From Geobacteraceae bacterium (lineage in GTDB: Bacteria; Desulfobacterota; Desulfuromonadia; Desulfuromonadales; BM103), in the NCBI GenBank assembly GCA_024641085.1, contig JAHEDT010000005.1:1-64000 (forward strand): DNA of 64,000 nt. Reading direction: 5' to 3'. Positions 1 through 64,000 of the stretch are shown in pieces. The position numbers and the translations under genes were made by a program. Numbering within the stretch: the stretch's first letter is position 1; each line of letters starts with the position of its first letter. The notes under the pieces are model-generated. The model did no database searches. It saw only the letters and a program-made list of their open reading frames with translations, and had not been told where the DNA came from.

Positions 1-22
1 ACAAGCAAAGGGGAAAGTCATA

Positions 23-54
23 AGGGCAACAGATTGGCCATCTGTTGCCCTCTT
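23..54. terminator. hairpin, probable terminator
   Basis: A perfect 12-bp stem (23-34 with 40-51) closes a 5-nt loop. On the plus strand it is followed by CTTATT, a weak U-tract, so it could end a plus-strand gene to the left of the window. It could also end the minus-strand operon whose last stop codon is at 313. The stretch 55-312 between it and that gene shows nothing else. Confidence 0.5.
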
Positions 55-312
55 ATTGATCCGCGCTACCCAATTTGAGGCGGTGTTTCACCGTTAGAAT
101 CTAATGGCAATGGAAGTCTGAAAATCCAATGGATTCAATGGTGCCATTTCAAGGGGGGCCTTCATTGAATGTTGAACCATGGAACAGTGGTGAACTTTAT
201 CATCAGCCTGAAAGGGAGCCACTAGCTCCCTATTTGCGTGGCAACCAAGCCGGCCGGTTACGGCCTGCCTGGAAGAGCCTTTATGCATCTCGTCGTGACC
301 CCGGAGCGAAGC

Positions 313-2226
313 TTATTTAAACAGCCTGTCGATCAGCTCACGGTATTTTTTCTCGATCACATGGCGACGTTTCTTGAACGTGTTGGTCAACTCCTCGCCC
401 ACGGTGAATTCATGCTTGAGGAAATGAATCTTCTGCAGCTTTTCGTACGGTTTGAAGCCCGCCTTGGCGTGTAGCAGACGGTTGATTTCATTTTTGATCC
501 GGTCTCGCAGGGCGTGATCTTCGTGCATGTCGTTGCCGTGCTCGTCTGAATGGCCGAAGCGTTCCGTGACAAAATCCTTCAACTTGTCCCAGTCCGGAAC
601 GATCAGTGCCGCCAGACCCTTGCGGTCCTGGCCGACCAGGACCGCATCGGTGACGAAAGGCAGCTGACCGATGGCGCCCTCGATACGTGACGGGTCGATA
701 TTTTCACCGCTGGCCAGGACGATGATCTCCTTGGAGCGTCCGGTCAGCACCAGCTCACCGCTGAGCGTCAGCTTGCCGAGGTCGCCGGTGTGGAAAAAAC
801 CGTCGGCGGTGAAGGCCTTGCGGTTTTCCTCGTCGTTATCGTAGTAGCCATCGAAGACTTGCGGTCCCCGAACCTCCACATCCCCCTCGCTTCCAGGGGC
901 AACGACGTTGCCGTCGTTGTCGACGACACGGACTTCCGTCATGACAATCGGTGGCCCCAGGGTGCCGAACATTTCACTGTTGAAGCCACGCCCGGCGATC
1001 GCCGGAGCGCATTCAGTCATCCCGTAGGCATTGGCGATCCGGATGCCGATGGCGTCGAGCCAGCTTTCCAGGTAGGCCGGGAGGGTTCCTCCGCCGCTGA
1101 CGGCGATGCGCAGCCGGCCGCCGAATTTTTGCTGCAGCGGGGCCAGCTTTTTTTTCGCCAGCAGATAGGGGAGCGCCAGGATTGCAACTTGGCTCAGCGC
1201 GCACAGTGTCTGGCCTAAACGGGATAGCAGGGTCGTCCGGGAGAACTGGGGCAGGTGCCCCCGCAGCTGTCGTCTCGCCCGCCGGAAACGAATCGAGATC
1301 TTGACCAGCAGGTTGAATATCCCGAACGCGCGGCCGCCGCGCTCCATGATCGCTGCCACCACCTTGCTGTAGAGTGATTCCCAGAGTCGCGGCACTGTTG
1401 CCACCAGGGTCGGGCGATACGTCTCCAGATCTCCGGCAAAGGTCTTCAGCGAGGAGTAGACGATGCAGCTGCCGCAGGTCAGGGCGAGAAGCTCCAGGGT
1501 GCGTTCGTAGATATGCCAGCTGGGCAGGATCGACAACCACAGGTCCTGCTCGGTGATGGAGATGATCGGCGGCAGCATCTCGGTATTGTAGAGAATGTTG
1601 CGGTGGTTGAGCATCACCCCCTTGGGGGTGCCTGTGGTTCCTGAAGTGTAGATGATGGTGACGAGATCTCTTTGGCTGATTGCCGCAACCATGTGATCGA
1701 AGCGCTCGAAATCATGGTCGCTGAGCGTTCGGTCGTCGAGGATATCGTTGTAGGCGTAGATCCGGCTGAACAGGGTATGCTTGTCGGTGCCCTCGATGAT
1801 GAAAATCGATTTGAGTTCCTTGTGGGTGCTGATCATCTCCTGGTGACGAACCAGCAGGGCATCGGTCTCGACCACCAGGAAAGTGCAATTGGCATGGTTG
1901 AGGATGTACTCGAGTTCCAGGGTCGGTGTTTCGCTGCCGCGCGGGACGCTGACGGCGCCGAGGGCCATGAGGGCCAGGTCGGTGACGATCCAGGCGTAGC
2001 GGTTGTCGGAGAGCAGCAGAACCTTGCTGCCCCGCCTGACCTTGCGCTCTTCGAACGCTCTGGCCAGAAGGATCACGTCTTCGCGCAGCTTGTGGTAATC
2101 AACGGTCAGTTCCTGTTTGCCGACCCGGTAGACAAAGGCCGGCCGGTCGGAAAACTTACTGCAGATCGCCATGATGGCGGCGATTACCGATGTGGAATGC
2201 GGCTGCCAGTTGGAAGGATCTGCCAT
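313..2226 (-). CDS. long-chain fatty acid--CoA ligase (AMP-forming)
   Basis: Activates a carboxylic acid, probably long-chain fatty acid, to its acyl-CoA via an acyl-adenylate. The 637 residues hold the adenylate-forming P-loop IIYTSGTTGTPKG (191-203), the NAYGMTE adenine-site motif, and TGDLG and TGRSKE of the hinge and C-terminal domain. A C-terminal TNTFKKRR stands where the catalytic lysine motif lies in the family. The length matches the FadD15/LACS-like subgroup with an inserted helical segment. The start has AAAGGAG 7 nt upstream. It is the last gene of the operon that begins with the DUF1302 barrel, 36 nt after the RND gene, which suggests it activates the acyl compound that system moves. 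Substrate chain length cannot be told from sequence. Confidence 0.9.
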   Translation of the reverse strand: MADPSNWQPHSTSVIAAIMAICSKFSDRPAFVYRVGKQELTVDYHKLREDVILLARAFEERKVRRGSKVLLLSDNRYAWIVTDLALMALGAVSVPRGSETPTLELEYILNHANCTFLVVETDALLVRHQEMISTHKELKSIFIIEGTDKHTLFSRIYAYNDILDDRTLSDHDFERFDHMVAAISQRDLVTIIYTSGTTGTPKGVMLNHRNILYNTEMLPPIISITEQDLWLSILPSWHIYERTLELLALTCGSCIVYSSLKTFAGDLETYRPTLVATVPRLWESLYSKVVAAIMERGGRAFGIFNLLVKISIRFRRARRQLRGHLPQFSRTTLLSRLGQTLCALSQVAILALPYLLAKKKLAPLQQKFGGRLRIAVSGGGTLPAYLESWLDAIGIRIANAYGMTECAPAIAGRGFNSEMFGTLGPPIVMTEVRVVDNDGNVVAPGSEGDVEVRGPQVFDGYYDNDEENRKAFTADGFFHTGDLGKLTLSGELVLTGRSKEIIVLASGENIDPSRIEGAIGQLPFVTDAVLVGQDRKGLAALIVPDWDKLKDFVTERFGHSDEHGNDMHEDHALRDRIKNEINRLLHAKAGFKPYEKLQKIHFLKHEFTVGEELTNTFKKRRHVIEKKYRELIDRLFK

Positions 2227-2262
2227 CCGAGGCTCCTTTGTACGATCGATCCTGGGTAAGAG

Positions 2263-4581
2263 CTAGCCGTGCTTCCTGATTCTGAGCAGCCAGCTCGCCA
2301 GTGCCGGCAGCAGGAGCAGGGCGCCGAGCATGTTGAGCAGGAACATGAAGGTCAGCAGAATGCCCATGTCCGCCTGGAACTGCAGCGGTGAGAAGATCCA
2401 GGTCGCGGTTCCGATGGCCAGGGTGACACCAGTGACCAGGACGCCGCTGCCCGTGACCTTGAGCGTTTCGTGGTACGCCTGGTAAATCGTCATTCCTTCT
2501 TCAAGGTGTGACTTGAAGCGGCTGTAGATGTAGATGCCGTAATCGACCCCGATGCCGACGCCGAGAGCAACGACCGGCAGGGTCGAGACCTTGAGCCCGA
2601 TCTCGAGTTCGGTCATCAGGGCGTAGGCCAGCAGCGAAACCAGCCCCAGCGGCAGAATGATGGCCAGGGTTGCCCTCACCGAGCGGTAGGTCAGCAGGCA
2701 GAGGATGATGATAATCGAGAACACGTAGATCAGGATCGGGAACTGGGCCGCGGAAACCTCCTCATTGGTGGCGGCCATGACGCCGACATTGCCCGTCGCC
2801 AGGCGGAACCTGACCTGTTCCGTGCCGTTGTCGGTCTGGTAGGCCTTGATCGTATTGACCACGTGGGCAATGGTCTCCGCCTTATGATCGGTGGTGAAGA
2901 TCATCACCGGCATGGTCGAGCAGTTGGCGTTGAGCAGGCCGCTGCTGGTCGGGATGTACTGCACCGACTCGACCAGCACCTGGCGGTCGCGCGGCAGCAC
3001 CCGCCATTTGAGGGCCCCTTCGCTCCAGCCGGAATTGATGATCTTGGCAATGCCGGGCAGGGCAATCACCGATTGGACGCCCTCCGTGTTTGACAATTGC
3101 CAGGCGAAGCGGTCGATATTCTCCATGATGTCGTACTCGATACAGCCGTCGGGCACCGTTTCGACGATCACGTTGAGAATGTCGACGCCTATGGAAAAGT
3201 GCTCGGTGATCGCACTGCTGTCGAGATTGTAGCGCGAGGATGGCCGCAGTTCGGGAACCCCCTGGTGCAGGTCGCCGATCTTGATCTGGCTGCCGCGCAT
3301 GGCGCCGAAAACCAGCAGGGCCATGGCCAGCACGATGAGCGCGGCTGCCGGCCAGGGTTTGGCAATCCGCGACACCTGCATCCAGAAATGGTCCATCCGT
3401 TCGATGCTGTTGCGCAGGCGTTGGCGATAATCACTGGGGAAGCCGATATAGGAGAGCACGATCGGCAAAAGCACCAGGTTGGTGAAGATGATGGTGGCCA
3501 CGCCGAGGCTGGCAGTGATCGCCATCTGCTGGATGACCTCGATATGGATCAGCATGATGGTGATGAAGCCGACCGTGTCGGAGATCAGCGCCACGCCGCC
3601 GGGCACCAGCAGCCTGCGGAAGCTGCTGCGTGCCGCGGTGAGCGGATCGTCGCCATCAAAGACGGCGGCCCGGTTGGCCGTGATCATCTGCACGCCGTGG
3701 CTGATGGCGATGGCGAAGATCAGAAACGGCACCAGGATCCCCATCGGGTCGATCCCGAAGCCGAGGTAGGTCAGCAGTCCGAGCTGCCAGACCACGGCAA
3801 TCAGTGAGCAGCACAGCGCCATGGCCGTCACTCGGTGCGAGCGGGTGAAGAGGTAGACCAGCCCGCCGCTGACGAAGAAGGTGATCAAGAAGAACAGCCC
3901 AACCCGCTTGGCGCCGTCGGCGATGTCTGAAATCACCTTGGCGTAGCCGATGATATCGACTTCGATCCGATCGTTCTCGAACTTCTTGCGCAGCGACTCG
4001 AGCTGGTGACCGACCTCTATGATGTCGATTTTCTGTCCGGTTTGCGGGTCGGCCTCGATCAATTCGGCACTGATGATTGCCGCCGAGAAATCGTTGGCAA
4101 CCAGGCGGCCGACGATCCCGGACTTGAGGATGTTTTTGCGGACCGTCTCGAGTCCCTCGTCCGTCGGCTGGAAATCCGCCGGCACCACGTTGCCGCCGGA
4201 GATGCCGTCTTCAACGACCTCGGTAAAGCGAACGTTCGGCGTGAACAGTGAGCTGACCCGGCTGCGATCGATCCCGGAGATGAAGAACACCTCGTCAGTC
4301 GCATGGCGCAGGGCGTTGAAAAATTCGGGGGTGAACATGTTGCCGTCACGGGCGCGCAGCGCGACCAGCACCCGCTCGGCGCCGCCGAACTCACTGCGGT
4401 ACTCCATGAAGGTCTGCATGTATTCATGCTGCAACGGCAGGTGCTTGGAGAAGCCGGCATCGATGTGCAGCTTGGTGAGGCCGTAGGACATGATCACCGT
4501 GATGATCAGAAACAGAGCGACAATCAGCGGGCGCGCACCGAAGATGAAATTCTCGACCCGGTCGAGGAGTTGCGAAATCAT
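2263..4581 (-). CDS. RND/MMPL superfamily exporter
   Basis: Inner-membrane RND-type permease of 772 residues with the duplicated plan of the family: one N-terminal helix, a periplasmic loop (about 40-215), a block of five or six helices, then the same again. The second half has the typical GVGIGVDYGIYIYSRF helix; the equivalent in the first half is degenerate (FLIFAIAISHGVQM). Relatives (MMPL, HpnN) move lipids, hopanoids or other hydrophobic molecules rather than metals. The start codon overlaps the stop of the beta-propeller gene (ATGA, 4578-4581), so the two are translationally coupled. No membrane-fusion protein or TolC gene is nearby; the DUF1302 barrel and DUF1329 protein presumably complete the path. 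Direction of transport is unknown. Confidence 0.88.
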   Translation of the reverse strand: MISQLLDRVENFIFGARPLIVALFLIITVIMSYGLTKLHIDAGFSKHLPLQHEYMQTFMEYRSEFGGAERVLVALRARDGNMFTPEFFNALRHATDEVFFISGIDRSRVSSLFTPNVRFTEVVEDGISGGNVVPADFQPTDEGLETVRKNILKSGIVGRLVANDFSAAIISAELIEADPQTGQKIDIIEVGHQLESLRKKFENDRIEVDIIGYAKVISDIADGAKRVGLFFLITFFVSGGLVYLFTRSHRVTAMALCCSLIAVVWQLGLLTYLGFGIDPMGILVPFLIFAIAISHGVQMITANRAAVFDGDDPLTAARSSFRRLLVPGGVALISDTVGFITIMLIHIEVIQQMAITASLGVATIIFTNLVLLPIVLSYIGFPSDYRQRLRNSIERMDHFWMQVSRIAKPWPAAALIVLAMALLVFGAMRGSQIKIGDLHQGVPELRPSSRYNLDSSAITEHFSIGVDILNVIVETVPDGCIEYDIMENIDRFAWQLSNTEGVQSVIALPGIAKIINSGWSEGALKWRVLPRDRQVLVESVQYIPTSSGLLNANCSTMPVMIFTTDHKAETIAHVVNTIKAYQTDNGTEQVRFRLATGNVGVMAATNEEVSAAQFPILIYVFSIIIILCLLTYRSVRATLAIILPLGLVSLLAYALMTELEIGLKVSTLPVVALGVGIGVDYGIYIYSRFKSHLEEGMTIYQAYHETLKVTGSGVLVTGVTLAIGTATWIFSPLQFQADMGILLTFMFLLNMLGALLLLPALASWLLRIRKHG

Positions 4582-5663
4582 TGGGCCGCCCCCTTCCCTT
4601 TGCCGGGCAGGGCCAGGTGTCTGATGCCCTTTTCGCCGATCAGGACCAGAGTGCCGTCGCCGGCCTGCAAAATCTTGGAAATCCCGGCCCGGTCCGCCTG
4701 GGGCATGAGCTGGAAGCTCAGGCCGTGATCGTCGCTGAGCAGCAGAGCCCCGGCCAGACCTGCCAGAGCGATGCGCCCGTCGGCGAGCAGTATGCCGTCA
4801 TTGAGCGTTGCCTGGGTGCCGGTCTCGACAGCTGTCCAGGTCCTGCCGGCATTGTCCGTGCGAAACAGGTGCCCGCGCAGGCCGAAAGCCAGGACGGTGT
4901 CCTGGGCAAGGGGGAGGACTCCGTAAAAAGAGCCCTCATAGGGGGACGGCAGGCTGAGCCAGGAGCGGCCGCCATCGTCTGAGCGGTACAGGTTGCCGGC
5001 TTCGGCAGAAATGACGAGGAGCCCTGTGGCTGTCGCGCTCACTTGGTTGAGGTGGAAGTCGATGCCCCAGGGTTCATCCGCCGATGGGTTCTCACCGCCA
5101 CCGTCTGTATTTGTTGCGTCAGCCGCAAGAGGTGCGGGGGCGAAATCGAGGGGCTGCCAGCTTGCACCACCGTCCTCGGTCTCCAGGAAGAGACCGTAGG
5201 CGCCGACGGCGTAGCCGTGCTGCCGGTCCATGAACCACAGATCGAGAATCGCTTGCTCGTGTTGCGGGTCGCTGTAGACCATCTGCCAGTGCCTGCCGCC
5301 GTCGGCGGTCTGCAGGATGACGCCATCGTGGCCCGCCGCCCAGCCGTTGGTCGGGTCGATGAAAAACACGCTGGTCAACGTGGTGCGTGTCGGGACCGGC
5401 TGCTGCTGCCAGGAGACGCCCTGGTCTTCGGAGATCAGGATATGGCCGCGCTCACCGACCACCACGATCCGGCTGCCGACGACCTGGCCGTCGAGCAGCA
5501 GCGACTTGACTGCCAGCGGCATGATCTGGCTGTCGGCGCCAAGGGCCATGCCGGACCCGACTTGAAGAAGCAAGGCCAGAAGAATCAGCCCCGAACATAG
5601 GATCCTTCTAAGGGGTAAATGCAGAAAAGAGTGGAAAAGGTCGTGCACGTAAAATCCATTCAA
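4578..5663 (-). CDS. YCF48-like Asp-box beta-propeller, exported
   Basis: Exported protein of about 361 residues built from six Asp-box turns (S/T-x-D-x-G-x-x-W): SEDQGVSW 78-85, TADGGRHW 119-126, TEDGGASW 162-169, SDDGGRSW 228-235, TDNAGRTW 269-276 and SDDHGLSF 310-317. The spacing is that of a six- or seven-bladed propeller of the YCF48/HCF136 type. A basic stretch and hydrophobic core at about 19-40 form a signal peptide. The start is doubtful: in this frame there are only a TTG (5663) and a GTG (5648) ahead of the signal, neither with a clear Shine-Dalgarno sequence, and the first in-frame ATG lies after the signal. A strong hairpin sits just upstream. In its operon the propeller is probably a periplasmic scaffold for the RND pump, to which it is coupled by ATGA. 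Confidence 0.82.
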   Translation of the reverse strand: MNGFYVHDLFHSFLHLPLRRILCSGLILLALLLQVGSGMALGADSQIMPLAVKSLLLDGQVVGSRIVVVGERGHILISEDQGVSWQQQPVPTRTTLTSVFFIDPTNGWAAGHDGVILQTADGGRHWQMVYSDPQHEQAILDLWFMDRQHGYAVGAYGLFLETEDGGASWQPLDFAPAPLAADATNTDGGGENPSADEPWGIDFHLNQVSATATGLLVISAEAGNLYRSDDGGRSWLSLPSPYEGSFYGVLPLAQDTVLAFGLRGHLFRTDNAGRTWTAVETGTQATLNDGILLADGRIALAGLAGALLLSDDHGLSFQLMPQADRAGISKILQAGDGTLVLIGEKGIRHLALPGKGKGAAQ

Positions 5664-5667
5664 GGCA

Positions 5668-5695
5668 AAACGGCCGGGCCATGGCCCGGCCGTTT
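5668..5695 (-). terminator. strong hairpin inside the operon
   Basis: A near-perfect GC stem (about 12-13 bp, 5668-5680 with 5683-5695) lies between the DUF1329 stop and the propeller start. Read on the minus strand it is followed by TTTTGCCTT. It has the form of an intrinsic terminator with a short U-tract, so it may cut expression of the three downstream genes relative to the two upstream, or protect a processed 3' end. Confidence 0.6.
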
Positions 5696-5714
5696 CGGTT
5701 AACGTTGCTTGCGA

Positions 5715-7076
5715 TTAGCGTTTTCCTGAACGACGCAGGTCGGCAGGGGTGAACTCTGTGGCGTCGAACTTCACGTCAAAATTATACTCGGGGTGCTCGT
5801 TGTGGAGGTTGATCGCAATGTAACGGCCCGATTGCAGGTCGTAGTGAACCTCAACGGATGACCAGAAGGTCGGGACCTCGTAGTAGTTGATGCAATGCCC
5901 CTCGGAGACCCGCCAGAGCTGGTCGCGACTGTCATACTGGTCCATGGCGAGGATCTGCCAGGAGTCCTCGTCGATATAGAAGGTGCGCTTCTTGTAGATG
6001 TGGCGCATGCCTTCCTTGAGGTTCGCTTCCACAACCCAGACCCGGTGCAGTTCGTAGCGCAGGTAGTCGGGGTTGAGGTGCAGCGGGGTCAGGATGTCCT
6101 TGTACTTGAGCTTGTCGCTGGCCAACAGGTAGCTGTTGTATGGGACGTAAATCTCCTTCTTGCCGACCAGTTTCCAGTCATAACGCTCGGGGCTGCCATT
6201 GTACATGTCGACCGTATCGCTGGTGGTCAGGCCGTCGCCGCCTTCTTTGGGGTTGTCGAAAGCGACGTTCGGTGCGCGGCGGACGCGGCGCTGACCTGGG
6301 TTGTAGAGCCAGGCCCGGCGGTTTTCCTTATTCTGGTCGAGGGTTTCGTGGACCAGCAGGATACGGCCGGCGACGCGGGCCGGGGCGAAGATCTCCTGCT
6401 TGAACATGGCGATGACATTCTCGAGCTTCTCTTCGGTCATTCCCTCCTGGCTGTAGAGGAAGTCGCCCTTTTCGTTGAATTCGACCATGGTGTAATCACC
6501 GGTGCGGGTCAATGGAGCGAGACCGAAATTACGGTCGAAAGCGTTGCCGCGCCAACGCAGAATGTGATTCCAGATCGCCTCGAGGCCGTTCTGCGGGATC
6601 GGGAAGGGAATGCCGTTGATCGCTCCGGTCACACCGTTGCCGCCCTCGGCCAGCTTGGCGGTCACCGCCACGGCCTTGGTGGCATCGTAGATGCGTTGCG
6701 GCGCCGAGGCGCTGCGATGGGTCGGGTAGACGTTCATCTTGTACGACGGGTAGGCCTTGAGCATGGCCTGCTGGCCAACCGTCAGCTTGTCGGCGTACTG
6801 TGCCATGTTACCGGCCGTCACGGTAAAGAGCGCCTTGTCGGCGGCGTAGGGGTCGGGATGGTGCATCCCCTTCTGGTAGCCGGCCGGCGGGGTCGTAATG
6901 CCGCCGTCCCAGGCCGGGATGGTGCCTGCGGTGTTCCCGGCTTTTTCCCCGCCCATGGGAGTGAGGTCTTTGCCGAGATGTGCGGCCTGGTCGGCCGAGA
7001 TGGCCGCGAAGCCAGGAACGGCCATGAACAGACCGGCCAACAGCAGGATGGTTATCTTGATCGTCATGTTTTTCAT
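5715..7076 (-). CDS. DUF1329 protein (LolA-like, periplasmic)
   Basis: 453-residue exported protein with a clean signal peptide (about 1-25, cut near GFAA-IS). It matches the DUF1329 family along its length: the WDGGI segment near the mature N-terminus, repeated aromatic-rich strands and a C-terminal region around residues 360-440. DUF1329 is grouped with the LolA/LolB lipoprotein-carrier fold, an open beta-barrel that binds acyl chains. It almost always sits beside DUF1302 and RND genes, as here. The start has GGAGGGAGAAGA directly upstream; a second in-frame ATG lies 9 nt on. Likely role: carry a hydrophobic molecule between inner membrane and the DUF1302 barrel. That role is inference from fold and neighbours. 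Confidence 0.85.
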   Translation of the reverse strand: MKNMTIKITILLLAGLFMAVPGFAAISADQAAHLGKDLTPMGGEKAGNTAGTIPAWDGGITTPPAGYQKGMHHPDPYAADKALFTVTAGNMAQYADKLTVGQQAMLKAYPSYKMNVYPTHRSASAPQRIYDATKAVAVTAKLAEGGNGVTGAINGIPFPIPQNGLEAIWNHILRWRGNAFDRNFGLAPLTRTGDYTMVEFNEKGDFLYSQEGMTEEKLENVIAMFKQEIFAPARVAGRILLVHETLDQNKENRRAWLYNPGQRRVRRAPNVAFDNPKEGGDGLTTSDTVDMYNGSPERYDWKLVGKKEIYVPYNSYLLASDKLKYKDILTPLHLNPDYLRYELHRVWVVEANLKEGMRHIYKKRTFYIDEDSWQILAMDQYDSRDQLWRVSEGHCINYYEVPTFWSSVEVHYDLQSGRYIAINLHNEHPEYNFDVKFDATEFTPADLRRSGKR

Positions 7077-7096
7077 TCTTCTCCCTCCTTAAAGGA

Positions 7097-9133
7097 TTAG
7101 AAGGAATACTTGATATTGAAGGCCACGAAATCCCGGTCGTTGACCAGGTTGTAGCGGCCGGCGCCGAAGAAGTCGGTATAGCTCAGGTCCGCAGACCAGG
7201 TGCTCTGATAGTCGGCGCCGAGGCCGAAGGTGATCGCCTTGCGGCCTTCGATGAAGTTGCCGCCCGGTCCCGGCGTGTTGCCGTTGACATCGTGTGCCCA
7301 GGCGATCCGTGGCGAAAGCGTCACCGAACCGACTGCGTTATTAAAATCGAGCTTGGCGACGGCGCGGTAACCCCAGGAGTCGGCGTCGGCAAACGCGTCG
7401 GATGGTTCGGCCTTCTTGCCTGCGTGCACGCCTCCCGGATCTGCCTGCGCGTCATTGCCCGAGGTGTAGGTTCCGGGCCCTTCGAGGCGCAAGTCGCTCT
7501 TGCTGGGCATGCTGTGCACATGAGTAAAGCCGGCTTCGCCAAGCAGGACGAACTGGTCGGCGCCAAACGTCGGCCCGAACAGCTTGGTCATGGTCAACTG
7601 GACCTGGGAGACATCTTTCTCAACGTAGCCGGGGATGTAGGTCGAAAGGCCTTCGGGTGTCCCCTTGGTGATCTGGTTGTCCAAAAACGCCGGGCTGATC
7701 GGCCCCAGGGGGCTCAGGGCGGCAATCAGCAGTTCGACGTCGTCGATTTGCAGCGGGGCATCCTTGTGAAAGGAGTACTCGCCCTGTAGAGAGGCGCCGA
7801 TGCTGTCCAGGGCCGTGTTGAAACTGACCCCGAACACCTTGATGTCCTCGGGGTACTCAACCTTGTACTGTGCCGTCTGGGCATACTCGTTGACTACATA
7901 AGCACTTGGCAACCCAGCTGGGGCGCCTACGTAAAGTGCTGCCGTTGCGGCGTTGGCTGCGCCGGTTGTGATCCCCGCGGCCTCGGCCGGTTGCAGGGTC
8001 CCCCCTAATGCTGCTGATGTATTTAAAGCCGCGGTTGTCCCTGCTGCTATGCTATCAGCAACGCTAACGCCGCCTTGAAGAGCTTGAAGTGTAGTGGCTG
8101 AACCTACCGCACTTGCAAAGCCGTTGGGCGTCCCGGTGACCCCGCTGATGACCGGCACCCGGCTGTGATAATTGATATAATAGAAGCCGAATTCGGTATT
8201 GTTCAGGCCGGGGGCATAAGCGCGGACCGCCAAGCCATATTGACCGCTATCTGAGGGGGTTTCGGTGGAACCGCGGGGCACCATCATGAAGCGATTGTCC
8301 GTGACTTCGGTGGGGATGATCAATCCTTGCCAACTGGTGCCGAGGTCCGACCAGTCGCCGAAGCCAAGCATGACCCGGTCGCCATCTTTGCCGGGGAAGT
8401 CCTGAGTGCTCCAGTAATAGCCGGTGGGGTCGATTTCCACCTGCTCCCAGTCGTACTGGTAAAAACCCTCCAGGGTCAGGTTTTCATTGGGGCTGAGCGA
8501 GGCTGACACCAGGCCGATCGGGGTGAGTGCTTCTTTCAACTCGGCGCCGGGAACGCGCAGCTTACTTAGATCGGCCGGGTTGATGATGTTGATGCCGTTG
8601 GTGATAAAGGTACTCTCCCCCCAGCTCAGGACCTGGTCGCCGGCCCGAATCTGACCCGGCATGTCGCCGGCCTGGAAGTTCCACCAGAGGTAGGCATCGA
8701 GCAGGGCGGCGTCTTTGCCAACCATGTCGAGAGCACCGTCACCCAGGTCGGTGCGTTCGCGGTCGTTGTCCTCGTTCTCGAAATCGTAGAAGGCCGAACC
8801 GCGCAGGAACAGGCCGACGTCTTTATACTCGAGGGCCAGCTCACTGGTGATCTTGACGGTGTTGCTGAACAACTTGCCATCATCGTAGTTGAGATTGCCG
8901 TCATCGCCGTTGAGCGAATAGGCTTTGCCACCGTTGGCGAGGCCGATGATGTCGTTATCGCGGTCCGCCACCCGCCAGCTCAAGCCATAGGAGAGGGTGC
9001 TGTCGAGACTCGCCTGCACCTCGCCGAGACTGAACTGAAAAGCCTCCGCTGGAGTTCCCCAAAGCATGGCCAGCAGGACGGGCATAAGGATGCCCAGCCG
9101 GCCGTAACTCTTTGACCCATACCAATTCATCAT
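7097..9133 (-). CDS. DUF1302 outer-membrane beta-barrel
   Basis: 678-residue outer-membrane protein. A signal peptide covers about residues 1-31 (hydrophobic core 15-28). The chain ends in the aromatic motif FNIKYSF expected for BamA-dependent barrel insertion and has many alternating amphipathic strands. Family features include LSYGLSWRVADRD near the mature start and LSWGESTFITNGINIINP around 170. Residues about 335-415 form an Ala/Thr/Gly-rich low-complexity insert, probably an extracellular loop or plug. A near-ideal Shine-Dalgarno sequence (GGAGGTGAC) precedes two consecutive ATGs (9133 and 9130); the second has the better spacing. First gene of the operon with DUF1329, propeller, RND pump and acyl-CoA ligase. 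Substrate unknown. Confidence 0.87.
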   Translation of the reverse strand: MMNWYGSKSYGRLGILMPVLLAMLWGTPAEAFQFSLGEVQASLDSTLSYGLSWRVADRDNDIIGLANGGKAYSLNGDDGNLNYDDGKLFSNTVKITSELALEYKDVGLFLRGSAFYDFENEDNDRERTDLGDGALDMVGKDAALLDAYLWWNFQAGDMPGQIRAGDQVLSWGESTFITNGINIINPADLSKLRVPGAELKEALTPIGLVSASLSPNENLTLEGFYQYDWEQVEIDPTGYYWSTQDFPGKDGDRVMLGFGDWSDLGTSWQGLIIPTEVTDNRFMMVPRGSTETPSDSGQYGLAVRAYAPGLNNTEFGFYYINYHSRVPVISGVTGTPNGFASAVGSATTLQALQGGVSVADSIAAGTTAALNTSAALGGTLQPAEAAGITTGAANAATAALYVGAPAGLPSAYVVNEYAQTAQYKVEYPEDIKVFGVSFNTALDSIGASLQGEYSFHKDAPLQIDDVELLIAALSPLGPISPAFLDNQITKGTPEGLSTYIPGYVEKDVSQVQLTMTKLFGPTFGADQFVLLGEAGFTHVHSMPSKSDLRLEGPGTYTSGNDAQADPGGVHAGKKAEPSDAFADADSWGYRAVAKLDFNNAVGSVTLSPRIAWAHDVNGNTPGPGGNFIEGRKAITFGLGADYQSTWSADLSYTDFFGAGRYNLVNDRDFVAFNIKYSF

Positions 9134-9518
9134 GTCACCTCCCGATGGTTGTGAAACAGCTGACCCATAGAAACCAAAAAAATCACGTTGCCGTGCAATT
9201 TAAAGACAGCCCTATATATACAACAAAATGGATAGAAATAAAACGCTATTTTATGACTTTTCTGTCGAGATCAAACAGAAATAAATAGATAAATTCATTA
9301 AAGTTGGCAGGATATGAGCAAGGTCATCGGGACGGGCGCGCCTCGGGTGGCGGAGAACGGTGAAAATTTCCAAATCACTACCGTGGCAGCCACAGGCAGC
9401 GGGCCAGCATGTTGAGACGGTCGTGATGAACCCCTGAGTTCTTCCGGATTGCTCTGCCCTGGAGTGATCGTGACAATCTCCCCTGGCGATCCTGGTTCTC
9501 CACCAGGGAGGTGGAGGC
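9134..9518 (-). promoter_or_regulatory. AT-rich leader of the DUF1302 operon
   Basis: This 385-nt gap has no convincing gene. The part at 9180-9320 is strongly AT-rich against a GC-rich background and holds TATATA at 9213-9218 (minus-strand -10 candidate) with a poor TTTTAT 17 nt before it. It is the only place for the operon promoter. No sigma-54 site or clear operator was found. A 113-codon minus-strand frame that crosses it into sixA is not credible. Confidence 0.35.
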
Positions 9519-9989
9519 TCAGGAAAGCAGCGCCAGCTGTTCGGCGTGCAGATGGAATTCAAGCCCGGGTGGCCCGGACTGGTCAAGCTCAAAGCAGGTC
9601 AGACCGGCGTTCCCGATCAGTACGGACCCTCCTTTCAGGAGCATGCCTGCAACGCGTGCCATTTGCGGCTGGTGCCCGATCACCAGGATGCGGCTGCCTG
9701 CCGGCTCTCGCTGCAGGAGCTCAAGCAATTGCTGTGGAGGATGATCCGGGAGGGCCGCCTCCGTCGTCAGTATGTCACTGTAGGGGAAACGCACGCTTTC
9801 GGCGACCAGGGCCGCGGTCTGGTGGGCTCTGCGCTTTGGGCTGGCGACGATCAGGTCAAACTCAAGTCCGAGTCGCCTGATGCCTCGAGCGCTCGCTTTT
9901 GCCTGGGTGATCCCGGCTGGGCTGAGAGGCCTTTCGCGGTCCTCCTCGACGGAGTAGGCAAGCGCATGCTGCATCAGGTATAATTTCAT
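9519..9989 (-). CDS. sixA: SixA-like phosphohistidine phosphatase
   Basis: 156-residue histidine phosphatase superfamily member of SixA size. It has the N-terminal catalytic histidine in YLMQHALA, the core motif VASPKRRAHQTA and the second histidine in LVIGHQPQM. In most members the first motif is RHG; here it is QHA, so the phosphate-binding Arg is replaced by Gln. That variant also occurs in SixA-like proteins of related bacteria, as far as I recall. SixA dephosphorylates phosphohistidine, in E. coli on the nitrogen PTS proteins and formerly ArcB. The gene is monocistronic, convergent with nothing and 385 nt from the DUF1302 operon. Activity is likely but not certain given the Arg to Gln change. 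Confidence 0.82.
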   Translation of the reverse strand: MKLYLMQHALAYSVEEDRERPLSPAGITQAKASARGIRRLGLEFDLIVASPKRRAHQTAALVAESVRFPYSDILTTEAALPDHPPQQLLELLQREPAGSRILVIGHQPQMARVAGMLLKGGSVLIGNAGLTCFELDQSGPPGLEFHLHAEQLALLS

Positions 9990-10140
9990 TGATAAAAGAC
10001 CTTTCCCCTGGGCAGGGTTTCAGAGTAAGCAATAACTCAGCTTAGCGTGTTTGGCAAGTCACTTCAATCGACGAGAGGGTGGATTTCCCGCAGCTTGCTG
10101 CACCGTGCATGGATGGCCGCCTGGTTCGCGCCTTATTGAG

Positions 10141-10240
10141 GGAATCCAGTACCCAGAATCCAGAATTCGGAATAAGTTCCTTCCTCCAGGTGGGTCCACG
10201 AGTTTATTCTGTCTACTGGATACTGAATTCTGGATATCCC
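10141..10240. repeat. inverted-repeat element
   Basis: ATCCAGAATTC at 10158-10168 is matched by its exact complement GAATTCTGGAT at 10225-10235. The flanks add partial pairing (GGAATAA/TTATTCT inside; CCAGTACCC and TACTGGATACT around). The two arms could fold into a long imperfect hairpin. It lies in the non-coding stretch before the 78-residue protein gene. It resembles the short CCAGAATTC-type intergenic repeats seen in some genomes of this group, but no second copy is in the window. Confidence 0.45.
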
Positions 10241-10314
10241 GTGGCTTGCCGCGGGGAAGTTCATTCGTGCATGGTAAAGCGGCATGTCGTCCGCGCACTG
10301 GCCAGGAGCCGGCG

Positions 10315-10551
10315 TTGAACAGATTTTTCAGAAACATACCCTGGGTGGCCCTGATCCCGGCAGCAATCCTGCTCGGGCTGGCGCCTTTCCGGCCGGAACC
10401 GCATCTTCTGGAAAAACTGCGCATGCTCGTTAACGGTCAGCTGAACCGACCGCTGGATATCTTCGACCTTCTGCTCCATGGTGCGCCAATACTGCTGGTT
10501 CTAGGCAAGCTGTTGCTGGGTCGTGACCGGCCGTCATCCTCCGGTCATTAG
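10315..10551 (+). CDS. small membrane protein paired with SO_0444 permease
   Basis: A 78-residue protein begins at TTG 10315 with AGGAG 6 nt upstream (10304-10308). The longer open frame from 10051 only extends it through non-coding repeat sequence. It has one hydrophobic helix at the N-terminus (IPWVALIPAAILLGLAPF), a conserved-looking EPHLLEKLRMLV segment and a second helix ending in basic residues. Small proteins of this type are often found just upstream of SO_0444-family Cu/Zn permeases and are sometimes loosely labelled RND transporter. Here the permease starts 31 nt downstream, so the two form an operon. Probable accessory subunit or stabiliser of that permease; function unproven. Confidence 0.7.
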   Translation: MNRFFRNIPWVALIPAAILLGLAPFRPEPHLLEKLRMLVNGQLNRPLDIFDLLLHGAPILLVLGKLLLGRDRPSSSGH

Positions 10552-10582
10552 GTTTTGCCGGCTAGGGATTGAAGAATAAGCA

Positions 10583-11644
10583 ATGCTCGAAATTTTGCAA
10601 CAGTTGACAACCGAGACCTGGCATATCTTGACCGATGCCGCACCCTACGTGCTCTTTGGTTTCCTGGCCGCCGGGTTGATCAAAGGCGTTCTCCCGGTAG
10701 AGGTCGTTGCCAGGCATCTGGGGGGGCGCTCAAGCGCGGCAGTGCTCAAGGCGTCACTGCTCGGTATCCCGCTGCCGCTCTGCTCCTGCGGTGTGCTCCC
10801 GGCAGCGATCAGCCTGCGCAGGCAGGGTGCCGGGCGCGGCGCCTCGGCAGCTTTTCTGGTGACGACTCCCGAGACAGGGGTCGATTCGATCGCCATCACT
10901 TGGGCCTTGCTCGATCCGTTGATGACGGTCGTCCGTCCCCTGGCCGCATTTGTCACCGGGGCTTTGAGCGGAATCCTCATCAACCTGCTGCCCGAGGAGC
11001 AGACGGCCCTGAGTGGGGAGCAAAACGGCGGTGTCTGCCCAGAGGCGTGCTGCTCAGGCAAGCCCGTACCGCAAGGGCCTCCTGCCGGGCGCATGGCCGA
11101 TGGCATTGGTTATGCCTTTGGTGAACTGCTTAAGGATGTCGGCTCCTGGATGCTTCTCGGTGTGCTGATTGCCGCGGTACTGGCAACACTCATCCCGGAC
11201 GATTTTTTTGCCTTGCTGTTTGAACATCAGAACGCTTCGCTGTTCCTCATGCTGCTGGTCGGCATCCCCCTGTATATGTGTGCCAGCGCTTCGACGCCGA
11301 TTGCCGCAGCCCTGGTCCTCAAGGGTTTGTCCCCTGGCGCGGCACTGGTCTTCCTGCTGGCCGGACCGGCGACCAATGTTGCGACGCTGACAGTCGTGGC
11401 GCGTTTCTGGGGGCGCCGGGCCACGGCGGTTTACTTGGCGGTCATCGCGTGCTGCTCGCTGGTGTTCGGTTGGCTGGTGAATGAATTTTACGCCTGGGCG
11501 GGGCTGGATATCCATCGCTGGGTGACCCAGGCGCCAGGGGAAGCGGCCAGCTGGTGGAACAGTGCTGCTGCGGTGCTCTTGCTGCTGCTGATCATGCGGG
11601 CGTTCTGGACGGCGCGGCGGGTTGACGACTGCTGTGGTTCCTAG
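10583..11644 (+). CDS. SO_0444-family Cu/Zn efflux permease
   Basis: 353-residue polytopic permease of the DUF318/ArsP-like superfamily. Signature segments are PLPLCSCGVLP (about 65-75), TTPETGVDS (about 93-101), CASASTPIAAALVLKG and FLLAGPATN in the second half. These mark the SO_0444 subfamily, linked to copper and zinc efflux. A cytoplasmic or periplasmic loop between the halves carries CPEACCSG, and the protein ends in DDCCGS; both are candidate metal ligands. About ten helices in two homologous halves. It forms an operon with the 78-residue membrane protein upstream. No metal-responsive regulator gene is adjacent, so its regulation cannot be read here. Metal specificity is inference from the subfamily. 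Confidence 0.85.
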   Translation: MLEILQQLTTETWHILTDAAPYVLFGFLAAGLIKGVLPVEVVARHLGGRSSAAVLKASLLGIPLPLCSCGVLPAAISLRRQGAGRGASAAFLVTTPETGVDSIAITWALLDPLMTVVRPLAAFVTGALSGILINLLPEEQTALSGEQNGGVCPEACCSGKPVPQGPPAGRMADGIGYAFGELLKDVGSWMLLGVLIAAVLATLIPDDFFALLFEHQNASLFLMLLVGIPLYMCASASTPIAAALVLKGLSPGAALVFLLAGPATNVATLTVVARFWGRRATAVYLAVIACCSLVFGWLVNEFYAWAGLDIHRWVTQAPGEAASWWNSAAAVLLLLLIMRAFWTARRVDDCCGS

Positions 11645-11790
11645 GGGCCTGCCACAGAACGGATCTCACTTGTTTTCCTCGGTCGTCCGACTTCTGCGGT
11701 GGGTCTTCCGAAAGCACCGGCTCTGCCAGTCACATTCGGGTTTACAGCCGCTTTTCAACAGGCCGATCTCGATTCTAAAGACCCTGAATC

Positions 11791-11831
11791 ATAAAAACTG
11801 GCCGCCCGGTTCGATGTCCGGGTGGCCAGTT
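11791..11831 (-). terminator. intrinsic terminator
   Basis: A 14-bp stem (11796-11809 with 11818-11831) is followed on the minus strand by TTTTTAT. It lies 39 nt after the stop of the small membrane protein gene at 11870. The gap 11645-11790 on its other side shows nothing. Confidence 0.8.
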
Positions 11832-11869
11832 CAAAGTGGTCTGGTTGTCATGACATCAGGGGTTTTTTG

Positions 11870-12181
11870 TTACCTGGTCGGTTTGCGTTTAAGCTCAGGC
11901 ATCGCCATCGAAATGACCAGGTTTGCCAGAAGTATGGCGCTGGTGAGTGAAGAGACGACGATCGTCAGGAAACCATTGATGAAGAGACTGAAGGCAATCA
12001 GGAAGCCGAAGGCATAGATGATCGTGGCAACCGGGAGACTTTCCTGCAGGGCATGAATTTTATGCTCGGGCTGTACCTTGAAGTTGCATTGTCTACCGCA
12101 GGCCCAGGCGATCCTCGTACCATAAAGGAAGCTTACCGCCGCCGTCACAAAACAAGCGATCCCCTGGAGTGCTTCGAACAT
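11870..12181 (-). CDS. small two-helix membrane protein, unknown
   Basis: 103-residue protein that I do not recognise. The start has AAGGG 8 nt upstream, and a strong terminator follows the stop, so it is a real monocistronic gene. It has a hydrophobic N-terminal stretch (about 6-25, with Cys 10 and Cys 28/33) and a long hydrophobic region about 50-93 that can form two helices. The tail is basic (ELKRKPTR). The Cys-Gly-Arg-Gln-Cys pair at about 28-33 could bind metal or form a disulfide. Lower GC and third-position use than its neighbours is not marked. No functional call is possible. Confidence 0.6.
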   Translation of the reverse strand: MFEALQGIACFVTAAVSFLYGTRIAWACGRQCNFKVQPEHKIHALQESLPVATIIYAFGFLIAFSLFINGFLTIVVSSLTSAILLANLVISMAMPELKRKPTR

Positions 12182-12504
12182 GATTGCAACCCTTATGGTT
12201 TAAATTGCAGAACCGTAAAACCCGCCAAGCTGTCAACAACCCACAAGGTCAATGTGGTGAACGTAACTGTCTTATATCACGATTATTTGTCGTTGCATAT
12301 GGCATAAAATAAACGCCCCGATAATTCGTGGGCGGCCGATTGACGAATTGGCCGCCTGCATGAGGATTCTAAACGCAACAGCAGGTCTAGGCAAAGACAG
12401 GGATCAATAACATTGCTTTTTTACCATCCTGTGCCTGGGCATTTCAGCGTTAAATAGAAATTTGATCTGGTTTGCTCTCAAGGTTGATGGGTTGCCGTTC
12501 CGGA
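12182..12504. other. intergenic region, no gene seen
   Basis: About 320 nt between the small membrane protein (minus) and the transaldolase terminator. It contains the leader of the small protein and a GC hairpin, GGCGGCC at 12331-12337 with GGCCGCC at 12350-12356, overlapped by a competing AATTCGT/ACGAATT pairing at 12323-12329 and 12343-12349. No U-tract follows either. No promoter could be called with confidence. Confidence 0.4.
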
Positions 12505-12540
12505 TAAGAAAAGGGGCCGCGCCTCTTGCGCAGCCCCTGA
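12505..12540 (-). terminator. intrinsic terminator of transaldolase gene
   Basis: A 10-bp GC stem (12513-12522 with 12528-12537) with a 5-nt loop is followed on the minus strand by TTTTCTT. It begins 31 nt after the transaldolase stop codon. Confidence 0.9.
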
Positions 12541-12570
12541 GGATTTTTCAGGCCCTGAAAATATTCCGCG

Positions 12571-13221
12571 TTACTGCTGTACGTGCTTCTGCCAGTCGGC
12601 GAGGAATTTCTCCAGACCGATGTCAGTTAGCGGGTGTTTGGCCAGCTGCCGCATCACACTGTAGGGAATGGTGCAGATGTCGGCACCCATCAGGCCCGCC
12701 TGCAGCACATGCTGCGGGCTGCGCACCGAGGCGACGATGATCTCGGTGGGATAGCCGTAGTTGTCGAAGATCGTTCGGATCTGGTCGACGACTTCCATGC
12801 CGTCGTGACCGACATCATCGAGTCGGCCGACGAAAGGTGAGACATAAGTGGCTCCGGCTTTGGCGGCGAGCAGGGCCTGCAAAGGCGAGAAGATCAGTGT
12901 CAGGTTGGTTTTGAGGCCCTTTTGAGTCAGCACCTGGGTCGCTTTGAGCCCGTCTTCGGTGAGCGGCAATTTGATGACGATCTTGTCAGGAGCAAGGCTG
13001 GCGAGCTCTTCTCCCTCTGCGACCATGCCGGCAGCTTCGATTGCCACCACCTCTGCTGAAATCGGCCCGTCGACCAGGTTGATGATCTCCTTGAGAACCT
13101 CATGAAAATCCCGACCGCTCTTGGCGACCAGCGAAGGGTTGGTGGTGACGCCGTCAACCAGTCCCAGCTCGCCGGCCGCAGCTATTTCCTTGACATCTGC
13201 TGTATCGATGAAAAATTTCAT
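12571..13221 (-). CDS. tal: transaldolase, short (fructose-6-phosphate aldolase-like)
   Basis: 216-residue class I aldolase of the MipB/TalC/Fsa subfamily, which makes a Schiff base with dihydroxyacetone units. The Schiff-base lysine is K84 in [21 protein letters not shown] (27-36), [27 protein letters not shown] and SVRSPQHV complete the barrel active site. Members of this size in bacteria of this group generally act as transaldolase in the non-oxidative pentose phosphate pathway. Some, as in E. coli FsaA, cleave fructose 6-phosphate instead, and sequence alone does not settle which. It is followed by its own terminator. The YHS-protein and folK genes lie upstream on the same strand, with a 44-nt gap. 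Confidence 0.92.
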
Positions 13222-13265
13222 GGTACTGCTCCTTAAAAAGGTGTTGAGCGAACTTAGTGCAGAAG

Positions 13266-13517
13266 TCAGCTGCGCTCCAGGTATTTGTCACGGCAGGCGG
13301 CCGAACAGAAATAGTGGGTCTTGCCCTTGGCCTCGGCCTTGACCGCATCGCTGCGTGGCACGTAGGTCCCGCATTCAGGGTCCTGGACCATCTCTTCCCC
13401 ACGAGCGGTTTTCTCCGGAGGCGGTGAAGGCGGTTTCAGGATGAACTGCTTGATGGCCTGGAAAGCCGTGTAGATCAGGAAGCCGACTATAAGCCAGATG
13501 ATGAGTCGAACCAGCAT
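13266..13517 (-). CDS. membrane-anchored YHS-domain protein
   Basis: 83 residues: one N-terminal transmembrane helix (about 3-25), a Pro-rich linker and a YHS-type metal-binding module with [12 protein letters not shown] and [13 protein letters not shown]. The three cysteines in this arrangement (C-G, then C-x3-C) match small YHS or PP0621-type proteins, thought to bind metal. The stop of folK lies 5 nt upstream and the transaldolase start 44 nt downstream, so the three may be cotranscribed, though their roles are unrelated. Function of the family is not established. Confidence 0.75.
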
Positions 13518-13522
13518 GTTAT

Positions 13523-14020
13523 TTACCAGCTTGCGCGCAAGGGCACAAGTTCTGCAACTCCGCTGCTGCCTGCAGCCAGCTCGGTGATGCTTTGCTCAAG
13601 CAGCGGGTGCCGGAGATCGGGGGCGATTTCAATCAGGGGCGCGAGTACGAACGTCCGCTCCTGGAGTCTGGGATGCGGTATCGTCAGGTCCTCCTCGCTG
13701 ATGATCTGGTCGGCATAAAAAAGGATGTCGATATCAATCGTGCGCGGCGCCCACCTGACCGGCCTGGAGCGACCGAACTCATTCTCTGTCGCCAGGCAGG
13801 TTTCCAGCAGTTGTCGGGGGGTGAGGGAGGTCTGCACCTGCAGGACGGCGTTCAGGAAGAGCGGGTTGTCCGGCGGGCCGCCAATGGCTTCGGTTTCGTA
13901 AACCGAAGAGGCCTGGATAAGTTCAAGCTCAGGTCGGTTGGTCAGCGCATCGCGAGCACCACGCAGAAAAGCCAGGCGGTTGCCGAGGTTGCTGCCGAGC
14001 CCAAGGTAGGCACTATTCAT
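13523..14020 (-). CDS. folK: HPPK, folate biosynthesis
   Basis: 2-Amino-4-hydroxy-6-hydroxymethyldihydropteridine pyrophosphokinase. It transfers pyrophosphate from ATP to the pterin before dihydropteroate synthesis. Residues 1-12 give the usual N-terminal strand and SNLGNR loop; the family signature RWAPRTIDIDILFY holds the magnesium-binding Asp pair; HPRLQERTFVLAPL follows. The start is placed at ATG 14020 because MNSAYLGLGSNLG is the conserved N-terminus. The open frame could extend 14 codons further. A GGGAG lies 12 nt upstream, a somewhat long spacing. 165 residues is the usual size. It is divergent from the MoxR gene cluster. Confidence 0.95.
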   Translation of the reverse strand: MNSAYLGLGSNLGNRLAFLRGARDALTNRPELELIQASSVYETEAIGGPPDNPLFLNAVLQVQTSLTPRQLLETCLATENEFGRSRPVRWAPRTIDIDILFYADQIISEEDLTIPHPRLQERTFVLAPLIEIAPDLRHPLLEQSITELAAGSSGVAELVPLRASW

Positions 14021-14148
14021 GTCGTGTAAATTCTCCCTCTTCCTCGGGTTGAATATAACCATAGTGACCGAGAGGCGTCAACCACGCTGAACACCTTTGC
14101 CTGAAGTCATCGTGCCAGGACGCAAAAGGGATGCAATGCGGCAAATTG

Positions 14149-14157
14149 TGCTATCAT
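14149..14157 (+). promoter_or_regulatory. extended -10 promoter for the MoxR operon
   Basis: TGC-TATCAT forms an extended -10 element 101 nt before the MoxR start. No good -35 lies at the right distance, which is tolerated with an extended -10. It is the best candidate in the 237-nt divergent gap with folK. Confidence 0.35.
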
Positions 14158-14257
14158 GAATGGCAATCACGCAGGCCAAATTGACGGGAGGCCTGCAGGC
14201 CATCCTCCAGACGCCAGAAAAACTGGATGTGATGCTGCCAAGGAGCCTGTTATCTGC

Positions 14258-15199
14258 ATGTCGAATGATCCGCGTATCCCGATTCTGAACGTGATCGAGA
14301 CCCTCTCCGACCGCTACCTGAAAGGCAAGGTCAAGGCTGTCAAACTGGCCATGATGACGCTGCTCTCCGGAGGGCACCTGTTACTCGAGGACATCCCCGG
14401 CCTTGGCAAGACGACCCTGGCGCTAGCCCTGGCGCACGCTTTGGGGCTGTCTTTTGGGCGCATTCAGTGCACCAGCGACCTGTTGCCCTCCGACATCACC
14501 GGCCTGTCGATCTACGACCGCGACCGCAACCAGTTCCGCTTCATGGAGGGCCCGGTGTTCAACAATCTGGTCCTGGCCGACGAGATCAACCGGGCCATGC
14601 CGAAGACCCAGAGTGCACTGCTCGAAGCGATGGAAGAGCACCGGGTCACCATCGAAGGCAAGACCTATCGTCTCCCAGATCCTTTCATGGTGATCGCCAC
14701 GCAGAACCCGGTCGAACAGGTTGGCACCTACCCGCTGCCGGAGTCGCAGCTCGACCGGTTTCTGATTACCACCGGCATCGGTTATCCGCCGGAAGCGATG
14801 GAGAAGAAAATCATCCGCACCGGCAGCATCCGCGAGGGGATCCGAGAGATCGAGCCGCTGCTGACCATCGAACAGCTGCAACGGGCACGGCAGGAGATTC
14901 GTGAACAGGTGCAGCTCTCCGAGAAGATCACCGAGTATATCTATCGCCTGGTGGCAGTCACCCGCGGGCATCCGATGCTGCTGGCGGGGATTTCCACCCG
15001 CGGCGCCATCAGCCTGGCAGAAACCGCCCGCAGCCATGCCTTCCTGGCCGGCCGCGACCATGTCATTCCTGAAGATGTCAAAGACCTATATCTGGCGGTC
15101 TGCGCCCACCGGCTGATCCTGCGTCCGGAAAACGAGGCCCTCGACCGCAAGGAGATTCTACTTTCGCTGCTCGAAGAAAATCCGGCGCCTTTGGTCTGA
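14258..15199 (+). CDS. MoxR-family AAA+ ATPase
   Basis: 313-residue AAA+ chaperone-like ATPase with Walker A in EDIPGLGKTTLA (about 49-60), Walker B LVLADEINRA and sensor 1 in IATQNPVEQ. The RFLITT sensor/arginine-finger region and the MoxR lid domain follow. MoxR proteins help mature or insert metal ions into partner proteins and are typically encoded with DUF58 and transglutaminase proteins, as here. The start is placed at ATG 14258; AAGGAG lies 12 nt upstream. A further 34 upstream codons are open but look non-coding. The stop TGA overlaps the presumed CTG start of the DUF58 gene. Confidence 0.9.
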   Translation: MSNDPRIPILNVIETLSDRYLKGKVKAVKLAMMTLLSGGHLLLEDIPGLGKTTLALALAHALGLSFGRIQCTSDLLPSDITGLSIYDRDRNQFRFMEGPVFNNLVLADEINRAMPKTQSALLEAMEEHRVTIEGKTYRLPDPFMVIATQNPVEQVGTYPLPESQLDRFLITTGIGYPPEAMEKKIIRTGSIREGIREIEPLLTIEQLQRARQEIREQVQLSEKITEYIYRLVAVTRGHPMLLAGISTRGAISLAETARSHAFLAGRDHVIPEDVKDLYLAVCAHRLILRPENEALDRKEILLSLLEENPAPLV

Positions 15200-16074
15200 A
15201 GCTGACCCGCGCCGGATTCATTTATATCGCCATCACCCTGCTGCTCGGGTTCGCCGCTGTCAACACCGGCAACAACCTTCTGTACCTGTTGGTCTCCGCA
15301 CTGCTTGGCTTCATGGCCGTATCCGGGGTTCTGGGCAAGTGGAACCTGTCCCGCGTCGACGTGCGCTACCTGCCCCCCGAGGAAATCTACGACGGGCGGC
15401 CGACCCTGATCGGTGTCGAACTCGTCAACCGGCGCCGCTGGCTGCCGATCTTCCTCATGGAGGTTGTGGCCGCCGAGCGGGCATTGTTCTTTCCTCTGGT
15501 GGACCGCGGGCAGGGACGCCAGAAAAGCATGCAAGTCACCATCTCGGGACGCGGGTTTCGAGCACTTCCCGGTGTTATGATCCGCTCTCGCTTCCCGGTC
15601 AACTTCTTCATTCGCACGCAGGGGCTGGAGATTGTCCAGCAGGTCACGGTTTTTCCGGCGCCGCATCCATGCCCCGACCTGTATCTGGTCGATCCGGGCG
15701 GCGTTCAGGGGGCGCAGCACAACTGGCAAAGAGGCTTTGAGGGCGATATCAACCGTATCAGCGATTACCAGGGGGGGGAACCGCTCAAATCGATTCACTG
15801 GAAACTCACCGCCCGCCACGACCGGCTCAAGGTCAAGGAACTGTCTGCCGCCACCCGCAAGCCGATTGTCCTTGACCTGGCGGGCCTACCCGGTTCAAGC
15901 CTGGAACAGCGCCTGCGCCACGCCAGCTACCTGGTGACGCACTGGCTGCGCGACGGCTGGCCGGTCGGTCTGAAAGCCGGAGGACTCGAACTGCCCCCGG
16001 GGTCGGGCTATCGGCATAAACTCCTGCTTCTGAAGGCCTTGGCACTTTATGATCAGGATCAAAAGACTGCTTGA
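15196..16074 (+). CDS. DUF58 protein with probable CTG start
   Basis: 292-residue membrane-anchored DUF58 protein, the partner of MoxR ATPases. Two N-terminal hydrophobic segments (about 7-50) are followed by a beta-rich domain and the DUF58 core GGEPLKSIHWKLTARHDRLKVK. The conserved N-terminus LTRAGFIYIAIT and NTGNNLLYLLVSALLGF is in frame only if translation starts at CTG 15196, which overlaps the MoxR stop as CTGA. From 15121 to 15288 this frame has no ATG, GTG or TTG. The first standard start, TTG 15289, falls inside the second hydrophobic segment and would remove conserved residues. No Shine-Dalgarno sequence is obvious, consistent with coupling to MoxR. Its end overlaps the next gene by 26 nt. 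Confidence 0.82.
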   Translation: MKLTRAGFIYIAITLLLGFAAVNTGNNLLYLLVSALLGFMAVSGVLGKWNLSRVDVRYLPPEEIYDGRPTLIGVELVNRRRWLPIFLMEVVAAERALFFPLVDRGQGRQKSMQVTISGRGFRALPGVMIRSRFPVNFFIRTQGLEIVQQVTVFPAPHPCPDLYLVDPGGVQGAQHNWQRGFEGDINRISDYQGGEPLKSIHWKLTARHDRLKVKELSAATRKPIVLDLAGLPGSSLEQRLRHASYLVTHWLRDGWPVGLKAGGLELPPGSGYRHKLLLLKALALYDQDQKTA

Positions 16075-17950
16075 TCTGTTCGCCGGTGGCGTTGCCCTGA
16101 TCAGCCTGGGGCCGGTACTGGTTTACCTTGATAGAGGGCTTCTGCCGCTTGCGCTGTTGGCAATCCCGGCCGGCTTCTGGTGTGACCGTCGGGGACGTTA
16201 CCCGCTGCCGACCTGGCTGGCGACCCTGCTTGCTCTTTGCGGCATGGCGTTCTATGCAATGCAGATCACCCGGGCAGACGTTGCCCTGCCAGTGGTCCAC
16301 GCCATGGTGGTCCTGATGACGGTCCGCCTGCTGACCCCCAAGGCAGGACGAGACTACCTGCAGATTTTCGTCCTGGCCCTCTTTATCCTGGCCGGTTCCT
16401 CGCTGATCCACCTGGAGGTCGGTTTCGCTCTTTACCTGGTCCTGCTGGTTTTCGGCGTGACGCTCGGCCTGGTCCTGTTGACCGTCCATGTCACCGACCG
16501 CAAGTTGGCCATGACCCGTCCGGATTTAACCAAGCTGATTAAAATCGGCTTGATCCTGCCTTCTGCCTCCCTCTTGCTGATGCTGGTTTTTTTCGTCGTA
16601 TTGCCACGGACCAGCCATCCGCTCTGGAATTTCCTCAACCCCTCCACAAAGGGAGTGGTGGGTCTTGCCGAAGCGATGCAGCCGGGAAGTTTCTCGCAGA
16701 TTGCCGCCAACCGGGCGCTGGCTTTTCGTGCCGAGGGTCCGGAATTGGCTCCGGAGGACCGCTACTGGCGGGCACTTGTCCTCAACCAGTCGCAAGGTGG
16801 GCGCTGGATTCGTCAACCCCCTCCTCGGGAGGGGCCTCCGCGCATCGAGGGTCCCGAACCGGTGGTTTTCATGATTTACCCGGAGCCACGCACGGACCGC
16901 TACCTGGTGACCCTCGACCGCCCGACACTCGCCAAGGGGGTTCGCTACGACCAAAGCGTCGACCAGATGTTTGTCGCCCGCAACGCGCTTGATCACCGAT
17001 TCCGCTTTGAAGTTCATGCCAGTCCCGGCGCAAGGCTTCAGGTGCGGGGTCAGGTCGATCGCGATTTCTACCTGCAACTCACCGACGAGGTCTCGCCGCG
17101 CATGCGCCAGCTCGCTGCTGACATCCGTCGACAGGGTGCCGGTGCAGCTGTGCGCGTCGATGCCCTGGCCAAGTTCTTCCGCAGCCAACAGCTCAGTTAT
17201 GCCCAGGATGACCTGCCGAGCGGATCCCAGGCCATCGATCTGTTCCTCTTTGACAAGAAGCGGGGCTATTGTGAGTTCTTTGCCTCGGCCTACGTGACCC
17301 TGGCCAGGCTTGCCGGCGTGCCCGCCCGGCTGGTCGGTGGCTACTACGGAGGCGATTACAACCCGCTGGGCGGCTATTACCTGGTTACCGAGGACGCCGC
17401 TCATGTCTGGGTCGAAATCCTCACCGACGACAACCGCTGGCAGCGGGTTGATCCGAGTCAGTGGGCGATCAATGCGGCGACCACTCTGGGAGAGCGAGAT
17501 CGGGCGCGGCTGAGCACTCTGCGGCAGCTGGCCGATAGCCTCAACTACCAATGGGTACAGGCGGTCGTCGTCTTCGACCTGGCCCAGCAGATATCGCTCT
17601 TCCGCGAAGCTGGTGACAGCTTGCGCAATTTGCGCACGCTGCGTGTTCCGGACGGTGGGTGGCAAGTTGTCGGCGGGCTGCTTGTCGGGATTGCCGCGGT
17701 GGCTGGAGCTGTCTCCTGGCGGCGCAAGCCGAAAGAGGCCCGCCTGCTCGAAGAGCTACGAACGCGGATCAGGAAACGCTTTGGTCATGAAGCCTGGCGG
17801 CCGGGGACTGGCCTGGCCGAGATCGGTGAACAGCTGGATAATGCGGAGTGTCGTGAGTTTGCCCGGATCTATTACGGAGCCATTTTCCGTGACCGGGTCT
17901 TGACCACACAAGAATTTGTGCGGCTGAAGCGCCTTCTGAAGAGGATCTAG
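16049..17950 (+). CDS. TgpA-like transmembrane transglutaminase
   Basis: 633-residue inner-membrane protein. The first 180 or so residues form five or six helices, then comes an extracytoplasmic transglutaminase-like domain, one more helix (about 535-555) and a cytoplasmic DUF4129-like tail. The catalytic triad is intact: Cys408 in RGYCEFFASA, His452 in AHVWVEI and Asp468 in RVDPSQW. This matches TgpA of Pseudomonas, a periplasmic-facing transglutaminase essential in that organism. Together with MoxR and DUF58 it forms the common three-gene module; the substrate is unknown. Overlaps the DUF58 gene by 26 nt. It converges on pcnB with 36 nt between stops and no clear terminator. Confidence 0.9.
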   Translation: MIRIKRLLDLFAGGVALISLGPVLVYLDRGLLPLALLAIPAGFWCDRRGRYPLPTWLATLLALCGMAFYAMQITRADVALPVVHAMVVLMTVRLLTPKAGRDYLQIFVLALFILAGSSLIHLEVGFALYLVLLVFGVTLGLVLLTVHVTDRKLAMTRPDLTKLIKIGLILPSASLLLMLVFFVVLPRTSHPLWNFLNPSTKGVVGLAEAMQPGSFSQIAANRALAFRAEGPELAPEDRYWRALVLNQSQGGRWIRQPPPREGPPRIEGPEPVVFMIYPEPRTDRYLVTLDRPTLAKGVRYDQSVDQMFVARNALDHRFRFEVHASPGARLQVRGQVDRDFYLQLTDEVSPRMRQLAADIRRQGAGAAVRVDALAKFFRSQQLSYAQDDLPSGSQAIDLFLFDKKRGYCEFFASAYVTLARLAGVPARLVGGYYGGDYNPLGGYYLVTEDAAHVWVEILTDDNRWQRVDPSQWAINAATTLGERDRARLSTLRQLADSLNYQWVQAVVVFDLAQQISLFREAGDSLRNLRTLRVPDGGWQVVGGLLVGIAAVAGAVSWRRKPKEARLLEELRTRIRKRFGHEAWRPGTGLAEIGEQLDNAECREFARIYYGAIFRDRVLTTQEFVRLKRLLKRI

Positions 17951-17986
17951 ACCGGGTTTCGCCGCCACCCGCATCTGCCAGATCCG

Positions 17987-19279
17987 CTAGCCCCGGGCCA
18001 GATCATTCTTGCTGCGGCGCCGGCGGCGAGGCCGGTGGTGGGTGCGGCGGCCTGGTGGCCTGACCGGTTTCTCGGTGGGCTCGTGGCCAGTGTGCAGAGC
18101 TTTCTTCCAGATCTCAACCAGGGCCGGATCGCCGCCATTGGCCTGGTTCCAGAGTTGGAACATTTCGAGGGCCCGCGGCGTCTCAGGATTGAGCAGGAAA
18201 CGCTTCTGACCACGATGGCCGAGGCCGCGCGCGAACCGGTAGCAGCCAACCAACATCTCCCGTGCCTGGTGACGTAGGCCATGGGCCAGGCGAAAATGAT
18301 TGCAGTACGGTGTCAGCAGGTGCCCGGCGGAAAGCAGGACCTCGTTGATCGGCAACGATGCCTGCACCGGGCATTTATGCCAGAAACGATCGATAAACAG
18401 GCCGGCCAGAATCATCGCTTCATCGACAGAGCCGGGTGTGCGGAAATGCTGGTTGAGGCTCGCCAGCAGTTTGAAGGTCGATTCCCCGGGCTGGTAGCCG
18501 CCCATCAAAGGCTGCAGCAAGCCGAGCGACTGGGCCCGCTGCAGGACCTCGGCACCGACACCGTGCCGGAAAAGCTCCAACAGCTCTTCGCGAACCCTGG
18601 CCGATGCGGCTTCGGCGATTAGATGAGCTTTTCCGGTGATCGCATCAAGAGTCTCCGGGTCGAGAGTGAAACCGAGCCGGGCACTGAACTCCAAGGCGCG
18701 CAGCATGCGCACCGGGTCCTCGGCAAAGCGGACACCGGGGTCGCCAATCACGCGCAGCCGACGGTTTTCCAGGTCCTGCAGGCCGCCGACATGATCGACA
18801 ATCGAGAAGTCGGCGATGTTGTAGAACAGGGCGTTGATGGTAAAGTCGCGCCGAAAGGCATCTTCGCGCGGCGTGCCGAACTGGTTCTGCAGAAATGTGC
18901 CGTGTTCTTCAGGGTCTTCAGGCAGTTCATCGGGGTGCGGGTGACGGCGAAAGGTGGCGACCTCTATGACCTGGTCGCGACCGAACCTTATGTGGGCCAG
19001 GCGGAAGCGGCGGCCGACCAGGAAGCAATTGCGAAACAGCTTCTTGACTTGCTGCGGGGTCGCGTCGGTGCCGATGTCAAAGTCTTTGGGGGTCCGTCCG
19101 AGCAGGAGATCGCGCACGCTGCCGCCGACCAGGTGGGCCTGGTAGCCATTACGGTGGAGCCGATAGAGGACCTTGAGGGTGTTTTCGTCGATCTGGCTGC
19201 GGGAAATGCTGTGGGCCGGACGGGGCAGGATCGTCGGGTCCGCGGGGGCAGCGCTAGAGTTGACTGCTGATGAGGCCAT
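17987..19279 (-). CDS. pcnB: poly(A) polymerase I-like nucleotidyltransferase
   Basis: Class II nucleotidyltransferase that adds A residues to RNA 3' ends, or acts as a CCA-type enzyme in some lineages. The active-site head is complete: LVGGSVRDLLLG and KDFDIGTDATP with the DxD pair. RRDFTINALFYN, DPVRMLRALEFSARLGF and the helical neck and body domains follow. The C-terminal 25 residues are very basic (RRTHHRPRRRRRSKND), an RNA-binding tail also typical of PcnB. The start is set at ATG 19279 because the conserved part begins soon after. An upstream ATG at 19390 would add 37 residues and run into the miaA promoter. About 430 residues is usual for the family. Confidence 0.88.
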   Translation of the reverse strand: MASSAVNSSAAPADPTILPRPAHSISRSQIDENTLKVLYRLHRNGYQAHLVGGSVRDLLLGRTPKDFDIGTDATPQQVKKLFRNCFLVGRRFRLAHIRFGRDQVIEVATFRRHPHPDELPEDPEEHGTFLQNQFGTPREDAFRRDFTINALFYNIADFSIVDHVGGLQDLENRRLRVIGDPGVRFAEDPVRMLRALEFSARLGFTLDPETLDAITGKAHLIAEAASARVREELLELFRHGVGAEVLQRAQSLGLLQPLMGGYQPGESTFKLLASLNQHFRTPGSVDEAMILAGLFIDRFWHKCPVQASLPINEVLLSAGHLLTPYCNHFRLAHGLRHQAREMLVGCYRFARGLGHRGQKRFLLNPETPRALEMFQLWNQANGGDPALVEIWKKALHTGHEPTEKPVRPPGRRTHHRPRRRRRSKNDLARG

Positions 19280-19383
19280 GGAGTTCCAGTGGTCTTTGCC
19301 GTCTTTGGGAAACCCGACGACTGGTAAAGTTCCCACTGTATAGCAGATTTCCCCCCGCGATGGAAGCTCGGCGGCATTACGCG

Positions 19384-19412
19384 TTGTCATCGATCGGCTA
19401 TCCGGTTATAAC
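19384..19412 (+). promoter_or_regulatory. sigma-70-like promoter for miaA
   Basis: TTGTCA (19384-19389), a 17-nt spacer and TATAAC (19407-19412). It would start transcription about 40 nt before miaA. AGGAG at 19445-19449 is the ribosome site, with a rather long 11-nt spacing. Confidence 0.4.
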
Positions 19413-19460
19413 ATGAGCATCTAACGCAGGCGTGAAGACCCTGCAGGAGCTGCTCCTGAC

Positions 19461-20360
19461 ATGAACCTCCTGGTTGTCCTCGGCCCGACAGCGTCGGGCA
19501 AAACCCACCTGGCCGTTCAGGCCGCCCGTCAGCTTGACGGTGAGATCATCTCGGCCGATTCAAGGCAGGTCTACCGTGGTCTGGACATCGGCAGCGGCAA
19601 AGACCTGGACGAATATGGTGAGATTCCATACCACCTGATTGACGTGGTGGACCCCGGCTACGAATTCAGCCTGTTCGATTTTGCCCGGAGCTTCTGTGCT
19701 GCATACCGTGGGATTCGTGGGCGCAACCGCCTGCCGATCCTGGCCGGGGGCACGGGCCTCTATCTCGATGCCGTGCTGCGTGGTTACGATCTGGTCGCAG
19801 TCAGCCTCAACCGGGCCCTGCGCGCGCAGCTTGATCCCCTCCCCCTCGAGGAGCTCCAGGCGCGCCTGCGCGGCCTGCGTCCCGGGCAGCACAATATCAC
19901 CGACCTGGCGGATCGCTCGCGACTGATCAGGGCCATCGAAATTGCCGAGGGAGAACAGCAGCCAGATTCGCAGCCCCTGTCCCTGCCGGAGTTGTCACCA
20001 AGGGTTTTTGGACTGCGCTGGCCGCGGGAGCTGCTGAGGCAGCGCATTACCGCGCGCTTGCGGCAGCGGCTTGAGCATGGCCTGGTCGAGGAGGTCGCCG
20101 GCCTGCATGCTGCGGGTGTTCCCTGGCAGACCCTCGATTATTACGGCCTGGAATATCGCTTCGTAGCCGAACATCTGCAGGGCAGGCTCAACCGCAACGA
20201 CCTCTTCCAGAAACTGAACAGCGCCATCCACCAGTTTGCCAAGCGCCAGGAAACCTGGTTCCGGCGCATGGAACGCCAGGGGATCGTGATTCATTGGCTC
20301 GATGCAGCGGACGATCCGGGCGCCGAACTGCTTGCCGCATGTCGGGATCGTCGCGGATGA
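19461..20360 (+). CDS. miaA: tRNA dimethylallyltransferase (short, MiaA2-like)
   Basis: Transfers a dimethylallyl group to N6 of A37 in tRNAs reading UNN codons. P-loop GPTASGKTHLA (8-18), the substrate motif ISADSRQVYRG and HLIDV are clear, and HQFAKRQETWFRRM is the C-terminal IPPT motif. In place of the usual DIGTAKP it has DIGSGKDLDEY. That variant marks a second MiaA type found in Bacteroidetes and some Desulfuromonadales, often alongside a classic miaA. 299 residues is slightly short because the insertion domain is reduced. The stop overlaps the next start (ATGA). Whether a second miaA exists elsewhere cannot be seen here. Confidence 0.88.
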   Translation: MNLLVVLGPTASGKTHLAVQAARQLDGEIISADSRQVYRGLDIGSGKDLDEYGEIPYHLIDVVDPGYEFSLFDFARSFCAAYRGIRGRNRLPILAGGTGLYLDAVLRGYDLVAVSLNRALRAQLDPLPLEELQARLRGLRPGQHNITDLADRSRLIRAIEIAEGEQQPDSQPLSLPELSPRVFGLRWPRELLRQRITARLRQRLEHGLVEEVAGLHAAGVPWQTLDYYGLEYRFVAEHLQGRLNRNDLFQKLNSAIHQFAKRQETWFRRMERQGIVIHWLDAADDPGAELLAACRDRRG

Positions 20361-21625
20361 CTCCTCAGCCTGCCGCCGTCGGGCGCTACCTCGACAGGAA
20401 TGCCGTCCAGGGGGCGTGGCAGCTTGCCGGTGAAGGCCGTGCCGGCTTCGCCGGCGCCGTAGTCATCCCCTCGCTGGCTGAAGGTGACCGTCTCTTCACG
20501 ACCCTGCAGAGCCTGGCGGGAAATTCCGCTCAATGGACTGCACGCTTTCTGGTGGTGGTCGTCATCAACCAGGGGGCCGCCGCTGAAGCCGGACAGCAAC
20601 GGCAGAACATCCTCGACCTGGCCCGGTTGGCTGACCTGAGTGAACGGTCGAAACTCTGCCTGGCCTGGGTTGACGCCGCCAGCCCGGGCTGTGAAGTCCC
20701 GGACAAGCTGGCGGGCGTCGGTTTTGCCCGCAAACTCGGTATGGACCTGGCGCTTGAGCGACTGGACTGGTCAGGCGATCCCCTGTTGATCTGCCTCGAT
20801 GCCGACACCCTGGTTGAAGCCGGTTATCTGCAGGCCATTGCGGCCCATTTCCGCCACTCTTCCCTGGGGGCGGCGGTGCTGCCCTTTCGTCATCAACCGG
20901 GGGCTGGACCAGTCCAGCAGATGGCAATCGATCGCTACGAGCTTTTCCTGCGCAGTTACGTTTACGGACTGTACCTGGCCGGCTCACCCTACGCCTTCAA
21001 TTCCGTTGGCAGCGCCATGGCCTGCCGGGGATCGGCCTACGTGCGTTGCGGTGGCATGAACTGCCGCAAGGCCGGGGAAGATTTTTACTTCCTGCAGAAG
21101 CTGGCTAAGACCGATGGAGTCGAGCGATTGTCAGGGACCACGGTGTTCCCCGAGCCACGGGTCTCGGAGCGGGTCCCTTTCGGAACCGGGCGCAGCATGG
21201 CCCGCATGCTCGCTGGTGAGTCCCGGGCCGTGCTCTTTTACCCGGTCACCGCGTTTCGGATTGTCGCGGAGTGGTTGAAGGTCGCAGGAGAGAATCTGTC
21301 GGGCCCCGCCGAGCAGGTATTCGCTCAGGCAGAAACAATCTCCCCGGTGCTGGCAGGCTACCTCGACCAATCCGGATGGCATACAATCTGGCCGCGCCTG
21401 CAATCGACTCACAACTCGAGCACCAAACGTTTACAGGCCTTCCATGCCTGGTTCGATGGTTTCAGGACCATGCGCCTGGTGCACCTCCTGTGCGATGCGG
21501 GCCTTCATCGCGGCGAACCCGCAGAGGTCCTGCCTGAGTACTTTGCCTGGGGTGGGCGTAGGTGCCCCGGTACCGTGGCAGAGATGCTCGAAGCCCTGCG
21601 TCTGCTGGATGGGGCTGCGCCCTGA
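20357..21625 (+). CDS. family 2-like glycosyltransferase
   Basis: 422-residue protein with a GT-A fold: GAVVIPSLAEGDRLFTTLQS is the first strand and helix of GT2 enzymes, LICLDADTLVE holds the DxD motif that binds the nucleotide sugar via metal, and AGEDFYFLQKL is the ED catalytic-base motif. No transmembrane helix is apparent, so it acts in the cytoplasm. The C-terminal 120 residues are helical and unlike known domains to me. The start ATG 20357 overlaps the miaA stop (ATGA). The donor sugar and acceptor are unknown. The pairing with miaA is probably genomic economy, not pathway. Confidence 0.78.
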   Translation: MTPQPAAVGRYLDRNAVQGAWQLAGEGRAGFAGAVVIPSLAEGDRLFTTLQSLAGNSAQWTARFLVVVVINQGAAAEAGQQRQNILDLARLADLSERSKLCLAWVDAASPGCEVPDKLAGVGFARKLGMDLALERLDWSGDPLLICLDADTLVEAGYLQAIAAHFRHSSLGAAVLPFRHQPGAGPVQQMAIDRYELFLRSYVYGLYLAGSPYAFNSVGSAMACRGSAYVRCGGMNCRKAGEDFYFLQKLAKTDGVERLSGTTVFPEPRVSERVPFGTGRSMARMLAGESRAVLFYPVTAFRIVAEWLKVAGENLSGPAEQVFAQAETISPVLAGYLDQSGWHTIWPRLQSTHNSSTKRLQAFHAWFDGFRTMRLVHLLCDAGLHRGEPAEVLPEYFAWGGRRCPGTVAEMLEALRLLDGAAP

Positions 21626-21630
21626 TAAGT

Positions 21631-21661
21631 TTGTCGAAAAACTAAAAAGCTGTGCTAGTAT
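21631..21661 (+). promoter_or_regulatory. promoter for PilZ gene
   Basis: TTGTCG at 21631-21636 and an extended -10 TGC-TAGTAT at 21653-21661, with a 19-nt spacer that the extended -10 can tolerate. It begins right after the glycosyltransferase stop and lies 54 nt before the PilZ start. Confidence 0.45.
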
Positions 21662-21714
21662 GAAAATGAGGCTATTGTAATTGACTGTTGAACGGGAGGA
21701 GTAGAAAACTGCCG

Positions 21715-22098
21715 ATGAGTGCTACTGACAACCCTGAGTACGCTGAGGAACAAAAGAACCTGCGCCGCACCACGCGAGCACCGTTGATTGTAGAGAAAAT
21801 ACCCTGTGGCGACGGCGTGAAAACCTTGTTCGGCTACGCCAAGAACATCAGTCGTGGCGGGCTGTTTATCGCGACGGTCAAACCGCGTGAACCTGGAGAG
21901 ATCTTCTTGATCGAGCTGTCCTTGCCGACAGCCCCGCGGCATACGCTTCGCTGCCGTTGCGAGGTTGTCTGGAAGCGACATTTCCAACGTAAGGAGAATC
22001 TTCAGCCGGGGATGGGCTTGCGTTTCATCGATCTCTCCGAAGCCGATGGTGACAAGATCGATGAGTGGGCAACCGCGCTGAAGACCGCGCTTGGGTAA
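21715..22098 (+). CDS. single-domain PilZ protein
   Basis: 127-residue PilZ-domain protein. The c-di-GMP binding residues are present: RRTTR (RxxxR) near residue 17-21 and NISRGGLFI, corresponding to the D/NxSxxG motif, about 27 residues later. The rest forms the six-stranded barrel and a C-terminal helix. It probably reads c-di-GMP and acts through protein contacts; no enzyme or receiver domain is attached. The start is ATG 21715 with GGGAGGAG about 13 nt upstream. Its own promoter precedes it. The neighbouring ferritin-like gene has a separate promoter. Confidence 0.9.
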   Translation: MSATDNPEYAEEQKNLRRTTRAPLIVEKIPCGDGVKTLFGYAKNISRGGLFIATVKPREPGEIFLIELSLPTAPRHTLRCRCEVVWKRHFQRKENLQPGMGLRFIDLSEADGDKIDEWATALKTALG

Positions 22099-22102
22099 TC
22101 GT

Positions 22103-22131
22103 TTGACACGGCCACAAAGGGCGGCTATTTC
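22103..22131 (+). promoter_or_regulatory. promoter for ferritin-like gene
   Basis: TTGACA (22103-22108), 17-nt spacer, TATTTC (22126-22131). It lies 69 nt upstream of the ferritin-like start. Confidence 0.5.
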
Positions 22132-22199
22132 GGGCAATTAAAATATGCGGCTGTTTTTCAAGATAATCATTGATTGGACGGTGTGAAAAGGAGAGAACC

Positions 22200-22697
22200 A
22201 TGGCCCAGGAAATGAAGCTGATTGAGGCAATCAAGCATGCGATCCAAACGGAAAAGGACGTAATGGACTTTTACCTGAAGGCCGCGGCAATGACCGCCAA
22301 TGATCGTGGCAAGAAGATATTTGAACAACTGGCCAAAGAGGAGCGCGAACATGCCGGACACTTTTTCAAGATTTACACCGGCAGCGATCTCGGCTCTTTT
22401 GAAGAATTCATCAGCCAGCCGCCCACATCCAACCATGCCATGCTCAAGCAGTTGGAAAAAGCCCTTGATGAAAATGTCCACGAACGCAAGGCTATGGAGC
22501 TCGCCATGCAGGAGGAGGAGGATCTGGCCCAGAACCTGCGCATGGCGGCTTCCCGCATTGTCGATCCCGCCGTGCGGGCAGTCTTTGATCGCATGGCCGA
22601 GGAAACTGCAACCCATTACGCGATCATTGAATCGGAGTACGCACACATGATGGGCATGGTGCATGAATCGGATATCGATACCTATGTACGTGAATAA
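22200..22697 (+). CDS. ferritin-like (rubrerythrin-type) diiron protein
   Basis: 165-residue four-helix protein of the rubrerythrin/ferritin-like group. Diiron ligands can be placed: Glu18 in TEKDVMDFY, Glu48 and His51 in KEEREHAGHF, a Glu-rich third helix (MQEEEDLAQN) and an ExxH in EETATHYAIIE. It lacks the C-terminal rubredoxin domain of classic rubrerythrin. Likely roles are peroxide reduction or iron handling in an anaerobe. AAGGAG lies about 8 nt upstream of ATG 22200. The next gene, a cytochrome, starts inside its last codons, so the two are coupled; the cytochrome could supply or accept electrons, but that is speculative. Confidence 0.88.
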   Translation: MAQEMKLIEAIKHAIQTEKDVMDFYLKAAAMTANDRGKKIFEQLAKEEREHAGHFFKIYTGSDLGSFEEFISQPPTSNHAMLKQLEKALDENVHERKAMELAMQEEEDLAQNLRMAASRIVDPAVRAVFDRMAEETATHYAIIESEYAHMMGMVHESDIDTYVRE

Positions 22698-23013
22698 CTG
22701 CTCGAAGTTTGTCTTGTTGTTGGTCGGGCTCCTGTTGCCTGTCTCGGCAGGCGCTGTGACCGGCGCAGTGCACGATGTGCACACCCTGCCGGGCAATGAT
22801 GAATTCCAGAGCACAATCGAGGCCCGCTGCACCATCTGCCATACGCGGGATCGGGTTGATGCCGCGTTCGGTCAGCAGGTGGACCTTGATGCCCTCCTGC
22901 AGCGCATGATCGAACGCGGCGCCATTCTCAGCGAGCGCGACCAGAAGGTCCTGGGTACTTTCTGGGGGTCTCCGCTCAAGAGTGGGGACGCATCGCCTCC
23001 CGCCAGCAAATAG
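22684..23013 (+). CDS. small exported monoheme c-type cytochrome
   Basis: 109 residues with a signal peptide (hydrophobic core FVLLLVGLLLPVSAGA) and one haem motif CTICH in EARCTICHTRDRVD. No distal Met in the usual position is evident, so the sixth ligand is uncertain. The start is taken as ATG 22684 inside the end of the ferritin-like gene (14-nt overlap). ATG 22663, seven codons earlier, is equally possible. A strong terminator follows. Small monohaem proteins of this form are common in Desulfuromonadales; no specific partner is known. Confidence 0.8.
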   Translation: MYVNNCSKFVLLLVGLLLPVSAGAVTGAVHDVHTLPGNDEFQSTIEARCTICHTRDRVDAAFGQQVDLDALLQRMIERGAILSERDQKVLGTFWGSPLKSGDASPPASK

Positions 23014-23040
23014 CGATGCGGGAGCAAAAGGGAAAATGCA

Positions 23041-23070
23041 AAGGACCGGCCTTCAGGCCGGTCCTTTTTT
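23041..23070. terminator. strong, possibly bidirectional terminator
   Basis: An 11-bp stem (23041-23051 with 23056-23066) and a TTCA loop are followed on the plus strand by T5-6. It ends the ferritin/cytochrome unit. On the minus strand it is followed by TTTGCATTTT and may also end the sucCD operon, whose stop is at 23096. Confidence 0.92.
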
Positions 23071-23095
23071 GTGTCATATCATTGACTGCTCGGTA

Positions 23096-23968
23096 TCAGG
23101 GCTGCCAGATTTTCAGGAGCGCTTCGGCCATTTCAGCCGGACTGTCGGCAACGCTGACACCACATTCGCGCAAAAAAGCCTTCTTGCTGGCCGCATCGCC
23201 CTTGCCGCCTGAGATGATCGCACCGGCATGACCCATGCGCTTGCCGGCCGGCGCCGTGGCCCCGGCGATGAAGGCCGCAACCGGTTTGGTCATATGGTCA
23301 CGGACGAATTCGGCGGCCTGCTCTTCGGCGTTACCGCCGATCTCGCCGATCATGATCACTGCCTTGGTGGCCGGATCGTCTTCGAACATCTTCAACACGT
23401 CGAGGTGGCTGGTGCCATTGACCGGGTCGCCACCGATGCCGACGCAGGTGGTCTGGCCGATACCGCGGGTGGTCAGCTGCCAGACCGCTTCGTAGGTCAG
23501 GGTCCCTGAGCGGGAAACCACGCCGACCGGGCCGGGCTTGTGAATATAGCCAGGCATGATGCCGATCTTGCATTCGCCGGGGGTAATCACGCCAGGGCAG
23601 TTGGGGCCGACCAGGCGGCAGTTCCTGCCCTCCATGTACTTGTTGACCTTGACCATATCAAGCACCGGCACACCCTCGGTGATGCAGATCACCAGCTCGA
23701 TGCCGGCATCGACCGCCTCCATGATGGCATCGGCGCTGCCGATCGGCGGGACGTAAATCACCGAGGCATTGGCGCCGGTTTTTTGGACCGCCTCTTCGAC
23801 CGTGTCGAAGATCGGGAAGCCGTCGATTTCACTGCCGCCCTTGCCGGGGGTCACGCCGCCGACCATCCGGGTCCCGTAGTCACGCGCGCCTTGGGCGTGA
23901 AACAGGCCCGTTGCGCCGGTGATGCCCTGGGTGATAACTCTCGTATTCTTATCGACCAATATGCTCAT
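23096..23968 (-). CDS. sucD: succinyl-CoA synthetase alpha subunit
   Basis: Alpha subunit (290 residues) of the TCA-cycle enzyme that interconverts succinyl-CoA and succinate with nucleotide synthesis. It carries the CoA-binding Rossmann domain ([13 protein letters not shown] at about 15-27) and the phosphohistidine loop [12 protein letters not shown], with the histidine near residue 245. [10 protein letters not shown] is also typical. The start lies 12 nt after the sucC stop, so the two are cotranscribed. Complete and normal in length. Confidence 0.98.
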
Positions 23969-23980
23969 CGTACTTTCTCC

Positions 23981-25144
<1,164 letters not shown>

Positions 25145-25494
25145 GGGTAATTACCCTCCGCAGGAAATGGGTTTAACGGGCGGCCTTCCTCGACCGGCCC
25201 TATCTGGCGCCAACACGTAGCGGGTGTCAGTATCAGTCTGTTAAAAGTTGCTCAGAACCGTGGATTTGTCAAATGGAACCCTGACTTTTTTGCTGTGAGG
25301 ACACTCTCTCACAAGGTCAAACTTCTGACCTCTCGAACGCAGAGCAGGGTATCGCGATTTTCTCCTTTTGTCTAAGCAAAAAGCACTTTTTTGTAAATAA
25401 AACAATGGTTTAAAGATTTTATTCTGATTTCTGAATGGTGGTCGAGGCAGATTGTGCCTGTTGTGGCAGTTGGCGTTGCCAGGGCGGACGGTTT
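25145..25494. other. intergenic region with sucCD promoter
   Basis: 350 nt between cbiO-type ATPase (stop 25495) and sucC. The part at 25370-25430 is AT-rich. On the minus strand TTGACA (complement at 25267-25272) is a good -35, but no -10 lies at 16-19 nt. A 6-bp inverted repeat TGTGAG...CTCACA spans 25296-25313. No terminator for the nickel operon was found here. Confidence 0.4.
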
Positions 25495-26316
25495 TCAGTG
25501 CTCATGATCATGATAGCCGTCGCCGTGGGGCGGGACCAGCGGCTTTCGCCCCGGCACGGTTCGCCTGCCGGGAGAGCACACCGGGCACGCCTGCATGGCA
25601 AATGGTTTTTCCAGTCTGCAGGCATGAAGAAGTTCCTCGTTCTTGAAGATGTCCAGCGTCGGGCCATCGGCCATTACCTGGCCGTCCTGCAGAACAATGG
25701 TCCGCTCGCACAGCTCCAGGACCATGTCGAGATCGTGGCTGGTGATGATGCGCGTGTGGTGAAACGCCTGCAGCAGTGCCATGACTTGCCGCCGGGCATG
25801 GGGGTCGAGCCCATTGGTTGGTTCGTCGAGGACCAGGATATCCGGCAGCATCGAGAGCACGGTCGCAATCGCGACGCGCTTCTTTTCGCCGCCGGAAAGA
25901 TGGTAGGGCGGCTTGTGGCGCAACTCGACGGCTTCCACCATGCCCAGCGCCTCAATGACCCGGGTCTCGACGTCCGTCGCCGCCAACCCCATGTTCAGCG
26001 GTCCGAATGCGACATCGTCAAACACCGTCGGCATGAACAACTGGTCGTCCGGGTCCTGGAAAACTATTCCCACGGTGCGTCGGACCTCGGCCAGGTTCTC
26101 ACGGGCCAGCAGCGTATCACCGATCACAACCTCACCGGAGGTGGCCGACAGGTAGCCGTTCAGGTGAAGCAGCAGCGTTGACTTGCCGGCTCCGTTGGCG
26201 CCGATGATGGCAACCGATTCGCCGTGATGGATGCGGAAGGAGACATCATTCAGGGCGACGGTGCCATCGGGGTAGACGTGCTGCAGGTTCCTGACCTCGA
26301 CTTTATGGTGGCTCAT
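25495..26316 (-). CDS. cbiO: ECF transporter ATPase (NikO/CbiO)
   Basis: ATP-binding subunit of the nickel/cobalt energy-coupling-factor importer, 273 residues. Walker A is GANGAGKST, the Q-loop is VFQDPDDQLF, the signature is LSGGEKKRVAIA, Walker B is ILVLDEPTNGLD and the switch is ITSHD. The last 35 residues are unusual: CPVC and a His-rich end (HGDGYHDHEH) that could bind metal. The start overlaps the cbiQ stop by 4 nt (ATGA). Given the fused MN subunit and the NikR-like sites upstream, nickel is the favoured substrate over cobalt. Confidence 0.93.
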   Translation of the reverse strand: MSHHKVEVRNLQHVYPDGTVALNDVSFRIHHGESVAIIGANGAGKSTLLLHLNGYLSATSGEVVIGDTLLARENLAEVRRTVGIVFQDPDDQLFMPTVFDDVAFGPLNMGLAATDVETRVIEALGMVEAVELRHKPPYHLSGGEKKRVAIATVLSMLPDILVLDEPTNGLDPHARRQVMALLQAFHHTRIITSHDLDMVLELCERTIVLQDGQVMADGPTLDIFKNEELLHACRLEKPFAMQACPVCSPGRRTVPGRKPLVPPHGDGYHDHEH

Positions 26317-27128
26317 GACAAGCTTCCCGCGAATAGGCCGCCGAGCAACTGCGGAGCATTGTAGAGGCGGAGTACGATGAAGAGAGCGCTCCAGCCGCCC
26401 ATAAAGATCAGTTCCTTGCTGCCGAAGCGGCCCTGTGGGCCGGTGGTGTGAAATTCTCCCGAAAAGCCACGGGCCAGCATCGCCATGTGAATCCGTTCGG
26501 CCCGGTCCCAGGTGCGCAGCAGAAGGTGGCCGACCAGCGAGCCGAACTGGCGCAAGCTTAAACCCCGCCTGCCGAAGCTGCGCAGCTGGCAGGCCCGGAT
26601 AGTGCGCACGCCTTCATCGGTCAGGACGAAGATGTAGCGGTAGAGAAAGAGCAGTTGCACTGCGAACGCCTTAGGCATCCCCAGTTTCTCCAGGGCCGCG
26701 CAAATTACCGGGAAACCGGTCAAGGCGACGAGGATAATGGCGACGCTGGCTGTCAGGGTGGCCCGGATGAGGATTGAAGCACAGGAAACCCACCCCCCCC
26801 AGATAGCGAACTCGCCGACATGCATGATCACCTGTCGGTCGAAGACCGGGTTGAAGATGCCGATGACGAGGGCGAAAGGGATTACGATCAGAATCTTGCG
26901 GAGGATATAGCCGAAAGGCAGTCCACTCGCCGCGATTAGAACCGCCGGATAAAGCAGGTAAGGAAGCATTGCGGAGATCGTGTAGCGGTCGAAGGAAACA
27001 ACGCAGAGGACGAAGCAGGCGGTTGTCAGCACCTTGGCGCGCGGGTCGAGGCGATGCAGCGCCGTGTGCTGCGTGGCGAGCAGGTCGAGCTGTTTGAAAT
27101 CGAGAAAAGTGCCATCTATCGCCAGCAT
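26313..27128 (-). CDS. cbiQ: ECF transporter transmembrane subunit (NikQ/CbiQ)
   Basis: 271-residue transmembrane coupling subunit with five or six helices. The conserved coupling motifs with ARG are present: LLLRTWDRAERIHMAMLARGF and, before it, RACQLRSFG. These helices contact the ATPase. The start is taken as ATG 27128, with GGAG 8 nt upstream; an upstream TTG at 27152 has no ribosome site. Middle gene of nikMN-cbiQ-cbiO; it overlaps the ATPase gene by 4 nt and follows the MN gene by 45 nt. Confidence 0.92.
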   Translation of the reverse strand: MLAIDGTFLDFKQLDLLATQHTALHRLDPRAKVLTTACFVLCVVSFDRYTISAMLPYLLYPAVLIAASGLPFGYILRKILIVIPFALVIGIFNPVFDRQVIMHVGEFAIWGGWVSCASILIRATLTASVAIILVALTGFPVICAALEKLGMPKAFAVQLLFLYRYIFVLTDEGVRTIRACQLRSFGRRGLSLRQFGSLVGHLLLRTWDRAERIHMAMLARGFSGEFHTTGPQGRFGSKELIFMGGWSALFIVLRLYNAPQLLGGLFAGSLS

Positions 27129-27173
27129 GCTCAGGCTCCACTCCCGGCGCAATCACCCGGCAGGTTGTTTGAG

Positions 27174-28220
27174 TCAGTGGCTCGCCCCAAAGCCCTTGGG
27201 CTCTGCCCGTTTCCTACAGAGGATCCCGACCAGGAAACAGACCGCCAGGGTGATTGCGCCGCCGATCAGACCGGAAAGGCTCTTGCCGATGCGTTCTTCA
27301 ACGGGAGAAGCGGTCTCCTCGGGATGGCCCCTTTTGCCCTCGGGCATGGTGACACCGGAGTGCAGGGCCGTTTTGCTCTGGATGGTCTCAAGGGCCTTGT
27401 GTTCGGGGTCCTGCGCATGCGGGAATCCCGCCGATTCTGTAATCCTGGCGATGGACCATTCGAGGCCGTCTGGGGCATCTGAAGCAAACCAGGACAAGAC
27501 TCCGCCGGTTAGTGCGGCCGCGGCAAGTAGCGTGGCCAGCAATGATCGCAGCGGGCGCTTTGCTGTCGGCTTGACCCGAGAGACGTTCTCCAGGGTTTCC
27601 GGCCTGGCACGGTAGATAAAAGCGATCACCAGTGCGGTTGCCACTCCTTCAACGACGCCAATGGCCAGGTGAATCGACTGCATCAACAGGAGAAACTCCT
27701 TGAACGGCAGGGCGGAGACCCCTGAGGCAACCGTCTGCAGCACGACGCCGAGTGACCCGAGCTGCAGGCTGACCACCGCGGCGACGATCGTCGCCATGAC
27801 CATACTTGACTGGCCCGGATTGCGGCCGATGAGTTTTCGGTAGATGAGCGGGTAGGCGAAGAACGCCGGGAAAAATCCGAGATTGAAGATGTTGCAGCCG
27901 AGGGCGAGCAGGCCGCCGTCGGCGAAGAACAGTGCCTGCACCATCAGCACGGAGGCGATCGTCAGGAACGCCGCCGAGGGCCCGAGTAGAATAGCCAACA
28001 GCAGCCCACCGCCGAGGTGGCCGCTTGACCCGGTTGCCGGGATGGTGAAATTGATGATCTGGGCAGTGAAGACAAATGCCCCCAACACGCCCATGAGCGG
28101 AACTTTACGCTCGTCGAGATGTTTGTGCCCCTGCGCCGAGCAGTAGCCGATCAACGCTGCCGAAGTCGCCCACATTGCTCCGCCGACAGCGGGGGAGACG
28201 AGTGCGTCCGCCATGTGCAT
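27174..28220 (-). CDS. nikMN: ECF nickel/cobalt substrate-binding subunit, MN fusion
   Basis: 348 residues: an N-terminal CbiM/NikM domain with seven helices and a C-terminal PDGLE (NikN) domain (APDGLEWSIA at about 261-270), ending in one helix. The start at ATG 28220 gives MHMADALVSP, matching the invariant Met-His start in which His2 is a metal ligand. ATSAA, HLGGGLL and FFADGGLLALGCNIFNLG are typical core segments. Fused M and N subunits are characteristic of the Nik systems in Geobacter relatives. AAAGG is 8 nt upstream. The promoter carries GTAACAC direct repeats (28275-28301), which suggests nickel-dependent repression. Confidence 0.92.
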   Translation of the reverse strand: MHMADALVSPAVGGAMWATSAALIGYCSAQGHKHLDERKVPLMGVLGAFVFTAQIINFTIPATGSSGHLGGGLLLAILLGPSAAFLTIASVLMVQALFFADGGLLALGCNIFNLGFFPAFFAYPLIYRKLIGRNPGQSSMVMATIVAAVVSLQLGSLGVVLQTVASGVSALPFKEFLLLMQSIHLAIGVVEGVATALVIAFIYRARPETLENVSRVKPTAKRPLRSLLATLLAAAALTGGVLSWFASDAPDGLEWSIARITESAGFPHAQDPEHKALETIQSKTALHSGVTMPEGKRGHPEETASPVEERIGKSLSGLIGGAITLAVCFLVGILCRKRAEPKGFGASH

Positions 28221-28274
28221 GGTTCGGCCTTTCCCAGCAAGGGTGAAACGGGACGCGGCGACAGGGCCTGCCGC

Positions 28275-28328
28275 GTAACACAAAATTATTTTTCGTAACA
28301 CTCTAGAAGGCGGGCAGTGCGGGGTCAA
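28275..28328 (-). promoter_or_regulatory. nikMN promoter with NikR-like half-sites
   Basis: On the minus strand, TTGACC (plus 28323-28328), a 17-nt spacer and TAGAGT (plus 28300-28305). On the plus strand GTAACAC occurs twice in direct orientation, at 28275-28281 and 28295-28301, with 13 nt between. They cover the -10 region and the expected start. GTGTTAC/GTAACAC is the half-site known for NikR in Geobacter-type bacteria with N13-14 spacing, though there in inverted order. A looser GTAACGC lies at 28356-28362. Confidence 0.6.
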
Positions 28329-28385
28329 GGGCAAAGTGCTGCGAATCGACAGATCGTAACGCCGTCCGGGCCGGTTGCTCCGGGG

Positions 28386-28931
28386 TCACGGTTTCTGAAG
28401 TATCTGCTCGACGACGAATCTGAGGGGGGTCCTGCAGGCTTTACAGAGGGCCTGGCTGCTGCGCGAGATCCGCTTGTGCATGATACTGGTCAACCTATGC
28501 TCCCGGCAGCTGCAGGCATAAAGAAAAGGCCTTTGCACGACACGGGCGGGGGTGGTCCGGTAGTTGTGGCAACGCACCGGTTCTAGGTCGAAACAGTCTT
28601 TCATGACGGCCTGCCATTCGGGGCCGTGTGGTCGTGGTCTCAGCCGTCTGTTGCGGTATGGCCAGTTGACCACGAGGTGGGCGACTTCGTGGGGGATGGT
28701 GTTGCGTAAAAAATCGTCAAGGTTCTCCATCAAAAGCTGACGATTGATGCGCAGACAAGTTTGCCCGTTGCGTTCGATCCTGGCCTGTCCGGCGCAACGC
28801 CCGCGCAGGGAGAAGTCGATCGTCGCGGCAGGCAGGTCCAGCCCATAGTAAGAGAAGGCCCGTTTCTCCGCCCGGCGTACGGCGGTTTCGACGACTTCTC
28901 TGAGTTTCGGATGGTCGAGTTTGCCTGGCAT
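28386..28931 (-). CDS. SprT-like zinc metalloprotease
   Basis: 181-residue SprT/SprT-like protein. The zinc site is IPHEVAHLVV (HExxH, about 79-88) with the third histidine in RPHGPEWQAVM. A C-terminal zinc ribbon is formed by YACSC and CKACRTPL. Eukaryotic Spartan relatives cut DNA-protein crosslinks; bacterial SprT functions are poorly known. Its stop is only 58 nt from the nikMN -35 box, so it is not clearly in that operon. It follows the RelA/SpoT-TPR gene by 100 nt on the same strand, a gap in which I see nothing. Confidence 0.85.
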   Translation of the reverse strand: MPGKLDHPKLREVVETAVRRAEKRAFSYYGLDLPAATIDFSLRGRCAGQARIERNGQTCLRINRQLLMENLDDFLRNTIPHEVAHLVVNWPYRNRRLRPRPHGPEWQAVMKDCFDLEPVRCHNYRTTPARVVQRPFLYACSCREHRLTSIMHKRISRSSQALCKACRTPLRFVVEQILQKP

Positions 28932-29031
28932 GTCAGCTGTGGGGTTTAGGTGTCAGATCATTCATGGCAGTCGGCATGATACAGGCAGCCGGTGTGAGCT
29001 GCAAGATGTTCGAGGGAGTGCTGCGTCGTGG

Positions 29032-30267
29032 CTAGTTGAATTTGTTTTGCAGGGTTTTGATCAATTGCCGCGCCGGTTGATAGCCGGAGTGGATGCCGAG
29101 GGCCTTCTCGCAGTCCTCAAAGGCCTGATCGAAGCGTTGCATATCATAATATGTCTGGGCCCTGCCGAAATAGCTGTCGGGCAGGTTGGGGTTGATCTTC
29201 AGCGCCTGGTTAAAGTCCTCCAGGGCTTTGGCATACTTCTTCTGGACGCGGTAGCAGAGGCCGCGATTGGCATATCCCCGATCGCTTTCGGGGTCATAGC
29301 CGATGGCCATGGAAAAATCCTTGAGGGCTCTCCGGTGGTGGCCCTGGGCGAAATAGGCCATGCCGCGGTGGTTGTAGACCAGTCCGCGGACCTTGCGATC
29401 CAGCGACATGCCGAGCAACTGATCGTAGAGGGTGATGGCATTTTCAAGGTCGTGGTTGCTGTGTGCTTCCAGGGCGCGCAGCATGGTTTTTTCCAGGTGG
29501 CTGGCCATGGACGAAGGGATTGGGCCCATGCGGGCGGGTGGTTTCACGGTGATCGGATGGGAAATGGCGATTAAGTCCTCTCCGTGGACGTCCCCTTCGA
29601 CCGTGGCGCGTCGTTTGCGCCCGTGCAGCCTGAGCTCTTTTTGGTAGTCGCGGATCTCCTGGAAAATCAGGTCCGACAGTGTCAGGGTCGCATTCAGTGA
29701 AGCGAGCTTGCGCCTGATCGATTGGTTGGGCAGCGATATGTCGGATTTGTAGACCAACTCGTGCTCGACTTCGGCCCAGGCATCCTGCAGGATGGTACGC
29801 AGTTGAACCTCGCAGACCCTGCGGACCCCCGGCATCAAGCGCCCGGGCGGCGGCGTTTCCATGCGGATGGCAAGGTGCAGGGAATCGTAACCGAACTCGC
29901 TGAAAGAGTGCTGGTTCGCCTTGCGTTCGGTTTCCAGCACCTGGAAATGTGCGGCGATCAGACTGGACGTGGTTTCTATGTCCTCGAGAAAGGGGCAGAT
30001 GATCCTCAGGCCGAAAAAGTCACTGATCGTGGTACTGCCCCGGCCGGCTGCGGCGTTGTCCTGTTTGTGCAGCTTGTCCAGATAGGCCTCGAAGCTTTTA
30101 ACCCGGGACTTGATGGCCGGGGTCAGCCCATGCTGCTCGAGGATCAGGCGCATGTCCTGGGCAAGCTGCTGCAGGGCCGCCCGATACGCGGGGAGCTGCT
30201 GTTCATAAAGGGCTTTGCTCTTGTTTCGGTCCGGAGTCCGGCGTCGGCCGGTCGCGGAGTTTTTCAT
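29032..30267 (-). CDS. RelA/SpoT synthetase-like domain fused to TPRs
   Basis: 411 residues. The N-terminal half (about 45-185) is a RelA/SpoT nucleotidyltransferase domain: SRVKSFEAYLDKL, DFFGLRIICPF, FGYDSLHLAI and CEVQLRTILQDAWAEVEH. The key Arg/Lys, Asp, Tyr, Glu and Gln positions are present. The Ser before the third Lys is Ala, and the usual RxKDYI...PKxNGY loop is replaced by RKANQHSFSEFGY. The C-terminal half (about 250-410) holds four TPRs. There is no HD hydrolase domain, so it would only make, not degrade, an alarmone. It could be a pppGpp-type small alarmone synthetase or a variant acting on another acceptor. The start is set at ATG 30267 with GGAG 6 nt upstream; ATG 30279 is an alternative. 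Confidence 0.82.
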   Translation of the reverse strand: MKNSATGRRRTPDRNKSKALYEQQLPAYRAALQQLAQDMRLILEQHGLTPAIKSRVKSFEAYLDKLHKQDNAAAGRGSTTISDFFGLRIICPFLEDIETTSSLIAAHFQVLETERKANQHSFSEFGYDSLHLAIRMETPPPGRLMPGVRRVCEVQLRTILQDAWAEVEHELVYKSDISLPNQSIRRKLASLNATLTLSDLIFQEIRDYQKELRLHGRKRRATVEGDVHGEDLIAISHPITVKPPARMGPIPSSMASHLEKTMLRALEAHSNHDLENAITLYDQLLGMSLDRKVRGLVYNHRGMAYFAQGHHRRALKDFSMAIGYDPESDRGYANRGLCYRVQKKYAKALEDFNQALKINPNLPDSYFGRAQTYYDMQRFDQAFEDCEKALGIHSGYQPARQLIKTLQNKFN

Positions 30268-30502
30268 GTTGAGCTCCATTGGCCCTGCGGGTGCCGGTGC
30301 ATTATGGGCGGGATGCTGTCGGATCTTAACAGTTTAAGCCAAGATCAGCTTGAAGCAAGGCGTCCTTGTGCTGGGGACGCGTGAAGTCGTGGAGAGAACG
30401 GCTCGTCGCATGTTTATGCTCCGTTGAACTTTCCAGCATCGGCGGTTTCGGATAGAATCTGCATAACGTCATGAATAGACTTGGCGTAATGGAGTGACCG
30501 TC

Positions 30503-31366
30503 ATGGATTATGTGTATTTAAACGGCAAGTTCGTTGCAAGCGATGAAGCGGTGGTGTCCGTTTTCGATCAGGGCTTTCTTTACGGTGATGGCATCTTCGA
30601 GAGCTTTCGATCGATAGGCGCGAAACTTTACCAGTTTCCCCAGCATTTCCAAAGGCTCCTGCAATCGGCGGAGGCTCTGTGCTATCCAGTGACCTTCACC
30701 CAGCAGGACCTGGAAGCAATCCTCCTGGAGCTGCGGGAGAGAAACGGTTTGGACGATGCCTATTACCGGATCACCATCACCCGGGGGAAAGGGCAGATCG
30801 GTTTCCAGCGCGAGATGGGGAATGAGCTGACCTGCCTGGTGATTGGACGGACCTTCCAGGGGTTCGACAGTGGCTGCTACACGGACGGCATACAATTGCG
30901 GGTGGCCAAAACCCGCAGGAACGCCCCGGAAGCAATCAATCCGAAAATCAAGTCGATCAGCAACCTGAACAGCCTGCTGGGAAAACTCGAAGCCAAGGCA
31001 TCAGGAGCTTTCGAAGTGATCATGCTGAACAACAGGGACCACATCTGCGAAGGGGCCTCTTCGAATATTTTCTGGACCAAGGACAAGTGGGTCTTCACTC
31101 CGGATGCTTCCACCGGACTGTTGGAGGGTGTGACCCGTTCGACCATTATGCGCCTGTGTGAAGAGAAACTGAACCTGCGGGTCATCACTGGTGAATTCAA
31201 ACTGCAGGACATGAAGTTCGCCGACGAGGTCTTCATCACCTCCACCTCGCTGGAAGTGATGCCTGTTGTCAAGGTGGACGACTTTACCATCAACCAGGGG
31301 CAGGTGGGGCCGATCACCTGGCACCTGCGCCAGGAAATGCACCGCGACATGGGCAAACTGCCTTGA
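30503..31366 (+). CDS. class IV PLP aminotransferase
   Basis: 287-residue fold-type IV pyridoxal-phosphate enzyme. N-terminal YVYLNGKFV and DQGFLYGDGIFES are typical, the PLP lysine lies in NPKIKSISNLNSL, and EGASSNIFW and LLEGVTRSTIMRL bind the phosphate. The family includes branched-chain aminotransferase (IlvE), D-amino acid aminotransferase and aminodeoxychorismate lyase (PabC). The length and motifs fit IlvE/Dat best but do not decide. The start is ATG 30503 with GGAG about 9 nt upstream. It stands alone, and a hairpin terminator follows. The gap 30268-30502 before it shows no clear promoter. Confidence 0.88.
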   Translation: MDYVYLNGKFVASDEAVVSVFDQGFLYGDGIFESFRSIGAKLYQFPQHFQRLLQSAEALCYPVTFTQQDLEAILLELRERNGLDDAYYRITITRGKGQIGFQREMGNELTCLVIGRTFQGFDSGCYTDGIQLRVAKTRRNAPEAINPKIKSISNLNSLLGKLEAKASGAFEVIMLNNRDHICEGASSNIFWTKDKWVFTPDASTGLLEGVTRSTIMRLCEEKLNLRVITGEFKLQDMKFADEVFITSTSLEVMPVVKVDDFTINQGQVGPITWHLRQEMHRDMGKLP

Positions 31367-31414
31367 GGTCAAGCGGCAGGGTCTCCGTCGCCAAGCTGCG
31401 TTGCGCAAGAGAAA

Positions 31415-31450
31415 AAGAGGTGCGGTCCTGCCAGGCAGGTCGCACTTCTT
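31415..31450 (+). terminator. hairpin terminator of aminotransferase gene
   Basis: AAGAGGTGCG (31415-31424) pairs with CGCACTTCTT (31441-31450) with one G-U, and the inner CCTGCC/GGCAGG lengthens the stem. Only a weak T-rich tail follows (GTCTTT). Confidence 0.6.
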
Positions 31451-31514
31451 GTCTTTGGCGCAGCGGGAACCGTAGCGGGCCGAGGCCAGGGTGTCAATTT
31501 TTACTGGGCAGGCT

Positions 31515-31552
31515 AGTGCGCTTCAGCTGGCCTTTGGGCCGGAAGACGCACT
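31515..31552. other. hairpin beyond the SulP gene
   Basis: AGTGCG-CTTC (31515-31524) pairs with GAAG-(A)-CGCACT (31542-31552), with an inner TGGCC/GGGCCG stem. No U-tract follows on either strand. It may mark the 3' end of the SulP transcript. Otherwise the 31453-31612 gap holds nothing. Confidence 0.35.
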
Positions 31553-31612
31553 CTGGTGTGCAACAAAGCTCAGCGTGGGCCCGGGGCGCCGCGGGGACGA
31601 GCTTTACCACGG

Positions 31613-33340
31613 TCATTTCTCCCGAGCAACGGTCGGCACGAAAGGCTGCGGGGGCGACACCGGTGGGTAGCCGACAACCGTTCGTGCCCGGTTGAGGGCG
31701 TCGTCAATATTGCCGAACACATTTTCCATGCCGATATTCTGCAGAAAACCGGAACGGTCCATAACCACCAGGGGTTGAGCGTGGACGCCGGAAAGCAGCA
31801 GTTGCGTGCCTTCCCGTTTCGCCCTGGCCAGAACGCTTTCGAGCGCCTGCAGAGCCGTGGCATCCAGGGTCAGGGCGTGACGCATTCGCAGAACCAGGAC
31901 CTTGGGCGGTTCACTGATCACCCCCAGGGCGTTCTTGAACTTGTCGGCTGCCCCGAAGAAGAACGGGCCGTTGATCTCGAAGACCTCGACTCCCTCCGGG
32001 ACCTCTCGTAAGCGCAGGCTGTTCGGGTCATCGATCTCTTCATCTTCATCGCCACGCAGCTCCCGGGTGATAAAGCCGACCTGGGTCGCTTCCGCCATGC
32101 GCTTCATGAAGAGAAATGCAGCCAGGACCATGCCGACCTGGATCGCCACGGTCAGGTCGATCAGTACGGTCAGGCCAAAGGTCGACAGCAAAACCAGGAC
32201 ATCACCGCGCGGACCGTGCAGCAGCTTGAGGAACAGGTGGGCTTCACTCATGTTCCAGGCCACAACGACCAGGATGCCGGCCAGGGTCGGCATGGGGATC
32301 AGTCCCGCCCATTTGCCGAAAAACAGGAGAATCAGCATCAGGGTGGCAGCATGCACCATTCCGGCGAGAGGGGTCCGCCCGCCGTTTTTGATGTTGGTGG
32401 CCGTCCGGGCAATGGCCCCGGTGGCCGGTATGCCGCCGAACAGTGGCGAAACCAGGTTGGCAACTCCCTGGGCGACGAGTTCCATATTGCTGCGGTGGCG
32501 CCGCTCGGTCATACCGTCGGCGACCACCGCTGAGAGCAGCGATTCGATGCCCGCCAGAATGGCGATGGTCAGGGCAGGAGAAAAGAGTCTGGTCAGATCA
32601 TGCCAGCCGGGCAGTGCCGGTAGGTGGGGGATCGGCAGAGTCGCCGGGACTTCACCGAAACGGCTGCCGATAGTTGCGACCGGCAGATCGAACCCGGTGA
32701 CCAGAGCGGTCGTGATCAGGATCGCGACCAGGGAGCCGGGAACCCGATGCGTAACCCTGGGCCAGAGGAGAATGGTGACGACGGTGCCGATGCCGATCAG
32801 GGTTGCCGGCAACGAGATGGTCGCCAGATGTTGGTTATAAGCCATCAGCTTGTCGATAAATTCGGAGGGGACCTGCTCCATGCTCAGGCCGAACAGGTCA
32901 CGGAGCTGGCCGGAGAAGATGATCAAGGCGATGCCGCTGGTGAAGCCGACGGTGACCGGGTAGGGGATGAACTTGATGACCGACCCGAGCCGTGCCAGGC
33001 CCATGACGATCAGCAGGCCGCCGGCCAAAAGGGTCGCAATAGCCAGACCATCATAGCCGAACCTCTGGATGATGTCGTAGACGATGACGATGAAGGCCCC
33101 GGTCGGGCCACCGATCTGTACGCGACTGCCGCTCAGTGCCGAGATGATGAAGCCGGCGACGATGGCCGTGTAGAGCCCCTGTTCCGGCTTGACCCCTGAG
33201 GCGATGCCAAAGGCGATGGCCAGCGGCAGGGCCACGATGCCGACGATGATGCCGGCCAACAGGTCTTTGGTCAGCTGTTCACGGGAATAGCCTTCCCGCA
33301 AGCAGGTCCAGAGCTTGGGTACAAACAGGTTTTGGGACAT
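31613..33340 (-). CDS. SulP-family anion transporter with STAS domain
   Basis: 575-residue SLC26/SulP carrier. It has ten or more helices (about 20-430), the family motif [12 protein letters not shown] near residue 83, and a cytoplasmic STAS domain (about 450-560: [26 protein letters not shown] and DATALQALE). Family substrates include sulfate, bicarbonate, nitrate and dicarboxylates (DauA), so the substrate cannot be assigned; no carbonic anhydrase or sulfate gene is adjacent. The start is ATG 33340 with GAGGG 7-8 nt upstream; an earlier in-frame start at 33367 has no ribosome site. Monocistronic and divergent from the quinone oxidoreductase gene. Confidence 0.92.
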
Positions 33341-33702
33341 GCGCCACCCTCTAGCTTCAGAAGTCAACGATGTCCGTCGGCAGCGAGGGCGATACGTCCA
33401 GGTGTCGGCGGAAGATGCCGGTCAGGGCCTGCAGGAAAGGTCTTGTCCAACTGATGGTTCGGCATACTACTCCCATGCAAGGGGAATTCAACAAAAAAAT
33501 CTGCCTAAACGGTGATTTTTATCGATAGCACCTCCCTTGCCGATTATTGCTTGTAAACGGTTTCATGTCTTGACGGGCTTTGAAATCGTCAAGGCCGTGC
33601 CGACCGCTTTTTTGAGTGGATTAAATGTCCGGTGAAATATATCGTTTAACTGGGGGAGCTCATCCCATGGCATTAACAACTGACCTGTACCGAGGAGTTC
33701 TC
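33341..33702. other. divergent promoter region (SulP / oxidoreductase)
   Basis: 362 nt between two divergent genes. A perfect 7-bp inverted repeat CTTGACG (33569-33575) and CGTCAAG (33587-33593) surrounds an 11-nt centre and could be an operator. A possible plus-strand promoter is TTGAGT (33612-33617) with AATATA (33636-33641) at an 18-nt spacer. Neither is strong. Confidence 0.35.
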
Positions 33703-34674
33703 ATGAGATCATGGTTTCACTGTAGTGCGGCCAACCGTGGCGCTCTCGAATTACGTGACGTGCCAGAACCTGCAACGCAGGCGGGTGAGATACTGGTTCG
33801 CGTGCGTGCGGCAGCGCTCAATCGCGGCGAATTTCTCGCCAGGCAGAATTTGCCGGCTACGGCGGCTGCCAAACCGGCGGGAATCGAGTGCGCCGGCGAG
33901 GTTGTGCAAGTCGGCAGCGGTGTCGAAGATTTTGTGTTGGGCGAACGCGTCATGGGGCGTGCCGCCATGGCCTTCTCCGAATACGCGGTCGTGCGCGTCG
34001 GCGAAGCGCTCCGGGTGCCGCAGAGGCTGACCTGGGAGGAAGCCGCCGGCGCATCGATCACCTACCTGGTCTCCTACGACATGCTCTGGCCGGGGGGTGC
34101 ATTGCAGGCCGGCGAGTGGCTGCTGATCATCGGTGCATCATCGGGGGTCGGCGTCGCCTCGCTCCAACTCGGCCAACTGCTTGGCGCCAGGGTCCTCGGC
34201 ACCTCGGGGTCGACCAGCAAGCTAAAGAGGCTTCAGGAGCTGGGGCTCGATTTCGGGCTGCCTTTCCGGAACGGAGGGTTCGAGCAGCGGGTGATGGAAA
34301 TTTCCGGCGGCCAGGGGGTGGACCTGGTGGTCAACAATGTCGGCGGCACGGTCTTTGCCGAATGCCTGCGCGTGCTCGCCTATCGGGGGCGGTTGGCAAC
34401 GGTCGGCCACCTCGACGGTGAGGGCCGGGCCGAGATCGACCTGCTGGCGCAGCACGCCAAGCGCCTGCATCTCTTCGGGGTGTCCAACAAGCTGCGCAGC
34501 CCCGGGGAGCTTGCCGAATGCGTCGCCGGCTTCACGCGCGATGTACTGCCGGCCTTTGCCGATGGTCGGCTGCGTCCGGTGGTCGACAGTGTCTATGCCT
34601 TTGCCGATTTGCCGCGGGCCTTGGCGCGCATGGAAGCCGGTGGCCACGTCGGCAAGATCGTCATCAGCCTCTAG
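33703..34674 (+). CDS. NADPH:quinone oxidoreductase-like MDR protein
   Basis: 323-residue zinc-independent medium-chain dehydrogenase/reductase. It has the GroES-like N-terminal domain (RVRAAALNRGEFLARQN), and the Rossmann fold carries GASSGVGVASLQLGQ. The Cys and Glu ligands for zinc are absent, which fits quinone oxidoreductases and related enoyl reductases. VVNNVGG and RGRLATVGHLDG are typical of the family. It probably reduces a quinone or an activated alkene with NADPH. The start at ATG 33703 has GAGGAG 6 nt upstream; the frame could open earlier at 33625. Its neighbours give no pathway. Confidence 0.85.
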   Translation: MRSWFHCSAANRGALELRDVPEPATQAGEILVRVRAAALNRGEFLARQNLPATAAAKPAGIECAGEVVQVGSGVEDFVLGERVMGRAAMAFSEYAVVRVGEALRVPQRLTWEEAAGASITYLVSYDMLWPGGALQAGEWLLIIGASSGVGVASLQLGQLLGARVLGTSGSTSKLKRLQELGLDFGLPFRNGGFEQRVMEISGGQGVDLVVNNVGGTVFAECLRVLAYRGRLATVGHLDGEGRAEIDLLAQHAKRLHLFGVSNKLRSPGELAECVAGFTRDVLPAFADGRLRPVVDSVYAFADLPRALARMEAGGHVGKIVISL

Positions 34675-34705
34675 GAGCCAGTTCCTGGAGTTCTGTCGCG
34701 TTGAC

Positions 34706-35497
34706 TCATGAAAACGATCCATGCACTGGGACCGGGACCGCAGCGGCTTTATCTCTGGCCAGGATCTCGACAGCCAGGTCGAGGTTGGTTTCCGGACTGA
34801 GGAGCGGGCCGAGCAGCCTGGCCTGCGCGGCCCGGTTGAGCAGGCGGTCGTCGTAACCCGCGGCAGGACTCCTCCGGCGCAACTCTGCGACCAGCTCATT
34901 GAAGTTCATCTCCCGCGAAGGCTTCATGCGCGCGCCCAGGCCGTCGTAAACCAAGCTGCTTTGTGGAAAAATAAGCCACGGCCGGCTTCCCTTGCACAGG
35001 TAGAGGACTCGCTCGCGCTCTTCGCTTGACACCGTCTCCCGGCGTTCAACCTTTCTGGTCATGGGCAGTCCTCCCGCCATCAGCGTCTTGCCCATGCTGA
35101 ATTTGCGCTCCGTGACCGTGTGGCTCTCCGCTTGCCCGGTGACCCGGGTGGCTGGGAGCAGCAGCCCGACTGCACTGTAGGCGATCCGGGCTTTACGACC
35201 GTCGACGTCCTCGATATGCAGCATTGCTTCTTCCAGCAGAAAACGGTGCACAATGCAAAATGAACTTCCGGCACCGGCGGCCGAGGTATCGATAACACCC
35301 ACTCTGAAGCCGGCTTCCTGTAACTTTACCGCCAGTCTCTGCGCTGGATCAGGTTCGGCGAAAGTCCCCACGACTGCCGGGCCATTGCCGATAAGCCTCT
35401 GTCGAGCGTCGAAGGCGGTAACCTTCAGAACGCCAGCCAGAGCCTGGGCAAGTTCCGCGGTTGGTTCCTGCCAGTGGTGGATGGTGACGACGTGCAT
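34706..35497 (-). CDS. hypothetical protein, unknown
   Basis: 263-residue soluble protein that I do not recognise. AAAGGA 5-6 nt before ATG 35497 supports the start. The first 75 residues look like an alpha/beta domain (VVTIHHWQEPTAELAQALAG and later VVGTFAEPDPAQRLAVKLQEAGFRVGVI). The sequence FCIVHRFLLEEAMLHIEDVDGRKARIAYSA suggests a beta-rich middle. The C-terminal part is helical, with many Arg and Glu residues. No signal peptide or membrane helix. The first domain alternates between a degraded-Ala/Asp pattern and looks like proteins that store a modified angle between subunits, but no function can be given. It converges on the oxidoreductase gene. Confidence 0.65.
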   Translation of the reverse strand: MHVVTIHHWQEPTAELAQALAGVLKVTAFDARQRLIGNGPAVVGTFAEPDPAQRLAVKLQEAGFRVGVIDTSAAGAGSSFCIVHRFLLEEAMLHIEDVDGRKARIAYSAVGLLLPATRVTGQAESHTVTERKFSMGKTLMAGGLPMTRKVERRETVSSEERERVLYLCKGSRPWLIFPQSSLVYDGLGARMKPSREMNFNELVAELRRRSPAAGYDDRLLNRAAQARLLGPLLSPETNLDLAVEILARDKAAAVPVPVHGSFS

Positions 35498-35715
35498 AGA
35501 CGTCCTTTCGAAAAAATATTAAGTAAAAATAGCCCCGCAAAATTTCTCAGGGAAAATCGTTAAGGGCTTTCCGTTTTAATTGCAAGGCCTGGGGAATGTA
35601 GGCGATCTTTTCACCACGGAAGGGACTGTGGCTGGCCTTGCGCGCACAGCACAGGGCTCAAGGGCATCGTAGAGGATTCAAAAGCACCAAAAGCAAGGCC
35701 TCTTTGGCGGATGGC

Positions 35716-35988
35716 TCAGCGGTGAACCCTTGAGGGGCCTCGATGGTGACGGAAACTTTTTTTGCCGACGTTTCTCTTGTAATAGTAGTCATCGAGACCG
35801 TTCCAATATTCCAGCTTTCCACCCTTCAGAATACTGTCATGGGTCTTCATGAGAATAGCATTTTGATAACGATTGTGTTCACTGCCATAGCCGTCATAAT
35901 TGGTCCGTTTATCGCGCTGTGCCTGCGTCTCGGCAAAAGCTGTAACTGCCATCAGCAACCCGGTCAAAAGTATGATTGTCGTGCGCAT
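35716..35988 (-). CDS. small exported Tyr/His/Arg-rich protein
   Basis: 90 residues with a signal peptide (TTIILLTGLLMAVTAFA, cleavage before ETQAQ). GGGAG lies 8 nt before ATG 35988, which supports a real gene. The mature 70 residues are basic and rich in Tyr, Asn and His (NGLDDYYYKRNVGKKSFRHH) with no cysteine. I do not recognise it. It is probably periplasmic. The base use is less GC-rich than the core genes around. The gap to the next gene on the right (35498-35715) shows nothing. Confidence 0.55.
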   Translation of the reverse strand: MRTTIILLTGLLMAVTAFAETQAQRDKRTNYDGYGSEHNRYQNAILMKTHDSILKGGKLEYWNGLDDYYYKRNVGKKSFRHHRGPSRVHR

Positions 35989-36466
35989 GACTCAACTCCC
36001 ATGAATATTCTCAATTCCTGGTCACTCAGAAATATCTCTGTTGGTAAGGCCCCGGCAAGTTTCCCCGGGTGTGCGTTCCTTAAAATTTAACATCTACGCA
36101 GGAAAAGACTATCTGCCAGACGCAAGAAAATACCCAAAACCTATGGCTTTGTTTCAGGTTGTTGCAACGCACCAATTAAGCTCGGGCATCTTGTGCCTTC
36201 TCGAAGCGGGCTTGCAGGAGATGACCATCTGTCATTGAACCAGGTGGCCATCATTTTATCCGTCAGTTTACCCCTGGCATCCAGTGGCCTGCAAAACTCC
36301 TGGTGCTGACCCAGGGGTGTGACGAACAGTCCCCGTCGGTCTGACCACCAAGTGTTTCTTGTCGGTGCAATACCCTGTTTCCCTGGGGCCTAATTGTCTT
36401 TACAGTCGATGGTCATCCTTCTATTATTCCTCAGCACAGTATCCCTTATATGATTGGACCGTCTGC
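35989..36466. other. intergenic region, nothing recognised
   Basis: About 480 nt between the small exported protein (minus) and the TauE/SafE permease (plus). Short open frames are present, but none has a ribosome site with coding character. No hairpin, repeat or RNA gene was recognised. It should hold both promoters. Confidence 0.4.
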
Positions 36467-37231
36467 ATGGAAATCCAGTTGTGGCAGTATCTGATCGTTT
36501 TTTTACTGATCGGCTTCGCCGGTTTTATCGATTCCATTGCGGGCGGTGGCGGTTTGATTTCGGTGCCTACCTACCTGGCCATGGGAATGCCTGCCGAACT
36601 GATTCTCGGCACCAACAAGTGCGTCAGTTCGACGGGGGCGACATTTGCTGTGTTCCGCTATATCAGAAGTCGCACAATCATTTGGCAAACGGTCATTTAT
36701 GCAATTGTTGCCGCCCTGGTTGGCTCGGCGATCGGCGCCTCATTTTCAACCTACCTATCCAAGCATCTTATTTTCACCCTGTTGCTCATCGTCATACCGA
36801 TTCTGCTCTACCTCCAAGCCAGGAAAATGCCGGCGCTCTCCTCAAGGCTTGAGTTGACCCGTCGGCAGATTGTCTCGCGCGCCATTCTGGCCGGCTTTTT
36901 CCTCGGCGGTTACGATGGGTTGTTCGGCCCGGGGACCGGAACCTTTCTTTTGTTGGCATTTATGATGTTCCTTCACATGGCGACCCGCGAGGCAAGCGCC
37001 AATGCCCGCATTGTCAACTACGCTTCCAATGTTTCCGCATTTATCTATTTTTTGATTCAGGGGCGTATTTTCTGGCCGGTTGCCGTGATGGCCGTATTCG
37101 CCTCCATTCTGGGCAATTGGCTCGGTAGCGGCCTGGTTCTCAATAATGCCGACCGGGTCGTCGTCCCGGTCTTCCGCTTTGTGCTCTCGCTGCTCATGCT
37201 CAAGTGCAGCTACGATCTTATTTTCACATGA
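36467..37231 (+). CDS. TauE/SafE (TSUP) family permease
   Basis: 254-residue permease with seven or eight helices. Both halves of the TSUP repeat are visible: GFAGFIDSIAGGGGLISVP at about 17-35 and GFFLGGYDGLFGPGTGTFL at about 143-161, the glycine-rich re-entrant motifs of the family. TSUP proteins export sulfite, sulfonates or related organic anions; the substrate is open here. The start is ATG 36467, where the family N-terminus begins. The frame extends 36 codons upstream without support. A terminator follows. The ribosome site is weak. Confidence 0.85.
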   Translation: MEIQLWQYLIVFLLIGFAGFIDSIAGGGGLISVPTYLAMGMPAELILGTNKCVSSTGATFAVFRYIRSRTIIWQTVIYAIVAALVGSAIGASFSTYLSKHLIFTLLLIVIPILLYLQARKMPALSSRLELTRRQIVSRAILAGFFLGGYDGLFGPGTGTFLLLAFMMFLHMATREASANARIVNYASNVSAFIYFLIQGRIFWPVAVMAVFASILGNWLGSGLVLNNADRVVVPVFRFVLSLLMLKCSYDLIFT

Positions 37232-37367
37232 GCAACAGGTCCGGTGAAAGAGGGTCCCTCTCGTTACTGTTAGCCTGATCTTCAAGAAAGGTAACATATA
37301 GGGTCACGTGGCTCTTTGCCAGGTAGCGGCATGGTGGCAATCAAGCAAAATCTTGTGAATTTTGAAA

Positions 37368-37401
37368 AAGGCGTGTCCCTCTTGAGAGGCACGTTTTTTT
37401 T
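37368..37401 (+). terminator. intrinsic terminator of TauE/SafE gene
   Basis: CGTGTCCCTC (37372-37381) pairs, with a small bulge, to GAGGCACG (37385-37393) and is followed by eight T. It lies 140 nt after the permease stop; the gap between shows nothing else. Confidence 0.82.
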
Positions 37402-37521
37402 GTCCCCTGGCCAGGTTGGCATTAAAATTGAATAAATTAGGCTTAGTATTCAAATGTTGCCAGGCAGGGCGGTCGCCCACAAAAGCAGTAAATCTTCTGA
37501 AAGTAGTGCGAGAGAATTGTT

Positions 37522-38037
37522 ATGGCTGAGCATGGTTTGGACGTTACTGAAAGTCGATTGGGGCCATACGAAGGACTCACTGAAGAGATGACACAGGGCA
37601 ATGATTTCAGGAGATGCGCGGGTTTCACTTTAGTCGAGTTGATCGTCATCACGGCCATCATCGGAGTGCTGGCCGCGATTGCCATCCCGGCTTACAGCCG
37701 GTTTGTCGAGAAGACAAAAGTCACTCGTGCGGTTGCCGAAATTCGTGCTCTTGAAAAAGACCTTCTGGCCTCAATGGTCGACAGCAATACTCTGCCGAAT
37801 TCGCTGAACGACATCGGGCGTGGCACGCTGCGTGACCCCTGGGGCAAACCGTACCAGTATTTGAAGATTCCAGCGCGAGAGGGCTTATTTGGCCAGCGTC
37901 TGAACAATGATTTTGATCTTTACAGCCAGGGACCGGATGATCAATCTAATTTATTGGATATCACAGACGACACCAGTAAGGACGATGTTGTGCGGGCCGG
38001 TGACGGCGGATGGGTCGGGCTGGGGGCGGATTTCTAG
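37522..38037 (+). CDS. orphan GspG-like pseudopilin
   Basis: 171 residues with a class III signal and the pilin N-terminus G-FTLVELIVITAIIGVLAAIAIPAYSRF, cut by prepilin peptidase after Gly34. The C-terminal part has DPWGKPYQY and a Ca-binding-like DFDLYSQGPDDQ, as in the major pseudopilin GspG of type II secretion. It is not within a secretion operon here. The start at ATG 37522 has GAGAG 7 nt upstream but gives a long 34-residue leader. ATG 37588 would give a more usual 12-residue leader but has no proper ribosome site. It stands 83 nt before the zinc-ribbon protein gene. Confidence 0.85.
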   Translation: MAEHGLDVTESRLGPYEGLTEEMTQGNDFRRCAGFTLVELIVITAIIGVLAAIAIPAYSRFVEKTKVTRAVAEIRALEKDLLASMVDSNTLPNSLNDIGRGTLRDPWGKPYQYLKIPAREGLFGQRLNNDFDLYSQGPDDQSNLLDITDDTSKDDVVRAGDGGWVGLGADF

Positions 38038-38120
38038 CCATGCCCAGTCTGTTTTCCAAAATGATATAGACATAATAAAAGTCGGGTCCGTTCGGGGCCC
38101 CTTGGCAAAGGTGTTGACTC

Positions 38121-39032
38121 ATGAAGTGCCCATGTCCCAAATGCGACGCAACCATAGAAATCTCAGAGCAGAAAATTTCTGCCAACGCCAATTCTCAGAA
38201 CTGCCCTGACTGCAAGGATAAGTACTGGTTCCGGCAGGAAAAGTTCATGCTCAGGGGGTATCGGAAGCAAGGCCGGCTCTATTGCTGCGACTGTGGCGGG
38301 GAACTCGGCAGCGACCTGCTCTGCCTGAGCTGCGGTAGCCTGTGCCCCGACTACTGCGTCGTGCAATCGCCCAGGTTTGTCAGCCACAAGCAGCAGAAAG
38401 CCGGCTACAGATTCAGCCTCCCCCAGAGGAGCAAGTCCACGGCGAAGGCAACTCCCACTGCAAAAGCTGCGCAGCCGCAAACCAGCAAGAGTTGGCTGGT
38501 TTACCCCGTCCTCGCCGTGCTGGCTCTGGTCCTGGTCGGCGGCCTGTCCAAGGTCTACCTGGATCACAAAGCACACCAGGAGTATGCCAAAAATTTCATC
38601 GTGGCCCTCTATGGGGTCAAGTCCGGAACCGACTTGAACCTGGGGCTCATTGACAACATTTCTTCCACGTGGCAACAGAACCTGGGAGCAGGCGGTATAG
38701 CTCCGCGTCCGAGTCAGAAGGATCTCGATAAATTGACGGTGGTGAAGAAAAGAATCAGTCAGGCGATGGAGACCCTGAACGAGTCACCGGAAAAATTTGT
38801 CGAGGCGCGCACGCAGCTGATCCGGCTGCACGGTGTCTACGAGCAGATTTATGCCCTGAATATCTCCAACCCGGATTCGCTCGACGAATATACTGTGTCC
38901 GTCGACAAACTGAAGGCGAGCTTTTCCAAGGCAGCGGATGAGCTCAAGGGGGCCATGCCGGAAGAATTGTCGAATGAACTTAAGGCTTCAGTCGCCAAGT
39001 ACACTAACCTGAGTTTCCTGGTCAAAGGGTAA
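38121..39032 (+). CDS. zinc-ribbon single-pass membrane protein
   Basis: 303 residues. The N-terminal 80 residues hold 14 cysteines as CxxC-type zinc ribbons (MKCPCPKC, NCPDC, CCDCGGEL, CLSCGSLC); the first resembles the MJ0042 finger. A Lys/Ala/Pro linker follows, then one transmembrane helix (about 125-146) and a helical extracytoplasmic domain to the end. I cannot name a function. It follows the pseudopilin gene on the same strand, so a role in that pilus-like system is possible. A strong terminator lies 245 nt after its stop; the gap 39033-39276 contains nothing else. Confidence 0.75.
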   Translation: MKCPCPKCDATIEISEQKISANANSQNCPDCKDKYWFRQEKFMLRGYRKQGRLYCCDCGGELGSDLLCLSCGSLCPDYCVVQSPRFVSHKQQKAGYRFSLPQRSKSTAKATPTAKAAQPQTSKSWLVYPVLAVLALVLVGGLSKVYLDHKAHQEYAKNFIVALYGVKSGTDLNLGLIDNISSTWQQNLGAGGIAPRPSQKDLDKLTVVKKRISQAMETLNESPEKFVEARTQLIRLHGVYEQIYALNISNPDSLDEYTVSVDKLKASFSKAADELKGAMPEELSNELKASVAKYTNLSFLVKG

Positions 39033-39276
39033 TCGACGTGATCCTGTCACGCCTGTGTTGGAAGACTTCTGAAGGGAATAAACGTATCTTAAGGCCATAA
39101 ATTGTCGCTTTCTATTGACAATTGTGGGCAAAATTGCATGGCCCATGAAGATGCCGCCGGGGTTTTTTGGATGTCGCCAGAACTCTTAAAAGAATGTTTG
39201 CCACGGTAACTTTGCCGCCGTGATCTAGAACAAGTTAAACCGGGCCGCGCGGTTGCATGGGACACGATTAAAACAT

Positions 39277-39311
39277 AAAGTGGGCACTCTGTCACGGGTG
39301 CCCACTTTTTT
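39277..39311 (+). terminator. intrinsic terminator
   Basis: An 11-bp perfect stem (39277-39287 with 39298-39308) is followed by T-rich sequence. Strong on the plus strand. The minus strand gives TTTATGTTTT after the stem, so it may also serve the other side. Confidence 0.88.
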
Positions 39312-39420
39312 ACTGGCTGCGGCTTACTTAGTTTTTACCCGGTGCTATACACAGAAGAAAATCTTCCCGCATTATTTTACGATGACCGAGGCTTGAATCC
39401 GGACCGGTTTACCGACTGAT

Positions 39421-39816
39421 TTAAATAGCTTCGCTGTCATTACGAAAATGGACTGCCGCTATGCGCACAGCGACATCACCTAATACTTGAGTTTGATGTC
39501 CTTGACCACTCGTGTCGTCCAATAAAACGACATCGCCGGCTCTTCGAATCAACCGCTCTCCATCGCCAGCTTCGAACTCGCACTCTCCAGTCATTAATAT
39601 CAGCCATTGTCGAACCGGAGTCGGATGCCAGTCTCCGTACCAACCCACAGGCAGTTCCAGGAAAACGCTTTGTTCGGCCGGTTCTGCCGCAGATGTATTC
39701 AAAGGTGGTGCGGGGGGCGCATAGTCTTTCGACGTTAAGTGTATCCTTTTAATCTCAAAATGGGAGCATCCATCCGGGTCCGCGTAGATTCGCAAATACT
39801 CAATAGTGCCCATCAT
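39421..39816 (-). CDS. cupin-fold protein
   Basis: 131-residue small cupin. The barrel motifs are LILMTGECEFEAGDG and RRAGDVVLLDDTSGQGHQTQ; the second histidine-containing stretch HFRND closes the fold. The usual HxH...E metal set is only partly present (WHPTP, then E near 80), so metal binding is uncertain. AAAGGAG precedes a double ATG. It has no operon partner. Likely a small-molecule binding or isomerase-type protein; no function can be assigned. Related cupins are often annotated as DUF-type proteins. Confidence 0.7.
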   Translation of the reverse strand: MMGTIEYLRIYADPDGCSHFEIKRIHLTSKDYAPPAPPLNTSAAEPAEQSVFLELPVGWYGDWHPTPVRQWLILMTGECEFEAGDGERLIRRAGDVVLLDDTSGQGHQTQVLGDVAVRIAAVHFRNDSEAI

Positions 39817-40011
39817 TGATTCTCCTTTATTTAAAACCTACTGTTCTGGTTATAAACGTCAAGTGTGAAAAAAGGGAGAATCTCTCCGTGATCGTCTCAG
39901 TCTGCCATGAACATGTGTATCTAAAGGCGGTGGACAAGTTGGTCCCATGGCGTGTGCGCATAAGCAAAAAGAAGCAACCGGAAGGTAAGCAAGGAGAGAA
40001 TGTTAGATAGC

Positions 40012-40758
40012 TTATTTTGCCTGCTTCTCTTGGTTGATGCGACTGGGCATTTCAGGTTGGATAAGCTGGTTGTTGAGTCTGGCCAGGGTATCTACGGCCA
40101 GCAGTTGTCCCCTTTCGATGGCCTGGGGAGTCATCATCTCTTTGAGGACCGCCATATTTTTCAACGCAGTTTCTTCGCCGTTGGCCGCAGCCACTGCCCA
40201 CCAGGCATAGGCGTCTTCATAACTTTCCGAAACCCCTTGGCCATTAGCGTACAAAACTCCGAGATTGGATTGAGCCCGGGCATCACCCTGTTCGGCGGCC
40301 AAACGATACCACTTGACGGCCTCTTGATAGTCCCGTGATACCCCTCGTTTGTTCTGGTACATGACGCCGAGGTTGAATTGAGCCCGGGCCTCGCCCTGTT
40401 CGGCGGCTAAGTGGTACCATTTGACAGCTTCTTTATCGTCCTGCATTACGCCCAGGCCGTTCTCGTACATCGCCCCGAGATTGTACTGACTGAGGGCATA
40501 ACCCTGCTCGGCTGCTAAACGATACCACTTGACGGCCTCTTGGTGGTCACGTGGCACTCCTCGGCCATTCTCGTACATAACCCCGAGATTATATTGAGCA
40601 AGGGGTTCGCCGGCGGCCGCTTCTATCATCAGGAGCTGATAAGCTTTTTGATGATTTCCAGATTCGCTGGCCTGCAAGGCATCCTCAAGGTTTCCGGCAT
40701 AAGAGACCGGTACCAGAAGGACAATCAATATGGCGATAAAAAAAGACTTTAAGATCAT
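40012..40758 (-). CDS. exported Sel1-repeat protein
   Basis: 248 residues with a signal peptide (FFIAILIVLLVPVSYA, 1-21) and four 36-residue Sel1-like repeats at about 50-85, 86-121, 122-157 and 158-193, each of the form AQYNLGVMYENGRGV then EAVKWYRLAAEQG. The repeats are close in DNA as well, giving a 108-bp tandem pattern at about 40180-40610. Such periplasmic Sel1 proteins act as adaptor scaffolds. The start has AAAGG 8 nt upstream. No partner gene is adjacent. Confidence 0.85.
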   Translation of the reverse strand: MILKSFFIAILIVLLVPVSYAGNLEDALQASESGNHQKAYQLLMIEAAAGEPLAQYNLGVMYENGRGVPRDHQEAVKWYRLAAEQGYALSQYNLGAMYENGLGVMQDDKEAVKWYHLAAEQGEARAQFNLGVMYQNKRGVSRDYQEAVKWYRLAAEQGDARAQSNLGVLYANGQGVSESYEDAYAWWAVAAANGEETALKNMAVLKEMMTPQAIERGQLLAVDTLARLNNQLIQPEMPSRINQEKQAK

Positions 40759-41077
40759 TCGTTTGGCCTTTTGAAATACGCAAAAGTAAACTGGCCCTCA
40801 CAGCATACGGATACCAATTCCCACCCTTCCTTGCCATATTCGTCCAGCTTGCCTTTGTGTTCTGAATTGCTGCTGCATAAGAGGCCGCTTACTTGCTGAA
40901 CCATGTATTCCCACTTCTTCATTATCCCCTCTTCCCTTTGCTATTAAATATGCCCTTCAGATTATGAGAGGTCAATTATGAATTAGCCCCGAACATTCCG
41001 AAACATGGTGAGCGCTGTCAAGAGAGGGGGATTAGAAATACTTGTTACCAGCCTTATGGTCCAGAAGGGGCTATAAA
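40759..41077. other. intergenic region, nothing recognised
   Basis: About 320 nt between the Sel1 protein gene and the tRNA-Asn terminator. No promoter, RNA or coding region was recognised. It is moderately AT-rich near 40940-40980. Confidence 0.4.
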
Positions 41078-41112
41078 GAAAAAGGGACCTACAGCAAAAT
41101 CTGCAGGTCCCT
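41078..41112 (-). terminator. terminator of tRNA-Asn
   Basis: A 12-nt arm (41083-41094) pairs with 41101-41112 with one mismatch. On the minus strand it is followed by TTTTTCTT. It begins 10 nt after the tRNA-Asn 3' end. The plus strand also shows GTTTTT, so it may work both ways. Confidence 0.82.
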
Positions 41113-41121
41113 GTTTTTGAA

Positions 41122-41197
41122 TGGCTCCCCGAGTAAGACTCGAACTTACGACAAGCGGATTAACAGTCCGCTGCTCTACCGACTGAGCTATCGGGGA
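41122..41197 (-). tRNA. tRNA-Asn (GTT)
   Basis: 76 nt with CCA encoded. Acceptor arm TCCCCGA with TCGGGGA, D-arm with AGCTCAGTCGGTAGAGC, anticodon arm GCGGACTGTTAATCCGC with anticodon GTT, and a T-arm with GTTCGAGTC. It has a dedicated terminator. A small AACGCC/GGCGTT hairpin at about 41223-41241 lies in its leader. Confidence 0.97.
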
Positions 41198-41411
41198 ATA
41201 TAAGTCTCGCGGTATCAATTAATAACGCCAAGACAGGGCGTTTTTATACACCTTGAAGAATGTTATGTCAAGCACGTTTGTCATGTCCGGAGAGACATTC
41301 CCCCGGTGTTTGCAGAAGTTTTCTTTAGCGCCTGAGAGCCGGTCCTGACACTGATGGTCATGCGGTCAGCAGATGCTCTTTTCCGGTTAGAAGTTTTGTT
41401 GTTACGAAAAC

Positions 41412-41448
41412 AAAAAAACCCGCGCATCGTCTAGCGTGTGCGGGCTTT
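41412..41448 (-). terminator. terminator of mglA
   Basis: The stem CCCGCGCA (41419-41426) with TGTGCGGG (41437-41444), including a G-U, is followed on the minus strand by seven T. It lies 22 nt after the mglA stop. Confidence 0.9.
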
Positions 41449-41469
41449 TAGATCTTGTCGAACCGCGAA

Positions 41470-42066
41470 TCAGGCGCCGGCGCCGCCTTTTTTGAGCTCG
41501 AGCAGAATCAGTTTGGCCACGGCCTTGAGTGTTTCAAACACCCCTTCGCCGGTCTGGGCGCAGGCGGTGAACTCGAGGACGTTATTGGGGTTGAGCAGTT
41601 CACGCAATTCCTCGAGCGGGCTGCAGTTGGGCAGGTCCTGTTTGTTGTACTGGATCACAAAGGGCAGCTTCTCCAGTTCGTAGCCCTGCTCCTCGAGATT
41701 GACTTTGAGGTTCTCCATGCTCTCGATGTTGGCATCAAGGCGCTCTTCCTGGGAGTCTGCAACAAAGACAACACCGTCGACACCTTTCAAAATAAGCTTA
41801 CGCGAGGCATCGTAGAAGACCTGGCCGGGGACGGTATAGAGATGGAAGCGGGTCTTGAACCCGCGGATTTCACCAAGGGCCAGGGGCAAAAAGTCGAAAA
41901 AGAGGGTCCGCTCAGTTTCCGTGGCCAGGGAAATCATCTTCCCTTTGGCATCTGGAGCGGTCTTCTGATAGACAAACTGGAGGTTGGTCGTCTTGCCGCA
42001 CAATCCCGGACCGTAGTAGACGATCTTGCAATTGATCTCACGGGAGGCGTAGTTGATGAAAGACAT
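41470..42066 (-). CDS. mglA: MglA-type small GTPase
   Basis: 198-residue Ras-like GTPase of the MglA family. P-loop [12 protein letters not shown] at 17-28, a switch II region [20 protein letters not shown] and NKQDL for guanine. MglA sets cell polarity and motility direction in Myxococcus, with MglB as its GAP. The Roadblock gene upstream (12 nt) is the MglB counterpart. In this group pili- or flagella-polarity control is likely. The gene ends at a strong terminator. ATG 42066 is supported by the family N-terminus [12 protein letters not shown]. Confidence 0.94.
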
Positions 42067-42078
42067 GTTCCGGTATCC

Positions 42079-42579
42079 TTAACTGAACAAGTTGTCTATG
42101 TCGTCGTCGGTAATTTCGGCAAAAGGACTGTCGGCGTTGCCGGTTTTTTCCATTTCAGCCGTTTTGACGGCGAGATCCTGGAAAATCTTAGCCAGTTCTT
42201 CACTGGCTTTTTTGACGCGCAACCTGACCAGCCCGAGAGAACTGCGATGGTCAAAGATGACCACCAGGATGACACGCTGAGCAACGATCGAAATATGAAT
42301 GTTGTCCTTTTCCCCCTCGTGAAACAGAATGGAAAACTCCTTTTCACCGATCAGCTTGGCAAGGCCGCCAGTAGCGGCGATGTTGCCGGCCGTCAGCGAG
42401 GCAAGGCTGGTCGTGTCGAGGTGCTCGGTTTCTCCACAGCCGGCAATCAGCTGCCCGTTTTTGTCAACCAGGAAGATGACCTTGGCGTTGGATTCGCGCA
42501 GCAGCTTTTCAATAACTACGCTGATCCTCTGGAATTCCTCGTCGTACATGACAAAGGAGGTTTGCTGTGGATGGAGCAT
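42079..42579 (-). CDS. mglB: Roadblock/LC7 protein, MglB-like GAP
   Basis: 166-residue Roadblock/LC7-domain protein (about 15-125) with VIFLVDKNGQLIAGCGE and LASLTAGNIAATGGLAKLIGE, followed by a charged helical tail that ends in DDDIDNLFS. It is homologous to MglB, which forms dimers that activate the MglA GTPase. AAGGAG about 9 nt before ATG 42579 sets the start. Its stop is 12 nt before mglA. A promoter lies just upstream. Confidence 0.9.
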   Translation of the reverse strand: MLHPQQTSFVMYDEEFQRISVVIEKLLRESNAKVIFLVDKNGQLIAGCGETEHLDTTSLASLTAGNIAATGGLAKLIGEKEFSILFHEGEKDNIHISIVAQRVILVVIFDHRSSLGLVRLRVKKASEELAKIFQDLAVKTAEMEKTGNADSPFAEITDDDIDNLFS

Positions 42580-42617
42580 GCTGAGTTCTCCTTAGGGGGG
42601 GTTCTGCGCCAGTAGCC

Positions 42618-42647
42618 CTTATAGCATTTCAAATGGCCATTTATCAA
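42618..42647 (-). promoter_or_regulatory. promoter of mglB-mglA
   Basis: On the minus strand TTGATA (plus 42642-42647), an 18-nt spacer and TATAAG (plus 42618-42623). It lies between the nifJ terminator and mglB, so the pair is transcribed alone. Confidence 0.5.
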
Positions 42648-42743
42648 GCCTTTTGCCTTGTTTTCAGCGCTGATAGGGGACTGCGGATCCAGGGGCGGCC
42701 ATCTCCGGGCGGGGGCAGTACCCGCCTGATTCGACGCCAGGCA

Positions 42744-42780
42744 TGAAAAAAAGCTCCCGGCTGCAGCACCGGGAGCTTTT
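42744..42780 (-). terminator. terminator of nifJ
   Basis: A 12-bp stem (42749-42760 with 42769-42780) with an 8-nt loop is followed on the minus strand by TTTTTTT. It lies 19 nt after the nifJ stop. Confidence 0.95.
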
Positions 42781-42798
42781 CGTTGCAGGGAGGACTGC

Positions 42799-46377
<3,579 letters not shown>

Positions 46378-46455
46378 CAGACTTCCTCCTTGACTGGAAT
46401 GTTGTATCGGTAAAGCGGTTCTACTCGACTAGCAGGAACGACTTCCGAGCCGGGG

Positions 46456-47055
46456 TCAGATATCTCGCCGTCCCTCGACGGCCCGGTTCACAGTCGCTTC
46501 GTCAACGTACTCGAGTTCACTACCCATCGGAATCCCGTAAGCCAGGCGCGTCACCCTGATCCCGAGGGGCTGAATCAGCTTGGCCAGGTACAGGGCCGTG
46601 GCGTCGCCCTCGACAGTAAAATTGGTTGCTATGAGAATCTCCTGAAAGCCGCCTTGCTCGAGGCGCGAGATCAGGGGGGCAATCTTGAGGTCTTCTGGAC
46701 CGATACCGTCCAGGGGCGACAATGCTCCGTGCAGCACGTGGTAGAGCCCCTTGAACGAACGGCTGCGCTCAATGGCCAGGAGCGCCTGGGGCTCTTCAAC
46801 GACACAGAGCAGGGTTGCGTCTCTTCCTGGATCACAGCAGAGGGCGCAAGGATCCTGTTCCGTGATATGGAAACAAACGGAGCAGAACCTGGTATTGCGT
46901 TGCAAGTCGAGAATAGCCCCCGCCAAGGCTTCGGCCTGGCCCTTGGGCTGACGAAGCAAGAAAAAGGCCAGTCGGGTTGCCGTCTTATTGCCGACACCGG
47001 GGAACTTGGCCAATTCCGCGACCAGGCGTGCGAAAGACGGAATGGAGTCTAGCAT
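46456..47055 (-). CDS. recR: recombination mediator RecR
   Basis: 199-residue RecR, which with RecO/RecF helps load RecA at gaps. Helix-hairpin-helix FPGVGNKTATRLAFFLL (18-34), a zinc finger CSVC...CALC (about 58-74) and a Toprim domain (LLCVVEEPQALLAIERS) with LIATNFTVEGDATALYL. It ends the conserved dnaX-ybaB-recR order, but here a 247-nt AT-rich gap with its own likely promoter separates it from ybaB. No Shine-Dalgarno sequence is visible before ATG 47055. Confidence 0.95.
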   Translation of the reverse strand: MLDSIPSFARLVAELAKFPGVGNKTATRLAFFLLRQPKGQAEALAGAILDLQRNTRFCSVCFHITEQDPCALCCDPGRDATLLCVVEEPQALLAIERSRSFKGLYHVLHGALSPLDGIGPEDLKIAPLISRLEQGGFQEILIATNFTVEGDATALYLAKLIQPLGIRVTRLAYGIPMGSELEYVDEATVNRAVEGRRDI

Positions 47056-47301
47056 AATTTTTTACAGAAATTCAAAAGTTTATGCGATTTAAAGGTTATT
47101 TTAAGGGGGCAAATATTTGTCTCGCCGCTAAAAAAAATGCCCGAATTTATTTTATTTATAATAAAAAAATTTATTTTAGATTAAAAATACTGGTGTTTGC
47201 AAGCCATTTGTTTCGCGTCGGGTGCTGCCCGCGACGCAGGATGGTGGCTGAATGGGTCAATTTTCCAGCATTTGTGGCGATTATTCGCCGCATAATCCCG
47301 G
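47056..47301 (-). promoter_or_regulatory. AT-rich gap with probable recR promoter
   Basis: 246 nt, very AT-rich at about 47100-47200 (long A and T tracts). On the minus strand TTGCAA (47197-47202), an 18-nt spacer and TAAAAT (plus ATTTTA 47173-47178) form a likely promoter. Transcription would begin about 110 nt before recR. No gene is visible in the gap. Confidence 0.4.
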
Positions 47302-47619
47302 TTAACAAAGGCCGGGAATGCTCATACCGCCGGTGAGCTTGCTCATCTCTTCACTGGCCATCTGCTGGCTCTGCTTGAGCGCCTCGTTGACGGCCGCGGT
47401 CACCAGGTCCTGGAGCATTTCCACATCGTCCGGATCAACGGCCGCGGGATCTATTTTCAGACCAAGCAGCTGCTGTTTGCCGCTGACCGTAGCAGTCACC
47501 ATGCCACCACCGGCAGAGGCCTCGACCTGCTTGTTGGCAAGCTCTTCCTGTAGTTGGGCCATGCGGCGCTGCATCTGCTGCGCCTGCTTCATGATATTGC
47601 CAATTCCACCTCGTGTCAT
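47302..47619 (-). CDS. ybaB: YbaB/EbfC nucleoid-associated protein
   Basis: 105-residue YbaB/EbfC family DNA-binding protein. GIGNIMKQAQQMQRRMAQLQEEL is the helix that dimerises, and VSGKQQLLGLKIDP with DVEMLQDLVTAAVNEALKQSQ completes the fold. It is encoded between dnaX and recR as in most bacteria. The start at ATG 47619 has GGAGG 6 nt upstream, better than the ATG at 47631. The 90-nt gap to dnaX shows nothing. Confidence 0.95.
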   Translation of the reverse strand: MTRGGIGNIMKQAQQMQRRMAQLQEELANKQVEASAGGGMVTATVSGKQQLLGLKIDPAAVDPDDVEMLQDLVTAAVNEALKQSQQMASEEMSKLTGGMSIPGLC

Positions 47620-47709
47620 GTATTCCTCCATACTTTTTGACGATAAGTCGTTGTTTGTTGTCGGTGCTGAAATCAGATTTTCGTACCTCGCATCTCGTGC
47701 AAGGGACTT

Positions 47710-49368
47710 TCAGACAAAGCCTTTATCGATTGGGATCACTTTTTTGATTGTGCCATTAAAGATTTCCTGGACCGACTTCAGGGCCGGATGGCCGACAGCG
47801 TCTTCACGAAGGCGCCGCATGCGGTCAGTCTCCTTGGCCTGCCTGGTTTCCACCAGTGACGGAGGAGCGCTTTGCTGACTGGAGTCGATCCCGGAAACCA
47901 GTAGCTTGACCGGTTGGCCGAAGTAGGCTGTCGCCAGTGCCTCAAGATCCTGGGTGATTTGCTGCTCCTGAAGCTGGCTGATCATGAACGACCCGTTCGG
48001 GTAGCCAATTTCCAGGGTCGGCAGTTCCAGTTTGAGTGGACGCCCGTGCTCGAGGACCGATCCGAGCATTGGCCGGCTCTGCCTGACCTGTTCAACCAGC
48101 CCCTGCCATCCTTTGTTTGCGGTCTTTACGGCGACGGGGGCTTCAGGCTTTTTTGGTGGAGGGGTCTCCTGAGCTGGTCGCGGCTGAGCGCTCGGCATTT
48201 TCCGCGGTGGCGGCGCTGTTTCTCCCAGGCGTTTTTCCAGGCTTTCGATGTGACTGATGAGTCTGGCGAGATTCTGAGAGGGAGACAGGTTGGCCAGGCG
48301 TACCAGGCTCATTTCCAAGGTCAGCAGCGGGTAGTTGCTGTTAACCAGTTCGCTCTGAGTTTTCAGGAGCAGGGTGACAACCCGCTGCAGGTCCTCCAGG
48401 GAAGCTTCCTCCGCCAGAGTCTTCAGCCCCTTTAATTCATCACCGACTAAATCGAGCATCTCAGCTGGGTCTTCGACCACTTTGCAGATCACCATGCCGC
48501 GGAACATTTCCAGCAGGTCCTGGGTGAACTGCTTGAGGGCCAGGCCCAGTTGATCGATCCGGCGGACAGCGTCCAACGCCCGGCGGCTGTCGCGCTGCAG
48601 AACGGCCTCAACGGTATCCAGCAGCAAGCGCCGGTCGACCATGCCGAGCAGGGTCTGGACGGCATCGTCCTCCACCTCGTCCCCGGAGAACGCAATCACC
48701 TGGTCAAGGGTGGAGAGCGCGTCGCGCATGCTCCCTTCGCCCTGGCGGGCGATCAAGCTAAGGCTGCGGTCGGAGATCGTCAGTTTTTCCGCGTCAGCGA
48801 TCTCGCGCAGGCGCCCGGCGACCCGCGAGGTGGGTATTTTGCGGAAGTCGAAACGCTGGCAGCGCGAAAGGATGGTGATTGGAATCTTGTGCGGCTCTGT
48901 CGTGGCAAAAATGAACTTGGCGTGCTCGGGCGGCTCTTCAAGAGTTTTCAGCAACGCGTTGAAGGCGTTGGTCGAGAGCATGTGGACTTCATCGATGATG
49001 AAGATCTTGAAGCGCGAGCGATTGGGTAGATAGCGGATGTTTTCGCGCAGTTCGCGGACATCATCGACACCGGTATTGGAGGCCCCGTCGATTTCTATGA
49101 CATCAAGGCCATGACTGGCGGTGATTTCCATGCACGAAGCACAGGTGCCGCAAGGCTGGTCGGAGAGACCTGCTTCGCAGTTCAAGGCCTTGGCCAGTAT
49201 GCGCGCCGCTGAGGTTTTGCCGACACCACGTGCGCCGGTAAAAAGAAAGGCATGGTGAACCCGGCCGGAACGGATTGCATTCGCCAGGGTCTGGCTGACA
49301 TGCTCCTGGCCGATCAGGTCGGTGAAGTTTTGCGGGCGCCACTTACGGGCTAGTACCAGGTAGGCCAT
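47710..49368 (-). CDS. dnaX: DNA polymerase III tau/gamma subunit
   Basis: 552-residue clamp-loader subunit (tau). AAA+ core: Walker A GARGVGKTSAA, the zinc motif CGTCASC with an upstream Cys, DEVHMLS and SRCQRFDFRK. Domain III is about 220-360, then a Pro-rich linker (about 385-410) and the C-terminal tau domain. The start is ATG 49368, where the conserved MAYLVLARKWRP begins; the upstream frame belongs to the SRP RNA gene. The linker carries an E. coli-like slippery heptamer (48148-48154). A -1 shift there would end the chain after 408 residues as a gamma-like form. Confidence 0.96.
   Translation of the reverse strand: MAYLVLARKWRPQNFTDLIGQEHVSQTLANAIRSGRVHHAFLFTGARGVGKTSAARILAKALNCEAGLSDQPCGTCASCMEITASHGLDVIEIDGASNTGVDDVRELRENIRYLPNRSRFKIFIIDEVHMLSTNAFNALLKTLEEPPEHAKFIFATTEPHKIPITILSRCQRFDFRKIPTSRVAGRLREIADAEKLTISDRSLSLIARQGEGSMRDALSTLDQVIAFSGDEVEDDAVQTLLGMVDRRLLLDTVEAVLQRDSRRALDAVRRIDQLGLALKQFTQDLLEMFRGMVICKVVEDPAEMLDLVGDELKGLKTLAEEASLEDLQRVVTLLLKTQSELVNSNYPLLTLEMSLVRLANLSPSQNLARLISHIESLEKRLGETAPPPRKMPSAQPRPAQETPPPKKPEAPVAVKTANKGWQGLVEQVRQSRPMLGSVLEHGRPLKLELPTLEIGYPNGSFMISQLQEQQITQDLEALATAYFGQPVKLLVSGIDSSQQSAPPSLVETRQAKETDRMRRLREDAVGHPALKSVQEIFNGTIKKVIPIDKGFV
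48098..48170 (-). promoter_or_regulatory. putative programmed -1 frameshift signal in dnaX
   Basis: On the minus strand, in dnaX frame: codons CCA AAA AAG at 48156-48148 give the heptamer A AAA AAG (48154-48148). AGGAGA (48170-48165) lies exactly 10 nt before it. A stem AGCCCC (48142-48137) with GGGGCT (48103-48098) starts 5 nt after it, with an inner GCC/GGC. After a -1 slip the next codons are GCC TGA, so the chain ends with one extra Ala after Lys407. All three parts match the E. coli dnaX signal. Whether it works is untested. Confidence 0.72.
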
Positions 49369-49420
49369 TGTCTCACAGTTCGGCTGATGGGGAACCCCGC
49401 AGCCGGCGACTTGCCGGCAC

Positions 49421-49530
49421 AAGTGACAGCCAGGCGCCCCCGCGGCACACGGCTGAGGCCGCTGCCGCTGCTCCCTTCCGGGTCTGACGGAGTTCACGGC
49501 CGTCCATTGCGCGGGACCCGGCTGTCACTT
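49421..49530 (-). ncRNA. ffs: signal recognition particle 4.5S RNA
   Basis: About 110 nt. The terminal stem pairs AAGTGACAGCC (49421-49431) with GGCTGTCACTT (49520-49530). The minus strand carries the SRP domain IV core CCGTCAGACCCGGAAGGG and AGCAGCGG, the universal tetraloop and asymmetric bulge that binds Ffh. It lies 52 nt upstream of dnaX, as in Bacillus (scr-dnaX). The exact 5' and 3' ends are approximate. Confidence 0.93.
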
Positions 49531-49692
49531 CTGACGGCAAATACATGCCAGGAGGTTGCTGATCTTGCAGAAGCGTGGGGTTCGTCTTATCCGACCCCGG
49601 CCTCATGCCAAAAGAGGTCACAGCGGAAAGATGAGCCCACGCACCTCAGCTAACTCGTTTGGCTCTTGCTCTGGCTCCCTGCACTCACTACC

Positions 49693-49740
49693 GCGAACGT
49701 AACGTTCGCTTATTGACCATTGGCAGCGTATGCCACGCTG
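49693..49740. other. tandem hairpins between ffs and tRNA-Ser
   Basis: A perfect 8-bp palindromic hairpin GCGAACGT-A-ACGTTCGC (49693-49709) and a second stem CAGCGT (49724-49729) with ACGCTG (49735-49740). They lie between tRNA-Ser and ffs on the minus strand and may separate or process the two RNAs. No U-tract follows. The rest of 49531-49772 shows nothing. Confidence 0.4.
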
Positions 49741-49769
49741 CTCATCCCAGGGAGCGCGTTTTGTGAAAG

Positions 49770-49860
<91 letters not shown>

Positions 49861-49870
49861 GCGAACAGGC

Positions 49871-49900
49871 AAAATACACTAAAGGTTCCTTTTCTGTAAA
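49871..49900 (-). promoter_or_regulatory. promoter of tRNA-Ser
   Basis: On the minus strand TTTACA (plus 49895-49900), an 18-nt spacer and TATTTT (plus 49871-49876). It lies 11 nt before the tRNA 5' end, a good distance for a short leader. Confidence 0.45.
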
Positions 49901-50208
49901 GGGTTTTCTCGGCCGTTGCAAATGCCTGTAAAGATCACTCTTCAAGGAGTGGAGCATGGTAAATCGTACTGATTTTCATAACTGCTGGGCTTCGGGCCGC
50001 GGATGGCAGGGTGTGCCCGATGCGTCGGTTTCTAGGCAGGTTGTGAGTGGTGATGAAGCGGCCGGCTCAATACGGGCGAGGCCAGTCTAATGTTGGCTTC
50101 CTTCGGCGAAGATGGGTTGGTGGCTGGTGGGCAGTGACCGGGCCAGTTCTAATGCAGTGAGCCGATCTGTGCTGTTCGGTTTTGAAGGATGCCAGTGCCA
50201 GGTGCAAA
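49901..50208. other. intergenic region, nothing recognised
   Basis: About 310 nt between the tRNA-Ser promoter and the end of the PBP-activator-like gene. No terminator, repeat or coding region was seen; the transcript of the heat-shock operon may end here without a clear intrinsic terminator. Confidence 0.4.
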
Positions 50209-52095
50209 TCAGTTGATCTGAACAATCGTGCCGTTCTGTACCTGTAGCAGGAACAGAATCTTGTCGGCCTCGCCGATCAGGTCAAAGCGGGTAGCGCCGG
50301 TGACTCCGGGGTAATTCTGCAGTTGCGCCAGGGCACGGCGCAGATCATCCCGGGTGCGCACTGCGGGGTCGTTGAGCAGAGTCAGCATGATGCCGGCGGT
50401 GTCGTACCCCTGGGCCTCGAGAATGGTCGGTTCTTCTCCGTATTTGTTGAAGTAGCGTTCAACGAATTCCTTGACAAAGGGGTAGGGACTGTGGAGGAAA
50501 AATCCGTCGGTAAAGACCGCATCCTCGACGAACTGGCGGGCCAGGCGTGGCAGTTCGGTATCGTTCCAGCCATTGGTGCCGAGCAGTTGCACTCCTTCCA
50601 AACCATAAAAAGCCAACTGCGGTGCGATCAGACTGATACGATCGGCGTAATCGGGAAGAAAGAGTGCTTCAAAAGGTGGCGGAACTTTCTCGTTGGACTC
50701 GGCGGCAGGGTTTTCTGAATCATTGGTCTGCACTTCCTCATCAGGAGCATTCGGATTCAGTCCCTGTAGGAGGCGGACCTGACGACGAAAATCGGTCTGT
50801 TCGCCAAGATAGCTCTGTTCGGCAATAATTTCGCCACCACGCTGCATGACCTCCTGGCGGAAAAGTGCCGCTAGCTGATCACCCTGGCGGGTCTGCGGGT
50901 TCATGATGCCGAAGCGGGAGAAGCCGCGTTCTTCCATGGCGTAGTTGGTCAGTGCCCGCACCTGCAGTTGGGGGGTGAGAGAATTACGGAAAACATAAAA
51001 GCTGGAAGCGGCCAGCCCCTCTCTTTGCGACATGGTCAGAAGCGGGGTGTGTTCCTGGTTGGCTCGTCTGGCCGCGCCCAGTGCTGCATTGCCGACCAGT
51101 GGCCCGGCAATACCGATGACCCGGTCGCTGATTGCCAACTCGGCGACCTGCTGGGCCGCAATGGCCTCATCCCCGGCGGTATCGCGGAAAATGAAACGCA
51201 CCGGAATGTTTGGGCGGAAGGTCTCGAGTGCCAGCTGCATGCCGCGCTGGACACGCTGTCCGAATGCAGCATAGCGGCCACTCAAGGGGAGCAGTACACC
51301 GATGGCCCGTTGCAGCTGTGTCGGGTCGCTCAGCTGGGACTGCAGCGCCAGGGCTTCCTCACGGTAAGCAAAACCAGCAGGAGCCGCCATGGCCGTCGAG
51401 GCCCACTCCTGGGCCCGCTCTTTCTGACCGGTGGCCAGGGCGCGCCAGCCAAGCTGCAGAGCCGCCAGGTAGCCAACGGGCTTGTCGCGGTACATGAAAA
51501 CCGCTTCGGCAAGATCTGCTTCGCTGAATCGATCGCTGAGCAGGGTATAGATGCGTGTCAGGATGTCGCGGGGAGTTTCCTCACCTTCCACCAGCAGGGC
51601 CTGTTGATAGAAGTAGAGCGCCTTGTGAGGTTCCTCAAGGGCAAGCAGGCCTTCGGCCAGGGAGAGGAAGCGCTCCTGGTGCTGTTGTAATGCCCAGCCC
51701 TGTGTCTTCAGTTCCAGGAGTTGGTCAACGGCGCGAGCCGCGTCGCCCATCTGCAGCAACAGTTCGCTCTCAAGGAGCACGATGGCGGGGTCGTGTGCCG
51801 CGCCGGTCATTTTCCCCAGGTATTCAAGTGCCGTTTCCGGTTCACCAAGGTCACGGTGGATACGAGCCAGGTAAAAATAAGCCTGATTGATCAGGTCGGA
51901 ATCGGGTTGGCTGATGACGAAGCCGCGCAGCAGGCCGGCCGCCTCGTTGAGTTTGCCGGCATGATAGTGATCCAGTGCCCGCTGCATGGCAGTGCTGGCT
52001 GGCGGGCCGGCTGTCACCACGGGCTGGGCCGCAAGAACCGTGGTCCCAAGGCTTAACAGCATCAGCAGTGAGAGGGTGAAGATCTTGAGGCGCAT
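50209..52095 (-). CDS. penicillin-binding protein activator-like (LpoA-type)
   Basis: 628-residue exported protein: signal peptide (1-23), a TPR-like helical domain (about 35-260), and a periplasmic binding-protein domain of the Leu/Ile/Val type (about 262-628; GVLLPLSGRYAAFGQRVQRGMQLALE and TRQGDQLAALF). This two-part plan is that of LpoA, which stimulates PBP1A, and of ABC-type periplasmic proteins. A lipobox Cys is not evident at the signal end, so it may be a soluble periplasmic protein. Its start overlaps the dnaJ stop by one base (TAATG), so it is coupled to dnaJ. An acidic insert around 455-475 is of low complexity. Confidence 0.82.
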   Translation of the reverse strand: MRLKIFTLSLLMLLSLGTTVLAAQPVVTAGPPASTAMQRALDHYHAGKLNEAAGLLRGFVISQPDSDLINQAYFYLARIHRDLGEPETALEYLGKMTGAAHDPAIVLLESELLLQMGDAARAVDQLLELKTQGWALQQHQERFLSLAEGLLALEEPHKALYFYQQALLVEGEETPRDILTRIYTLLSDRFSEADLAEAVFMYRDKPVGYLAALQLGWRALATGQKERAQEWASTAMAAPAGFAYREEALALQSQLSDPTQLQRAIGVLLPLSGRYAAFGQRVQRGMQLALETFRPNIPVRFIFRDTAGDEAIAAQQVAELAISDRVIGIAGPLVGNAALGAARRANQEHTPLLTMSQREGLAASSFYVFRNSLTPQLQVRALTNYAMEERGFSRFGIMNPQTRQGDQLAALFRQEVMQRGGEIIAEQSYLGEQTDFRRQVRLLQGLNPNAPDEEVQTNDSENPAAESNEKVPPPFEALFLPDYADRISLIAPQLAFYGLEGVQLLGTNGWNDTELPRLARQFVEDAVFTDGFFLHSPYPFVKEFVERYFNKYGEEPTILEAQGYDTAGIMLTLLNDPAVRTRDDLRRALAQLQNYPGVTGATRFDLIGEADKILFLLQVQNGTIVQIN

Positions 52096-53207
52096 TAGCC
52101 GAATAGTTCCTTGACCTTATCGAAAAAGCTTTTGCCCATCGGGTGAATATCTTCGCCGCCTTCCCTGGCGAACTCGTCGAGCAGTTCCTTCTGGCGGGTG
52201 GTCAGGCTGGTCGGGGTCTCGACACGGACCACGACCAGTTCATCCCCTCGCCCATAGCCCTGCAGAACGGGAATCCCCTTGCCGCTTAGCTTGAAAATTT
52301 TACCACTTTGGGTTCCGGCCGGAACCTTGAGCTTGACCTTGCCTTCCAAAGTCGGAACCTCCAGTTCGCAACCGAGGGCCGCCTGGGGAAAGGAGACCGG
52401 AATCTCGCAGACCAGGTCGTTGCCTTCGCGCTGGAATATCGGATGGTCCTTGACGGTGATGACAACGTAGAGATCTCCGGGAGGGCCCCCCTTGGAGCCA
52501 GGCTCGCCTTCTCCGCTCATCTTGAGTCGGTTGCCCGATTCTACACCGGCCGGGATTTTCAAGGAAAGGGTCTTTTGACCGCGGGTCAGGCCTGTGCCTC
52601 GGCAATCCTTGCAGGGGTCGGTGATCTTCTTCCCTTCGCCGTTGCAGTCGGGGCAGGTGCGGGTCAGTGAGAAGAAGCCCTGCTGGAAACGGACTTGGCC
52701 ATTGCCTGAACAGGTTCGACAGGTCTCGGCCCGGGTCCCCGGTTTGGCGCCGGAACCGCTGCAGGTGGTGCAGGACTGGTGACGGGGGACCTTAATCTTG
52801 GTTTCCAGTCCGAAGGCAGCCTCTTCGAAGGCGATGGTCAGGTTGTAACGCAGGTCGTCGCCGCGTCGGCCACCGCCGCGCCGACTGCCGCCCCCGAAGA
52901 TATCGCCAAAGATGTCGCCGAAGATATCCTCGAACGGGGTGCCTCCGAAACCGCCTGAAGAGAAGCCGAAACCACCCTGCTGATCGACTCCGGCATGACC
53001 GTACTGGTCATAGAGCGCACGCTTCTGGCCGTCGGAGAGGACGGCGTAGGCCTCGGAAAGCTCTTTGAAGCGTTCCTCGGCTTCCTTGTCGCCGGGGTTC
53101 TTGTCGGGGTGACACTGCAGTGCCAGTTTGCGATAGGCCTTCTTAATTTCTGTTTCGCTGGCGTTGCGGTTGACTTCGAGGACTTCGTAATAATCGCGTT
53201 TGGCCAA
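52095..53207 (-). CDS. dnaJ: chaperone DnaJ, TTG start
   Basis: 370-residue Hsp40. J domain ([22 protein letters not shown]) at 1-70, a Gly/Phe-rich linker with the [11 protein letters not shown] repeat, four zinc-finger motifs CxxCxGxG ([32 protein letters not shown]) and the C-terminal substrate domains. It starts at TTG 53207, with AAGGA 8 nt upstream; there is no in-frame ATG near the conserved N-terminus. A hairpin (53236-53259) precedes it. It follows dnaK by about 280 nt, a gap that includes a terminator-like hairpin, and may have its own promoter. Confidence 0.94.
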
Positions 53208-53424
53208 AATAATATCCTTGCGACCACAGGAGGAACCACCCCGCAGCAAGCTGTGGGGTCTCCGATAGCCAGTATTCAGCGCCCAGCAGGCAGAGAGGTT
53301 GGTGACTCTAATTGGTCGCTCCGCCCTCGTTCTGGTTTCCGGGAACTGGATTTAAACAATATGGCACGACAGCACGGCAGCAGAAGTCTGTACGACAAGC
53401 TGCGGGGAACGGGCCCCTTTATCG

Positions 53425-53475
53425 AATAAAAGCCAGGGACGAAAGGGCTCTGGTCTCATGCCCGGTCCCTGGCTG
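53425..53475 (-). terminator. terminator-like hairpin after dnaK
   Basis: AGCCAGGGAC (53431-53440) pairs with GTCCCTGGCT (53465-53474), 24-nt loop with its own inner pairing, followed on the minus strand by TTTATT. It would end or attenuate the hrcA-grpE-dnaK transcript before dnaJ. Confidence 0.75.
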
Positions 53476-53489
53476 TTAAACCCTGTCGG

Positions 53490-55400
<1,911 letters not shown>

Positions 55401-55473
55401 AATAAAAATCCTCCTTATAAAGAATCGGTTCGTTGGTCGTTATGATGTGGACAGGCTTGCTGCCGCCGGTCGT

Positions 55474-56097
55474 TTATGTCCCTGCGGACGATGAATCCTC
55501 AGTCTTCTGGTTCGTGGCTGCGTCGGCCGGGGCCTTGGCCACCATAACCAGAGACGGGCGCAGCAGGCGATCGTGCAGGAGGTAGCCTTTTTGAAACTCG
55601 GTGACGACCGTGTTCGGCTCCTGCTCTGCTGATTCCACCTGGCCCATGGCCTGGTGCAGGTTCGGATCGAAGACATCGCCGATGGCCTTGATCGGTTTGA
55701 CGCCAAAGTCTTCGAGGGCTTTGCGGAACTGGGTGATCGTCATGTTGACGCCTTCAAGCAGGCCCTGGTTTTCAACGCTACCCTGTCCGGCATGCTCAAC
55801 CGCGCGTTCGAGGTTGTCGAGCACCGGGATCATCTCCCTGAGCAGGCGATCGTTGGCAAAGCGGATTGCGTCCTCTTTCTCGCGTTGGTGGCGTTTGCGG
55901 GCATTTTCAAGGTCGGCCCGTTCACGCAGGTAGAGGTCCCAGTTCTTGCTGGCTTCAGCCTTGGCCGCAGCAACTTCATTTTGCAGCTCAAAGAGCGGGT
56001 CTACAGGCTCTGCCGTTTCACAAGCGGGGATCTCCTGCGCAGACTTGGTCACGCTTTCCGACTCCGCGGCGGTCGTTTTCTTGGGTTTTTTAGCCAA
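55474..56097 (-). CDS. grpE: nucleotide exchange factor GrpE
   Basis: 207-residue GrpE, exchange factor for DnaK. A long N-terminal helix (about 35-90), then the four-helix dimer and the beta-domain with DVFDPNLHQAMGQV and GYLLHDRLLRPSLVMVAK. The N- and C-terminal tails are variable as usual. Its start lies 13 nt after the hrcA stop, and dnaK follows by 73 nt. Confidence 0.97.
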   Translation of the reverse strand: MAKKPKKTTAAESESVTKSAQEIPACETAEPVDPLFELQNEVAAAKAEASKNWDLYLRERADLENARKRHQREKEDAIRFANDRLLREMIPVLDNLERAVEHAGQGSVENQGLLEGVNMTITQFRKALEDFGVKPIKAIGDVFDPNLHQAMGQVESAEQEPNTVVTEFQKGYLLHDRLLRPSLVMVAKAPADAATNQKTEDSSSAGT

Positions 56098-56110
56098 TGC
56101 TCTTGATCTC

Positions 56111-57151
56111 CTAATCGTTATCTGTATCCAGCAGGCGACTGATCAGGTTCGCCGTGTAATCGACTATCGGAATGATGGTTGAATAGGGCATGCGGTAAGG
56201 GCCGATGACGCCGAGCGTGCCGAGCGTCCCGCGTTTACCAGAATAGGCCGCAGTGATCAGGCTGCAGTCGGCCAGCTCGCTGTACGCTGTTTCGCTGCCG
56301 ATGATGACCTGTACGCCCTTGGCCTCGAGGCCGCGATCAAGCAGGTCGACCAGGATGCTCTTCTGCTCGAAGGTCTGGACGATGCGCTTCATGTGTGGCA
56401 GGTCGGCAAACTCCGGCTGCTCGAGGAAGTGACTGGTCCCCTCGATGATGACATCGCCCGTTGCCTCGTCGACCAGCGCGGCGCTGGAGAGTACGAAGGC
56501 TCGCCGCAGTAAATGATCAAAGAGCGCCTTCTCCTCGGCCATTTCGGCAATGATGCGGGCGCGCACCTCCTGGATGCTGAGTCCGGTCATGGACTTGTTC
56601 AGGTAGTTGGTGATCTTTTCCAGGTCGCGCGGGTGCAAGTCCTCATCGACGTCGATCAGCTTGTTCTGCACCAGCCCGGACTGGGTGACGAAAACTGCCA
56701 GGACCTGGCGGGGCGAGAGTTTGACGAACTCGATGTGCCGGAAAATGGTGGTCTTCAGGCGCGGCACCATGACCAGCCCGGTGTAGTGGCAAACGGTCGA
56801 AAGGGTGCGGCTGGCCTCGCGCAGCATGTCGGCCATTTGCAGGCCCTGCTGCCGGTATTTCAGTTCAATCTGATCTTTCTGCCGAACATCCAGATCGCTG
56901 ATGCGCAACAGGGAATCGACGTAGAAACGGTAGCCCTTTTCGGTCGGGATCCGCCCCGCCGAGGTGTGTGGCGACGTCAGGTAGCCGAGCTCTTCAAGTT
57001 CGGCCATGACATTGCGCACCGATGCCGGCGACAGCTTGATGCCCAGATTAAGGGTCAGGGCTTTTGAGCCGACCGGTTGGGCCGTGGCAATATATTCCTC
57101 GATAATTGCTTCGAGAATTTTCTGGCTTCGCTCAGTCAGGTAGTTTGCCAT
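56111..57151 (-). CDS. hrcA: heat-inducible repressor HrcA
   Basis: 346-residue repressor that binds the CIRCE element and controls dnaK and groE operons. N-terminal winged helix (about 1-80: ERSQKILEAIIEEYIATAQPVGSKAL; SPASVRNVMAELEELGYL; TSAGRIPTEKGYRFYVD), then a GAF-like middle and dimerisation domain with LGVIGPYRMPYSTIIP. First gene of the hrcA-grpE-dnaK operon and autoregulated through the CIRCE just upstream. Confidence 0.98.
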   Translation of the reverse strand: MANYLTERSQKILEAIIEEYIATAQPVGSKALTLNLGIKLSPASVRNVMAELEELGYLTSPHTSAGRIPTEKGYRFYVDSLLRISDLDVRQKDQIELKYRQQGLQMADMLREASRTLSTVCHYTGLVMVPRLKTTIFRHIEFVKLSPRQVLAVFVTQSGLVQNKLIDVDEDLHPRDLEKITNYLNKSMTGLSIQEVRARIIAEMAEEKALFDHLLRRAFVLSSAALVDEATGDVIIEGTSHFLEQPEFADLPHMKRIVQTFEQKSILVDLLDRGLEAKGVQVIIGSETAYSELADCSLITAAYSGKRGTLGTLGVIGPYRMPYSTIIPIVDYTANLISRLLDTDND

Positions 57152-57204
57152 GCTAGACTCCGCGCAAAAAACTCAAGCCGGATAATCCGGCCTGACAAGA
57201 ACTG

Positions 57205-57231
57205 TTAGCACTCCATCGTCTTGAGTGCCAA
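57205..57231 (-). promoter_or_regulatory. CIRCE operator
   Basis: TTAGCACTC (57205-57213), N9, GAGTGCCAA (57223-57231) on the plus strand: the CIRCE inverted repeat with one change in one arm. It lies 54-80 nt before hrcA, directly downstream of the promoter, so bound HrcA blocks transcription. Confidence 0.96.
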
Positions 57232-57241
57232 AAGCACGGTC

Positions 57242-57270
57242 AACATAACAACGCCAATTGCCTTTGTCAA
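57242..57270 (-). promoter_or_regulatory. promoter of hrcA operon
   Basis: On the minus strand TTGACA (plus 57265-57270), a 17-nt spacer and TATGTT (plus 57242-57247). The expected start is at about 57235, at the edge of the CIRCE. Confidence 0.75.
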
Positions 57271-57304
57271 GGGACGGCAGGCTATTTATCTCGGGAAATC
57301 TGTC

Positions 57305-58435
57305 TTACAGGAAAGGCAGGATCAAACGGTCGAAAAGCAGCCAGCCGGCGGGTGTCAATGACCAGCGGTCATCGACATGCGACAGCCATTGGTCGCAGGA
57401 GACCACCACTTCCGGAAAGGCCTCTGTCAAAGTGACGCCGAAGCGCTGCTGCAGTTCGATGTCGCTGATGCCGCGTCGGGTTCGCAAGGCCAGGTAGATG
57501 GTCTCGCTCAGGGCCGATTCGCGGTCAAACCGCTCCAGGCACTGCATCGGCTCCTGCCTGTCGAGCAGTTTCTTCCGGAAGGCCTTTAAATCGGGAGGGA
57601 CTTCCCAACGGCTCCCCCAGGGGTCGGCGCGAAACGAGTGCGCCCCGGCACCAATGCCGAGGTAGGGGCCGCGCTGCCAGTAGCCGAGGTTGTGACGACA
57701 GGCGTAGCCCTGACGGGCATAGTTGGCAATTTCGTAATGCTCGTAACCGGCTGAAACCAGACGTTCATGTACCAGCAGGAAGGCATCGGCATAGAATTCC
57801 TCGTCCGGTAATGACAGTTCGCCGGCAGCAACGCTCGCCTGAAGGGGGGTCTGTGGCTCGGCCGTCAGGCCATAGCAGGACAGGTGCTCAGGGTTCAGGC
57901 CGAGATAGCAGCCGAGGTCCTCCTCGAGGTCGTCGACCGTCTGCCCGGGCAGGGCGAACATCAGGTCGAGGGAGAGGTTGTCAAAGCCGGCGTCGCGAGC
58001 CCACTGGACAGCTGTGAATCCTTCCCGCCGGTCATGCAGGCGGCCCAGAACCTCCAGTTGATGGTCGCTGCAGCTCTGCAGGCCGAGGGACAGCCTGTTT
58101 ATGCCGGCCTGGCGATATCCGGTCAGGCTTGGCAGCGTCACCGTGCCGGGATTGGCCTCGAGAGTGATTTCGGCAGCATGTGCCAGGCCGAAGGTCCGGG
58201 TGACGGCCTCCAGGATGGTGTCAACAGCCTCCGGGCGCAGAAGGGAAGGGGTGCCCCCGCCGAAGTAGACAGTGTCAAACGGACCGGACCATCCCTGTCC
58301 CCTGGCCATGTCCAGGTGTCTGGCCAAGAGCTCGGGATAGCCGGCGATCTCCTGTTCCGTGGCGCATACGGAAAAAAAATCGCAGTAGGAGCATTTCCGC
58401 TGGCAGAAAGGAATATGCAGATAGAGACCGGGCAT
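57305..58435 (-). CDS. hemW: heme chaperone HemW (radical SAM)
   Basis: 376-residue HemW, formerly called HemN-like oxygen-independent coproporphyrinogen oxidase. Radical SAM cluster Cys11, Cys15 and Cys18 in CQRKCSYCDF; GGGTPS at 60-65 binds SAM. NLGYWQRGPYLGIGAGAHSF near 255-275 is the HemW C-terminal signature. HemW binds and delivers haem rather than oxidising coproporphyrinogen. It follows the antiporter operon by about 40 nt with a hairpin in between and precedes the hrcA promoter. Confidence 0.92.
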   Translation of the reverse strand: MPGLYLHIPFCQRKCSYCDFFSVCATEQEIAGYPELLARHLDMARGQGWSGPFDTVYFGGGTPSLLRPEAVDTILEAVTRTFGLAHAAEITLEANPGTVTLPSLTGYRQAGINRLSLGLQSCSDHQLEVLGRLHDRREGFTAVQWARDAGFDNLSLDLMFALPGQTVDDLEEDLGCYLGLNPEHLSCYGLTAEPQTPLQASVAAGELSLPDEEFYADAFLLVHERLVSAGYEHYEIANYARQGYACRHNLGYWQRGPYLGIGAGAHSFRADPWGSRWEVPPDLKAFRKKLLDRQEPMQCLERFDRESALSETIYLALRTRRGISDIELQQRFGVTLTEAFPEVVVSCDQWLSHVDDRWSLTPAGWLLFDRLILPFL

Positions 58436-58448
58436 GCAGTTTCTTCGC

Positions 58449-58467
58449 CGCGGGATCTCCTCCCGCG
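58449..58467 (-). other. hairpin between antiporter operon and hemW
   Basis: CGCGGGA (58449-58455) pairs with TCCCGCG (58461-58467), loop TCTCC. There is no U-tract; it may be a processing or stabilising hairpin between the last antiporter gene and hemW. Confidence 0.35.
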
Positions 58468-58475
58468 ACTGCGTG

Positions 58476-60248
58476 TCACCTGAGGTAAAGGAGCATCGAC
58501 GCCAGGACGAGGATCACGACGGCGAGCAGGACGCCGACTCCAACCGGGTAGGCCACGCAGCGGCTGCGACTGTCGATTCGCCGAGAGACCTGCTCTTGCT
58601 GGTCGGCAATGCCGCTGGCTTCGACCCAGAGCCGATAGCCGTACTTCTGCAGGTTCCCGCACGGCTCATCGATGAACCGGGCCAGTAAGCTGGGCACCTC
58701 CCTGGCAAAGATGCGGTTGGCCCACTCGTTGATACCGTCGAACGTCCATTGGCAGAGGCGGTAAAATGCCTTGCCGCCCTTGCGGAAGACCCAGTCGATG
58801 CGGATGGATATGGTGTTCGTACGCTTTAGTAACGGGAGTAGCATGAAGAAGGCCAGTGCAGAAAACGCCAGCAGCTGGAACTGGTTAAGAGTGTGCTCGA
58901 GAGTATACGCATGGAAATCCACAGGATAGGGGAGGATGTCGTAAAGCGGCTGAGGGTAGACGCCGAGAAAGATACAGATGAAGGCGAACAGGGCCATGGC
59001 TGCGAGCATGTGTTTCGGCGGCTCGCCGGGGCGCAGCCCGTTGTCTTTGGCAAAGAAGACGAAATAGGGGAACTTGATGCCGGCATGCAGGAAGACCCCG
59101 GCCGAGGCAATTTCGAGAATCAGCCAGACCCAGAAGAACCCTTCGTGAACCCCGGCCTCAATGATCATGGGCTTACTGGTGTACCCGGAGAATAGGGGGA
59201 AACTGGAGATCGCCAACGCGCCGATCGTACCGAAGATCATCGTCCAGGGCATTGTCTTGTAGAGGCCGCCCAACTCGGTGCATTTGCTCTTGCCGGTCAT
59301 GTAAAGCACCGAGCCCGCGCTCATCCAGAGCAAGGCCTTGTAGATGATGTGGCAGAAAGCGTGGGCCACTGCCCCTGAAATGGCCAGTGAGGTGCCGATG
59401 CCGATGCCGCAGATCATGAAGCCGACCTGGTTCATGATCGAGAAGGCCAAGATGCGCCGCATGTCGTTTTCGAGGATGGCGTAGATAATCCCGTAAATTG
59501 CCATGAAGCAACCGACGGCGATCAGGATCTCCCAGCCGGCGAAGCCTCGGATCAGGGTGTAGACCGCAGTCTTGGTGGTGTAGGCCGTCATGATCACCCC
59601 GCCTGTGACCGTCGCTTCCGGGTAGGCATCGGAGAGCCAGGTCGAGAAGGGGTAGGCCGCAGCGTTGATCAGGAAGCCGATCAGGATCAGGTAGGTCGGC
59701 AGCCCCTGCAGCGAGAAGCCGTCAAAGGCCGCTGATCCGCTGGCCTCGACCTGCAGCAGGATCCCGGCGAGCAGGCAAAGGCCTCCGAAGATATGCATCA
59801 TCACGTAGCGGTACGCGGCCCCATAAGCCGCGGCGGTCCGCCTTGCCAGCACCAGGAAGGTCGATGTGATCGCCATGATCTCCCAGAAGAGATACAGGGA
59901 GATCAGGTCGCCGGCAAAAACCGCGCCGAGGGAGGCCCCAATGTAACAAAGGGCGGCGATATGCTCGTAACGATCCTTGAGGTGCTGGGCGAAGAGGAAG
60001 CAGCCGAAGGCATTGATGGTGAAGACGTAGCCGAAAGCCTTGCTCAGTTTGTCGACCCGCAGCATGCTGAGGTCGAAGCCGAACATGGTGTAGTGCCAGA
60101 ACTCCCCGGCCGGCAACTGGGTGATAATCAGAAAGGCGGCCGCCGGCGCCAGCAGAATAGTTGCCCGGCGCCCCCAGAGGGGCAGCACCAGGACCAGGGC
60201 GGCACCGGCAAAGAGCAGAACCGACGGGTGGAGGTTAGCGGCGGTCAT
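58476..60248 (-). CDS. NuoL/MrpD-like antiporter subunit
   Basis: 590-residue proton-conducting membrane protein of the NuoL/M/N and MrpA/D family, with 14 or more helices. Core markers: ISLYLFWEIMAITSTFLVL (TM5-type glutamate), TVTGGVIMTAYTTKTAVYTLIRG (the family Lys helix) and ILAFSIMNQVGFMICG. The C-terminal 150 residues carry an amphipathic segment and a final helix, like the NuoL tail. Its start lies inside the preceding small gene (14-nt overlap). Probably one of three antiporter-like subunits of a Mrp-like or membrane-bound complex in this operon. Confidence 0.85.
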   Translation of the reverse strand: MTAANLHPSVLLFAGAALVLVLPLWGRRATILLAPAAAFLIITQLPAGEFWHYTMFGFDLSMLRVDKLSKAFGYVFTINAFGCFLFAQHLKDRYEHIAALCYIGASLGAVFAGDLISLYLFWEIMAITSTFLVLARRTAAAYGAAYRYVMMHIFGGLCLLAGILLQVEASGSAAFDGFSLQGLPTYLILIGFLINAAAYPFSTWLSDAYPEATVTGGVIMTAYTTKTAVYTLIRGFAGWEILIAVGCFMAIYGIIYAILENDMRRILAFSIMNQVGFMICGIGIGTSLAISGAVAHAFCHIIYKALLWMSAGSVLYMTGKSKCTELGGLYKTMPWTMIFGTIGALAISSFPLFSGYTSKPMIIEAGVHEGFFWVWLILEIASAGVFLHAGIKFPYFVFFAKDNGLRPGEPPKHMLAAMALFAFICIFLGVYPQPLYDILPYPVDFHAYTLEHTLNQFQLLAFSALAFFMLLPLLKRTNTISIRIDWVFRKGGKAFYRLCQWTFDGINEWANRIFAREVPSLLARFIDEPCGNLQKYGYRLWVEASGIADQQEQVSRRIDSRSRCVAYPVGVGVLLAVVILVLASMLLYLR

Positions 60249-60501
60249 AATAGTCCTCCTCCCGTTTCAGCAAGTTACCGAGCATTTTGGACACCACGAT
60301 GATCGCCACGCAGGAGGCAAAGCCGAACAGGGCATAGAAGCCTGGCCAGCTTTCGACCGTGGAGAAGAGGTGATGCTTGTGCAGGAAAAAGTCGGGCAGG
60401 ACCAGCAGCACCAGCACGATATAAAATCCGGTGCGTAATCTGCGGATATTGTGCGGATGGTCGAACCAGTCAAGTTCTTTCTTCTTGCTCTTCTTGGCCA
60501 T
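60235..60501 (-). CDS. small two-helix membrane protein of the antiporter operon
   Basis: 88 residues: a basic N-terminus (MAKKSKKKELDWFDHPHNIRRLR), one helix (about 24-43), a short loop and a second helix (about 56-75), with a charged tail. It lies between two antiporter-type genes (13 nt after one, overlapping the next by 14 nt), so it is a structural subunit. Its size and plan recall accessory subunits of Mrp complexes but the sequence is not one I can name. Confidence 0.75.
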   Translation of the reverse strand: MAKKSKKKELDWFDHPHNIRRLRTGFYIVLVLLVLPDFFLHKHHLFSTVESWPGFYALFGFASCVAIIVVSKMLGNLLKREEDYYDRR

Positions 60502-60514
60502 AAACTGCAGGTCC

Positions 60515-61984
60515 TCAGCCGGCGCCAAGCGCCAGTCGGATAAGTTTGATAAACACGTCCGGGTAGAAAAACATCGTCAGCGAGGCGAGCGCGGTCAACG
60601 ACAACGGCACTATGCAGAGCAGCGGAGCTTCCTTGAAACCCTCCTCCCCGCCTTCCGGGGACGCGGCGAAAAATCCACGATACACGATCGGCAGGAAGTA
60701 GGCGGCGTTCAGCAGCGAACTGGTCAGCAGGACGGCGATCAAGAGCAGCTGATGCCCCTCAATGGCCCCGATCAGGAGATACCACTTACTGATGAAGCCG
60801 CCCATCGGCGGCATGCCGATGATACTCAGGGAGCCGAGGAAGAAGGCCAGGTAAGTGATCGGCATGCGCCGCCCCAGTCCGTCCATCTGGCTGATGTATT
60901 TCTTCTTGCTGGCGACGTAGATCGCCCCGGCGCAGAAGAACAAGGTGATCTTGCCGAAGGCGTGCATCGCCAGGTGCAGGACGCCGCCGAGCATCCCGGT
61001 TGCCGAGAGCATGCCGGCGCCGAGCACCATGTAGGACAGCTGGCCGATGGTCGAGTAGGCCAGACGGCGTTTCAGGCTGTCCTGAGTCAGTGCCACCAGC
61101 GAAGCGATCAGCAGGGTCACCGAGGCAATGGTGGTGATGATCACACCGAGGTTGGCCGTCTGCAGCGTCTCAGGACCGAGAATGTGAAAAATCACGCGGA
61201 AGATGGCAAACACGCCGGCCTTGACCACGGCTACGCCGTGCAGGAATGAACTGACCGGGGTTGGCGCCACCATGGCGGCTGGCAGCCAGCCGTGAAACGG
61301 CATCAAGCCCGCCTTGGCGAAACCGAACAGGAAGAGTACCAGCAGCAGGGCCAGCAGTTCGGGTGAGGCCTTGCCGGCCAGGATTCCGCCGACGGTGAAG
61401 TCGAGGGTCCCGGCGGCGGCGTAGGTCATCAGCATGGCCGGCAGCGCCAGGCCAATGGATGTGCCGAGGATGTAGGTCAGGTATTTGCGGCCCGAGGCCC
61501 GGGCCTCGGCAGTCTGTTCGTGGGTGACCAGCGGGTAGGTCGAGAGCGACAGGACCTCGTAAAAGAGGTACATGGTCAGCAGGTTGCCGGCAAAGGCGAC
61601 GCCGAGAGTGGCTGATATGGCGACGGCAAACGATGCGAAATAACGGGTCTGGGCGTGCTCGTCAAGGGCGCGCATGTAGCCGATCGAATAGATCGAAGTG
61701 AACAGCCAGAGGCAGGAGGCCACCAGGGCGAAAATCATGCCCAGGGCGTCGACGCGCAGTTCGATCGGCACCCCCGGGAGAACTTCAGCGATCGTGAACA
61801 CATAACCGCCGCCGTGCAGCACCCCGGGGAGCAGCGCAACGACGATCGTCAGCTTGACCAGCGCGATCAGGATCGTCCAGCTCTCGCGCAGGTTCGGTTG
61901 GCGATCGGACAGGATGATCGGCAAAGCCCCCAGCAGGGAGACCAAAATCGCGGCCAGTGGCCAGATGGAAACAATCGGTGTCAT
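60515..61984 (-). CDS. MrpD/NuoM-like antiporter subunit
   Basis: 489-residue member of the proton-translocating NuoM/MrpD family. It has the TM5 glutamate segment NLLTMYLFYEVLSLSTYPLV, the Lys/His segment APTPVSSFLHGVAVVKAGVFAIFR and RRLAYSTIGQLSYMVLGAG, with a normal 14-helix length. The start is ATG 61984; the 51-nt gap to the next gene has no signal. It forms part of the operon with two further antiporter-like subunits and the MrpC-like protein. Confidence 0.88.
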   Translation of the reverse strand: MTPIVSIWPLAAILVSLLGALPIILSDRQPNLRESWTILIALVKLTIVVALLPGVLHGGGYVFTIAEVLPGVPIELRVDALGMIFALVASCLWLFTSIYSIGYMRALDEHAQTRYFASFAVAISATLGVAFAGNLLTMYLFYEVLSLSTYPLVTHEQTAEARASGRKYLTYILGTSIGLALPAMLMTYAAAGTLDFTVGGILAGKASPELLALLLVLFLFGFAKAGLMPFHGWLPAAMVAPTPVSSFLHGVAVVKAGVFAIFRVIFHILGPETLQTANLGVIITTIASVTLLIASLVALTQDSLKRRLAYSTIGQLSYMVLGAGMLSATGMLGGVLHLAMHAFGKITLFFCAGAIYVASKKKYISQMDGLGRRMPITYLAFFLGSLSIIGMPPMGGFISKWYLLIGAIEGHQLLLIAVLLTSSLLNAAYFLPIVYRGFFAASPEGGEEGFKEAPLLCIVPLSLTALASLTMFFYPDVFIKLIRLALGAG

Positions 61985-62035
61985 AGCACTCTCAAAACCG
62001 GCTCCGGGCAAGATTGCCCGGGGTAATCACAAGAA

Positions 62036-63526
62036 TTAAAAACCGATCGGTATCATCAATCGGATGACGTTGTTCACCAGCGGGCCGGTACTCAGACCGA
62101 CCACGATCAGGAGCGCGGCGGTCAGGACCAGCGGTTTGAGCATCCACCAGGGGGCCTCATGCCGTTCGGAAGCGGTATGCTCATGATGTTGACCGTCCCC
62201 CAGAGAGCCGAAAAAGGCCAGCTCAATGACTCTGAAGAACAGCAAGGCGTTGACCAGGCTGCTGAAGACCAAAGCAATGACGAATTCCCAGTGGCCGGCA
62301 TCGATCCCGCCAAGGATCAGGTACCACTTGCTGAAAAAGCCGCAGGTGGGAGGGACGCCGATCATGGCAAAGGCCCCCAGCGTGAAGGCTGCCATGGTGA
62401 ACGGCATGCGATGGAAAATCCCTTGCATTGAAACCATCGAAACCGTGCCCTGGCGATAGATGATGGATGCTACGACCAGGAACAGGCAGAGGGTCATGAG
62501 GGCGTCGTTGACGATATGCAGGATGCTGCCGGTCAGTCCGTTGGCATTGGCCAGGAAGATGCCGCCGACCATGTAGCCGACTTCGGCAATAATGATGTAG
62601 GTCAGCATACGGCGCAGGTCCTTCTGCCCCAGGGCGAGCATCGACCCGCAGACGATCGCCAGAGCCGCTGCCCACACCGCACTGTTGGTGATCCATGCGT
62701 GGGGGAAGACCAGGGCGGGGGTGTACATGGTGATGATGACGCGCACCATGAGATAAACCGTGACCTTGGTCATCAGTGGCGCGACCATGGTGCCGGCACC
62801 GGTAGGGGCGTGGCTGTAGGCGTTGGGCAACCAGCTGTGCAGCGGGAAGAAAGCCATCTTGATCCACAAGCCGACCAGCACGAAGGCGATCGCCGTGGCG
62901 GTCGCCACCGGTGCATTGAGCGTCGGCAGGATGCGGGCGATGTCGGCCATGTTGAGGGTTCCGGTCAGGATGTAGATGTAGCCGATGCCGAGCAGGTAGA
63001 AACAGGCGCCGATCGAGCCCATGATGATGTAGTTGAAGCTGGAGAGCGCCGCCCGGCCGCGCCCCATGGCAATCAGGCCGTAAGTGGTGATCGAGGTGAT
63101 TTCGAGCAGGACGTAGAGATTGAAAGCATCGCCGGTCAGCACCAGGCCGAACAGGCCGGCAATCAGGATCAGGTACAGAGTGAAGAAAAAGGACTCACGG
63201 CCGGGGAGTTCCTGCTCAACGCTCTTCAGTGAGGAAAAGGAGGCCAGGAAAGCGACCACGGCGATGAGCACCATCATCAGGGCGCTCAGGGGGTCGACCA
63301 CCAGTTCGATGCCGAAGGGCGGTTGCCAGTTGCCGACCGTGTAGCGCAGCGTCCCGTGCGCGACCACGCGCGCCAGGGTGACCAGGGAACCGATGACCGA
63401 GAAGGCCAGCGAGCCGAGGACCAGGGGCGCGATCCACTGCTTTGAACTGCGTCCGAGCAGGTTGACGGCGAAGGCCGACAGGAGCGGGACGACCAGGACG
63501 AAGAGATGCAAATTGGTTGCGCTCAT
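62036..63526 (-). CDS. MrpD/NuoN-like antiporter subunit
   Basis: 496-residue proton-conducting subunit of the same family. TM5 segment AFNLYVLLEITSITTYGLIAMG, Lys segment APTGAGTMVAPLMTKVTVYLMVRV and RRMLTYIIIAEVGYMVGGIF. About 14 helices. A His/Glu-rich loop (GDGQHHEHTASERHEA) near 445-460 is a local oddity. It follows the MrpC-like gene with an ATGA overlap (63523-63526). Confidence 0.88.
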   Translation of the reverse strand: MSATNLHLFVLVVPLLSAFAVNLLGRSSKQWIAPLVLGSLAFSVIGSLVTLARVVAHGTLRYTVGNWQPPFGIELVVDPLSALMMVLIAVVAFLASFSSLKSVEQELPGRESFFFTLYLILIAGLFGLVLTGDAFNLYVLLEITSITTYGLIAMGRGRAALSSFNYIIMGSIGACFYLLGIGYIYILTGTLNMADIARILPTLNAPVATATAIAFVLVGLWIKMAFFPLHSWLPNAYSHAPTGAGTMVAPLMTKVTVYLMVRVIITMYTPALVFPHAWITNSAVWAAALAIVCGSMLALGQKDLRRMLTYIIIAEVGYMVGGIFLANANGLTGSILHIVNDALMTLCLFLVVASIIYRQGTVSMVSMQGIFHRMPFTMAAFTLGAFAMIGVPPTCGFFSKWYLILGGIDAGHWEFVIALVFSSLVNALLFFRVIELAFFGSLGDGQHHEHTASERHEAPWWMLKPLVLTAALLIVVGLSTGPLVNNVIRLMIPIGF

Positions 63527-63912
63527 CGTTGGGTCTTCTCCAGGATTTCGTCTTCTTCGAGAGTGCCATACTCCTTATAGATACGCTGCAGGACGGCTAG
63601 GGCTACGCCGGTGACGCTGACGCCGACGACGATCGCCGTCAGCATCAGCACGTGCGGCAAGGGGTTGACGATGGTCGCTGCATCAACTCCACCGGCCAGC
63701 GCCTGGTACTTGTCGACGATCGGGATGGCGCCACCCTTCTTGACCCCGGTTGAAACGAAGAAGAGGATGATGGAGGTCTGGAAAATGTTCATGCCGAGCA
63801 GTTTCTTGACCAGGTTGCGTTTGCCGATCATGGCATAAAAGCCGATCATCATCAGCACGACGTAGATCCAGTAGTTGTATTTGGCGACGATTTCGCCGAT
63901 GATCGACTCCAT
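63523..63912 (-). CDS. mrpC: MrpC/NuoK-like subunit
   Basis: 129 residues with three helices and a conserved membrane glutamate/lysine region, as in MrpC (MnhC) and NuoK. GMNIFQTSIILFFVS and PLPHVLMLTAIVVGVSVTGVALAVL are the typical second and third helices. It forms the proton channel with the larger antiporter subunits in Mrp complexes. Downstream genes are antiporter-like; upstream is a partial membrane subunit. Start ATG 63912; its stop overlaps the next start (ATGA). Confidence 0.88.
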   Translation of the reverse strand: MESIIGEIVAKYNYWIYVVLMMIGFYAMIGKRNLVKKLLGMNIFQTSIILFFVSTGVKKGGAIPIVDKYQALAGGVDAATIVNPLPHVLMLTAIVVGVSVTGVALAVLQRIYKEYGTLEEDEILEKTQR

Positions 63913-63914
63913 TC

Positions 63915-64000
63915 CTACAACCCTTCGTCAAGGGCCCCACCGGAACTGAGGTTCCAGTAGAGCAGCAGCATGATGCTCATAACCGCCAGGCCGACCCCGA
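63915..64000 (-). CDS. partial membrane subunit (MrpB-like?), cut by window edge
   Basis: Only the last 28 or so codons are in the window, ending VMSIMLLLYWNLSSGGALDEGL and a stop at 63915-63917. It is one hydrophobic helix followed by a short polar tail. The GGALDEGL ending resembles MrpB/MnhB-like C-termini, and the position upstream of mrpC fits the order of Mrp operons. The stop lies 2 nt before the mrpC start, so the genes are tightly linked. Confidence 0.5.
   Translation of the reverse strand, partial: GVGLAVMSIMLLLYWNLSSGGALDEGL

Follow-up and report, generated by a model that had tools for sequence, protein, structure and literature searches.

In a 64,000-nucleotide stretch of a Geobacteraceae bacterium contig (JAHEDT010000005.1, positions 1 to 64,000; hereafter the window), the dnaX gene very probably carries a programmed -1 ribosomal frameshift signal, from which both the full-length tau subunit and a gamma-like subunit of 408 aa would be made. 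The signal appears to be a real, new and well conserved occurrence of a known mechanism, located in Desulfuromonadales. The architecture of the signal, its conservation, selection at synonymous sites, covariation in the stem and a single lysine anticodon are the observations from which we infer that frameshifting takes place, with what efficiency, and what the short product does.

The importance of gamma was long disputed. That synonymous selection maintains the same four parts in a further lineage, from a different phylum, argues that a shortened clamp-loader subunit has a use of its own.

The dnaX gene and the layout of the signal

The open reading frame matches the NCBIfam profile NF011526 (DNA polymerase III subunits gamma and tau) with an E value of 8e-237. 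Its start was placed at ATG 49368, MAYLVLARKWRP, which is kept in relatives; the ORF listing opens the frame earlier, at GTG 49497. The gene stands in the order 4.5S RNA, dnaX, ybaB-like ORF, recR, of which the dnaX-ybaB-recR part is typical. The ORF at 47302..47631 is one that we take to be ybaB/ebfC-like.

The first A of the slippery heptamer is the third base of CCA, and CCA AAA AAG encodes P K K at codons 405-407, numbering from the ATG. The run at this site is six A long. Between the heptamer and the stem lies CCTGA, placing the first stem pair 6 nt downstream (+6), and the -1 frame reads GCC TGA, which gives the short product its length of 407+1 = 408 aa.

An earlier note, made from the sequence alone, had proposed an in-frame A AAA AAG, an AGGAGA exactly 10 nt upstream, a stem beginning 5 nt downstream and a stop after a single -1 codon; direct reading of the minus strand finds all four where it had placed them (Table 1). 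The 408-residue DnaX that it had predicted comes out at the same length, and the site lies, as it had said, after domain III, where the E. coli gamma product ends.

Table 1. Features of the dnaX region in the window, with two A tracts from the Geobacterales side
Feature	Position	Strand	Extent or basis
dnaX, full-length (tau) frame	47710..49368	-	552 aa, ATG at 49368
Small SRP RNA (4.5S RNA) gene, directly 5' of dnaX	49425..49523	-	Rfam RF00169, 70 bits
ybaB/ebfC-like ORF (presumed), 3' of dnaX	47302..47631	-	ORF translation
recR	46456..47055	-	TIGR00615, E 2e-72
SD-like AGGAGA, 10 nt 5' of the heptamer	48165..48170	-	Direct reading; anti-SD enrichment in 51 genomes
Slippery heptamer A_AAA_AAG	48148..48154	-	Direct reading; conservation in family and order
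TGA in the -1 frame, after one -1 codon (GCC)	48143..48145	-	Direct reading
Downstream stem, 5' arm AGCCCCCGTCG	48132..48142	-	Pairing and covariation tests
Downstream stem, 3' arm TGGCAGGGGCT, starting at a conserved Trp codon	48098..48108	-	Pairing and covariation tests
Predicted gamma product, 408 aa: zero frame to AAG (48148), then -1 GCC TGA	48143..49368	-	Direct reading; layout as in the E. coli gamma annotation in NC_000913
A-tract examples, Geobacterales side	L256 codon 542; L234 codon 528		

In the proposed mechanism, the stem from +6 would slow the ribosome at CCA AAA AAG, and AGGAGA would pair with the 3' end of the ribosome's own 16S rRNA, pulling the ribosome backward. Two tRNA-Lys (the UUU isoacceptor) would re-pair one base upstream on AAA AAA, either simultaneously or sequentially, after which one codon, GCC (Ala), would be decoded and TGA would terminate translation. 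Two clamp-loader subunits would in this way come from a single mRNA, tau of 552 aa and a gamma-like form of 408 aa. The shorter product would keep the ATPase/oligomerisation domains I-III and lose the regions equivalent to the DnaB- and Pol III alpha-binding parts of the E. coli protein; in E. coli tau, the DnaB contact lies in residues 430-498 and the alpha contact in the C-terminal part from residue 611 on (PMC11470591).

Chance expectation and conservation

Sampling of dnaX began with 30 related genomes and was widened to the whole order, to other orders within the class and finally to the remainder of the phylum. The window belongs to Desulfuromonadales, the order of which L002, L004 and L008 are named members; the other large order is Geobacterales (L009 is a Geomesophilobacter). 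Codon usage was taken from the window's ORFs and from each dnaX itself.

Given the peptide P-K-K-P and the codon frequencies of long ORFs in the window, CCA AAA AAG CCT has a probability of about 0.003, and the heptamer together with an immediate -1 stop arises in 1.25% of synonymous-codon shuffles of the window's linker. Across the order this combination is present in 51 of 103 complete Desulfuromonadales dnaX genes, against 0.60 expected from synonymous shuffling, and the earlier opinion that chance agreement is unlikely is well borne out by these figures. Elsewhere in the window's ORFs, which amount to 18,569 codons, A_AAA_AAG stands in frame once, at codon 358 of the ORF at 313-2226 (-); its -1 extension runs for 44 codons and it shows no further evidence of recoding.

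Within the window's family, all 16 members with a complete linker keep the heptamer, each with TGA exactly one -1 codon on; loss of the heptamer in close relatives, a check that the earlier note had put forward, was looked for in these genes and none had occurred. The TGA columns are invariant in 42 distinct aligned rows, which were chosen for having TGA. In the incomplete assembly of the nearest congener sampled (G001), dnaX was not found.

The linker heptamer is in frame in 54 genes of the order, three of which, beyond the 51, have a longer -1 extension. In L120 (f17, heptamer at codon 409) the -1 stop comes 11 codons on and in L145 (f8, codon 413) nine codons on, and the tail of a short product would be longer in both.

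Outside the order, the heptamer with an immediate -1 stop was found in none of the 37 sister-order and none of the 63 other-phylum dnaX genes scored; the signal is therefore not simply forced by the protein family. Within the order it is patchy, being missing from five families and from about half of a sixth. A DnaX tree of residues 1-368, a part without the signal, requires at least 14 changes of the trait under parsimony; taken alone, this tree does not separate gains from losses. Because the heptamer is missing both from the sister order and from f7, a family that branches early, the distribution suggests that it was gained early in Desulfuromonadales and then repeatedly lost.

Since many Desulfuromonadales do without the heptamer, gamma is not indispensable throughout the order. 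One might therefore ask whether the main effect of frameshifting is to adjust how much tau is made, or whether the short chain is an unstable by-product and not a working gamma, because the product must be dispensable in the several families from which the signal is missing. Against this, the truncation point lies after domain III as it does in E. coli, where gamma is a component of the holoenzyme (PMC5009743), and the signal has long been conserved in most families; we regard this alternative as unlikely. A frameshift that yields a gamma-like subunit remains our preferred reading.

The downstream stem and the SD-like element

The stem in the window forms 10 of 11 pairs, with one C.A mismatch and an apical loop of 23 nt, and folds at -17.0 kcal/mol, compared with -18.7 for the E. 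coli hairpin. Taken alone it is no stronger than synonymous shuffles of itself (z +0.6). Folding of a single genome is uninformative here, and the stem was therefore assessed by comparative tests, so that the support for the window's stem is comparative.

The register of the helix is identical in all genes with the signal, starting at +6 past the heptamer and reaching as far as the conserved Trp codon. Pairing averages 9.47 of 11 positions, against 7.93 (sd 0.14, maximum 8.43) in 300 synonymous-shuffle sets, and shifted registers in the 51 genes pair at 33-52%. In the alignment of 42 distinct rows, 84.8% of the cells are paired, falling to 32-53% when the arms are slid by one to three columns. 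Two-sided changes, GC/CG and CG/UA among them, occupy 23 cells as against 10.7 in the shuffled rows, and the covariation score is 0.267 as against 0.194, a value reached by none of 500 shuffles; these rows had been picked for carrying the heptamer and TGA, their alignment was anchored on codons, and kinship inflates shuffle tests of this type. The number of pairs with a two-sided change, three, is not above that of the shuffles. The heptamer, the stop and the stem are conserved beyond the needs of the protein sequence, and the stem covaries.

The best pairing with the anti-SD sequence at 6-14 nt upstream has a mean of -6.71 kcal/mol in 51 genomes, compared with -5.02 for the synonymous null, and none of 60 null sets was as low as observed. 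The window's own value, -7.4, is good; pairing is nearly absent in the sister species L083 and L085 and weak in L087. Across the order the SD-like stimulator about 10 nt upstream is thus enriched, but several genes of the window's family have a weak one or none.

The earlier reading of the site as an E. coli-like frameshift signal stands on its conservation and covariation. It should be qualified on three counts: several family members pair weakly with the anti-SD sequence or lack the SD-like element, the window's stem contains a mismatch, and the signal is patchy.

A short DnaX could also arise if RNA polymerase slipped on the A run, as it does in Thermus, where dnaX slips at A9 (PMC1088944, PMC5009743); runs of this kind occur at the same linker position in related genomes (A10 in L132, A9 in L165, A8 in L146). 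Such slippage has been linked to runs of 8-9 A or more (PMC3711429, PMC1088944), but the run in the window is merely A6, that in each of the 51 genes is six or seven A, and the heptamer-bearing relatives retain a short run ending in G. The stem and the SD-like element are moreover constrained at synonymous sites, and slippage by the polymerase would need neither. Thermus-type slippage was rejected for the window's site on the length of the homopolymer, and we hold it to be highly improbable there. That the sequence does nothing except encode a conserved PKKPEAP linker motif, without recoding, is hardly credible either: P-K-K-x-E-A-P is indeed conserved in the family and the stem arms fall in codons of conserved residues, but the 51 signals far exceed what protein-preserving shuffles produce, the stem pairs better than in every synonymous set, and no shuffle equals its covariation.

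The lysine tRNA repertoire

Ribosomal frameshifting of the E. coli type at A_AAA_AAG goes with a single lysine tRNA that reads both AAA and AAG. The genome, from an assembly that is 99.5% complete, gave 43 tRNA matches, of which one is a lysine tRNA, with the anticodon UUU. No CUU lysine tRNA was found among thirty loci analysed with ARAGORN and two more read in the assembly. All matches that could possibly be lysine tRNAs were typed; the class II-sized ones, not all of which were typed, are too long for a lysine tRNA. A single UUU lysine tRNA would therefore serve AAA and AAG, as the frameshift mechanism expects. A sole tRNA-Lys is the stated condition for the slipperiness of AAG in E. coli, and the presence of two lysine tRNAs has been proposed as the reason for transcriptional slippage in Thermus (PMC5009743).

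A CUU tRNA-Lys is present in at least 25 of 71 genomes on the Geobacterales side (G125, G126, G131, G142, G145, G146 and 19 others). Among the sampled Desulfuromonadales it was seen in only two genomes, G095 and G097, both of family f7, and it was seen in no heptamer-bearing genome, in a search that misses some tRNAs (8 of 146 genomes gave no UUU match). Matches to a CUU tRNA-Lys in G028, G108 and G178 were discounted, as they do not look like tRNA. Families f2, f4, f14 and f15 have neither the heptamer nor a detected CUU tRNA.

This distribution agrees with the idea that the tRNA repertoire matters, but the pattern is phylogenetically clustered. The class offers a natural test of the published proposal that the choice between ribosomal frameshifting and polymerase slippage depends on which lysine tRNAs a genome has (PMC5009743).

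A tracts in Geobacterales and other lineages

A run of eight or more A close to the end of dnaX occurs in 34 of 37 complete genes from Geobacterales and relatives. Runs of at least nine A occur in 40 of 47 genes when the Geobacterales side is taken together with Desulfuromonas proper (f14), compared with 4.16 expected. These A9-A11 tracts lie about 40-48 codons before the end of the gene (L230-L269; in f14, L171, L174-L177 and L160). In nearly all Geobacterales genes, the frame reached with one extra A would close at TGA about one codon on (EKKK, then P/A/E/S, then the stop).

The tract is probably a site of Thermus-like transcriptional slippage, with a predicted product that is DnaX without its last ~40 residues. 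The cut would fall at a place comparable to the tail with which E. coli tau binds alpha; that protein shows negligible alpha binding once its last 25 residues are removed (PMC11470591).

An independent gain in Desulfuromonadales, set beside the A9-A11 tract of the other order and of Desulfuromonas proper, leads to the idea of a switch. We would give roughly even chances to a history in which the E. coli-like gamma frameshift arose independently in Desulfuromonadales and the recoding of dnaX changed both mechanism and position within the class, a change that the lack of a CUU tRNA-Lys may have allowed.

The three heptamer-less Desulfuromonadales genes with an A run at the frameshift position (L132 at codon 417, L165 at codon 409, L146 at codon 418) suggest a local swap of ribosomal for transcriptional slippage. 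Farther afield, A9-A10 runs stand just after domain III of dnaX in Fibrobacter (L029, L033, L044, L050 and L052, codon 385), Acidobacteriota (L032, L036, L047 and L051, codon ~407-411) and Neomarinimicrobiota (L023 and L025, codon 378). With -1 stops close by, it is possible that gamma is made by slippage in these lineages too.

The dnaX of L245 (genome G190) is unusual in that its A9 at codon 530 is followed directly by a zero-frame stop, for a total of 534 aa. Either tau would need slippage there, as in Chlorobium, or the assembly miscounts the tract.

Comparison with known dnaX recoding systems

Frameshifting in dnaX has been listed for relatives of E. coli, Vibrio and Neisseria (PMC3711429), and no relevant paper pairing it with Geobacter or Desulfuromonas was found in the literature searched.

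Thermus thermophilus likewise obtains a shortened DnaX from one reading frame; its system needs A9 and acts on RNA polymerase, whereas the window has A6 and translational stimulators. The two-ORF dnaX genes of Chlorobium and others (GeneTack, PMC3711429) are also recoded at A-rich sites, but tau requires recoding in those genes and is the zero-frame product here. Caulobacter crescentus has two forms of DnaX as well, although its gamma is produced by proteolysis, without recoding (PMC5009743).

The closest parallel is dnaX of E. coli (RF00382), which has the A_AAA_AAG heptamer, an SD-like element 10 nt upstream, an NNTGA spacer, a -1 stop after one codon, an 11-bp stem from +6 with A-U as its first pair, a site after domain III and a sole tRNA-Lys(UUU). 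The K-12 gene (L229) has AGGGAG ten bases upstream, AGTGA as spacer and A-U at the base of the stem. Signals of the E. coli type yield gamma with an efficiency of about 50%. The two differ in the apical loop, which is 5 nt in E. coli and mostly 20-26 nt in Desulfuromonadales, and in that E. coli belongs to another phylum while the remainder of the phylum sampled here is without the signal.

The enterobacterial Rfam model RF00382 (DnaX element), which scores 96.8 bits on E. coli dnaX, has no match in the window at E values up to 10 and none in the related loci L102, L130 and L143 at E values up to 5. Because the model fails on the window and the other sampled lineages of the phylum are without the signal, the Desulfuromonadales signal is probably of independent origin. 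It is the same kind of signal as that of E. coli and lies outside the RF00382 family as its model now stands.
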